Part shown: piece by piece, positions 1 to 41,044 of the stretch
How positions within the stretch are numbered: position 1 is the first letter of the stretch
Layout: each line of letters opens with the position of its first letter
DNA from: Fimbriiglobus sp.
GTDB taxonomy: Bacteria; Planctomycetota; Planctomycetia; Gemmatales; Gemmataceae
Direction: 5' to 3'
Assembly: GCA_025351325.1 (NCBI GenBank)
Contig: JANXWE010000242.1
Span: 1-41,044 of the forward strand
Length of the DNA stretch: 41,044 bases
Made by a program: the position numbers and the translations under genes
The notes under the pieces: generated by a model
Databases searched by the model: none
The model's input: the letters and a program-made list of their open reading frames with translations, nothing else
Told to the model about the DNA's origin: nothing

Positions 1-350
1 AAGTCATCTGGTTGACTGTTTTTCCGCCGAGATTTCATGCGGTGGCGGACGTTGGTCATGTTGATTTTGAAGAACGCGACGGTGCAATCCCGGGCGATCT
101 TCGGATCCAGATTGCGCATCAAATTGCGGAGGATGAGCAGGGCCTCGTAGCCCGTTTCGCGCAGGAGGATCCGCTCGGCTTCGCGGAGCAGCTCCTTCCA
201 ACGCGGCAGTTCGTCGTACGCGAGCTTGCGCAGTTCCTCCCCCGTCATCGTCTGTTTCTTGGCGGCGGCCTCCCAAGACAGGCCGCTGACGCGTGCTTCG
301 GCGGCGAGAAAAAGTCTGTCGTTGAGGAGTTCGGGTCCGGTGAGAACCAT
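1..350 (-). CDS. Small hypothetical protein, C-terminus cut by window edge
   Basis: An open minus-strand frame starts at the ATG at 350 and runs off the left edge (116 codons visible, no stop). It begins MVLTGPELLNDRLFLAAEAR and is rich in charged, helix-forming residues, with a segment SGLSWEAAAKK that resembles the first helices of a helix-turn-helix, and a basic end (RHRMKSRRKN). No signal peptide or membrane segment is seen. The family is not recognised; similarity to small DNA-binding or terminase-small-subunit-like proteins is only a guess. It is transcribed divergently from the M20 amidohydrolase gene, with a long inverted repeat between them. Confidence 0.6.
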   Translation of the reverse strand, partial: MVLTGPELLNDRLFLAAEARVSGLSWEAAAKKQTMTGEELRKLAYDELPRWKELLREAERILLRETGYEALLILRNLMRNLDPKIARDCTVAFFKINMTNVRHRMKSRRKNSQPDD

Positions 351-456
351 GGGATTGCCCCCGGTTTTTGAATAGGCGTACAAGTGTACAAGAGGATATA
401 AGCTCCGGCTCGGATGCTGTCAAATGATTCGGGAAAGATTTTTTGGAAATGATCTT

Positions 457-530
457 GGCGAGCCGTACCCCGTGAGGGGTCGGGTGAAGGGAAGCGAAAA
501 CACCCGACCCCTCACGGGGTACGGCTCGCC
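457..530. repeat. Long perfect inverted repeat (30-bp arms, 14-nt spacer)
   Basis: Arms 457-486 and 501-530 are exact reverse complements over 30 bases, separated by the purine-rich spacer AAGGGAAGCGAAAA. It would form a very stable cruciform or RNA hairpin. It lies between two divergent gene starts, so a simple terminator role is unlikely. No T-run follows. Confidence 0.9.
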
Positions 531-561
531 CGGAGCGGCTCGCTCGGGAACACCCGACCGA

Positions 562-590
562 TTGAAATTTAAAATGCTCTAAGACATAAC
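562..590 (+). promoter_or_regulatory. Candidate sigma-70 promoter for the M20 amidohydrolase
   Basis: TTGAAA (562-567) and CATAAC (585-590) are separated by 17 bases and sit about 40 bases upstream of the ATG at 632, which is preceded by AAGGA. The fit to the -35 consensus is good (5/6) and to the -10 moderate (4/6). This is sequence inspection only. Confidence 0.4.
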
Positions 591-631
591 TTGCGGTAGT
601 CTCATGATCACCAGTTCCCAAGGACGATTCC

Positions 632-1948
632 ATGCGATTCTTATTGGCGCTGTGGCTGACGTTTGGTTTGGCGTCCGTCACCCAGGCTCAATCGAAAACT
701 CAACTGGCAGTCGATGCGAGCATCGACGCCGAACTCGCCGACTTGGTGAAGTTGTATAAGCAGTTGCACGCGAATCCGGAGCTGTCGCTCCAGGAAGTCA
801 AAACGTCGGCGACGATGGCCGAGGAGTTGAAGAAAGCCGGTTTCGAGGTGACCAGCAAATTCGGCGGTTACGGCGTGGTCGGCGTGTTGAAAAATGGCAC
901 CGGCCCGACCGTACTGGTGCGGGCCGATATGGACGGGTTGCCTATCATCGAAAAAACCGGACTCGACTACGCCAGTCAGGTTCACACCCGGAACAAGGAG
1001 GGCGTCGAGGTCGGCGTGATGCACGCTTGCGGGCACGATGTTCACATGAGTTGCTTCATCGGCACGGCACGGACATTGGCGGCAAACAAAGCCCAGTGGC
1101 AAGGCACCCTGCTCTTCATTGCCCAGCCGGCCGAGGAAGTGGTGGCCGGGGCAAGGGCCATGCTCGACGAGGGCTTGTACTCGAAGTTTGGCAAGCCCGA
1201 TTTCGCGCTGGCGTTGCATGCGGACCCACTCAAACCCGTCGGCGTGGTCAGCTACACCGACGGGTTGGCACTGGCGAACTCGGACACCGTGGACATTTTG
1301 GTGAAGGGCAAAGGAGGCCACGGGGCCGCGCCGCATTTGTCGATTGACCCCATCGTACTGGCCGCCCGCATCATCCTCGATTTGCAGACCATTGTGAGCC
1401 GGGAGGTCAACCCGCTCGACCCGTGCGTGGTCACGGTCGGTTCCATCCACGGCGGCACGAAACACAACATCATTCCCAACGAGGTCAAGCTGCAACTGAC
1501 GGTGCGGACGACCAAAGCCGAGGTGCGAAAAGACGTGCTCGCCGCGATCGAACGGATCGCCAAAGCGGCCGCCGTGGGTGCCAAAGCACCGGAACCGGAA
1601 ATCGTTGTTAGCGAGACGCAATTCACCCCGGCCACGATCAATGATTCCACTTTGGTGAAACGGACAACGAAAGTATTGGGCGGCGTCCTCGGCGAAAAGA
1701 ACGTCCAAACCCGTCCACCGCTGATGGGAGCCGAGGATTTCGGCCGCTTCTCGAAAGGGGGCGTGCCGATCTTCATGTACTTCTTGGGGACGGTCTCCCA
1801 AGAGCGTTACGATGCGGCCCAGAAACCGGGTGCCCCGGCGTTGCCGGGGATGCATACCGACAGCTACTTCCCGGAGCCGGATCGGGCCATCCGCGCCGGC
1901 GTCCGCACGATGAGTGCCGCCGTGATCGATTTGTTACAGGTGAAGTGA
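632..1948 (+). CDS. Exported M20-family amidohydrolase / metallopeptidase
   Basis: A 438-residue M20D-type enzyme that probably hydrolyses an amide bond of an N-acyl or N-acetyl amino acid, or a similar substrate, in the periplasm. A signal peptide (residues 1-19, ending TQA) is followed by the bilobed peptidase. Metal-binding motifs are visible: HACGHD (131-136), the Glu pair in PAEE (168-169), LHAD (His196) and a late His in PGMHTD (about 408). The lid/dimerisation domain contains GKGGHGAAPH (226-235). Length fits the family. The ATG has AAGGA eight bases upstream. The substrate cannot be told; hippurate hydrolase, aminoacylase and N-acetyl-diaminopimelate deacetylase share this fold. The gene ends just before a large inverted repeat shared with the convergent parA gene. 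Confidence 0.9.
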   Translation: MRFLLALWLTFGLASVTQAQSKTQLAVDASIDAELADLVKLYKQLHANPELSLQEVKTSATMAEELKKAGFEVTSKFGGYGVVGVLKNGTGPTVLVRADMDGLPIIEKTGLDYASQVHTRNKEGVEVGVMHACGHDVHMSCFIGTARTLAANKAQWQGTLLFIAQPAEEVVAGARAMLDEGLYSKFGKPDFALALHADPLKPVGVVSYTDGLALANSDTVDILVKGKGGHGAAPHLSIDPIVLAARIILDLQTIVSREVNPLDPCVVTVGSIHGGTKHNIIPNEVKLQLTVRTTKAEVRKDVLAAIERIAKAAAVGAKAPEPEIVVSETQFTPATINDSTLVKRTTKVLGGVLGEKNVQTRPPLMGAEDFGRFSKGGVPIFMYFLGTVSQERYDAAQKPGAPALPGMHTDSYFPEPDRAIRAGVRTMSAAVIDLLQVK

Positions 1949-1963
1949 GATGGGGAACGAAGT

Positions 1964-2059
1964 TGTGGCGACACGTTTCTTAACGTGTCGTGGACCGACC
2001 GAGTGTAACTTTCACCGACCGGCGAACTCTCCCGACACGTTAAGAAACGTGTCGCCACA
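1964..2059. repeat. Long inverted repeat with nested hairpins between convergent genes
   Basis: Arms 1964-1990 and 2033-2059 are perfect reverse complements (27 bases) around a 42-nt spacer. Each arm is itself a hairpin: 9-bp stem CGACACGTT/AACGTGTCG with a 4-nt loop (1969-1990 and 2033-2054). It fills the gap between the ends of the M20 gene (1948) and parA (2069), so it could end transcription from both sides, although neither side has a clear T-run. Confidence 0.9.
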
Positions 2060-2068
2060 TTGTATGGA

Positions 2069-2917
2069 TCACGCCGCCGCCATCGCCGGCTCACCGGCTT
2101 CCACTCGGTTGGGTTCCGGCACCTCCATGACCACCGCACCGATGACTTCGTTGGCCAGGGAGGCGTAGTCGGTCGCTCCGGGGCAATTGGGGGCGTACCG
2201 AAAGATCGATTGGCCGTGGCTGGGGCACTCGGCCAGTTTGACGTTGCGACGAATTCGGGTGTCGAAGACGCGGGCATCGGCCCAGGGCACGTTGGCACCG
2301 CGCGACTTGTCGAGGAAGTTGCGCAAGTCGTTGACGACTTCATGGGCGAGCTTGGTTTGCGAATCGTACAGGCAGACGACGACGCCGGTGACTTTCAAAC
2401 GCGGGTTGATGCGCCGGCTGACCAGGGCCGTGGTCTCCAGCAATTTACTCAAACCGTGCAATGCCAGGAAATGGGGTTGAAGTGGAATGAAGACTTCGTC
2501 GGCACTGGCCAAAGCGTTGAGCGTCAGCACGCCGAGGGACGGCCCGCAATCCATGAGCATGAAGTCGAAGTCGGTACTGTCCTGAGTGAGTGCTTCTCGC
2601 AAGATTACTTCCCGACCGACGACCCCGGCGAGTTCGACTTCGGCCGCGGCGAGATTGATATCCGAAGGGCAGAGCCAGAGATTCGTATCGGCCTCGCGGC
2701 GCACATCGGCCAACGGCTTGGAATTCACCAGCACATCGTAGAGCGACGGCAACGTGCCGTCGGGTTCCAGGCCGAGGTGGGTCGTGGCGTGGGCCTGCGG
2801 ATCGAGATCGAGCACGCAGACGCGTTTCCCGGCGTTGGCGAGGGCGGCCGAGAGGTTGACGGTCGTCGTGGTTTTCCCGACGCCGCCCTTTTGGTTGAGA
2901 ATGGCAATCCGTCGCAT
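2069..2917 (-). CDS. parA: ParA/Soj-family ATPase (orphan)
   Basis: A 282-residue deviant-Walker ATPase of the ParA/MinD superfamily that in known systems dimerises on DNA with ATP and positions chromosome, plasmid or protein cargo. The start at 2917 (MRRIAILNQ) is chosen because GGAG lies 7 bases upstream; an in-frame ATG five codons earlier is less well placed. The deviant Walker A KGGVGKTT is at 10-17, the switch region DLDPQAH follows, and a Walker B-like FDFMLMDCG lies mid-protein. There is no ParB neighbour and no parS-like palindrome was recognised, so this may be an orphan ParA rather than the chromosomal segregation copy. It is divergent from glutamine synthetase across about 190 bases. 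Confidence 0.88.
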
Positions 2918-3106
2918 CGTCTGACTCCGCATTGGTTTGGCATCGAATCTTGCCGTTCGGTTGTCCCCCCTTATAACCTTGGTATCCTCTCCCGGAACAG
3001 CCCAACTGCGGCAGCCCAGCGCTGCTCTCCCGCCCCCAGTTTGGCTGAGTCAATTGCGGTGCGGGGCACTGTTCTAACCCCTCATTTTCTGGGAGTTCAC
3101 ACGCGG

Positions 3107-5293
3107 ATGGCTACCTCGAACGTTCGTCAGCAGGCCCTCACGGCCATCGCCACGACCACGCACACATTGAATCGGCTCGATTTCCGCAAGGAGCACCTGA
3201 AGGAGCTCTTCGGCGCGAACGTCTTCCACGAAGAAGAGCAAAAAGCTCGCCTACCGAAACATGTTTTCAAAACTTTGCAAAAGACAATTCGCCTCGGGGT
3301 GCCGCTCGATCCGAGCGTGGCCGACTCGATTGCGAGCGCGATGAAGGATTGGGCGATCGAGCATGGGGCCACGCACTTCACCCACTTGTTCCAGCCGATG
3401 ACCGGTTTGACCGCCGAAAAGCACGATTCGTTCCTCAGTCCGTCGGGCAACGGCAACGCCGTGTCGGAGTTCAGCGGCAAAGAACTCGTGAAAGGTGAAC
3501 CGGACGCCAGTTCGTTTCCGAGCGGTGGCATCCGGGCGACTTTCGAAGCCCGCGGGTACACCGGTTGGGATCCGACCAGCCCGGCCTACATTCGTGAGTC
3601 CCCTAACGGCGCGACGCTGGTCATCCCGACCGTGTTCGTGTCGTGGACGGGCGAAGCGCTCGACAAGAAGACCCCTCTGCTCCGTTCGATGGAAGCGCTG
3701 TCGATCCAGGCGATGCGAATCCTGAAACTCTTCGGCAATACCGAAGCCAAGAAAGTGTTCACGACCGTCGGGGCGGAACAGGAATACTTTTTGATTGACA
3801 AGAACTTCGTCTATGCCCGGCCGGACTTGCTCACGGCCGGTCGCACGGTATTCGGCGCCAAGCCGCCGAAGGGCCAAGAACTTGAAGATCAGTACTTCGG
3901 GACGATCCCCGAACGTGTGATCGCGTGCATGTCCGACGCCGAAGCGGAGATGTTCAAACTCGGCGTGCCCGTGAAGACACGCCACAACGAGGTGGCCCCG
4001 AGCCAGTACGAAATCGCCCCGATCTTCGAAGATTCGAACCTCGCCACCGACCACAATCAGCTGACGATGGACATTCTCCGCCGCACGGCCGAGAAGTACG
4101 ACCTCGTCTGTCTGCTGCATGAAAAACCGTTCGCCGGGATCAACGGCAGCGGCAAGCACAACAACTGGAGCATGTCCACCGACGCCGGCGAGAACCTCAT
4201 CAACCCCGGCGAGACGCCCCACGACAACGCCCAGTTCTTGGTCTTCTGTGTCGCCGTGATCCGGGCCGTGGCCAAGTACCCGGAGCTGCTCCGCGTGACC
4301 GTGGCCAGCGCCGGTAACGACCACCGATTGGGAGCGAATGAAGCCCCGCCCGCGATCATGAGCATTTTCTTGGGGGATCAACTCCAAGACGTGATGGAGC
4401 AACTCGAAGCCGGGGCACTCAAGAGCACGAAGCAAGGCGGCTTCATGGAAGTCGGCGTCAGCGTGCTGCCGAAGCTGCCGCGGGATGCCGGGGACCGCAA
4501 CCGCACCAGCCCGTTCGCCTTCACCGGGAATAAGTTCGAGTTCCGCGCGGTCGGGAGCTCGTTCAGCATCGCCGGGCCGAACACGGTGCTCAACACCATT
4601 GTGTCGGAGTCGATCGACTTCATCGCCACGGAGTTGGAAGCGGCCACGAAAGCCGGCAAGACGCTCAATAAAGCGATTCAAGACCTACTGCCCGGGATTT
4701 TGAAAGAGTCGAAGAAAGTGATTTTTAACGGCGACGGTTACTCGGAAGAGTGGCACTCCGAAGCCGAGAAGCGCGGCCTGCCGAACTTGAAGAACACGGT
4801 CGATTCGATCCCGGTCATCATTCGCAAGGACTCGGTCGAACTGTTCGCCAAGTACAAAGTCTTCACCGAGCGCGAACTCCAAGCCCGCTACACGATCTTC
4901 TGCGAAAGCTATGTCAAAACGATCAACATCGAAGCGAATTTGATGACGATGATCGCCAAGACGATGGTGTTCCCAGCCGCGCTCCGCTATCAACTCGAAG
5001 TGGCATCCGCAGTGAACGCCACCAAAGCCGCCGGCGTGGATAACGCGGCTCAACTGGGGCATTTGAAAGATCTCACCGCGACGATCACGACCTTCCAATC
5101 GGCGTGCACCGCTTTGGAAACGGCCCACCACCACGAAGCCCATGGCGACCCTTACGCCCATGCCAAGCAGATGCGTGACAGCGTGCTGCCGAAGATGGTC
5201 GAACTGCGTACCGTGGTCGACAAACTCGAAACCATGATCGCCGACGACATCTGGCCATTGGCGACCTATCGCGAAATGCTCTTCCTCAAGTAA
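3107..5293 (+). CDS. glnN: Type III glutamine synthetase
   Basis: Condenses glutamate and ammonia to glutamine with ATP in the cytoplasm. The start at 3107 gives [11 protein letters not shown] and 728 residues, the usual length of the large GSIII class (GSI is about 470). The frame is open further upstream, but that part is antisense to parA and not coding-like. Order: GSIII N-terminal domain (about 1-250), catalytic domain with [10 protein letters not shown] (293-302), [10 protein letters not shown] (from 346) and [16 protein letters not shown] (from 465), then the GSIII-specific C-terminal helical region. [10 protein letters not shown] and the [11 protein letters not shown]-side motif are hallmarks of the class. 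A strong hairpin terminator follows. No regulatory PII gene is adjacent. Confidence 0.96.
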
Positions 5294-5318
5294 CCGTTCG
5301 AAGTTAGGTTTTTCGACG

Positions 5319-5348
5319 ACGTCCGTCAGCTTGCTGGCGGACGTTTTC
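5319..5348 (+). terminator. Rho-independent terminator after glutamine synthetase
   Basis: A 12-bp stem (5319-5330 with 5333-5344, one G-U pair, loop TT) is followed by TTTCAT, 25 bases after the stop of the glutamine synthetase gene. Confidence 0.65.
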
Positions 5349-5392
5349 ATTTCGTAGTAGGATTGAATAAGCAATCAACGTCAGGAGAGATC

Positions 5393-6295
5393 TTGGCCAA
5401 GCCGTTCGACGCGACGCTGAATGCTTTGATCGACCTCCGACCGGCGGACTGGGCGAATGGCTTCGCCCGTCTGGTCGGCATTCCACCGGGGCCGAGCGTG
5501 TCGCTCGACACGGATCTGGCCACAACGTTGCAAGCGGACAAGCTCTTCCGGATCGATGGCGAACGCCCATCGCTACTGCATTTGGAGTTGGAAGCGAATC
5601 CACGGACAGGAATCCCCCGTGAATTAATGCGGTACAATACGTTGGTCGATCATCAACACGGGCTACCCGTGGAAACGGTGTTGATCTTGCTGCGTCCGAA
5701 AGCCCAGGCCAGCGACCAAACGGGCGAATATCAGCGACTGGGCGTGAATGGGAACATCATCGCCGAGTTCCGCTACCGCATTGAACGGGTCTGGGAACGA
5801 CCGATCGATTTCTGGTTACAGTCCGGTTTGGGAATGGCTCCCCTGGCGTTGTTAACCGACGAAGCCAGTCATCAACTCGAAACGGCGTTGGATCGCTTTC
5901 AAATTTGCATGAAGGAGAACAATGTCGATGCAACGACTACGAAGACTCTTCTAGGCTCATCGTTCGTGTTGTGTGGACTGAGATACAATAAGACCCGCGT
6001 TTTAGAAATGTTCAGGAGCATCAGCATGTTGATGGAAGAATCGACGACTTACCAAGGCATCTTGGAAAAAGGGATGGAAACAGGAATGGCAAAAGGCCGA
6101 ACCGAAGGCCGAACCGAAGGCCGAACCGAAGGACTGATAGTGGCACTCGTTCGCCTGGGAACCAAACGATTCGACTCACCCGTACCTTCTGTATTGACCG
6201 AGTTGCAGCGCATCACCGATAACGAACGCTTAGAACGGCTCACGGAGCGCATTCTCGAAGCCGTCAGCTGGGACGACTTGCTCGCAAGCGATTGA
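5393..6295 (+). CDS. Rpn-family PD-(D/E)XK nuclease / putative transposase
   Basis: A 300-residue protein of the Rpn (recombination-promoting nuclease, DUF4351/YhgA-like) group. The TTG at 5393 (MAKPFDATLNAL) is preferred because AGGAG lies 6-7 bases upstream; an earlier TTG at 5363 has no such site and overlaps the terminator tail. The N-terminal nuclease-like part includes RIDGERPSLLHLELEA (about 50-65), where the E-x-E in LHLELE fits the second half of a PD-(D/E)XK site. The C-terminus has the typical low-complexity KGRTEGRTEGRTEG stretch encoded by three exact 12-bp repeats. Such genes are found in many copies in planctomycete and cyanobacterial genomes. A role in DNA cleavage or recombination is inferred from E. 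coli RpnA; no inverted repeats or target duplication flank it. Confidence 0.8.
   Translation: MAKPFDATLNALIDLRPADWANGFARLVGIPPGPSVSLDTDLATTLQADKLFRIDGERPSLLHLELEANPRTGIPRELMRYNTLVDHQHGLPVETVLILLRPKAQASDQTGEYQRLGVNGNIIAEFRYRIERVWERPIDFWLQSGLGMAPLALLTDEASHQLETALDRFQICMKENNVDATTTKTLLGSSFVLCGLRYNKTRVLEMFRSISMLMEESTTYQGILEKGMETGMAKGRTEGRTEGRTEGLIVALVRLGTKRFDSPVPSVLTELQRITDNERLERLTERILEAVSWDDLLASD
6095..6130 (+). repeat. Three tandem copies of a 12-bp unit inside the Rpn gene
   Basis: GGCCGAACCGAA occurs three times without change (6095-6106, 6107-6118, 6119-6130), encoding repeated Gly-Arg-Thr-Glu. Because 12 is a multiple of three, copy-number change would alter linker length but not frame. Confidence 0.9.
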
Positions 6296-6328
6296 AGCCA
6301 CCCTCTCCTACTCTTTCGGAGTTTCTCG

Positions 6329-6988
6329 ATGTCCCCATCCCGTCGAAATTTCGTCGCCGCCGGTTTCGCACTCCCCGCGGCGTATTGGCTCGTCCCTGGC
6401 GCTTTCGCCGAAGACTTGACTAAGACCCCGAAGCAAACCGAAGGGCCGTTCTACCCGGATAAACTCCCGCTCGATACCGACAACGACTTGATCCTCATCA
6501 ACGACAAGCTCACACCTGCCGTTGGAGAGATCACCCACTTGACCGGCAAGATCCTTGACGCCAAAGGGAATCCGCTCAAAGGGGCTGTCGTGGAAATCTG
6601 GCAGTGCGATGGCAACGGCGTCTATCTTCACACCGGCGACAGTGGCGAAAAACAAAAACAACAAGACAAGAACTTCCAAGGCTTCGGGCGATTCCTCACC
6701 GGCAAATCCGGCGAGTACTACTTCCGCACGATCAAGCCGGTGACCTATCCTGGCCGGACACCGCACATCCACTTCAAGGTCAAACAGGGCAAGAAAGAGC
6801 TACTCGTCACGCAGATGTACGTCGCGGGTCATGCCGGCAACGAAAAGGATGGAATCTGGCGCAGCGTCACCGATAAGAAAGCCCGCGAGTCGATCACGGT
6901 GGAGTTTGCCAAAATGAAAGAATCGAAACTCGGCGAGTTGACCGCGAACTTCGACATCGTCCTGGGAGTCACACCGGAAATGGATTGA
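6329..6988 (+). CDS. Tat-exported intradiol ring-cleavage dioxygenase-like protein
   Basis: A 219-residue member of the intradiol dioxygenase family (protocatechuate 3,4-dioxygenase beta-chain fold), which uses non-haem Fe(III) to open catechol-type rings between the two hydroxyls. The N-terminus is a twin-arginine signal (SRRNFVAAGFALPAA). The four expected iron ligands are present: Tyr99 (NGVYLH), Tyr140 (VTYPGR), His146 and His148 (TPHIHFKV). The KQTEGPFYP segment at 35-43 is the usual start of the domain. It is shorter than classical enzymes and stands alone without other aromatic-degradation genes, so the natural substrate is unknown. Export suggests a periplasmic or surface role. Confidence 0.88.
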   Translation: MSPSRRNFVAAGFALPAAYWLVPGAFAEDLTKTPKQTEGPFYPDKLPLDTDNDLILINDKLTPAVGEITHLTGKILDAKGNPLKGAVVEIWQCDGNGVYLHTGDSGEKQKQQDKNFQGFGRFLTGKSGEYYFRTIKPVTYPGRTPHIHFKVKQGKKELLVTQMYVAGHAGNEKDGIWRSVTDKKARESITVEFAKMKESKLGELTANFDIVLGVTPEMD

Positions 6989-7120
6989 TCCGGAGCTGAA
7001 CCACGAGACGGAGTCGAGGCGAGCTGTGCCCTTTGGTAACAATCCGAAGTTTCACAGGCCGCACTCGACTTCGCCGATAAACTGGCAGCTTCACTCCCGT
7101 TACTTCCGGAGCTTCTCCCA

Positions 7121-8335
7121 GTGGCCAAGATCAAAGTTTCGAACCCCGTTGTCGAGATGGACGGCGACGAGATGACCCGCATCATCTGGCAGAAGATCCG
7201 CGAAACGCTCATCCTCCCGTACCTCGACATCGACCTCAAGTACTACGATCTCGGCATCGAACACCGCGACGCCACCGACGACAAAGTCACCTTCGACAGT
7301 GCGGAAGCGACCAAAAAGTACGGCGTCGCCGTCAAGTGCGCTACCATCACCCCGGACGAAGCGCGCGTCAAAGAGTTCGGCCTCAAGCGCATGTACCCGT
7401 CGCCCAACGGCACCATCCGCAACATTTTGGACGGGACCATTTTCCGCGAGCCGATCGTCTGTTCCAACGTCCCCCGGCTCGTCGGCCACTGGGACAAACC
7501 CGTCGTCATCGCCCGGCACGGCTTCGGCGACCAATACAAGGCGAGCGAAATCCTCTTCGACAAGCCCGGCACGGTGAAGCTCACGTTCACCCCGGCCGAC
7601 GGCGGGCCGACCATCGAGAAGGAAGTCTACAAAGCCCCCGGTGCCGGTGTGACGCTGGCCATGTACAACCTCGATGCGTCGATCCAAGGCTTCGCACGGG
7701 CCTGTTTCAACTACGGCATGGGTCGTGGATTCTCGGTCTATTTGTCGACGAAAAACACCATCCTCAAAGTGTACGACGGTCGCTTCAAGAACCTCTTCCA
7801 AGAGATTTTCGATGCCGAGTTCCAGGCGGCATTCGACGCCAAGAAGCTGACCTACGAGCACCGGTTGATCGACGACATGGTGGCCAGCAACATGAAGTGG
7901 TCCGGGGGCTACCTCTGGGCGTGCAAAAACTACGACGGCGACGTGCAAAGTGATACCGTCGCCCAAGGCTACGGATCGCTCGGCCTCATGACGAGCGTGC
8001 TGATGAGCCCCGACGGGAAGACCGTCGAATCCGAAGCGGCCCACGGCACAGTCACCCGGCACTACCGCGAACATCAAAAGGGAAACAAGACGAGCACGAA
8101 CCCGATCGCATCAATCTACGCGTGGACACGCGGGCTGATCTACCGCGGAAAGATGGACGGTACCCCGGACGTGGTTCGCTTCGCCGAGACGGTCGAAAAA
8201 GTCTGCGTCGATCTGGTCGAATCCGGGAAGATGACCAAGGACTTGGCCATTCTGATCCGACCGGATGCCCCGTACCTCACCACCGACGAGTATTTGGAAG
8301 CAGTGAATGTGGAACTGAAGAAGCGCATGGGGTAA
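7121..8335 (+). CDS. icd: NADP-dependent isocitrate dehydrogenase, eukaryote-type
   Basis: Oxidative decarboxylation of isocitrate to 2-oxoglutarate in the TCA cycle, yielding NADPH. The protein is 404 residues and starts at GTG 7121 ([18 protein letters not shown]). It belongs to the homodimeric subfamily of animal IDH1/IDH2 rather than the E. coli type. Substrate residues fall at the same numbers as in human IDH1: Ser94 and Asn96 in SPNGTIRN, Arg100, Arg109 and Arg132 ([10 protein letters not shown]). Further on are LIDDMVA (metal-binding Asp) and the NADP-binding stretch [11 protein letters not shown]. No E. coli-type kinase/phosphatase gene is nearby. It ends 5 bases from the convergent methyltransferase gene, in a shared hairpin. 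Confidence 0.97.
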
Positions 8336-8347
8336 ACAATTTACCCC
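8329..8347. terminator. Bidirectional hairpin containing both stop codons
   Basis: GGGGTAAA (8329-8336), CAA loop and TTTACCCC (8340-8347) form a perfect 8-bp stem. The icd stop TAA (8333-8335) and the opposite-strand stop TAA of the methyltransferase (8341-8343) both lie inside it. It lacks long T-runs, so its termination strength is uncertain. Confidence 0.5.
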
Positions 8348-9024
8348 CACGTGATGCGGTACACCACACCCTTGGTTTTGCTACCGTGCGGGCCGACTTT
8401 TTTCGGCTTGAGCTTCACCGTCATGCCGGCACTTTCGAGCATTTCGCGGAACAGGCGTGCGGAAACGCGATCCGGGTCGGCGATCAACGCCAACCCGTTC
8501 GCCGGCAAATGGGCCATCAAAAACGACACGGCTGAGCCGGTCATGTCTTCGTCGTAAAGGACGTCCGCCCCGAAGATGACCGGGAACGAAAGCGTTGCCG
8601 GGGGCGAGCGGAAGTCGAGGGCGAGGATGGCGGTGCCAGGGTAGCCGTTCAAGGCCGCGTTCTCGGCGGCGAGTTGGCAGGCGCCGAGGTCGATGTCGGA
8701 GAAGGTCACTTGCAACCCGCGTGACAATGCCACGATGCCACTCAGGCCCAACCCGCAGCCGATTTCGAGGGCACGACCGTGTGTCGCTAAGTCCCACGGT
8801 TCATCGAGGATCTCGCGTGCCAGCATCTGGGCGGCGGGCCAAAGGTCGCACCAGAAGGGGATGTACAAATCGCTGTTGTAGGCGGCACGCACTTGCGGGT
8901 GGTCGAAGACGAGGTCGAGCCGTTCGGGACGATCCAACAGGAACTCGCGGCCATCGAGAACGATGGTTTCGCGGACGCGATTGCCAAATGCTTCCTTCGG
9001 CGTGTGGTGCAATTTGGCAGTCAT
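8341..9024 (-). CDS. Class I SAM-dependent methyltransferase (METTL21/Methyltransf_16-like)
   Basis: A 227-residue methyltransferase. The start at 9024 (MTAKLHHTPKE) overlaps the yidD stop by 4 bases (ATGA), which favours it over an in-frame ATG 17 codons earlier. SAM-binding motif I is ALEIGCGLGLSG (about 85-96), motif II acidic turn is FSDIDLGA and the post-motif part includes GADVLYDED. The sequence PFWCDLWPAA (about 56-65) before motif I is typical of the METTL21/NNMT-like group, whose known members methylate lysines of proteins. The target here cannot be told. Its translational coupling to yidD and rnpA suggests co-expression rather than a shared pathway. Confidence 0.8.
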   Translation of the reverse strand: MTAKLHHTPKEAFGNRVRETIVLDGREFLLDRPERLDLVFDHPQVRAAYNSDLYIPFWCDLWPAAQMLAREILDEPWDLATHGRALEIGCGLGLSGIVALSRGLQVTFSDIDLGACQLAAENAALNGYPGTAILALDFRSPPATLSFPVIFGADVLYDEDMTGSAVSFLMAHLPANGLALIADPDRVSARLFREMLESAGMTVKLKPKKVGPHGSKTKGVVYRITWG

Positions 9025-9263
9025 GGGGGATCGTAACCGCCTGGGAAGAGTGGATTGCAGCGGCAGAGTCGCCACGTGCCTTTGGCAGCTCCGACGACCG
9101 GCCCGTACTTCCGACAGGCAAGAATCATGTAGTCACTGCACCCCGGTTCAAATCGGCAGACCGGTGGTAGCAGCGGCCGAATGAGGTACTGGTAGCCACG
9201 CACCAGCAGCGTGATCGCTTCGGTGAGCAGCCGGCCCGGCGTGCGATAAAGCCAGCGGATCAT
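9021..9263 (-). CDS. yidD: Membrane protein insertion efficiency factor YidD
   Basis: An 80-residue YidD family protein, an amphipathic membrane-associated helper of YidC-dependent insertion. It starts with MIRWLYRTPG and has the family core with conserved cysteines: PPVCRFEPGCSDYMI (about 34-48) and CRCNPLFPGGYDPP at the C-terminus. Its ATG overlaps the rnpA stop by 4 bases (ATGA at 9260-9263), and its own stop overlaps the next gene in the same way. The usual neighbours rpmH and yidC are absent. Confidence 0.93.
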   Translation of the reverse strand: MIRWLYRTPGRLLTEAITLLVRGYQYLIRPLLPPVCRFEPGCSDYMILACRKYGPVVGAAKGTWRLCRCNPLFPGGYDPP

Positions 9264-9628
9264 GCCGGCCTCGGGGTCAATTTCCGGGCCGCATCGCGGG
9301 CCAGTTTCACGAGCGATTCGCCCAGTTCCGCGACCGTCGGTTCGCGGGGCACGTTGCGCGGAATCATGATCAGATCGAACCCGACCGGCAATTCGTGCTG
9401 GCTTAAACGGTACGCTTCCCGGAAGAGTCGCTTGCAACGGTTGCGGGCCACGGCGTTGCCGATTTTCTTCGACACCGACAGCCCCACCCGGCTATGCGAC
9501 AGCGTGTTTTCCTTGGCGTAGATCACCAACAGGGCGTCGCTGACCGAACGCTTGCGGTCGTACACGGCCTTGAACTCGTCGGGAGTTTTCAGGCGGATCG
9601 ATTGGGGGAAAGTCAGTGGCGGTGACAT
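9260..9628 (-). CDS. rnpA: Ribonuclease P protein component
   Basis: The 122-residue protein subunit of RNase P, which binds the catalytic RNA and the 5' leader of precursor tRNAs. The RNR signature region NAVARNRCKRLFREAYR is at about 58-74, preceded by VGLSVSKKIG; IRLKTPDEFKAVYDRKRS at the N-terminus is also typical. Length is normal. Start ATG at 9628, seven bases after the stop of the choice-of-anchor gene, without a clear Shine-Dalgarno, so it is probably read from a shared transcript. The gene for ribosomal protein L34 (rpmH), usually directly upstream, is not here. Confidence 0.95.
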   Translation of the reverse strand: MSPPLTFPQSIRLKTPDEFKAVYDRKRSVSDALLVIYAKENTLSHSRVGLSVSKKIGNAVARNRCKRLFREAYRLSQHELPVGFDLIMIPRNVPREPTVAELGESLVKLARDAARKLTPRPA

Positions 9629-9635
9629 CGGGTTG

Positions 9636-10205
9636 TCATTTCAATCGTTTGACGGAAACGTCGTCGAGTGCCGGCCCGCCGAACTCGTCGGCCTTCATCG
9701 TCGTCGCGATCTCGATGACCGTTTCATCCGCGTCGGCTTTGAAGTCCCACGACTGTTTGATCCACCCCATGTCTTCGATCGATTTGTCGGTGCAATCGAA
9801 CTCGAACCCCTTGGTTTGCTTGTTGGCCCACACGGCCAAGGTCATCTTTTTCGAGCCGACGTTGGGGTTCCCCGCCATCTGAAACGTCACGCGGTAGGTC
9901 GCGCCCTTATCGGTTTTGATCGTCTGCTTCACCCCGCCGTAGCCGGGGGAGCCGTGGAGATCGAGGCTCCGTTTGCCCTCCGCCGCTCTCCAGTGCGAGC
10001 CGCAGTAGTCGATTTGGCCGCGCGTGACGATCCAGCCTTTCATCGCGTCCGACTTTTCATCGAGCGAGGTGTAGACCTCGACTTCCGGCCCGTCCTCGAA
10101 ACCGCCGTTGACAATCAATTCGACTGCATTGATTTCGACCGGCACTGGTGCGGCCGAAACAGACACTATCAACAGGACTGTCGCCAACAGAGCCAAGGTT
10201 CGCAT
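9636..10205 (-). CDS. Secreted choice-of-anchor C / DUF642-like protein
   Basis: A 189-residue exported protein. A signal peptide (residues 1-18, ending VSA-AP) is followed by one beta-sandwich domain of the choice-of-anchor C/DUF642 type: LIVNGGFEDGP near the start, GWIVTRGQIDYCGSHW, SLDLHGSPGYGGVKQTI, YRVTFQMAGNP and a final ALDDVSVKRLK. Domains of this kind bind carbohydrate or act as cell-surface modules. The usual C-terminal sorting (PEP-CTERM-like) anchor is missing here. A good GGGAG site precedes the ATG by 8 bases. No enzymatic function is expected. Confidence 0.82.
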   Translation of the reverse strand: MRTLALLATVLLIVSVSAAPVPVEINAVELIVNGGFEDGPEVEVYTSLDEKSDAMKGWIVTRGQIDYCGSHWRAAEGKRSLDLHGSPGYGGVKQTIKTDKGATYRVTFQMAGNPNVGSKKMTLAVWANKQTKGFEFDCTDKSIEDMGWIKQSWDFKADADETVIEIATTMKADEFGGPALDDVSVKRLK

Positions 10206-10255
10206 CGTACCACTCCCAACACGGGGAAAGAGACTCTTTCAGAGTAATCCAATCA

Positions 10256-11170
10256 TCACTTCCAGGCCACACCCGCACGAACATCGTGTGGGTTGTGCTC
10301 CGCGAATTCCTCGAGCAATTCCTTGGTGCGCTCGTCGAACGTCGTGGGGACTGCGATTTTGAACACGAGGTACTGGTCGCCGCCGGCGACCCCTTTGCCG
10401 CGCAACCGCAACCGCGAACCGCTCGAGGTGCCACCCGGCACTTTCACCGTCAGAATCGAGCCGTCGAGCGTCGGCACATCGACCTTCGCTCCCAGCATCG
10501 CTTCCGGCACCGAGATCGGCAGATCGAGCAAGATATCGAGACCTTCCCGGCGGAAATACGGGTGCGCTGCAATCTTCACCTTCAAATAGACGTCGGCTGA
10601 ACCGGTGGCACTCGCCGGCACGCGGAGTTTCTTACCCGATTCGATGCCGGCCGGAACTTTCACCTCAATGGTGCGACCGCCCACCGAAATGCTGATGGAA
10701 CCGCCGAGGGCCGCCGTGTTGAATGGCACATCGATATCGGTTTCGACATCCGCCGCTTGCTGAGGTTTGCTACGTGCCCCGCGACCTTTCCCGCGTTTGG
10801 CCCCGCCGCCGAACATGCCACCGAGATCGAAACCTTCTGGCCCGCCGCCACCGCCGCCGAACATATTGCGGAACAGCTCTTCCGCTTCCGCAGGATCGAC
10901 GTTGCCGCCACCGGGAAAGCCACCGCCACCCCCGCCACCGGGGAAACCTTGCGCCCCGGAATGCCCGAAGCGGTCGTATTTGTCCTTTTCCGTCGAGTCC
11001 GACAACACGTCGTAAGCGGCCGAGAGTTCTTTGAACTTTGCCTCGGCTTCTTTGTCGCCGGGGTTGCGGTCCGGGTGCAACTGCCCGGCCAATTTGCGGT
11101 AGGCTTTCTTGATCTCCTCCTGCGAGGCCGACCGTGGGACGCCGAGGATTTCGTACAAGTCTTTGGGCAT
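10256..11170 (-). CDS. J-domain co-chaperone (type II DnaJ / CbpA-like)
   Basis: A 304-residue Hsp40 that stimulates DnaK ATPase and delivers unfolded clients. The J domain (1-70) starts [16 protein letters not shown] and has HPD at 32-34. A Gly/Phe-rich linker follows (about 72-125: [16 protein letters not shown]). The central cysteine-rich zinc domain of DnaJ is absent, then come the two C-terminal substrate-binding beta domains (from about 140, ending with the [14 protein letters not shown] helix). This makes it a CbpA-type J-protein rather than canonical DnaJ. dnaK and grpE are not in the window. Confidence 0.92.
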
Positions 11171-11215
11171 GGTCTTTCTTCAGATGTTCCGTGTACGTTG
11201 CATTTTAGCCCACAC

Positions 11216-13090
11216 TCACCCCACCAAGATGCCCATCCGGGCGACATTCCCCAAGGCGGCGTCCAGGATCGATTCGAGGGCCGCGCGGATCTGCGCCGGG
11301 TCTGTCAGCGGGGCATCGTGTTGCCGAACATTGATCGCTCCGGCGAGGGAAGCCTCTGTCAGTTTCGTCACCAGGGCCGCGCGGTCGTTCGAGCCGTCGA
11401 GCATTGGAATCAACTGGCGATCCAGCTCGTTCAACTTCACCACTTCATGGCGACGGTTGGCGATGATCCCCGTCTTGGCCGCGTGGATGCGGGCCAATGC
11501 CAACGCCAACGGGTACGCGCCCGCCGAACGGGCAAACGTGATCGGCATGCCGTAGAGTTCGATCAGATCGGAACTCATGTAGCAGTTCAACAACCCAATC
11601 GCGACAAGTTGTGAATCCTCGGCCATCACCCTCTGGCTGTTCTGATCGTCCCCACCGACCAGTTCGCGGGCTTGCTTGCGGAGAAGGTCGAATGGGATTG
11701 AAGCCGGGTAAGCAGTCTGCAGCAGGTGCATCGCCACCTTGAGAAGTGGGCGGCTGGTCGCCATGGTCATGCCGGCGGGGCTGCGGTACGTCACGGATTC
11801 GTCGGTCAAGATGTTGATCTCGGATTTGCCTTCGGGCATCACGGGCTTGGCCGACGACGCGACGTGCAGTGCCCGCAAGGAATCGGGAGCCACCGACCAA
11901 CTGATCGGGTGCTTCTCGGCGCACAGCAGCGTCTCGCGGAACATCCGATTCCGGAGGAAGTCCATGTACTGCTCGGCCTGAATTTGATCCGAGGCGAGCA
12001 TCTTCAGAGTCTTTTCGATTTCCGCGCCGAAGTTCCCCGTCACCATGGTGCCGACGCGGGCTTCGCCCAAGTATTTCAGCCCGCGATTCTTCGCCAGCTC
12101 GATGAACCGATGGAAGTAGACCGGCTCGTTCACCTCTTCGAGGTGCTCGTGGTACAGGTAGTGGTCGGCCTGATTCTGAATCGAATCGGCCTCTTGTTTG
12201 AGCAGTTGCGGGTACGCTCCTTCGGCACGGATGATCTCGGCGAAATCGTTCAACTTCCCGCGCGTCGCCCCGGCCGCAAATTGGATGGCCGTGGCGTCGA
12301 ACGGCTCGGCGGAGGCGGCCGCTTGCAAGCTTTGCATCTGCCGTTGCAAACCATCGACCGGAAAGAAGTTTGTGAACTCGGCGACGGCTTCCGCCGTTTG
12401 ATTCACACGGGTCGGGATCTGCGTCGGATTCATGCGGCCGCTCGCCAGGGCGTCTAAATTTTGACCCACCCCATTGAGGAGTTCCGGCAAGCGCGGGTTC
12501 GCCCGGTTCACCGATTGCGTCAGGAACTTTAGCAAAGCCCGCGCTTGTTGGATGCGGTCTTTGGGGGCTTGAAATCGCGCGGCGTGGAAGCGCATCATGT
12601 CGCGGATCATGCCGCGCATGTGCCAGCCGGGATACGTGTTGTACGAGACGTAGGCGATGCCGTTGGGCGTGAGTTGCGTCCCGCAGATTTCCAAAATCTT
12701 CAGGCGCACGTTCTCGGGCACCCACGAAAACACCCCGTGGCAGATGATGTAATCGAATCGCCCGTAAGCGGCGTCGATGTCGAGAATGCTGGCGTGCTTC
12801 AGCGTGATGTTTTCGAGGCCGAGTTGCCGGATGGTATCGAGGCCATCTTGAATCTGGAGGGCGGAGTTGTCGATGCCGACAAATTGACTCTCGGGCAAGT
12901 AGTCGGCCATGGGGATGAGGTTGCCGCCCGCCGCACAGCCGAGTTCGAGCACCCGGCACTTCTGCACCGGCGTCGGCCGCATCCCGAACAGCGTGCCTAT
13001 GCTGAAGAGCCGGCTCGGGTGGGACTGCGCAAACGGATGGCTCTCGTAGGGAACATCGTCGTACGAATTGTCTGGGGGCAGCTCGGCCAT
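11216..13090 (-). CDS. Class I methyltransferase with MethyTransf_Reg domain
   Basis: A 624-residue protein in three parts: a SAM-binding methyltransferase domain (motif I CRVLELGCAAGGNL, about 45-58; acidic FVGIDNSALQ; FDYIICHGVFSWVP), the methyltransferase regulatory domain (PF10119-type, middle), and a C-terminal all-helical region. Start 13090 (MAELPPDNSYDDVPYESHPF) is chosen because the conserved VPYESHPFAQSHP opening follows it; the 27 codons open upstream look non-coding. Proteins of this build are common in planctomycetes, often in several copies; their substrates are unknown. A degenerate receiver gene lies upstream on the same strand, separated by a hairpin. Confidence 0.85.
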   Translation of the reverse strand: MAELPPDNSYDDVPYESHPFAQSHPSRLFSIGTLFGMRPTPVQKCRVLELGCAAGGNLIPMADYLPESQFVGIDNSALQIQDGLDTIRQLGLENITLKHASILDIDAAYGRFDYIICHGVFSWVPENVRLKILEICGTQLTPNGIAYVSYNTYPGWHMRGMIRDMMRFHAARFQAPKDRIQQARALLKFLTQSVNRANPRLPELLNGVGQNLDALASGRMNPTQIPTRVNQTAEAVAEFTNFFPVDGLQRQMQSLQAAASAEPFDATAIQFAAGATRGKLNDFAEIIRAEGAYPQLLKQEADSIQNQADHYLYHEHLEEVNEPVYFHRFIELAKNRGLKYLGEARVGTMVTGNFGAEIEKTLKMLASDQIQAEQYMDFLRNRMFRETLLCAEKHPISWSVAPDSLRALHVASSAKPVMPEGKSEINILTDESVTYRSPAGMTMATSRPLLKVAMHLLQTAYPASIPFDLLRKQARELVGGDDQNSQRVMAEDSQLVAIGLLNCYMSSDLIELYGMPITFARSAGAYPLALALARIHAAKTGIIANRRHEVVKLNELDRQLIPMLDGSNDRAALVTKLTEASLAGAINVRQHDAPLTDPAQIRAALESILDAALGNVARMGILVG

Positions 13091-13169
13091 ACGGAACCTC
13101 GGGAGCACGCGATGCACAATAGAAGATACTGTCGATACGGAAGCAGAAAGGTCAAGGGGATGCCAGCTC

Positions 13170-13204
13170 AAACGAAGCGAGGCGACCCGATTCGGGTCGC
13201 CTCG
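13170..13204 (-). terminator. Hairpin terminator after the receiver-like gene
   Basis: A perfect 11-bp stem (13178-13188 with 13194-13204, 5-nt loop) lies 22 bases past the stop of the receiver-like gene. On the minus strand it is followed by CTTCGTTT, a short T-rich tail. Confidence 0.55.
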
Positions 13205-13225
13205 TGGTGTTCAGTCGCCGCTAAC

Positions 13226-13588
13226 TTACCGCGCGGTCGGGGCGTGCGGCTGGCTCATCACTTCGGCCATTTCTTGCACCGACATCCCTTCCGGGAGGTA
13301 GCCGGCGGCACCGGCGAACAGGGCGAAGCGTTCGTGCTCTTCCTCGGCCGGCCCCACGAGCCAGACCCGCGTCTTCGGCATGGCGGCCACCAGCTTGACG
13401 CAGGTCAAGAATCCGCTTTCGGCAAACTGGCTCACCGGTAGCACCACCACGGCCGCTCGGCAGCGCTGAGCCGTCGCCCGCGTCTCGGCGGCGCCGTTGG
13501 CCGCACTGACGCGCCAGCCCATTTGACGAAACGCATGTTCAAGCTTCAACGCCATCGTTCCGGTCAGCCCCACGATGATCTTCGGCAT
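13226..13588 (-). CDS. Degenerate receiver-like (pseudo-receiver) protein
   Basis: A 120-residue single domain (MPKIIVGLTG... ending SQPHAPTAR) with the strand-helix rhythm of a CheY-like receiver: KIIVGLTG as strand 1, AAVVVLP as strand 3, RVWLVGP as strand 4 and GAAGYLPEGMSVQEM as strand 5/helix 5. The residues needed for phosphorylation are missing: no acidic pair after strand 1, Leu in place of the phospho-accepting Asp in strand 3, and Pro for the conserved Lys after strand 5. Start 13588 matches the domain edge and has AGGA about 10 bases upstream; ATGs at 13615 and 13660 (the latter after AGGAGAGGG) are alternatives adding 9 or 24 residues. No kinase is adjacent. Confidence 0.6.
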   Translation of the reverse strand: MPKIIVGLTGTMALKLEHAFRQMGWRVSAANGAAETRATAQRCRAAVVVLPVSQFAESGFLTCVKLVAAMPKTRVWLVGPAEEEHERFALFAGAAGYLPEGMSVQEMAEVMSQPHAPTAR

Positions 13589-13976
13589 CTTCTTCCGATC
13601 CTTCTCCGTACCCATTCCAGTGTTGTCCAAAATTGTGCAAGTCGGTTCATTGAGGTTCATGGTGATCTCGACCCTCTCCTTAACAGTACTACCGGCACCG
13701 ACACGACTCGTTGCTAGAAGTTCGCCAATTCGCACTCGAACTTGCGCGCCGAGCCGAAAAATCGGCAACTTCTATCGCAATTTGCCAAACGGTGGACGAC
13801 GTCTTCCCAAATTCAAGCCGTTGCCACGCAACGACTTACCACCAACAGATCGCCCGAGGCAATCCATTGGAGGAACACTGAGGATAGAACCCGATTGACG
13901 GGAAGTCCAGGTCGGTTGCGAAGTGAAAATTCGCGGGTGGGGGTCAAGTCAGCATCATGCTATTCTACGAAATTCC
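13589..13976. other. Intergenic stretch with no recognised gene
   Basis: It holds a possible N-terminal extension of the receiver-like gene (to 13660) and presumably its promoter. The rest shows no convincing coding frame, RNA gene or repeat. Confidence 0.5.
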
Positions 13977-15986
13977 CTATTTCGGCAAGGCTTCATACCA
14001 AGTTCGCCACAGGGCCGCCGCTTTGACCTTGGCTTCGTCCGAGGCACCGCTGACCGGCCCGAAGTCGGCTTGGCTGATCGACTTAAGCGATGCCTTGGCC
14101 GCGCGAACCACAATTTCGGACGGATCGGTGATCCGTTCAATCACGGCCAGAATCAGCGACTTCTCTTCCCGCATGGCGACGGCGAGGCAGGCCGCCCGGC
14201 GCAACTCGGCGTCGGCGTCGTTGAGTAACTCCCGGAGCGTTTTGGCGGTCATCCGGGTCAACCGCTCCGCGAGCGCTTCGCGGGCCTGGAGGAGTTTCTC
14301 CGCTTCGAGTTGATTGCACGCCTTGGCCAAACCGCGCGTCCACTTGGCCCCTTTTGAATCGCGGGCTTCTTCGAGCTTCACTTTCCAGGTCTCGTCGGTG
14401 GCAGTACCGAGCGCGGTCGCCACTTTCTCGATCTCGACCTCTTCGTTCAACGGAAGGACGGCCGGAAGGGTGAACCCCGGCCCGGCGAGTTTCGGATCGG
14501 GTTTCGGTTCGGTTTTGGCACCTTCCTTGGGAGCCGGGGCAAAGAGTGCCGGTGCTCCGCTGCCCGCACCGGAGCGGAGTTCGGTCTTACCCGGATCGCG
14601 GACTTTCCCTTTGATTTTGTTCGAAAGATCGCGAACCGAGTTCGACTTGGTCAAGAACAAAATGGCGAACGAAGTATTGATCGCATGGCCGTAGCTCTCC
14701 ATTCCCCAACTGCCGTCTTGCCCTTGGGCCGGCAACAAGAAGCCGCAGCCCCAGGCATACCAATCCACACCACCAATGGTGTCGAGGGCATAGGCCATCG
14801 CCACGCGTTCCACGGACCAGAGCAAGTAAAATCCGTTGCCGGCCCCGACGAAATCCTGCAGCCCGCGAATCCCTTGCGGGTCGGCCCCACCGCGTCCGGG
14901 TGCCGGCGCCGCATTCGCCCGAGTCGCTCCGAGAAACTTCCCGAGTGACGAGAGTGCCAGTTCCGCCGGTCTGCCGATTCCCTTGTTCGGTTTATCGGGC
15001 TTGGCTTTGGGATTCGAGAAGGGGTCATCGTCCGTCGGCTTGGCCGGATCGACCGGTTTGTCTTTATTTTTCTCAGCTTTCAACGAGTTTCGGGTGCCGG
15101 CTCCGACCGCGAGTCCCAGCAAACCCGCGCAGGTCATGGCCGGTGTTGAATTTCTCACGCCCGGCATCGAGTTGTAGGACCAGCCCGCGTCGTTCGCGCT
15201 TTGGGTCTGTAAGAAGCGAGCCTCGATCATGGCGAACGCATCGTTCACCGTCAAACCGTGCCGAGAGGCGACCCAGAGTCCGATCAGGCCAAATTGTGTA
15301 TTGGAATTGTCGTCGCCCATCACGGCAGAACGGCCACGAGCCTGGATCGTTTGTTTCACCTGGGTCAGTAATGTGGCCGCTTCCGGGTGGAGTTTGCCAT
15401 TGCCAGCTTGAACCGGCGCTTTTGTCGTTCCCGGCTTCAAAAAGCCGTCATCTGGCTTTTCCGATTTCTTAGGCTCTTCCACCGGCTTCTCCGGTGCTTT
15501 GGTCGAGAGTTCGTTTTTCTGGAGAGCCGCCGACAAGCGTGTCAACTCTTGAGCACTGACCGCTTCCCAAGTGTTGTAACCCCAACCTCCGCTGGAATTC
15601 AGCCCCGCGTATAACCGGATTCCCAAGATCTGGATGATCCCCTCGTCTACCGAATCACCGGTCTTCTCAGCGAGCTTATCGAAGTACAAAATACAAAGGG
15701 CGACGGGGTAGGTTTCCGTTTGGGCCAACGCGACTTCACGAAGTTGTTTGGTAATCGCAGCCACACCGGGGGAATCCGGTTTCATCCCGGCTTCCAACAA
15801 CGCCATGCCGACCAGTGCCGACCCGCCCACTTTGTACTCGACTGTGATGGCACCACTTTTGATGGCACCTTCGAGGTACTGCGCCCCTTTTTGAATCGCC
15901 GCATCGGTGTCGGCAGCTTTGGCCGGAACCGAAGTAAACAGCGTTCCAAGGATCACCAACACGATGCACGGGCGAATCGGGGACAT
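13977..15986 (-). CDS. Exported terpene-cyclase-fold repeat protein with HEAT-like C-terminus
   Basis: A 669-residue exported protein. Start 15986 (MSPIRPCIVLVILG) is chosen for GAGGT about six bases upstream and a signal peptide ending PAKA; the nine codons upstream are rejected. Regions at about 25-145 and 220-450 contain the helix-hairpin repeats of the prenyltransferase/squalene-cyclase toroid fold (SSGGWGYNTW, DAGWSYNS, GQDGSWGMES), the form seen in many planctomycete exported proteins of unknown function. The catalytic DxDD of squalene-hopene cyclase is not seen, so enzymatic cyclase activity is doubtful. A Lys/Pro linker separates the halves. The last 120 residues look like HEAT repeats (LRRAACLAVAMREEKS). 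It is the last gene of an operon with a sulfite-oxidase-like enzyme and an SMP-30 protein. Confidence 0.72.
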   Translation of the reverse strand: MSPIRPCIVLVILGTLFTSVPAKAADTDAAIQKGAQYLEGAIKSGAITVEYKVGGSALVGMALLEAGMKPDSPGVAAITKQLREVALAQTETYPVALCILYFDKLAEKTGDSVDEGIIQILGIRLYAGLNSSGGWGYNTWEAVSAQELTRLSAALQKNELSTKAPEKPVEEPKKSEKPDDGFLKPGTTKAPVQAGNGKLHPEAATLLTQVKQTIQARGRSAVMGDDNSNTQFGLIGLWVASRHGLTVNDAFAMIEARFLQTQSANDAGWSYNSMPGVRNSTPAMTCAGLLGLAVGAGTRNSLKAEKNKDKPVDPAKPTDDDPFSNPKAKPDKPNKGIGRPAELALSSLGKFLGATRANAAPAPGRGGADPQGIRGLQDFVGAGNGFYLLWSVERVAMAYALDTIGGVDWYAWGCGFLLPAQGQDGSWGMESYGHAINTSFAILFLTKSNSVRDLSNKIKGKVRDPGKTELRSGAGSGAPALFAPAPKEGAKTEPKPDPKLAGPGFTLPAVLPLNEEVEIEKVATALGTATDETWKVKLEEARDSKGAKWTRGLAKACNQLEAEKLLQAREALAERLTRMTAKTLRELLNDADAELRRAACLAVAMREEKSLILAVIERITDPSEIVVRAAKASLKSISQADFGPVSGASDEAKVKAAALWRTWYEALPK

Positions 15987-16009
15987 GGTTCTACCTCGTT
16001 TGGCAATCT

Positions 16010-17176
16010 TCATTTCACAAGGACTTCGACCGGCACCAAATGATTGATCTTGTAACTGCGCCGATCCGGATCGCGTTTGTCCGGTTGGCGATTTCCCTTT
16101 TCATCCGTGCATCGTACCACCAAAGAGGCCGGGCCGCGAGCCGCTGGCGTCCAAGAATATTCCCAGAACGCCCAAGCCAGCGAACTCGGTTGCTCTTGAA
16201 CCTTAGCACGCTCCCAAGACTTGCCACCATCCACGCTCACATCGACCTGCCCGACTTTCTGTTCCCCGGCCCAAGCCGCACCGTGGATTCGGTACGCTTG
16301 ACCGACAGGTACCACTTCGCTCAGCGACGGCTTGGCAATCACCGCTTTCGGATCAATCGCCGTCACTGGCACCAAACTCGGCATCCCACCGTCACGCCGT
16401 TCAAAGTAAGAGTAGTCCAAAGTTTGCCAAAAACCTTGGTACGGTTTATTCACCACGATAATTCGATTGAGCCACTTGATGCTGGCCATGCCGAACCAGC
16501 CGCCGATCACGCCGCGCAGTGGGTAGCCGTGCGATGCGGGAAGATCTTCCCCGTTGAGTTTGTGCGCGAACAGACAATCGCTTTTGAGGACTTTTTCGAG
16601 TGGAATACTGCGGTCGTAATGAATCGGCCCCGGCGAACTCGGGTCGGCCGCGATGTTCCCTTGATCCGCCCCGACGAATATGACTTCGGACGCACCCGCT
16701 TTGACTCCGGCTTTCTCCAGCACCGCTGCCATCGGAACCCCTGTCCAACTTCCGGTGCTGACCCCGCCGAAGCCCCACTGCAATCCGCGCACTGCCGGGG
16801 TGAGAAACACCCGCCCGTTCCCGGCACACTCCAGCGTGATCGGCTTCGTTTCCGATTTCATTTTCAAAATGTCGTCGTACGACAGTTCCAGCGGATTCTC
16901 GACTTGCCCTTCGATCTTCAATTTCCACGTGGCCATGTCGATTTTCGGTACCGCGAAGTGACTGCGTACGAAGTGCTGATCCGTCGGCGTGGTCGTGTCT
17001 TGGAGGGCCGAAATCGGGAACTCGAGGTTCTGCGGCTCCTGCATCCGCACCACCCGGCCGGGGAACGGGGCCGCAGTCGGCGGCTCGGCCCCCTGCCCGT
17101 TCGAATAACCGGATAACCACGGCACCGCCAGCAGCGGTGTGGCCTTCAACAGTTCCCGGCGTGTCGGTGCGGACAT
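16010..17176 (-). CDS. Tat-exported sulfite oxidase family molybdoenzyme
   Basis: A 388-residue molybdopterin-dependent oxidoreductase resembling SorA/SoxC and plant sulfite oxidase. The N-terminus is a twin-arginine signal (TRRELLKATPLLAVPW), in keeping with export of a folded cofactor-loaded enzyme. The Moco-binding cysteine is Cys117 in LECAGNGR; HGYPLRGVIGGWFGMASIKWL is the family signature (about 217-237). The C-terminal 120 residues are the Mo-co dimerisation domain (VDVSVDGGKSWERA). No haem or cytochrome gene adjoins, so the electron acceptor is unknown. It starts one base after the SMP-30 stop, hence is probably translationally coupled. Confidence 0.9.
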   Translation of the reverse strand: MSAPTRRELLKATPLLAVPWLSGYSNGQGAEPPTAAPFPGRVVRMQEPQNLEFPISALQDTTTPTDQHFVRSHFAVPKIDMATWKLKIEGQVENPLELSYDDILKMKSETKPITLECAGNGRVFLTPAVRGLQWGFGGVSTGSWTGVPMAAVLEKAGVKAGASEVIFVGADQGNIAADPSSPGPIHYDRSIPLEKVLKSDCLFAHKLNGEDLPASHGYPLRGVIGGWFGMASIKWLNRIIVVNKPYQGFWQTLDYSYFERRDGGMPSLVPVTAIDPKAVIAKPSLSEVVPVGQAYRIHGAAWAGEQKVGQVDVSVDGGKSWERAKVQEQPSSLAWAFWEYSWTPAARGPASLVVRCTDEKGNRQPDKRDPDRRSYKINHLVPVEVLVK

Positions 17177-17177
17177 G

Positions 17178-18194
17178 CTAAAATCCCTGTCCTTTGGTGG
17201 TCGTCTTCACTCGAACCAAATTTTTATCGGCCGTGATGTACAGCGTGCTGCCGTCGTCGCCGAACCCGACGTTCGCCGTCGGCACACCCGTGGCCAGCGT
17301 GCCCAGATGCTTGCCGGTTTTGTCGAACACGAACACGCCGCCGGGGCCGGTCGCAAAGATGTTGCCCGCGATGTCCACCTTCATGCCATCGGGCAATCCC
17401 GGCTTTTTATCCTTCACCAATTGCGTCGTATCGAAGAAGACTTTGCCGGCGTCGAGTGTGCCATCCTCTTTCACCGGGAACGCTTTCCAGATGGCCGAAT
17501 CCGGGTCGGAGTTCGCCACGTACAGTGTCTTTTCGTCCGGCGAGAAAGCGATGCCGTTGGGCCGCGTCATCTCTTTAGTGAGGAGCGTCAGTACGCCTTT
17601 TGGGGTGAGTCGGTACACGCCTTGGAAGTCGAGTTCCTTGCCTTTGTCCTTCATCTGGTCGGGCAGGCCGTAGGGCGGATCGGTGAAGTAGATGTCGCCG
17701 TTCTTCTTGAACGTCAGATCGTTCGGGCTGTTCAACCGCTTGCCTTCGAACTTGTCCACGAGGGTGACGAATTTGCCATCGACCAGGCGCGACAAGCGGC
17801 GATCCCCGTGCTGGCAGAGAATCAATTTACCGTCTTTATCGAGTGCCAAGCCGTTCGAGCCGGGTTCCTTGCCGGTGAATTTTTCGGTCCCGGTATAACC
17901 GCTCGGCTTCAGAAATTCTTTGAGGCCATCTTTCGCGCTCCACTTCCAGATCATGTTTTTGGGGATGTCTGAGAAGAGCAAATGGCCACCGTCTTTCTCG
18001 GGTACCCAGACCGGCCCTTCCGACCAATCGAAGCCGCCGGCGATGATTTCGAGACTGGCCTCCTTGGGGACGATGGCATCGAAGGCGGGATCTTTGCGCT
18101 CGATCACGCCGAGGATCATTGGCTTTTTATCGTCCGCAAAGGCGGGAATCGCCAGACTCATCGATAGGAAAATGAAGGCGAACCTGGCAAACAT
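17178..18194 (-). CDS. Exported SMP-30/gluconolactonase-like beta-propeller
   Basis: A 338-residue exported six-bladed propeller of the SMP-30/gluconolactonase family, whose members hydrolyse sugar lactones with a divalent metal. Start 18194 (MFARFAFIFLSMSLAIPAFA) gives a clean signal peptide and has GGAG 8 bases upstream; the longer TTG-initiated frame is rejected. Family motifs: FDWSEGPVWV (metal Glu, about 58-67), GSNGLALDKDG, RLNSPNDLTF (metal Asn/Asp), and TRPNGIAFSPDEKTLYVANSD. It opens a three-gene operon with sulfite oxidase-like and cyclase-fold proteins. Confidence 0.9.
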   Translation of the reverse strand: MFARFAFIFLSMSLAIPAFADDKKPMILGVIERKDPAFDAIVPKEASLEIIAGGFDWSEGPVWVPEKDGGHLLFSDIPKNMIWKWSAKDGLKEFLKPSGYTGTEKFTGKEPGSNGLALDKDGKLILCQHGDRRLSRLVDGKFVTLVDKFEGKRLNSPNDLTFKKNGDIYFTDPPYGLPDQMKDKGKELDFQGVYRLTPKGVLTLLTKEMTRPNGIAFSPDEKTLYVANSDPDSAIWKAFPVKEDGTLDAGKVFFDTTQLVKDKKPGLPDGMKVDIAGNIFATGPGGVFVFDKTGKHLGTLATGVPTANVGFGDDGSTLYITADKNLVRVKTTTKGQGF

Positions 18195-18428
18195 GGGGGA
18201 GGCTCCGAACGGCGCGAATGGGCGGGAAGCGGTGGGAATCGAGCGATTCTGTATGTACTGTACCGTACTCGTTGGCCGGTACAAGCGGATTCGTTCAGCA
18301 AACTCTTTTTGAACTTCTCGGAATTAGGGCTGACGTTTCATGGGATGTACTGTTAAATTCGCACATCCGCCGTTTGGCTCCCCATCGGCCCTCTCGTATC
18401 CGTCCGCCCACCGACCGAGGGTTCGCAC

Positions 18429-20345
18429 TTGTCCTCAGCCACCGATACCCGCCAAGAAGATTACGCGATCCCACCCGATGCCCCGAAGGGCCATCCGATC
18501 GGTTTCTGGTTCTTCTTCTGGGGTGAGTTTGCCGAACGCTGTTCCTATTATGGCATGCGTGCGATTCTCGCCAAATACATGACCAGCAGTCTCGGCGTCG
18601 ATGAAGGGGACGCCGGGCTTTACATGTCCATCTTCATGGGTGCTTGCTATTTCTTCCCCCTCGTCGGGGGCTATCTCGCTGATAACTACTTCGGCAAATA
18701 CTGGACGATCGTCGGTTTCTCACTGCCCTACGTCTTCGCGCAGTTCCTCGTCGGCTTCGACAACCCGTACGTCGTCTTCGTCGCGCTGTCGATGCTGGCG
18801 ATGGGATCCGGGGTCATTAAACCAAACATCTCCACGCTGATGGGCTTGACCTACGATCAGCAGCGTCCCGGGCAAAAGCAATTGCGGACGAGCGCCTTCA
18901 GTTGGTTTTACGTGGCGATCAATATTGGCGCGGGATTGTCGCAATTCACGATGCCGTGGCTGCGGAATAAATACGGCTACCAAGTAGCATTCTTATTCCC
19001 CGCCGGGCTGATGGCCGTGGCATTAGTAATCTTCGCTCTCGGCAAGCGGTTTTACGCGATAGAAACGATCAAGCCGAAGATCGCTGACCCCGTGGCACGG
19101 GCCGAAGATCGCCGGCTGAAAATCGTCACGCTCAAGAGCATCGGGGCCTTGTTCGTCCTGATCATGTTCTTCTGGGCGATCTTCGACCAGTCCGCCAGCA
19201 CCTGGATTTTCTTCTCCGACACTTACATGGACAACACCCTCTTCGGCGAGCGGGACGACGGTACCACGCTCTTGCTCTCTCCCTCTGCGACCGAGTCGGT
19301 CACGGGAGCCGGGGCGAGAGTGATTAATGCCGTCACGGGCATTTTCGGCGGCAAGCCGGTCGGCCCGACCAAGTCGTTCGGCATGTCGGCCGACGCCATT
19401 CAAGGATTCAACGCGGTATTCATCGTCCTGTGCGTGCCGATCAGCATCTGGTTCTTCAAATGGATGGCCCGCCGTGGGATGGAAGTAAAGGCTACCCGGA
19501 AATTGTTGATTGGATTCATCCTCACAGCATCCACGATGTTCATCATGAGTTTCGCTGGTACGCTCGCCGGTACCAAGCAAACTGTCTGCAAGATTACTTC
19601 GCCAGCCGGGGAGTTTCTCTTCCCGGCTTCGCAGGTAGCGTTGAAAGAGATCGAAGCCAAGGACGGGAAAGCCGAATTGAAATGCGGGGACTCGACAATT
19701 TTAATCGAAGGCTGGACTTACGACCCCAAAAAGAAGAAAGCCACGATCACCGGGCTGAAGAGCCAATCGCTCGTATTCGTAGGATCGGCAGTCGATTTCG
19801 AGAAATCAAAGATCGTCAACGGGAATCGACTCGTCATTCCGGGAATCGTAGCCTGGACGTTCACACCAGGGGAATACTCCAAAGGCGACGGTAAGATCGT
19901 GGTCTCGGAAAACAATGCGTTCGAAGCCAAGCCCGCTGAAAAAGTGCTTCCGAAGACATTGAAGGAAGGTGAAGAAGCCCCGAAGATCACTGTCGAAACA
20001 ATCGACTGGGTGGCACCGTCCGAACGCGTCACCATGTGGTGGCAAGTCTTCGCATTCTTCATCATCACGGTCGCTGAAATCTTGATCTCGGTCACTGGCC
20101 TCGAACTCGCCTTCGTCGCAGCGCCGCCGTCGATGAAAGGATTCGTCACCGCGATGTTCCTGTCGACCGTCTTCTTGGCCAACATCGCCATCAACGCGCC
20201 GATTACGAAACTACTTTGGCCGATCATGGATCCGTCGGCCTATTTCGCCATGTTCGGCGCAGCCATGTTGATCGTCACCGTCATTCTGGTGCCCGTGTCA
20301 CGACGATTCGACCAGATGATGGCATCTCGGCCGAAAGTTGCGTAA
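18429..20345 (+). CDS. POT-family proton-coupled oligopeptide transporter
   Basis: A 638-residue inner-membrane MFS transporter of the POT/PTR family (proton-driven uptake of di- and tripeptides). It starts at TTG 18429 with GAGGG 8 bases upstream. The ExxER proton-coupling motif is EFAER (33-37) in the first helix, and GVIKPNISTLMG and FSWFYVAINIGAG match the family signatures. Between the later helices there is an unusual polar insert of about 150 residues (about 378-530), rich in beta-type sequence, that standard bacterial POT proteins (about 500 residues) lack. Helices resume at WWQVFAFFIITVAEI. Confidence 0.92.
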   Translation: MSSATDTRQEDYAIPPDAPKGHPIGFWFFFWGEFAERCSYYGMRAILAKYMTSSLGVDEGDAGLYMSIFMGACYFFPLVGGYLADNYFGKYWTIVGFSLPYVFAQFLVGFDNPYVVFVALSMLAMGSGVIKPNISTLMGLTYDQQRPGQKQLRTSAFSWFYVAINIGAGLSQFTMPWLRNKYGYQVAFLFPAGLMAVALVIFALGKRFYAIETIKPKIADPVARAEDRRLKIVTLKSIGALFVLIMFFWAIFDQSASTWIFFSDTYMDNTLFGERDDGTTLLLSPSATESVTGAGARVINAVTGIFGGKPVGPTKSFGMSADAIQGFNAVFIVLCVPISIWFFKWMARRGMEVKATRKLLIGFILTASTMFIMSFAGTLAGTKQTVCKITSPAGEFLFPASQVALKEIEAKDGKAELKCGDSTILIEGWTYDPKKKKATITGLKSQSLVFVGSAVDFEKSKIVNGNRLVIPGIVAWTFTPGEYSKGDGKIVVSENNAFEAKPAEKVLPKTLKEGEEAPKITVETIDWVAPSERVTMWWQVFAFFIITVAEILISVTGLELAFVAAPPSMKGFVTAMFLSTVFLANIAINAPITKLLWPIMDPSAYFAMFGAAMLIVTVILVPVSRRFDQMMASRPKVA

Positions 20346-20411
20346 TCCGCCTCCGGAATTCTCAAAAAAGCGCACTTGCGGGCCACCACTCATTTGGCTA
20401 TTCCCGGCGGA

Positions 20412-21707
20412 ATGGGTGGACTGCGTGGCGGTTACTATTTCGGAATTCTGCTGCTCGTGGCTCTGGCACTGAGCGTGGGATGCATTCGACCGCGGGTGAT
20501 ACCGCCGGTCGATACCGGTGGCCCGGGCAAATGGTTGCCAGTCGCTACGCAGCCACCGGATACCATTCCCGACGACCCTGGCATTCGCCAAGTTGAGTTC
20601 ACCGAACCGACCGACGACCGCCCGAAGATTTCCCCCCTGCCCCGCCGACCGCAACATATCCTCGCCCTTTCGGGTGGCGGTATGTTCGGTGCCTTCACGG
20701 CCGGGGTACTCGGTGGTTGGACACGCACCGAAAAACGACCCGAGTTCGACGTCGTCACCGGAATCAGCACCGGGGCACTCATCGCCCCGTTGGCGTTCTT
20801 GGGGCCTCAATACGATGGCCTCATGGAGCGCTTCTACACCCGAATTACCCGCAAAGATATCTTCACGTACCAATCGTGGATCACGGTGCCCTTCCGCGAT
20901 GCGGTCGCTTCCACGGCACCGCTGCGCGACATTGTCGAATCGAGTATGACGCTCGCCATGATCGACGACATCGGCAAAGCCCATCGCAGTGGTCGGCGGC
21001 TGTACGTGGGTACCACGAACTTGGACACGCGTCGTTTCGTGACCTGGGATCTGGGCGCCATCGCCAACGTGACTGCCGCGACGGAACCCGAACGCCAGAA
21101 GAAGCTTAAGGAAGCCAAGAAGCTGATCGTGAACGTGCTGGTGGCTTCGTGCACGATGCCGGTGGTCTTTTCGCCGGTGCGAATCGAGGTCGAAATCAAC
21201 GGCAAGAAGTACACCGAGTTGCACATCGACGGCGGGGTGACGGCCCCCGTGTTCGTCCCGCCGATGGTCCTGGATGCGGCCGCCCCAGACCCGCGCAAAC
21301 CGGCGAAACTCCAACCGCCCGCGAACCTCTATTTGGTGCAAGCATCGAAGTCGTACGTCGAACCGGCCCCTGTCGAATCCCGGGTTCTCCCGGTACTGAG
21401 CGTCTCCACGGCGACGATTCTCTCGGCCCAAACCCGACGCGAAGCCTCGAACCTGTTTCACATGTGCCGGGTAGCCGGGGTGACCTTCAACATGACGGGG
21501 ATCCCCGCCGAATTCCCCACGCCACTCGGCGGCTTGGAGTTTGATCGGGCCGAAATGAATAAACTGTTTGAAAAGGGCTTCGAATTCGGAGTCGCTGGCC
21601 CGAAATGGTGGAGTTCGCCACCGGAACGGGGGCCGGGGGAATCCGACCCCATCCGCGGTGGGAACAAGTTCACCATCGAGAAGCTCTCGGACTTGGCCAA
21701 AGAGTAA
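20412..21707 (+). CDS. Patatin-like phospholipase, lipoprotein
   Basis: A 431-residue patatin-family serine hydrolase predicted to release fatty acids from phospholipids or other lipids. From ATG 20412 the N-terminus is a lipoprotein signal with lipobox LSVGC (Cys24); a TTG 36 bases earlier is an alternative start. The catalytic dyad is visible: oxyanion loop GGGMFGAF (88-95), nucleophile Ser119 in GISTG and Asp273 in DGGV. A Cys-to-membrane linker of about 50 residues precedes the domain. It follows the POT gene by 66 bases on the same strand. Confidence 0.88.
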   Translation: MGGLRGGYYFGILLLVALALSVGCIRPRVIPPVDTGGPGKWLPVATQPPDTIPDDPGIRQVEFTEPTDDRPKISPLPRRPQHILALSGGGMFGAFTAGVLGGWTRTEKRPEFDVVTGISTGALIAPLAFLGPQYDGLMERFYTRITRKDIFTYQSWITVPFRDAVASTAPLRDIVESSMTLAMIDDIGKAHRSGRRLYVGTTNLDTRRFVTWDLGAIANVTAATEPERQKKLKEAKKLIVNVLVASCTMPVVFSPVRIEVEINGKKYTELHIDGGVTAPVFVPPMVLDAAAPDPRKPAKLQPPANLYLVQASKSYVEPAPVESRVLPVLSVSTATILSAQTRREASNLFHMCRVAGVTFNMTGIPAEFPTPLGGLEFDRAEMNKLFEKGFEFGVAGPKWWSSPPERGPGESDPIRGGNKFTIEKLSDLAKE

Positions 21708-21722
21708 CGATGAGGCACCACC

Positions 21723-22520
21723 ATGCGACGCAACCCCGTGAAGGCCAAACTCCGCGCGGGCCTGCCGGCCATCGGTACTTGGTTGTCACTCGGGAACGTC
21801 ACGGCGGCCCGATTTATGGCCCGTAGCGGCTTCGACTGGCTCACGGTGGACATCGAGCATAGTTTGGTGAATATCGAAACGGCGACCCACATGCTGGGCG
21901 CCATAGCCGATGCGGGTTGTGTGGCATTAGCACGTGTGCCCAGCAATCGGCACGATCACATCAAACGCGTCCTCGACGGTGGCGGACACGGTGTCGTGGT
22001 GCCAATGGTCAATACTCCCCAAGAAGCGACCGACGCCGTCAGTGCGTGCCTGTATCCGCCCATTGGGAATCGGAGCGTCGGTGGCAGCGTACACGCCCTC
22101 AACTGGGATGCCACGCCCAGCGACTATTTCGCCCAAGTGAACGACGAACTGCTGGTGGTGCTCCAATGCGAGCACATCGACGCCGTGCGGAACTTCGAAG
22201 CCGTGTTCGGTCGACCAAACGTGGACGTTGTCTTCGTCGGGCCCAACGATTTGGCTGCCAGTATGCGAACCGCGGATGGTCAACCGCCACCCACGGAACT
22301 GTTTCAAAAAACGTTGAAAGAAATTCTTGCCAAGTGCAAAAGTTTAGGCGTCGCAGCAGGAATCCACGCCGCGAGTGCCGATGAAGCCCAACACCGCATC
22401 ACTGAAGGTTGGCAATTCATCGCAATTTCGAGCGAATTGAAGATGATGGTCGATGGAGCTAATAGAATGATCGCTAGTATTGGCGGGCATCGGCCGTTGG
22501 CCGAGCTAGCAAAGTACTAA
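21723..22520 (+). CDS. HpcH/HpaI-family class II aldolase
   Basis: A 265-residue aldolase that in related enzymes cleaves 4-hydroxy-2-oxo acids to pyruvate and an aldehyde using a divalent metal. Residues matching HpaI: His46 (VDIEHS), Arg71 (LARVPS), Glu150 (QCEH, metal) and Asp176 (GPNDL, metal), with the usual [11 protein letters not shown] loop. GAGG lies 7 bases before the ATG, 15 bases after the patatin stop. The substrate could be 2-keto-3-deoxy-rhamnonate, a 4-hydroxy-2-oxoheptanedioate or similar; neighbours do not decide. Confidence 0.9.
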
Positions 22521-22545
22521 TTCCTCTTCTCATTCTGGTAATAAC

Positions 22546-22953
22546 ATGTCGATCGTCCAAGAGTTCAAAAAGTTCATTCTCCGTGGCAATGTCGTCGATC
22601 TCGCTGTCGGTGTCATTATCGGTGCTGCTTTCGGCAAAGTCGTGGCTTCATTCGTCAGCGACATGATCATGCCACCCATCGGTTGGGCATTGGGTGGCGT
22701 CGATTTTTCCGATCTCGCAGTCGATCTGCCCGGCAAAATGAAAGATCCTAAAGACCCGACCCAGATGCTTCCCGTGAAGCTCAAATACGGTGCGTTCATC
22801 CAAGCAATGATCGATTTCCTCATCATCGCCGCTTGCCTCTTCGGCATGATCCAGGTGATGAACCGCTTGAAGAAGAAGGAAGCGGAAGCCCCGGTTCCTC
22901 CGACGACCAGTGAGAAGCTCCTTGCCGAAATCCGCGATTCTCTGAAAAAGTAA
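22546..22953 (+). CDS. mscL: Large-conductance mechanosensitive channel MscL
   Basis: A 135-residue pentameric inner-membrane channel that opens under membrane tension to release solutes during hypo-osmotic shock. The N-terminal amphipathic helix [22 protein letters not shown] leads into TM1 ([24 protein letters not shown]); TM2 is [19 protein letters not shown] (about 87-105), followed by a charged linker and the C-terminal bundle helix ([14 protein letters not shown]). Length and layout are normal. It lies 25 bases after the aldolase gene. Confidence 0.97.
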
Positions 22954-22964
22954 TTTACTACCAT

Positions 22965-22992
22965 GCTGGTGCGAGAACCGTCTCGCATCAGC
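22965..22992 (+). terminator. Hairpin after mscL
   Basis: A 12-bp stem (22965-22976 with 22981-22992, one G-U pair) and ACCG loop lie 11 bases past the mscL stop. No T-run follows, so it may only protect or attenuate the transcript into the next gene. Confidence 0.45.
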
Positions 22993-23017
22993 CGTTCGAA
23001 CTGAAACGAACTCTCCA

Positions 23018-23869
23018 GTGATTGCATTTCTCAACGGTCGGTTGATCCCCCAGCCGAAATTGGTGCTCGCTTTTAACGATGCCGGTTTCGTTTCGGGTAC
23101 TGCGATCACCGACTACAGTCGCACATACGAACAGAAGTTATTCCGCTGGGCGGAACACCTCGTCCGGCTCCGGCACGATTGCGAAATTTGTGAAATCGAG
23201 CTGCCGTATACCGATGATGAACTCAAAACCGCTGCCGAGGCAATCCTGTTGGCTCAGCAGCGTTTGTATCCTGCGGGCACTGAGTTCGCGCTGATTACCT
23301 ACGCCACACCCGGCCCCTTTGGGTTCATGGCCGGTGATCCCGAGAACGGCCCGCCCACGGTCGGGATGCACGCCTTCCCCGTTCCGCTGCACCGTTACCA
23401 ACGCTTTTTCGACGCCGGTGCCGCCCTCGAAATCGTCGGCGTCCTCCCGCAGATCGAAGGCGGCATCGTCCCGCACAGCATCAAGCACCGCAGCCGGTTG
23501 CATTGGTCGCTGGCGGCCCAACTCCGCACGGAACCGAAAAACGTTCCCGTGTTGGTCGATCAGTTCGGAGATTCCCCGGATACCGCTATCGGCAGTATTC
23601 TGGCGGTGGTCGACGGCGTCGTCACACGTCCACGCTCCGGCACGATTCTGGAATCGATTGGCTTGCAAATCGCAGCTGAGAAGTGCCGAAAGCTCGGTAT
23701 CGGATTCACCGAGTTCACCGGCAACTGGCGCGACCATTTCACCAAGGCTTCTGAAGTGCTCATTTGCGGCACGGCCTTCGGAATCGCTGGTGCTCACCGA
23801 GTCGATGGCAAAGAATTTATTTGGCCGGGGCCGGTTCTGACCGCTTTGAAACCCGTCTGGTGGAAGTGA
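23018..23869 (+). CDS. Class IV PLP-dependent aminotransferase
   Basis: A 283-residue fold-type IV aminotransferase of the branched-chain/D-amino acid aminotransferase and aminodeoxychorismate lyase group, starting at GTG 23018 (MIAFLNGRLIPQ). FNDAGFVSGTAITDYSRTY is the typical N-terminal signature, and the PLP-binding lysine is probably Lys156 in HSIKHRSRLHW. The usual E-x4-N motif that contacts the PLP ring is replaced by DTAIGS (about 188-193), a conservative Asp plus Ser. Length fits. Whether it acts in branched-chain amino acid metabolism, D-amino acids or folate cannot be decided. Confidence 0.82.
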   Translation: MIAFLNGRLIPQPKLVLAFNDAGFVSGTAITDYSRTYEQKLFRWAEHLVRLRHDCEICEIELPYTDDELKTAAEAILLAQQRLYPAGTEFALITYATPGPFGFMAGDPENGPPTVGMHAFPVPLHRYQRFFDAGAALEIVGVLPQIEGGIVPHSIKHRSRLHWSLAAQLRTEPKNVPVLVDQFGDSPDTAIGSILAVVDGVVTRPRSGTILESIGLQIAAEKCRKLGIGFTEFTGNWRDHFTKASEVLICGTAFGIAGAHRVDGKEFIWPGPVLTALKPVWWK

Positions 23870-23879
23870 CGAGCGTCGT

Positions 23880-24797
23880 TCAAAACTTCAAGCCGAGCGT
23901 CGTGAAGTACGTCAAGTCGTTCCGCTTGGCATTGCCGGGGTCGCTGTCGTAGCGATCTTGGATGCCGAACCGCAAGACCGTACCCGTGTCCGGGTCGATG
24001 ACCCATTCGTACGCCACGCGGGCGCGGATTCGATACTGGCCCCAGTTGTCGATGCGCGGGTAGAAATCGAGGATCGAAATCATCGAACTGTGTTCCGTGA
24101 CCCTTTGCCGGAAGTCGTACCCGAGAAGTCCTTCGGCGATCCACCGGCTGGCGGAGCCGTCCGACCCGAGTTCGCGCACGGCCCCGGCCCCGATCCGCGT
24201 GCGCAATGTGGTCCGGGCGTCGTCGAACACGGTGTACCCGAAGCCCGTGTACACCCCGACGCGGAAGCGGTAGGCCCGGAGTTCGTCGTATTCGATTTGG
24301 TTGGCCGCGAAGAGCGACCATTTACTGCCGGTGAAGAGGATTTCGTCCCGGGTGTTGAACAGCGCTTGCTGGGTGTTGGTCTTGGAATTCTGAACCGAAT
24401 AGACGTAGAGCATGTCGGAAGTCAGGACGTTCGATTCGGTCTTCCGGCGGACGTTGTAGCTGCCGCGAAAGTTGAACACGTCCGAATTGCCCGCGGCACC
24501 GTTGATGCCGAAGTCGGCCCCGCCCGACCACGGTTTCGGCAACCGCAGCGGCAGTAAGCTCCATTCCGGCTTCGTTTCGACCTCGACCACCGCATCCGGA
24601 TCTTTCACCACCTCGACACGTGGCGACGGTTTCAAATTCGAAGGCGGCGGGAAGACGGAATTCGGCGTGAACGTTTCACTGAGTGGCAGGCCGGACGAGG
24701 ATCGGCCAATGAGAGGCGACGGCGAGGCGATCGGTTGCGCGAAAGCGATGCCAGTGGTGGACACGAAAATGACGAGCAGCCACACCATCCGCGCCAT
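23880..24797 (-). CDS. DUF481 outer-membrane protein (YdiY-like)
   Basis: A 305-residue exported protein. Start 24797 (MARMVWLLVIFVSTTGIAFAQ) gives a signal peptide and has GGAAGGG about 9 bases upstream. A low-complexity Ser/Pro segment (about 22-70) precedes the DUF481 beta-barrel: SGGADFGINGAAGNSDVFNF near its start, many alternating aromatic/polar strands, and a final Phe (LTYFTTLGLKF) as in outer-membrane barrels. Function unknown; E. coli YdiY is acid-inducible. It is downstream of the DUF1559 gene on the same strand but separated by a strong inverted repeat. Confidence 0.85.
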   Translation of the reverse strand: MARMVWLLVIFVSTTGIAFAQPIASPSPLIGRSSSGLPLSETFTPNSVFPPPSNLKPSPRVEVVKDPDAVVEVETKPEWSLLPLRLPKPWSGGADFGINGAAGNSDVFNFRGSYNVRRKTESNVLTSDMLYVYSVQNSKTNTQQALFNTRDEILFTGSKWSLFAANQIEYDELRAYRFRVGVYTGFGYTVFDDARTTLRTRIGAGAVRELGSDGSASRWIAEGLLGYDFRQRVTEHSSMISILDFYPRIDNWGQYRIRARVAYEWVIDPDTGTVLRFGIQDRYDSDPGNAKRNDLTYFTTLGLKF

Positions 24798-24901
24798 CGG
24801 GAAATTCCCTTCCGATTCGGTTCCGAGAAGCCGCCATTGGAAGCGGATAGCAACCGAGTCGGGATCACGCAACCGGGAAATTTCGGCGCCATCGGGTCAA
24901 T

Positions 24902-24993
24902 CGAATTAGCCGCAAGACGTCCGTCGAGCGCGGGAATCGGAAACTACCTCCCACGCTCGCGCTCGACGGACGTCTCGCGGCCAAATGCTAATT
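24902..24993. repeat. Long imperfect inverted repeat with outer extension
   Basis: Inner arms 24908-24931 and 24957-24980 pair over 24 bases with one mismatch around a 25-nt spacer. Beyond a small bulge, 24902-24909 (GAATTAGC) pairs with 24986-24993 (GCTAATTC), extending the stem. It starts three bases after the DUF1559 stop (minus direction) and precedes the DUF481 gene, so it could terminate or insulate between them. Confidence 0.85.
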
Positions 24994-24995
24994 CT

Positions 24996-25931
24996 TTACC
25001 AATCCGCCATCACCTCCCCGCGGTCGCGGGTGACCGCCGACCAGAACAGCGACGGATCGATGGTCGGGCTGATAGTCCGCACGCTGCCGTCGAAGAGCAG
25101 AGTCGGCAGTCCGGCAGCATACGGCGTCTGCGGCACCGCCGACCACGCCGCATCCGGCTTGGGGCGCACTTGAAACGTTTGTCCCGGCACGGATGGGCGA
25201 GTCACAACCTGCCCGTTGATTACGCTCGTGATAGGAATCACTTCGCCCCTGTAGCCAGCATCGGCGAAGGTCGCTCGACGAGAAGCTTCGTAGTAGTAAT
25301 TCGATGCGCTTCCGGGAAGAACTTCCGCGTAACTCGTCCCAGTTTCCCATTCCGCCCCGGAATGGGGAGTACTAGTGTCACTGAGCATGTACGATATAAT
25401 ATATCTCTCCGTCGCGGCGATGGTCTGGCTGGTTCCGTCCGGGAAACCGTTCGTTAAATTCGGCCGGCCTTCCAACGCCGACATGTTCAACCCATAGCTG
25501 CATGGGCCTTGAATCGCACTCCCATTGCTCAAACCCTGGGAAGTAAAAGTCGGATCGGCGGGGGCGGTGAGGACCTTCAACGCCGGGTAACCATCCTCCG
25601 GCCGAAGTTTTACCTCAGTGTATGGGATCAGTTGGAGCATTGGCGGCACGTCGGCATTCGGGTCATCGCCACTGCCGCTCGCCAAATAAATTGGGTCGAC
25701 AGGCGTCACCTTGCGGGCGTTGTTTACCCCGGGCAGACGGCCTTTGACATCGTTGTGGGTGTGCATCGCCAAGCCGATTTGCTTCAGGTTGTTCGTCGAC
25801 TGCATCCGGCTCGCGGTCAGCCGCACCATCTGAATCGCCGGTAAGATGAGGGCGACTAACAGCAGGATGATCGCGACGACGACGATCAGTTCCAGGAGCG
25901 TGAATCCGCGACGGCGTTTATGGTTCGACAT
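24996..25931 (-). CDS. DUF1559 protein with type IV pilin-like N-terminus
   Basis: A 311-residue planctomycete-type DUF1559 (SBP_bac_10-like) protein. From ATG 25931 (GAGGA 7 bases upstream) it begins [20 protein letters not shown]: a class III prepilin signal with cleavage after Gly9, Phe10 and the assembly Glu14, followed by a hydrophobic helix to about residue 35. The conserved early motif [17 protein letters not shown] (about 45-61) and the C-terminal [16 protein letters not shown] are DUF1559 hallmarks. These proteins occur in dozens to hundreds of copies per genome and are presumed pseudopilins or surface proteins. It sits 40 bases downstream of the repeat-controlled secreted gene and may share its transcript. 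Confidence 0.93.
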
Positions 25932-25971
25932 GATTCGGTCCTCGAAGTTCGGAGAGGGGAGGTGGTGGGAG

Positions 25972-26490
25972 CTACGGCTTTGGGACGGGAATCCACTCGC
26001 TGCCATTTTCTGTGTACGTGTGGATCACTCCGCCATTTTCCGTCTCGAAAACTATTTTCATATCGTAGTTGTATTTGGCAATCACATATCGAGGGTAATT
26101 GACAGTCCCAAGGTAGGTACCGTTCTGCGGTTTTGCTGGTTCACGAGTAATTCCAGCTTGTTGATTGGGTGGAGTTGGAGTTGTTTCTGTAACGAGAGGT
26201 GCGTTCTTTGTTATGACAGAGCCTCCAAGTTTTGGATCCGTTTCACGAAGAGTTACACGGATTCTGAGTTTCGCCGGTAGATCTTTGAAACCACCGAAGA
26301 AGACAAAGTCATACGTGGTGATGTTCGTGTTGGGATTGGTATTTGCATTTGGGGTTAGCAGTGCAGCAGTGAATGAGGGTGGCGTGGGCGCCTGAGCTTT
26401 CAGACTCGAACTGCTAGCGAGAAACGCGAAGAGAACTAGCGCGAGCACCGAGCACCGAGCACCGAGCACCGAGCACCGAGCACCGAGCAC
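25972..26490 (-). CDS. Small secreted protein of unknown function, 5' end in a heptamer repeat
   Basis: The open frame encodes a signal-peptide-like stretch ([20 protein letters not shown]) and then about 135 mature residues rich in Thr, Asn and Pro with a likely beta fold ([40 protein letters not shown]). The family is not recognised. The beginning is ambiguous: in this frame the first codons are GTG (26490, 26469, 26448) inside a tandem repeat, and a stop lies just upstream at 26509-26511. The best ribosome site (GGAG then ATG at 26518) feeds another frame, which ends after 34 codons at 26414. The gene may thus be switched off by the present repeat number, or start weakly at GTG 26448. Confidence 0.6.
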
Positions 26491-26500
26491 CGAGCACCGA
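26442..26500 (-). repeat. Heptanucleotide tandem repeat, eight perfect copies
   Basis: On the plus strand CGAGCAC is repeated eight times without a change from 26442 to 26497, followed by CGA (26498-26500). On the coding strand this is GTGCTCG x8. Since 7 is not a multiple of three, all three frames read the same stop-free peptide cycle VLGARCS, and each gain or loss of one copy shifts the downstream frame. Confidence 0.97.
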
Positions 26501-26509
26501 CAGCTGAGT

Positions 26510-26530
26510 CATTTGCATCTGTCCGACTCC
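26510..26530 (-). promoter_or_regulatory. Ribosome-binding site and ATG pair upstream of the heptamer repeat
   Basis: On the minus strand GGAG (26530-26527) is followed after 8 bases by ATG (26518), CAA and a second in-frame ATG (26512). Seven codons later the repeat begins. This start is in frame with the secreted protein only if the repeat number is 1 modulo 3 (4, 7, 10); with the eight copies present it is not. Confidence 0.6.
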
Positions 26531-26667
26531 ACTGGAGAGAAATGTTGCCACAGGGGAGTGTGGCCAATCAACGCAGGCATTGTGTGCCAAGAACGTTAAT
26601 TAATAACAAACTACTGCCTTGGGATCATGGCTGTCAAGCGAATTCCCGATTGTTCCAGAAGATTTAT

Positions 26668-29600
26668 TTACCTCTGAAAGCGACTTACCACAGTCGCCCC
26701 TTCTTTCAGTTCGAAGCGGTACCCGTCGGCGAACGCTTCCGCGAATTCTTCTTGATGGCTCACCAGCAAAATGCACTTGAGTTGCCCACGCAGATTCTGC
26801 AATTCTTGGATCATGACCTGGCGGCCGTTGCGGTCGAGGCAGCCGAAGCCCTCGTCGATGATCACGCTCTCGATGGGGCGGTGCTGCCGGCTGGCGTATT
26901 GGCCGATGGCCAGTGCCAAGCTGACGGCGACGCGGAATTTTTGGCTCCCACTGAGGAACAGAACGTTGATCGGTTCGCCGCCGGTGGTGCGGTTGAAGCA
27001 GTCGAGGTCGAGCGCTTGATCGGCACTGCCGTCGTCGCCGCTGGCCAACTTCAAATAGAGCTGCCCGCTGCTGAGACGGTCGAGCACGGCGTTGCCGTAC
27101 TCGACGATCTGACGTTCCGCTTGGCGGACGAGGTGCCGTTGCAGCCGATCGCGCCCCAGCAGTTCGGAGAGGATCTTGAAGCGGTTGAACTGGCCGTCGG
27201 CCTCCTTGAATTGGAGACCGAGTTTCGCGCGCGATTCGCGGTAGCCGTCGAGCTTCAGTTTTTCTTTGTGGGCAATTTGCAGCGCAGCGTCGCAGCGGTC
27301 GTATTCCTGTTGTGCGACTTTCACCAAGGATTGCAGCTCGGCCACCGGTCGGCGGACATCCTCGGGGAATGATTGCGATTCGGCATCGAGCCGTTCGACT
27401 TCGAGCCGCAAGGTGTTCAAGCCGTGCCGGGATTGTTCGAGCTGTTGGAAGCGTGTTTCGGTCTTCGCTTCGATCAAATCATCGAGTTCGGTCTTCCATT
27501 GCGAGTAGTGTTCCAGACCCGCTTTCTGTGCGGGTTCCAACCAGGCTGGTGGTAAGTTCCGCAACCACTTCTCGATGGTGTCGGCGCAGTGTTGCAGATT
27601 CAATTTTTCGGAGTTGAGCTTCCCCGTGAGTTCCGTGAGGTACTGGGCTTCGTTGGCCGCGTCGGTAGCGAGCTTGTCAATCGCCCGGTCGAGCGTTTCG
27701 AGCGCGGTTTTTCCGCCTTTGATCTGGTTCGTCAGCACCGTATCTCGACTTTGGGCGGTGGCGAATTCTTGACGCAAAGCCACCACGTCGGCGTCGGGCA
27801 GGTTCATTTTCAGGCGGTCACGCGATTGTTGAGCGGCATCCAACCGCGTCCGCAGGTCGTTGATTTTCTTCAGTGTTTCCTCGGCCGTGGTGGCCTGTCG
27901 CCGCGCGGCATCGAGGCCGGCAATTTCTCGCCGCATCGCGGTGAGTTCATCGCGCTCGGGAAATGTCGATTTCGCCCAGTCCTTCGGTGCCGAAGCTGCG
28001 ATCTGTCGTTGGTAAGGGTTTGGCATCTCGGCGTAACGGAGATCGAGCGACTTCGTCAGCCGTTCGATGTCGCGCACGGCTTGCGTCGCGGCCGCATCAC
28101 GGATCTTGTATTCTTCCCGCAACGTCACCAACCGTTCGGTCTGCGCGGCATCGGCGACTATCGCCGTTTCTTCGTGCTGCTGGGCTAACTTCACCTCGGC
28201 AGAAAACTTCTTCACCACGGCGGCGGTCAAGGCCACGGCTTCGGTGCGGCGTTTCAGTTCCTCTCCGAAATGCGCCGGGGTGAGGGGTTGTCCGCAAGCC
28301 GTGCAACTCGACGCACCTTGGATCGCCTGGAAGTCCGTCAGAGCCGCCTTGGCCTGTTGCTGCTGGGCTTTGGCCACGGCGAGCGCACTCTCCGCCTGGC
28401 CGCGCGTCAATCGTGCTGCTTCTAAATCCAACTTGGTTTTGGCGGCGTCTTCTTTCGCTTTCGCGCCGGTGGCTTTCAACTCTGTCACCGATTTTCGCGC
28501 GTCCGATTCGGCGATTTTGAACTGGGCAAGATCGTGCCGTTCTGTGGAGAGCCGCTCGAGAATTGGCAGAACCCGGTCAAGCGTCCCCAGCCGTTCCACT
28601 TCGGCCCGGGCCGCCTTCAGATCCGCGTCTGGGTTCTTCGGCAGTTGCTGCAGTTCCTCGGTGAATCTTTTGAGGTTGCTCTCTTCGACTTCGACCAGTC
28701 GGATGGTCTGCAATTGCCCCGTCAAAGTCCGAATCTGCGCGTTCAGTTTGCCGTAGTCCGCTTCGTGTTCGTCAAGTTTCTTCTTGTCAAGCGTGCGTTG
28801 CCGGCGCTGGCCATCCAGGCTCACTTCGGCGTTCGATTTGCGGAGCAACGTCTCCTCTTTCTCCGTGGCAAACTTGGCGGTCTTCTTGGTGGCCTCGACC
28901 GACTTCGCCCGCGTGGTCACCACGATCTCCACGGCGGGCAAGACTTGCCGGAGTTCGGTGAAGCGCTGATAGGTCGTTTGAATCGTCGCGGCTTCGCCGA
29001 GCAGTGCTTCGCTCTGTTTGAGCTTCCCTTTGGCGACGCTGCTGCGCTGTTCCGCTTCGGCCCAACGCCGCGACGCTTCCACGCGCTCTTGCCCCGCGCG
29101 GGCCGATTCCTGCACTTCGACTCGGGCCCGTTCGCATTCGTCGATTCGAATCAGTGCACCGGCGAAGTCCACGTCCGCCACTTCTTGCACGCCGGCCATC
29201 TGGGTCGAGTACGCATCGCGATCGGATTTCAGCTTCAGCTTCTGGGAGTTGGCCCGTTCGTACAACCGTTGGTACCGATCCAGATCGACGATGCCCGCGA
29301 GCACTTCGGCGCGGCCGCTCGGCTTGGAGTCGAGCAACTTTTCCGCTTTGCCTTGGAGCAAAAGGACACTCGACGTGAAGATGTCGTAGCTCAGTCCGAT
29401 CTTGGCGGCGATCCACTTGTCGAAGTCGACTTTTTTGTTCGTGTCGGGCACCGCTTCCCAGTCGTGGGTGGTCTCCACGAACACTTGCTGCGTCCCCACG
29501 GTGTTCCCTTTTTTGTTCCGCTTGAGCGTGCGTTTGATGCGGAACAATTGATTGTCGAGGTGGAAGTCGAACTCCACCGCGAGCGCGTTCGATTCTTTGT

Positions 29601-29793
29601 TGATCAGTTCGTCGGCATTTTGGCTTCCGCCCCGGTGGTGACCGAAGAGCGAATACGTGACCGCGTCGAAGATGGACGACTTCCCCGAGCCGTTCGTGCC
29701 GGTCAGCATCCAAAGCGGCGAGCCGGCGAAGGTGATCTCCTGCGCGTCCTTGTACGACAGAAACCCGGACAGTTGAACGCGGTGCGGAATCAT
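26668..29793 (-). CDS. sbcC: SbcC/Rad50-like SMC-type ATPase
   Basis: A 1041-residue DNA repair ATPase of the SbcC/Rad50 group, normally working with the SbcD/Mre11 nuclease to open and trim DNA ends and hairpins. Start 29793 (MIPHRVQLSGFLSYK) is the family opening; the 42 codons open upstream overlap the divergent gene and are rejected. Walker A GTNGSGKS is at 32-39, a Q-loop lies near LLLQGKAEKLL, long coiled coils flank a zinc hook CTAC (Cys497, Cys500) at the centre, the signature is SGSQKFRVAVSLALAIG, and Walker B is VIIDEGFGCLD. No sbcD is adjacent on either side. It is divergent from the SRPBCC gene with 66 bases between starts. Confidence 0.92.
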   Translation of the reverse strand: MIPHRVQLSGFLSYKDAQEITFAGSPLWMLTGTNGSGKSSIFDAVTYSLFGHHRGGSQNADELINKESNALAVEFDFHLDNQLFRIKRTLKRNKKGNTVGTQQVFVETTHDWEAVPDTNKKVDFDKWIAAKIGLSYDIFTSSVLLLQGKAEKLLDSKPSGRAEVLAGIVDLDRYQRLYERANSQKLKLKSDRDAYSTQMAGVQEVADVDFAGALIRIDECERARVEVQESARAGQERVEASRRWAEAEQRSSVAKGKLKQSEALLGEAATIQTTYQRFTELRQVLPAVEIVVTTRAKSVEATKKTAKFATEKEETLLRKSNAEVSLDGQRRQRTLDKKKLDEHEADYGKLNAQIRTLTGQLQTIRLVEVEESNLKRFTEELQQLPKNPDADLKAARAEVERLGTLDRVLPILERLSTERHDLAQFKIAESDARKSVTELKATGAKAKEDAAKTKLDLEAARLTRGQAESALAVAKAQQQQAKAALTDFQAIQGASSCTACGQPLTPAHFGEELKRRTEAVALTAAVVKKFSAEVKLAQQHEETAIVADAAQTERLVTLREEYKIRDAAATQAVRDIERLTKSLDLRYAEMPNPYQRQIAASAPKDWAKSTFPERDELTAMRREIAGLDAARRQATTAEETLKKINDLRTRLDAAQQSRDRLKMNLPDADVVALRQEFATAQSRDTVLTNQIKGGKTALETLDRAIDKLATDAANEAQYLTELTGKLNSEKLNLQHCADTIEKWLRNLPPAWLEPAQKAGLEHYSQWKTELDDLIEAKTETRFQQLEQSRHGLNTLRLEVERLDAESQSFPEDVRRPVAELQSLVKVAQQEYDRCDAALQIAHKEKLKLDGYRESRAKLGLQFKEADGQFNRFKILSELLGRDRLQRHLVRQAERQIVEYGNAVLDRLSSGQLYLKLASGDDGSADQALDLDCFNRTTGGEPINVLFLSGSQKFRVAVSLALAIGQYASRQHRPIESVIIDEGFGCLDRNGRQVMIQELQNLRGQLKCILLVSHQEEFAEAFADGYRFELKEGATVVSRFQR

Positions 29794-29814
29794 GGGGATG
29801 ATCCAATCGGATGA

Positions 29815-29820
29815 TATAAT
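29815..29820 (+). promoter_or_regulatory. Candidate -10 box for the SRPBCC gene
   Basis: A perfect TATAAT lies 40 bases upstream of the ATG at 29860 in the 66-base divergent gap. No convincing -35 is seen at 16-18 bases before it, so support is weak. Confidence 0.3.
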
Positions 29821-29859
29821 TGACAACGACCGAATCAGTTTTCTGCGGAGGGTGGCACC

Positions 29860-30309
29860 ATGATCGCATTCGACGGCACCGAAACCTTCCCACTGCCCCT
29901 CGCGGTGATGTTCGCCCATCTCGGCGATGCCGGTTTTCTGGCGGGCTGTCTGCCCGATACCGAAGTCGTGCGGGCGACGCCGGACGAAGCCGAGTGGAAA
30001 TCGAAGCCCAAGCTCGCGTTCTTGGCCGGGGTCATCGATACGACGGCCAGGGTGACCGAGCGCCGGGGAACCGAGTTTTTGAAGTATACCCTCACTACAA
30101 AAGCGCTCGGCAGTGGCAGCACCGTCGACGCGAGCTTAACGCTCGAATCGACGGCGGACGGCGGAACGCTGGTACGCTGGTCGGGGGCGATCACGAGTTT
30201 CAGTGGACTGTTGAAGTTGGCCCCGAAGGGGCTGATTCAAGCGACTGCGACCAAGGTGATCGCCGACGTCTGGGTCGCGGTGCGGGCCAAGCTCGTCCCC
30301 GCGGGCTGA
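29860..30309 (+). CDS. SRPBCC-fold protein (CoxG-like)
   Basis: A 149-residue single-domain protein of the SRPBCC/START-like superfamily, closest by eye to carbon monoxide dehydrogenase subunit G (CoxG): FDGTETFPLPLAVMFAHLGDAGFLAGCLPDTE at the start and VRWSGAITSFSGLLKLAPKGLIQATATKVIADVW at the end, the usual last helix. GGAGG sits 8 bases before the ATG. No CO dehydrogenase genes are nearby, so a lipid- or ligand-binding role of unknown kind is more likely. Its last 73 bases overlap the 3' end of the opposite-strand zinc-ribbon gene. Confidence 0.8.
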   Translation: MIAFDGTETFPLPLAVMFAHLGDAGFLAGCLPDTEVVRATPDEAEWKSKPKLAFLAGVIDTTARVTERRGTEFLKYTLTTKALGSGSTVDASLTLESTADGGTLVRWSGAITSFSGLLKLAPKGLIQATATKVIADVWVAVRAKLVPAG

Positions 30310-30758
30310 TCGAGTCGGGCATTGGCAGCACGTTCGGCCATGATCTTGCGAACCAAGAAGAAGCCCATCACGGCCATGATGATGACCAACACTCCGAGCA
30401 CGACGAAACGGATCGGGGAATTCTTGTACCCACCAGCCTTTTTCTTCTTGGATCGGGGACGTTCGTCCTCGTAATCTTCGTCGTCGTCCTCATCCCGACG
30501 ACATTTCGCCACCGTCTTTTTTGATTTCGGGCGTGGTTTTTCTTCTTCCTCGTCCTCGTCCTCGTCCTCATCGTCGTCGATGACCTGAGGCTTCACGGCT
30601 TTTGGTGCGAGCTTCACGGGGGCGGGAGCCGGCTTCGGGGCACGGATTTTGAAGGGTCTCTCGCACTTGGGGCATTCCACTTCTTCGCCGATGTCGAAGC
30701 CATCGGGGCTGGACAGCTTGGCCCCGCATTCGGGGCAAGTGGCTTTGGAGATGGGCAT
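30237..30758 (-). CDS. Zinc-ribbon membrane protein with acidic linker
   Basis: A 173-residue protein. An N-terminal zinc ribbon (Cys8, Cys11, Cys29, Cys32: CPECG and CPKCERPFKI) is followed by a Pro/Ala/Lys stretch, an Asp/Glu-rich linker (about 61-73, encoded by a 6-bp repeat at about 30554-30577), a basic patch (RPRSKKKKAGG) and one transmembrane helix (IRFVVLGVLVIIMAVMGFFLV, about 115-135). Proteins of this layout are frequent in planctomycetes; function unknown. GAGGA is 8 bases before the ATG, and the gene starts 20 bases after the ABC-F stop. The last 25 residues (low complexity, Ala/Thr-rich) are antisense to the SRPBCC gene. Confidence 0.75.
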   Translation of the reverse strand: MPISKATCPECGAKLSSPDGFDIGEEVECPKCERPFKIRAPKPAPAPVKLAPKAVKPQVIDDDEDEDEDEEEEKPRPKSKKTVAKCRRDEDDDEDYEDERPRSKKKKAGGYKNSPIRFVVLGVLVIIMAVMGFFLVRKIMAERAANARLDQPAGTSLARTATQTSAITLVAVA

Positions 30759-30778
30759 CGGTGGATCCTCGGTGTGAG

Positions 30779-32683
30779 TTAGCCGTTGAATTCGGTCGCT
30801 TCTTCCCAGTGCTCGTACAACTCGGGCAATCGCGCCTGAGCATCGGCAATGTCTTGCATCAGTTCTTGGACGCGTTCCCCGTCCCGGTACACTTCCGGGG
30901 TCGTCAACGAAACGTCCATCTCCATCATCTTCGCTTCGAGTTCCGCGATCTCGACTTCGAGCTGTTCCGGTTTGCGATACGGATATTTTCGTTTGCGCTT
31001 GCCACCCGGTGCGACCTTGGCCACGACCGTTTCTTTTTTCGGCGCTGCTTTGTCCCCGGCCTCTTTCGCCGCTTGCTCGCGGTTGGCCCGGAGTAGTTCG
31101 TAGGTGTCGAAGTTACCGTAAACCATTTCGACGCGGTTCGGCTCGAACACGATCAACAAGTCGGCAACACGGTTCAGAAAGTAGCGGTCGTGGCTGACCA
31201 CGAGGCAAGTACCTTCATAGTTTTTCAATGCCTCTTCCAAACTATCGCAGGCCCAGAGATCGAGGTGGTTTGTCGGCTCATCCAGAATGAGCACATTGGT
31301 GCCGGCGACCGTGAGTTTCGCCAGTGCCGCCCGGCTCCGTTCGCCCCCGCTGAGTTCCTTCACCAATTGGTCGCAGGTTTCGCCGTGGATGCCGAAGCTG
31401 CCGAGCAAGTTCCGCATGGTCTTTTCAGTTTGGGCCGGATCGGGTTCCGGCCAGACGGCACGGATCACCGTTTCGTTCTCGTCCAGCAATTTTAAATGTT
31501 GATCGAGGTACCCTGGGAACACCAAGTGTCCGCGCTGGATGGTTCCGGAAGTCGCGGTTTCTTCGCCGAGGAGCATCTTCAGCAGTGTGGTTTTGCCGCT
31601 GCCGTTGGCCCCCATGATCCCCAACCGCTGGCCGCGTTTGATATCGAAGTTCAAACCGGAAAAGAGCTTCTTGGTACCGAACGACTTGGCCAATTCTTCG
31701 ACGTGGAACACCACGTCGCCCGAGCGCATGACGTCTTTGAATTGAATGTGCGGGCCGCTCACCTTGGTCGGCTTCTCCAAGCGATCCAGCTTGTCGAGGG
31801 CCTTCACCCGCGATTGCGCCTGCTTCGCCAATTGCCCGTACGCGGCCCGGCGGATGTAGTCTTCTTGTTTCCCGACGAACTCCTTTTGACTCTCCCATTC
31901 TTTCAACTGACGGTCGTAGCGTTCGTCGCGCAGGCGGACGTACTGCTTGTAGCTGCCGGGGTAACTGGTGATCTTCTTGGCGTGGAGTTCGATTGTTTTG
32001 TTGGTCACCTTTTCCAAGAAGTAGCGGTCGTGGCTGACGATCACCATCCCCTGCGGTTGGCGGGACAGGTAACCTTCGAGCCAGCGCGTCGTGTCGATAT
32101 CGAGGTGGTTACTCGGTTCGTCGAGGAGCATGATGTCCGGCGCCGACAGCAGCATTTGCGCGAGCAAGATCCGCCGCTGTTGGCCACCGCTGAACGAGGC
32201 GATCTCGCGGTGAAAATCCTTTTTCAAGAAGCCGAGCCCGGTGAGCACATCGTCGACTTTGTGATCGAGCGAGTAGGCGTCGTTCGCCGCGAGTTGTTCG
32301 TTCAAGCGGTCGAATTGATCGGCGAGCTGCTTTTGTTCGAGCGGATCGTGGCAGTGGGCCATCTTGTCGGCGACAGTGTGCAGCTCCTCTTGCGTGGCCA
32401 GTAATTCATCGAAGGCGCTCTTGGCTTCTTGGAAGAGCGTGCGGCCCGGGGCGAATTCGGCGACCTGACGGAGCAAGCCGAGTCGTGCCCCGGCGTGCAG
32501 TTTGACAACGCCCCGATCCGGTTCATCGATCCCCGCGAGAACGTTGAGGAGCGTCGTTTTGCCGGCGCCGTTAGGGCCAACGAATCCAATCCGTTCCCCG
32601 GCGTGCAGTTCGAGCGCGACGTCATCGAAAAGCGGGGTGGCGTCGTAGCCGCGGGAAATGTTCGTGCAAGACAACAGCAACAT
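30779..32683 (-). CDS. ABC-F family ATPase (Uup/EttA-like)
   Basis: A 634-residue soluble protein with two fused ABC ATPase domains and no membrane segment, typical of ABC-F proteins that act on the ribosome (or in Uup's case on DNA/ribosome stability). Start 32683 (MLLLSCTNISRGY); the long open frame upstream is not coding-like. First Walker A GPNGAGKT (36-43), signature SFSGGQQRR, Walker B MLLDEPSNHLD; a linker rich in Lys/Arg (about 250-300, VKALDKLDRLEKPTK); second Walker A GANGSGKT, ELSGGERSR, LILDEPTNHLD. The C-terminal coiled-coil tail (about 545-634, EQLEVEIAELEAKMMEMD) is Uup-like. No antibiotic-resistance role is implied. Confidence 0.93.
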   Translation of the reverse strand: MLLLSCTNISRGYDATPLFDDVALELHAGERIGFVGPNGAGKTTLLNVLAGIDEPDRGVVKLHAGARLGLLRQVAEFAPGRTLFQEAKSAFDELLATQEELHTVADKMAHCHDPLEQKQLADQFDRLNEQLAANDAYSLDHKVDDVLTGLGFLKKDFHREIASFSGGQQRRILLAQMLLSAPDIMLLDEPSNHLDIDTTRWLEGYLSRQPQGMVIVSHDRYFLEKVTNKTIELHAKKITSYPGSYKQYVRLRDERYDRQLKEWESQKEFVGKQEDYIRRAAYGQLAKQAQSRVKALDKLDRLEKPTKVSGPHIQFKDVMRSGDVVFHVEELAKSFGTKKLFSGLNFDIKRGQRLGIMGANGSGKTTLLKMLLGEETATSGTIQRGHLVFPGYLDQHLKLLDENETVIRAVWPEPDPAQTEKTMRNLLGSFGIHGETCDQLVKELSGGERSRAALAKLTVAGTNVLILDEPTNHLDLWACDSLEEALKNYEGTCLVVSHDRYFLNRVADLLIVFEPNRVEMVYGNFDTYELLRANREQAAKEAGDKAAPKKETVVAKVAPGGKRKRKYPYRKPEQLEVEIAELEAKMMEMDVSLTTPEVYRDGERVQELMQDIADAQARLPELYEHWEEATEFNG

Positions 32684-32815
32684 AGGAAAACGAACCGGGT
32701 GAAAGGCGGAACACCGAACAATACTATTGTAGATGCAACTCCGCGAACTGGCTTGATCCGAGCGAGTCGCGCGAGCAATGCCATTCCAACGAGTCGTTTT
32801 ATCTCCGGAGTTCGC

Positions 32816-34126
32816 ATGATGAAAGTTCAACTGGCGATTCTCACCGCACTCTTCATGACGGCTGGCCTGCGGGCCGACGACTGGCCGCAGTGGATGGGGC
32901 CCAAGCGTGACAACATCTGGCGGGAAGAAGGCGTCGTCGAGAAGTTCCCCGAAGGCGGGCCGAAGAAACTTTGGAGCGCCCCACTTTCGGGTGGCTACGC
33001 CGGCCCAGCCGTTGTCGGGGATCGCGTCTTTGTAACCGATTACGTGAAAAAAGAAGGCGACACGGACGAAGGCAACTTCGAACGCAAACCGACCAGTGGT
33101 ACCGAGCGCGTCTTCTGCCTCGATGCGAAGAGCGGCGAAGAGATCTGGAAGTATGAATACGCTGTGAAGTACGCCATCAGTTATCCGTCCGGCCCGCGCA
33201 CGACACCGACCGTCGATGGACAGATCGTTTACACGCTCGGTGCCGAAGGGAATTTGACCGCGTTGAATGCCAAAGATGGCAAAGTGGTTTGGACGAAGGA
33301 ACTCAAGGACGTTTACAAAACGAAATCGGCACTCTGGGGCTATGCCGCCCACCCGTTGATCGACGGTAAAAAGCTCATCACACTCGCAGGCGGCGAAGGC
33401 AGCCACGTGATCGCTCTCGATAAAATGACCGGTGAGGAAATCTGGAAGAGCCAATCGCAAAAGGAGCAAGGATACAGCCCACCGACAATCATCCAAGCCG
33501 GCGGAACACGTCAGCTCATTGTTCCTGGACCAACCGCCATCCGATCGCTCGACCCCGAAACCGGCAAACGCTACTGGAGCGAAGCCTACGATGCCACGAG
33601 TGGCTCCGTGATCATGACGCCCCTGCTGTACAAGGATTTTTTGTACTTCGGCGGCTACCAGGCGAAGAATATTCTTCTCAAACTTGATTCAACAAAGCCA
33701 GCCGCGACTGTCGAATGGAAGGACAAACTGAAAGCCGGTATTTCGGCTGTGAACGTTCAACCGTTCCTGCAAGAGGGCACCCTGTACGGCTTCCACGACG
33801 ACGGCAACATGTACGCCATGGACGTGCCCACCGGCAAACGTTTATGGGAAAGCACCGACCTCGTCGGTGGCGATGCCAAAGGTTCCGAGACGGCGTTCCT
33901 CGTGAAAAATGGGGATCGTTTCTTCTGTTTCACCGAAAAAGGAGACCTCGTGATCTGCAAGCTGACCAAAGAAAAATACGAAGAGATCGACCGGGCCAAG
34001 GGGATTGTGGCGGCCACGAACACCGCGTTCGGCCGAAAGGTCGTCTGGTGCGCCCCCGCCTTCGCCAACAAGCGGATGTATGTGCGAAACGACAAGGAAA
34101 TTGCTTGTTTTGATCTCGCGAAGTAA
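32816..34126 (+). CDS. Exported PQQ-type beta-propeller protein
   Basis: A 436-residue exported protein of the PQQ_2/outer membrane assembly BamB-like propeller group, very common in planctomycetes. Start ATG 32816 follows GGAG by 5 bases (second ATG three bases on is equally possible); signal peptide ends GLRA-DD. The domain opens DWPQWMGPKRDNIW, and blade repeats with A-x-D-G/W-x-x signatures recur: VFCLDAKSGEEIWKYE, LTALNAKDGKVVWTKE, VIALDKMTGEEIWKS, AIRSLDPETGKRYWSE, YAMDVPTGKRLWES. No active-site or haem motif is seen, so enzymatic activity is doubtful. A strong terminator follows. Confidence 0.88.
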   Translation: MMKVQLAILTALFMTAGLRADDWPQWMGPKRDNIWREEGVVEKFPEGGPKKLWSAPLSGGYAGPAVVGDRVFVTDYVKKEGDTDEGNFERKPTSGTERVFCLDAKSGEEIWKYEYAVKYAISYPSGPRTTPTVDGQIVYTLGAEGNLTALNAKDGKVVWTKELKDVYKTKSALWGYAAHPLIDGKKLITLAGGEGSHVIALDKMTGEEIWKSQSQKEQGYSPPTIIQAGGTRQLIVPGPTAIRSLDPETGKRYWSEAYDATSGSVIMTPLLYKDFLYFGGYQAKNILLKLDSTKPAATVEWKDKLKAGISAVNVQPFLQEGTLYGFHDDGNMYAMDVPTGKRLWESTDLVGGDAKGSETAFLVKNGDRFFCFTEKGDLVICKLTKEKYEEIDRAKGIVAATNTAFGRKVVWCAPAFANKRMYVRNDKEIACFDLAK

Positions 34127-34134
34127 GCTCGTGT

Positions 34135-34170
34135 CGGAGTTCAACTCTTCGGTTGAACTCCGATTTTTGC
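34135..34170 (+). terminator. Rho-independent terminator after the propeller gene
   Basis: A perfect 11-bp stem (34135-34145 with 34152-34162) with TCTTCG loop is followed by ATTTTTGC, eight bases past the stop codon. Confidence 0.85.
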
Positions 34171-34232
34171 AATCCGCAGCCCACTTCCGTCGAATGACTC
34201 CTTGTGTTGACTGTTCCAACTGGGAGCCTGCC

Positions 34233-35102
34233 GTGCAAGAGCTTCTGCAAGCGTCCGGATACGCGGCCCTCGTCTACCTTTTGTTCAGTTACCTGGTCAC
34301 GTTCGGTAGCGGCCGACCACTCGTGGAGTGGATCAACCCCGGTCGGCGCTTTTTACCGATGATGTCCATCGGGCTTTTCGTCGCGGCCTATTCCCTGCTC
34401 CTTCGAGCAGTTTGGAAATATCAAGGGACGCACATCGAGCTGCTGATGCAGCTCGTGAACGAAGAGAAGGCCAAGGCCGAAGTGGTCGGGGCCATGTCGT
34501 TTGCTTGTTTCGCCATTTCGATCTTGATGCTCTACTTTTGGACGTGGTGGAATCTGCCGCGCGATCCACGCACCTTCTCGGCGAATCCGAACAACCACAT
34601 CGCGGAATACCGCCGGGCACTCCGCCACTACGTGCGTTGGGCGGGTGGCATCGACTACGCTTTCCTCGCGGAGGTGCGGAACGGCACGACCACGATTATC
34701 GCCGAGGGTGCTTCGTACCGTGATATCCGGCGAGGATTGCTCCGTCTTCCCGACGTGCCAAACGAATTGATTGAACAAGAGCCACAAAAAGCGGTCGAAG
34801 AGCAGTTGTTCCTTTGGCAGAAGGAAGCCGACCTGCTCTTCCGCGATATTCCGCGGTTCGATGAATTGGTGCGCTCAGTTCGCCAAGGATCGAACGTGAC
34901 ACTCTGTTTCGATGTGCAATTCGGCGCGTTTTACTTCGAGCTGATCGAACGGGATCAGGCTCGCCCGGAATCGCCGACGTGCCTGTACCTGTTTGCCGCG
35001 TCACTGAACGAACATGAAGTGTCGACCATGACCGCCGGCCGGCATTTCTACAGCTTGGCGGAAGCGATTCGATTCATCCGCCGCGGTGTGACCAAGCGTT
35101 AA
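34233..35102 (+). CDS. Membrane protein of unknown function, three predicted helices
   Basis: A protein of 289 residues from GTG 34233, chosen because GGAG lies 6 bases upstream; an ATG at 34194 would add 13 residues (MTPCVDCSNWEP). Three hydrophobic segments near the N-terminus (GYAALVYLLFSYLVTF, FLPMMSIGLFVAAYSLLL, AMSFACFAISILMLYFW) are followed by about 175 mostly soluble residues with no recognised motif (NHIAEYRRALRHYVRWAGG, RLPDVPNELIEQEP, FYSLAEAIRFIRRG). It stands alone, after a terminator and tail-to-tail with the sigma factor gene, only four bases between stops. The family is not recognised. Confidence 0.75.
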   Translation: MQELLQASGYAALVYLLFSYLVTFGSGRPLVEWINPGRRFLPMMSIGLFVAAYSLLLRAVWKYQGTHIELLMQLVNEEKAKAEVVGAMSFACFAISILMLYFWTWWNLPRDPRTFSANPNNHIAEYRRALRHYVRWAGGIDYAFLAEVRNGTTTIIAEGASYRDIRRGLLRLPDVPNELIEQEPQKAVEEQLFLWQKEADLLFRDIPRFDELVRSVRQGSNVTLCFDVQFGAFYFELIERDQARPESPTCLYLFAASLNEHEVSTMTAGRHFYSLAEAIRFIRRGVTKR

Positions 35103-35106
35103 CAGT

Positions 35107-36675
35107 TCAAAGTAATTCGGAATCGGCGAATTCCACGAGACGTTTCTTGCGATTGTCTTCTTTGAGCTTTTTGATACCCCGGGCTTCGATCTGGCGGATC
35201 CGTTCTCGAGTGATGTTGTACCGCTTGGCCACTTCGTCGAGGGTTCGCATAGTGCCGTCGAGCAGCCCGAACCGGAGCTCGATGACTTCGCGTTCACGTT
35301 GGGCCAACGACTTCAACACTTCGGTGATCCGTTGTTTCAGCAAGCGGGCATCGGCGTTTTTGCCGGGTGTTTGAACGCTGGCATCGCTCAAGAAATCTTC
35401 GAGAGCACGGTCGCCATCGCCGCCGATCGGCTCGTGCAAACTAATTGGCTGACGACCGATGGATCGGAGTTGACGGATCTCATCGAGTGGAACTTGCAAG
35501 GCAATCGCGATCTCTTCTTCGGTCGCGTCGCGGCCCAACTGCGCCGCCATTTCCGTCTTCTTACGCTCCACTTTGGCAAACATCCCGACCTGATGACACG
35601 GCACGCGAACCGTGCGAGCGTGATCGGCCAAGGCGCGTTGGACGCCTTGTCGGATCCACCAGGTCGCGTAAGTCCCGAATTTGTACCCGAGGCGATGCTC
35701 GTATTTATCGACGGCCCGCATTAAGCCGCGGTTGCCTTCTTGGATCAAGTCGTTGAACGGCAACCCGCGGTTCCGGTAGTTCTTGGCAATACTGACCACG
35801 AGACGCAAGTTCGCTTCCGCCAGTTCTCGACGCACCTTTTGGTAAGACTTCTGCCGGGATCGTAAAATCTTGACCGCTTTCTCGAACTCGGAATGGGTCA
35901 TGTGCAGTTTGTTTTGGGCGTCCGTGAGGAGATCCTGCTTCGAGGGATCCTCGGTAACAGTGGCGACGATATCGCGCAGCTCGCGGGCTTGGTCGACCAA
36001 CGTGAACACCCAGCGCTCCAGCGCCTCCGTTCGCGGTGACAACTCCTGCATCAATCCACGGATTTGCATCAACCGTTTCAATCGTTCCCGACGCCACTCA
36101 CTCGACTTTTTGGTGCTGAGGACGCCCAGGCCATCCGCAAACCGTTTCGCTTCGGTCTGAAGCAGCAATTTGATTTTCGGAAGATGCTCGGCGAACCGGG
36201 CCAGAATCTGTTCCCGGCTGAGCTTCAACTCTTCGCAAGAGTAGACATCAATCGTCGGATCGACGGCCGCTTTACCCGCTTTGACCCTTTGGAATACCGC
36301 CGAAGCCTCACCTAAAACGAACGGGCAGATCAAAGCGGCCGCGCGGAAACGCGCCCGGCCCCGCTCCAAACGCACCGCGAGAGTCCGCTCGTCGTCTTTG
36401 TTCAGCAATCGAATGGCGCCCATCTGGCGCAAATACAGACCCAGCGAATCATCGGCCCCGGTCGAAGGTTCTTCGACAAGGGCCGCGCCCTCCGTCGGCA
36501 GTGGTTCGTCGTCTCGGAACGTCTTGGCGACCGGTTTCCCGGCGATCAGTCCGGGTTCCGATGCTTCTTCTTCATCGTCGACGCCTTCGGATGCCAACGC
36601 ATCCAGCTCCTTGAGCCGATCTTCGACCGAAGACGTGCGCGGTTCAGTATCGTCCGAGTTCAACTTCCGGCTCAT
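35107..36675 (-). CDS. Sigma-70 family RNA polymerase sigma factor (RpoD-like)
   Basis: A 522-residue group 1/2 sigma factor. After an acidic N-terminus, region 1.2 is [16 protein letters not shown] (about 76-91). A non-conserved helical segment of about 170 residues (115-285) separates it from region 2 ([54 protein letters not shown]; 287-343), whose 2.3/2.4 part matches promoter-melting and -10 recognition sequences. Region 3 (about 360-440) includes [16 protein letters not shown]. Region 4 (about 450-515) ends in the helix-turn-helix [20 protein letters not shown] that reads the -35. It lacks a classical region 1.1, so it may be the primary factor in a divergent form or a second housekeeping-like factor. 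Confidence 0.92.
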
Positions 36676-37161
36676 CTCGATATCACCGTTCTGTGTTCTT
36701 GTGAATCCGGCTGTGCGGAAGCAGTTTAGGGTGTTTTGTCAGGAGAATTCGACACCCGGTGAATACGGGCATCGAAGCGAACTTGCCGAACTGGCAAGTC
36801 GGACAACACAATTGCAGTGATCCAGCTAGTGTAAGTTGTTCGTGACCCGAAAGCCTTGAGCCAGCACGAGACTGATCGATCTACCCTGAAAGAGTCTTCG
36901 GCTGCTATCCTACGGTTCAAGCATACCACCGACCAGACTCCGATGCGGAGTCGAATTCCGAAACGGGTTCCTAATTTCGGGAAAGCTCAAGAAGTTCATT
37001 AAAGTATACCCTCCCCAATCACTCAAGCTAATAAAAAGTGGCCAGGGTGGAATGAAACCGGTTCAGCAAGGGGAAAATCCATCAACGCTTTTACGCAGTT
37101 CTCGAACCGATTGCACGGTCGCCGACCCTACGACTGTCGCCCGTCGGATTCACCCCGTCGG
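36676..37161. other. Divergent intergenic region between sigma factor and scpB
   Basis: About 485 bases that must hold both promoters. Small hairpins are visible: CTTGCC-GAACT-GGCAAG (36782-36798) and GACTCC-GATGC-GGAGTC (about 36936-36952). A T/A-rich stretch near 36990-37035 (TTAAAGTATACC, CTAATAAAAAG) could carry a scpB promoter, but no clear -35/-10 pair is supported. No tRNA, 6S, SRP or other known RNA was recognised. Confidence 0.45.
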
Positions 37162-37725
37162 ATGAAAGATCGCGTGCTGGAACCGCTCGGAACCGGACTC
37201 GCTGTCGATTCCAATTCACGAACTTTGGTGCTCGCTCGACTCGAAGCCGCCTTTTTCTTGGCGGAAGAACCGCTGACGCTTCGCCGCCTCACGGAAATCG
37301 TCGGTGCGAAGCACTCAACTGAAACTCGTCAACTGGTAGCCCGCCTGCGCGAACTGTTACAATCGTCCGAATCGGCTTTCCAGATTGAGGAAATCGGGGG
37401 CGGTTTTCAACTCTTGACGCCGGAGCGATATCTGCCCTGGCTCAGTCGACTCCGGAGGCCTGGTCACGGCGATCGACTGACACCCGCCCTTTTGGAAACA
37501 CTCACGATTTTGGCGTACAAACAACCGATGACACGGGCGGAATTCGAAGCGATTCGAGGGGTCGATTGCAGCGAACATTTGCGCATGCTCGTCGAAAGAA
37601 GATTGGTGCGCACCCTGGGCCGACAAGATTCGCTGGGTCGCCCGCAACTCTATGGAACATCCAAAGAATTTTTGCACGTGTTCGGTTTCGACACACTCGA
37701 CGGGTTACCGGCTAAAGATGGTTGA
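37162..37725 (+). CDS. scpB: SMC-Scp complex subunit ScpB
   Basis: A 187-residue protein of the condensin subunit ScpB family, a dimeric winged-helix protein that with ScpA bridges the SMC heads during chromosome organisation. Two winged-helix modules are visible: first from LARLEAAFFLAEEPLTLRRL (about 25-45) to GFQLLTPERYLPWL; second with LTPALLETLTILAYKQPMTRAEFEAIRGVD (about 111-140), the strongest ScpB signature, and the C-terminal GRPQLYGTSKEFLHVFGF. Start 37162 (MKDRVLEPLG) is preferred over TTG 37111, although neither has a strong ribosome site. scpA is not adjacent, unlike in most bacteria. Confidence 0.92.
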   Translation: MKDRVLEPLGTGLAVDSNSRTLVLARLEAAFFLAEEPLTLRRLTEIVGAKHSTETRQLVARLRELLQSSESAFQIEEIGGGFQLLTPERYLPWLSRLRRPGHGDRLTPALLETLTILAYKQPMTRAEFEAIRGVDCSEHLRMLVERRLVRTLGRQDSLGRPQLYGTSKEFLHVFGFDTLDGLPAKDG

Positions 37726-37880
37726 GTTGCGATCATAACTCGGGGGAAGTCGCAGATTGTATTTTTAGAATTTAACATAATAATCCAATTTCTTTCGAGA
37801 CGGTTCGGTATCGTTTCCTACTTTGTATCCAACCGCTCGTCTCGAGCGGACAATACGCCCCTCGGGCCTGGAGAATCGAA

Positions 37881-38243
37881 ATGGCGAAGTCGAAATCGGA
37901 AGACGGTTCGTTGAACAAACGGCAAATGGTGCAAGCGGCATTCGAAGCCAAAGGGGATATCGGCCCCGGCGAACTGCAAGCCTACATTTCGCAAACGTAC
38001 GGTCGAGAAATCCCGATCAACATCATCTCCTCGTACAAATCGCAGATCAAAAACAAACTCGGCCTCGGTCGCAAAAATAAAAAACGGGGCCGTCCGGTCG
38101 GTTCTCTCAAGGTGCCGAAAGCGGCCGGGGCTTCCAAAATGGTGAACCTCGACGACCTCGAGGCCATCAACGCCTTGGTCAAGCGGATGGGCGCCGACAA
38201 AGTCATCGCGATGGCGAACTTGGCCCACAGCTTCTCGAAATAA
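37881..38243 (+). CDS. Small basic hypothetical protein, possibly DNA-binding
   Basis: A 120-residue, lysine-rich protein with GGAG seven bases before its ATG. N-terminal half: LNKRQMVQAAFEAKGDIGPGELQAYI and NIISSYKSQIKNKLG, a helix-rich pattern like a small winged-helix or nucleoid-associated domain. A basic linker KNKKRGRPVGS (about 66-76) resembles an AT-hook (core RGRPxG, compare GRP). The C-terminal half (MVNLDDLEAINALVKRMGADKVIAMANLA) is a predicted helical pair. No catalytic motif. DNA binding is inferred only from the basic, AT-hook-like linker. It precedes tRNA-Leu. Confidence 0.72.
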   Translation: MAKSKSEDGSLNKRQMVQAAFEAKGDIGPGELQAYISQTYGREIPINIISSYKSQIKNKLGLGRKNKKRGRPVGSLKVPKAAGASKMVNLDDLEAINALVKRMGADKVIAMANLAHSFSK

Positions 38244-38253
38244 TTCCCCCGAC

Positions 38254-38274
38254 CCGAGTCGAATACCGACTCGG
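38254..38274 (+). terminator. Hairpin between the small basic protein gene and tRNA-Leu
   Basis: A perfect 8-bp stem CCGAGTCG/CGACTCGG (38254-38261, 38267-38274) with a 5-nt loop, ending five bases before the tRNA. It lacks a T-run, so it may terminate weakly or mark a processing site. Confidence 0.45.
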
Positions 38275-38279
38275 ACTGC

Positions 38280-38362
38280 GGGCGAGTGGCGGAATGGTAG
38301 ACGCCGGGGACTTAAAATCCCCTGTCCGTAAGGATGTGTGGGTTCGAGTCCCACCTCGCTCA
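38280..38362 (+). tRNA. tRNA-Leu, anticodon UAA
   Basis: An 83-nt type II tRNA. The acceptor stem GGGCGAG pairs with CTCGCTC (one G-U); D arm GCGGAATGGTAGACGC; anticodon arm GGGGA-CTTAAAA-TCCCC gives anticodon UAA (reads UUA, UUG); long variable arm TGTCCGTAAGGATGT; T arm GTGGG-TTCGAGT-CCCAC; discriminator A at 38362. The 3' CCA is not encoded. Confidence 0.96.
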
Positions 38363-38398
38363 TTCTCAACTTCGGCGACCGTCTGAAAGCGGACTCCT

Positions 38399-39013
38399 TT
38401 GCTGGACACCACGATTCGCCGCTGCATCGATCCGACGTTGAAGCGCGTCGCGGCTGGACTTGCTTATTTGGGCCTCAGTGCCAATGCGATCACAATCCTC
38501 GGCTTCGGATTCGGACTGTCGAGTTGGGTCGCACTGGCGTTCACAGAATATTCGCCCGCGTTGATTTTCATCATCGCGAACCGGATATTCGATGGCCTCG
38601 ATGGTGCACTCGCTCGCAGATTGGGATCGACCGACCTCGGCGGCTATCTGGACATCACACTCGACTTCATTTTTTACGCGGGCGTCCCGTTCTTTTTCGC
38701 GGTCGGACAACCCACTCTCGCACTACCCGCCGCATTCCTCGTGTTCAGTTTCGTCGGAACCGGGAGTTCCTTCCTCGCGTTCGCCAGCATCGCCGCCAAG
38801 CGCGGGTCGTTGAATACGACCTCCAAATCAAAAGCGATCCATTACCTCGGCGGTCTCACGGAAGGAACTGAAACAGTTGCCCTATTTATACTGATTTGCC
38901 TCATTCCGGAGTGGTTCGCCTACTTGGCGTGGGGCTTCGGCGGGCTATGCTGGCTCACGACAGCCGCCCGCATTTATACGGCGTATCAAACGTTCCGAGA
39001 GCAGCAAGCATGA
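38399..39013 (+). CDS. CDP-alcohol phosphatidyltransferase family membrane enzyme
   Basis: A 204-residue integral membrane enzyme that transfers a phosphatidyl (or CDP-linked) group to an alcohol, as in phospholipid head-group synthesis. It starts at TTG 38399 (MLDTTIRRCIDPTLKR). The active-site motif is DGLDGALARR (65-74) with the later acidic pair D85 and D89 (GGYLDITLD); the spacing between AR and the Gly is one residue shorter than in PgsA. About five or six hydrophobic segments are seen. The head-group acceptor is unknown. Its stop overlaps the start of the next gene (ATGA at 39010-39013). Confidence 0.87.
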   Translation: MLDTTIRRCIDPTLKRVAAGLAYLGLSANAITILGFGFGLSSWVALAFTEYSPALIFIIANRIFDGLDGALARRLGSTDLGGYLDITLDFIFYAGVPFFFAVGQPTLALPAAFLVFSFVGTGSSFLAFASIAAKRGSLNTTSKSKAIHYLGGLTEGTETVALFILICLIPEWFAYLAWGFGGLCWLTTAARIYTAYQTFREQQA

Positions 39014-40116
39014 CCCCGAAAAATCGCCGCCAATTTTTAGGCACGAGCGCCGCCCTCGCATTGGGATTGGGCTGCGGAAAGAAATCCAACTCTGGCCCAT
39101 TCGCCGGGCGCGAGCTGAATATCTTTGCGTATGGCGGGGGCCACGAAGCGACGATGCGCGGGGTGTTCGTGCCGCATTTTGAAGCGCTCACGGGGGCGAG
39201 TGTGACGATCCACGCCGGCTGGCGGGATAGCATGGCCCGGTTGAAAGCCTCGCCGAAAAATGCTCCGCCATTCGATATGATGATCACCGATGCAATTGAA
39301 GGGTACCCCGCGGCCCGCGAAGGATTGTTCGCACAACTTGATCCCCTCGCCATTCCGAATCTCACCAATCTCTACCCGGCGACACTCGACAATTGGATTG
39401 TGAAGCAAGGTTATGGAATCACCTATCCGGACTCCGTGCTGACATTCGCGTTTCATAAAACCGCGGTTCCCGATGCCCCGGTCACCTGGGCCGATCTCCT
39501 GCGGCCCGCACTCGCCGGGAAACTGGGACTCTACAAAGAATTTTACATGTCGCTGTACACATTCGCGTGTGCTCTCGCCGAACTCGAAGGGAAGCCCGGT
39601 ACGGCACGACAGTTGATCGAAACAAACATCGATTCCGTCGTGGCTTTTGCCAAGTTGCATCGCCACCGGGTGAAATATTGGTGGCCGACATCCACGGCGA
39701 TGATCCTGAGTTTGGCCAACCGCGACTGTGCTGCCGGAAACATGCACAGCCCGGAATATTTGCAGGCCCTGCGGGAAAAGCCCGAACTCGGAGCCACCAT
39801 CCCGCTCGCGGATCGCGCGTTCGTGCAAGTGTTCTGGGCCGTGACGGCGGGAAGCCCGAATCGCGACCTCGCCGAACTCGCGATCAACGAACTCTTTTCG
39901 TACGAGATGCAACTCGGGTTTTCCCAACGGGGCCAAGCGACATCACGACTGGACGTCGCGGAAAAAATGGCGGCGGTCGATCCCGTTTGGAAAAGTCTAT
40001 ATCCTCACAACCGGCGACAATTTTCCGATCTGAACTATTACCCCTACGACACTTATGCCAAGCAGTGGAACGACCTCTCCGACCGCTGGGATCGCACCGT
40101 CCTCCGCGACGGTTGA
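39010..40116 (+). CDS. ABC transporter periplasmic binding protein (PotD/Fbp-like), lipoprotein
   Basis: A 368-residue extracellular solute-binding protein. The N-terminus (MTPKNRRQFLGTSAALALGLGCGKK) combines a twin-arginine-like RRQFLG with a lipobox cysteine at about 22, so it is probably a membrane-anchored lipoprotein. The mature part starts GRELNIFAYGGGHEATMRGVF, a strand-loop typical of the polyamine/iron/phosphonate cluster of type II binding proteins; later LGLYKEFYMSLYTFACALAELEG and AFVQVFWAVTAGSPN. Polyamine, Fe(III) and 2-aminoethylphosphonate remain possible ligands. The ATPase gene overlaps its 3' end; the permeases presumably lie past the window. Confidence 0.86.
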   Translation: MTPKNRRQFLGTSAALALGLGCGKKSNSGPFAGRELNIFAYGGGHEATMRGVFVPHFEALTGASVTIHAGWRDSMARLKASPKNAPPFDMMITDAIEGYPAAREGLFAQLDPLAIPNLTNLYPATLDNWIVKQGYGITYPDSVLTFAFHKTAVPDAPVTWADLLRPALAGKLGLYKEFYMSLYTFACALAELEGKPGTARQLIETNIDSVVAFAKLHRHRVKYWWPTSTAMILSLANRDCAAGNMHSPEYLQALREKPELGATIPLADRAFVQVFWAVTAGSPNRDLAELAINELFSYEMQLGFSQRGQATSRLDVAEKMAAVDPVWKSLYPHNRRQFSDLNYYPYDTYAKQWNDLSDRWDRTVLRDG

Positions 40117-41044
40117 CGCCGTCCGTCTCGAGGATATTCATTTTCGTTATGGCCGCGAAAGCGTCCTCCACCGAGTGTCGTTGGCTTTGCCACGTGGTTG
40201 TTTTTTCACATTGCTCGGCCCGTCCGGTTGCGGCAAAACAACCCTCCTCCAACTCATCGGTGGCTACCTAAAACCCACTGCCGGCACAATTTGGTTGGGT
40301 GGCAAAAATGTGACGAGCACTCCACCGGAAGCTCGGAACGCCGGGATGGTCTTCCAAAATTATGCCCTGTTTCCGCACCTCACGGCCGAGGAAAACGTTG
40401 CGTTCGGGTTGCGGGTTCGTGGCGTTTCCAAATCCGAGCGCACCCAACGAGTTTCGGAGATGTTCGACCTCGTCGGACTCGGGCCGGCCGAACGGTCCCG
40501 GAAACCGGACGCACTCTCCGGTGGCCAGCAACAACGCGTGGCCTTGGCACGAGCACTCGCATTCCGTCCGGACGTACTTCTCTTGGATGAACCACTCGCG
40601 AACCTGGATCGGCAGTTGCGAGATCGCATGAGACTTGAACTCCGACGCATTCACAACGCAGCCGACAGCACGACTCTCCTCGTGACGCACGATCAAATAG
40701 AAGCGTTGGCACTGTCCGATATCGTCGGTGTCATGAACGGGGGGTCACTCTTACAAGTCGGCCCACCCCAACAAGTGTACGACCACCCGCGCACGCCATT
40801 CGTCGCCACGTTCCTCGGGGACGCGAACTTGCTCGATGGCCCACTCGTCGGTAGAAGCGAGAATGAATTGGTCATGGTTCGCCCCGAATCGGTTCAGATT
40901 TCAACCGAGCCATTGCCGTTGCGTTGGAACTGGCCGGGCCGGGTGACCCGCAGAACATTTCAGGGGGCGGATGTGCTGATGGAAGTTAATTGCGAAGGGT
41001 TCAATTTAAATGTGCGCGCACGGCGCGAACTATCCAACTCCGAG
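40055..41044 (+). CDS. ABC transporter ATP-binding protein (PotA/FbpC-like), C-terminus cut
   Basis: An open frame of 330 codons that runs off the right edge. The ABC domain is complete: Walker A GPSGCGKT (55-62), Q-loop GMVFQNYALFPHL, signature LSGGQQQR, Walker B VLLLDEPLANLD, switch His in LLVTHDQIEAL. After about residue 250 a TOBE-type domain begins (MVRPESVQIS, VTRRTFQGADVLMEV), as in PotA, FbpC and MalK. The only in-frame standard start codon is ATG 40055, which lies 62 bases inside the binding-protein gene and has no clear ribosome site; the family sequence proper begins near VRLEDIHFRYG (residue 23). The true start is therefore uncertain. Confidence 0.88.
   Translation, partial: MPSSGTTSPTAGIAPSSATVDAVRLEDIHFRYGRESVLHRVSLALPRGCFFTLLGPSGCGKTTLLQLIGGYLKPTAGTIWLGGKNVTSTPPEARNAGMVFQNYALFPHLTAEENVAFGLRVRGVSKSERTQRVSEMFDLVGLGPAERSRKPDALSGGQQQRVALARALAFRPDVLLLDEPLANLDRQLRDRMRLELRRIHNAADSTTLLVTHDQIEALALSDIVGVMNGGSLLQVGPPQQVYDHPRTPFVATFLGDANLLDGPLVGRSENELVMVRPESVQISTEPLPLRWNWPGRVTRRTFQGADVLMEVNCEGFNLNVRARRELSNSE

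Follow-up and report, generated by a model that had tools for sequence, protein, structure and literature searches.

On the minus strand of the window (the whole stretch of 41,044 nt analysed here), a gene encoding a small protein, predicted to be Sec-exported, is followed by a pilin-like gene of the DUF1559 family. Between the start codon and the body of the first reading frame lies a tandem repeat whose unit length is not a multiple of three (Table 1). This repeat, composed of perfect GTGCTCG copies, is the strongest tandem array of the window (TRF: 100% matches, score 118) and reaches 8.4 units if the preceding TCG is counted. The first-pass annotation had described these eight copies, the GGAG located 8 nt before an ATG, the seven codons preceding the array and the closure of the ATG frame after 34 codons. 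All these elements were found again, those upstream of the array spanning positions 26530-26498.

The 18-nt spacer between the putative -35 and -10 boxes, gccatgatcccaaggcag, is free of homopolymers, and a tract of the type known from the porA promoter is thus absent from this locus. Further downstream, the stem of the leader hairpin is retained in the paralogous cassette C126, in which the CTCCCC loop is altered. A CTCC-N3-GGAG element (26527-26537), located in the conserved leader region, could cover the Shine-Dalgarno (SD) sequence. When leader and array were folded together as RNA, their stability did not exceed that of shuffled sequences. The upstream neighbour on the same strand (26668-29919) encodes an SbcC/Rad50-like ATPase.

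The DUF1559 gene, which is likely carried by the same transcript as the small secreted gene, matches PF07596 (48.5 bits vs. a cut-off of 23.3) and the N-methylation motif PF07963 (31.4 vs. 21.2). The small secreted protein has no match over the cut-off in Pfam or NCBIfam, and no relatives of it were found in viral contigs. Single-sequence structure prediction gave a weak beta-sandwich (pLDDT 62). A search of the PDB with this model returned no match at E ≤0.001, the best being an Ig-like domain (0.0024), and we tentatively consider the predicted fold as an Ig-like beta sandwich. Across paralogues, BLASTP sorts the small proteins into five related groups and leaves 28 singletons, several of the assigned frames being uncertain. 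Such a fold, together with wide variation between paralogues, would perhaps suit a displayed protein.

Table 1. Features of the window locus (positions in the window)
Feature	Position	Strand	Remark
Putative -35 box, TTGACA (cgcTTGACAgcca...)	26632..26637	-	Kept in paralogue C126, and in relatives upstream of the same gene pair
Putative -10 box, TAGTTT	26608..26613	-	After an 18-nt spacer; TAATTT in paralogue C126
Hairpin GCCACA-CTCCCC-TGTGGC, 5' leader	26547..26564	-	Stem kept in paralogue C126
Shine-Dalgarno sequence, GGAG	26527..26530	-	8 nt before ATG
ATG and first seven codons (MQMTQLS)	26498..26518 (ATG 26518-26516)	-	Resembles MLTQLWTVL/MLRQLVMFL starts of repeat-free homologues
Putative switch tract (GTGCTCG)8, signal-peptide coding region	26442..26497	-	Predicted ON at 1, 4, 7, 10 copies
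TAG closing the ATG frame at eight copies (OFF)	26414..26416	-	Frame of 34 codons
Signal-peptide hydrophobic core and cleavage region	26391..26441	-	Secreted-protein frame
Remainder of small secreted protein ORF	25972..26441	-	Mature part about 140 aa
DUF1559 (PF07596) pilin-like gene	24996..25931	-	N-terminal methylation motif; 40 nt downstream of secreted gene

Copy number and reading frame at the window locus

We varied the copy number of the array in silico. With seven or ten copies, the SD-ATG is in frame with the secreted protein (179 and 186 aa, respectively); with six or nine, a stop codon directly follows the array; with the eight copies of the assembly, the product is limited to 34 aa (OFF). 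The prediction that removing one copy or adding two would join the ATG to the secreted protein, the third class stopping right behind the repeat, was therefore borne out.

The repeat-free G011 homologues start at the equivalent codon, directly behind an SD-like stretch, with MLRQLVMFL and, from a GTG start, MLTQLWTVL, which match MTQLSVL at the window locus. Moreover, a single-unit version of the window gene would encode an ordinary signal peptide. Taken together, these observations make the array look like an expansion within the signal-peptide sequence, 3' of an ancestral start.

Related cassettes in the source genome and in sister species

The same cassette is found elsewhere in the genome (C126), with a promoter, a leader and an SD-ATG in common with the window locus (C130). 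The array of C126 also comprises eight units (3 GTGTTCG and 5 GTGCTCG) and is in the OFF phase, as at C130. DNA identity between the two cassettes is about 90% over promoter, leader, array and signal sequence (88-91% for the leader), falls to about 43-50% in the mature secreted protein (42-48% amino acid identity), and is back up to 86% in the first 200 nt of the DUF1559 gene. The three adjacent identical GTGTTCG variants point to a turnover of array units, by duplication or conversion, since the split of the two copies. A tRNA-Glu gene (L010 1749-1821) precedes the C126 cassette by about 130 nt. At the end of its contig, about 50 nt are identical to the end of the window DUF1559 gene, and more copies may therefore exist.

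Other repeats are found at further copies of this gene pair in the source genome: CTTCTGT (C211) and GTTCTGC (C39) occupy the equivalent place, as does TCCCTCCG at C62, which is in the ON phase. In addition, C148 carries an array of the octamer TCCTGTCT in the 5'UTR, directly before the SD, and C133 a C12 tract in the promoter spacer. A repeat is present at 7 of the 8 pair loci (small secreted gene plus DUF1559 gene) of the source genome.

To estimate a background rate, we surveyed 0.97 Mb of random contigs, about a fifth of the 5.1-Mb source genome. Repeats of comparable grade with units that are not multiples of three occur there at only 0.011 per kb, and no period-7 array of at least three copies appeared in two 1.05-Mb order-4 Markov simulations. 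The window-type repeat is thus far above the genome background, and it is tied to one gene class. Among the other heptamers that the survey yielded, two precede additional DUF1559 genes by about 530-540 nt. Two further arrays look intergenic and unrelated to the switch: (TCCGCAC)4, next to a carB-like gene close to the end of a contig (L251 23-51), and (AGTGGTC)3, which precedes a nucleotidyltransferase-like gene (L229 5649-5671).

Exact GTGCTCG arrays were found nowhere else in the family, and conservation of the unit is therefore the wrong test. Three-unit arrays of the window's heptamer type are absent from the 94 other family genomes, and 389 of 392 phylum genomes contain none of four units. 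In a cross-phylum scan, GTGYTCG arrays were detected in scattered genomes of many phyla, mostly in intergenic or antisense position; given this distribution, a fixed role for the GTGYTCG unit itself was dropped.

Two species from another genus of the family carry orthologous cassettes, G052:C10 and G053:C11, with a CGCCA array of 19 or more copies (OFF) in the former vs. 4.8 copies (ON) in the latter. For the mature protein, dN is 0.008 and dS 0.65 over 124 codons. The secreted protein is therefore under strong purifying selection between species, across the phase change. In a second pair, G052:C45 and G053:C1, a heptamer array has 5.7 vs. 3.0 units, and the G053 copy shows further frame changes.

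Survey of pair loci across the family

Pair loci were gathered with a DUF1559 profile (A3) built from three proteins, two of them encoded at repeat-free loci. This search was blind to repeats, the upstream regions being inspected afterwards, and 49 loci of the family had enough upstream sequence for analysis. A repeat with a unit that is not a multiple of three was found 450-700 nt upstream of the DUF1559 gene, i.e. where the small gene begins, at 25 of these 49 loci; the 24 others had no repeat under the criteria used. When the first 1400 nt were divided into 100-nt bins, 25 repeats fell in the 500s and 600s, and no more than one in any of the other twelve bins. Against the 25 repeats observed, Markov shuffles made locus by locus yielded 1.5 on average and never more than 5. 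At the genome rate, 0.14 would be expected (with the loci taken as independent, Poisson p about 1e-47) and none of 30 canonical DUF1559 loci of the same genome has a repeat at that position (Fisher p 5e-7), but the 49 loci share ancestry, so that p-values overstate independence. The only repeat among the canonical loci is 1397 nt away. At the pair loci, the units measure 1 to 8 nt and are unrelated in sequence: what appears conserved is the site of the repeat, not the sequence of its unit.

Two classes were distinguished according to position. The leader class comprises 13 loci. A start codon, with few exceptions preceded by an SD, lies there 0-18 nt ahead of the repeat, which falls within the signal-peptide sequence. 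The units include GTGCTCG, CTTCTGT, GTTCTGC, TCCCTCCG, TCCTG, GTCA, CGCCA, CGCAGCC, TGGTCGC (2.7 units) and one C9. Their phases, 4 ON and 9 OFF, are as predicted by random phase. When the copy number was varied in silico at ten leader loci, including the window locus, one class in three yielded a secreted protein of at least 150 aa at each of them.

The promoter class comprises nine loci, with G/C tracts of 9-15 (lengths that draft assemblies can miscount) within about 10 nt after TTGAC. Nine of the 12 G/C tracts of at least 9 follow TTGAC, which places a homopolymer between the putative -35 and -10 boxes at related loci; the tract-bearing spacers have roughly the right length, given putative -10 assignments. 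The window locus and C126 share the promoter motif (cgcTTGACAgcca) and have no tract.

Tracts of G9 or longer in a spacer behind TTGAC also precede other genes of the family, at L386 (G000:C278:31672), L377, L392, L380, L394 and L382. By eye, these genes encode MauE/DoxX-like membrane proteins, a DUF1573-like protein, a WD40-like secreted protein and large surface-type proteins with LEALEDRTVPA-like N-termini. More small secreted and pilin-like pairs lie behind G-tract promoters at L372, L387 and L390, outside the DUF1559 profile set. In a tandem set at L019 2544-3138 (G011:C51), the central small secreted gene is divided between two frames and may represent a recombination scar or a pseudogene.

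A candidate phase-variable switch and its alternatives

In our judgement, this is very probably a phase-variable (contingency) locus with the heptamer tract as its switch, and it belongs to a family-wide set of two-gene cassettes. The proposal of a translational switch gains independent comparative support from the other repeats at the equivalent position, found ON and OFF in the expected proportion, and from the sister-species orthologues, whose copy number and phase differ around a protein under purifying selection. Slipped-strand events at replication would change the copy number and thereby determine whether the SD-ATG shares its frame with the Sec signal peptide and the small secreted protein; in this way, the ATG would be switched on and off within a clone. 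In the OFF phase, translation would end early, and expression of the downstream DUF1559 gene may also drop through polarity. Loci of the promoter class would switch both genes of the cassette. The small secreted protein, possibly located at the surface, would be the common target of both classes, the same output being reached through 4-8-nt (rarely 1-nt) repeats behind the start codon or through G/C tracts in the promoter spacer. As counterpoints to a switch, neither C130 nor C126 is in the ON phase, eight units make a modest tract, and about half of the pair loci lack a repeat under our criteria.

Translation might instead begin at a GTG inside the array, production of the protein then being independent of copy number, with a repeat that only varies the length of the signal-peptide n-region. 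Every unit contains a GTG, so that one is always in the secreted frame. A TGA (26511-26509) lies in this frame 5' of the array, and the only starts 5' of the hydrophobic core are the GTGs at 26490, 26469 and 26448. The first-pass annotation had named the last of these as a caveat; it is in the secreted frame as claimed, but it is not alone, and the GTG at 26469 gives a plausible signal peptide. However, no SD was found before any of these three GTGs, while the SD-ATG is kept in C126 and matched in repeat-free homologues. Moreover, arrays devoid of ATG, GTG and TTG occupy the same place at seven other loci (C211, C39, C62, G003:C199, G067:C29, G052:C10 and G052:C45). The secreted frame of C211 lacks any start codon in the assembled phase, and C39 and G003:C199 lack an SD-equipped start that would preserve the signal peptide. 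The caveat thus appears peculiar to the GTGCTCG-type unit, i.e. to C130 and C126, where in-array GTGs could allow leaky translation whatever the copy number. As a replacement for the switch, we regard an in-array start as unlikely.

The wide and mostly intergenic or antisense occurrence of GTGYTCG arrays, along with the out-of-frame state of both C130 and C126, could also fit a dispersed heptamer that expanded by chance inside the gene and broke it, leaving a pseudogene. The near absence of such arrays from the family and phylum genomes, the filling of the same site by other unit sequences, the open secreted frame and the strong purifying selection on the G052:C10/G053:C11 pair make this highly improbable. 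There is even less reason to believe in an assembly error or a fixed frameshift in this metagenome-assembled genome: although repeats are error-prone and the genome is a draft of 382 contigs, the 56-nt array fits inside short reads, eight units of distinguishable types are also present in the independent C126 copy, and the pattern recurs in many assemblies. Programmed frameshifting or reinitiation, for which the overlap of the 34-codon upstream frame with the secreted frame leaves room at eight copies, can practically be set aside: it is not needed at ON loci, and C130, C211, C39 and G003:C199 would each need their own shift within different sequences, although neither a slippery site nor a downstream start common to these four loci was found.

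A switch in the leader has a known counterpart in the opa genes of Neisseria, where the copy number of CTCTT repeats in the leader-peptide coding region sets the frame (PMC3960869, PMC3899988). As at opa, whose products are located on the outer surface, a repeat with a unit that is not a multiple of three follows the start codon within the signal-peptide sequence, in a multicopy gene family. The planctomycete loci differ in pairing an unrelated secreted protein with a DUF1559 pilin-like gene and in the diversity of their units, most loci having one of their own (a C tract, or 4, 5, 7 or 8 nt); switching is here a prediction from sequences. The promoter poly-G of Neisseria porA and the TA repeats of Haemophilus hifA/hifB alter the -35/-10 spacing (PMC3899988). 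The G/C-tract class of related loci (C133, G003:C141 and others) resembles these systems, to which the window locus does not belong; unlike them, one planctomycete operon type uses either the promoter or the leader class. Dispersed heptamer repeats are known in cyanobacteria. Heptamer-derived satellites have been described in other bacteria (PMC6749651). The likeness is limited to the heptameric tandem units, since these repeats are spread through the genome, whereas the planctomycete loci conserve the site and not the unit sequence. In a broad survey, mono- to trinucleotide repeats were avoided across phyla, including planctomycetes (PMC4060949).

Our literature search, beyond which subscription papers may exist, found no report linking phase variation with planctomycetes, co-mentions concerning other organisms or broad surveys. 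Most known cases of repeat-driven phase variation come from host-adapted bacteria. The many different repeat switches predicted on one gene pair across the family point to an unreported system shuffling exported proteins. We give a little better than even chances to a broader reading, in which the free-living planctomycetes of this family would run a large phasome: dozens of independently switched cassettes, each displaying one of many different small secreted proteins along with its dedicated DUF1559 partner, would use interchangeable repeats (promoter spacer or leader, 1-8-nt units) and give the surface a combinatorial diversity, perhaps directed against phages or grazers. If the switch is real, environmental bacteria with unusual cell envelopes would also randomly shuffle exported proteins, and these cassettes would provide a first handle on the role of part of the hugely expanded DUF1559 family.
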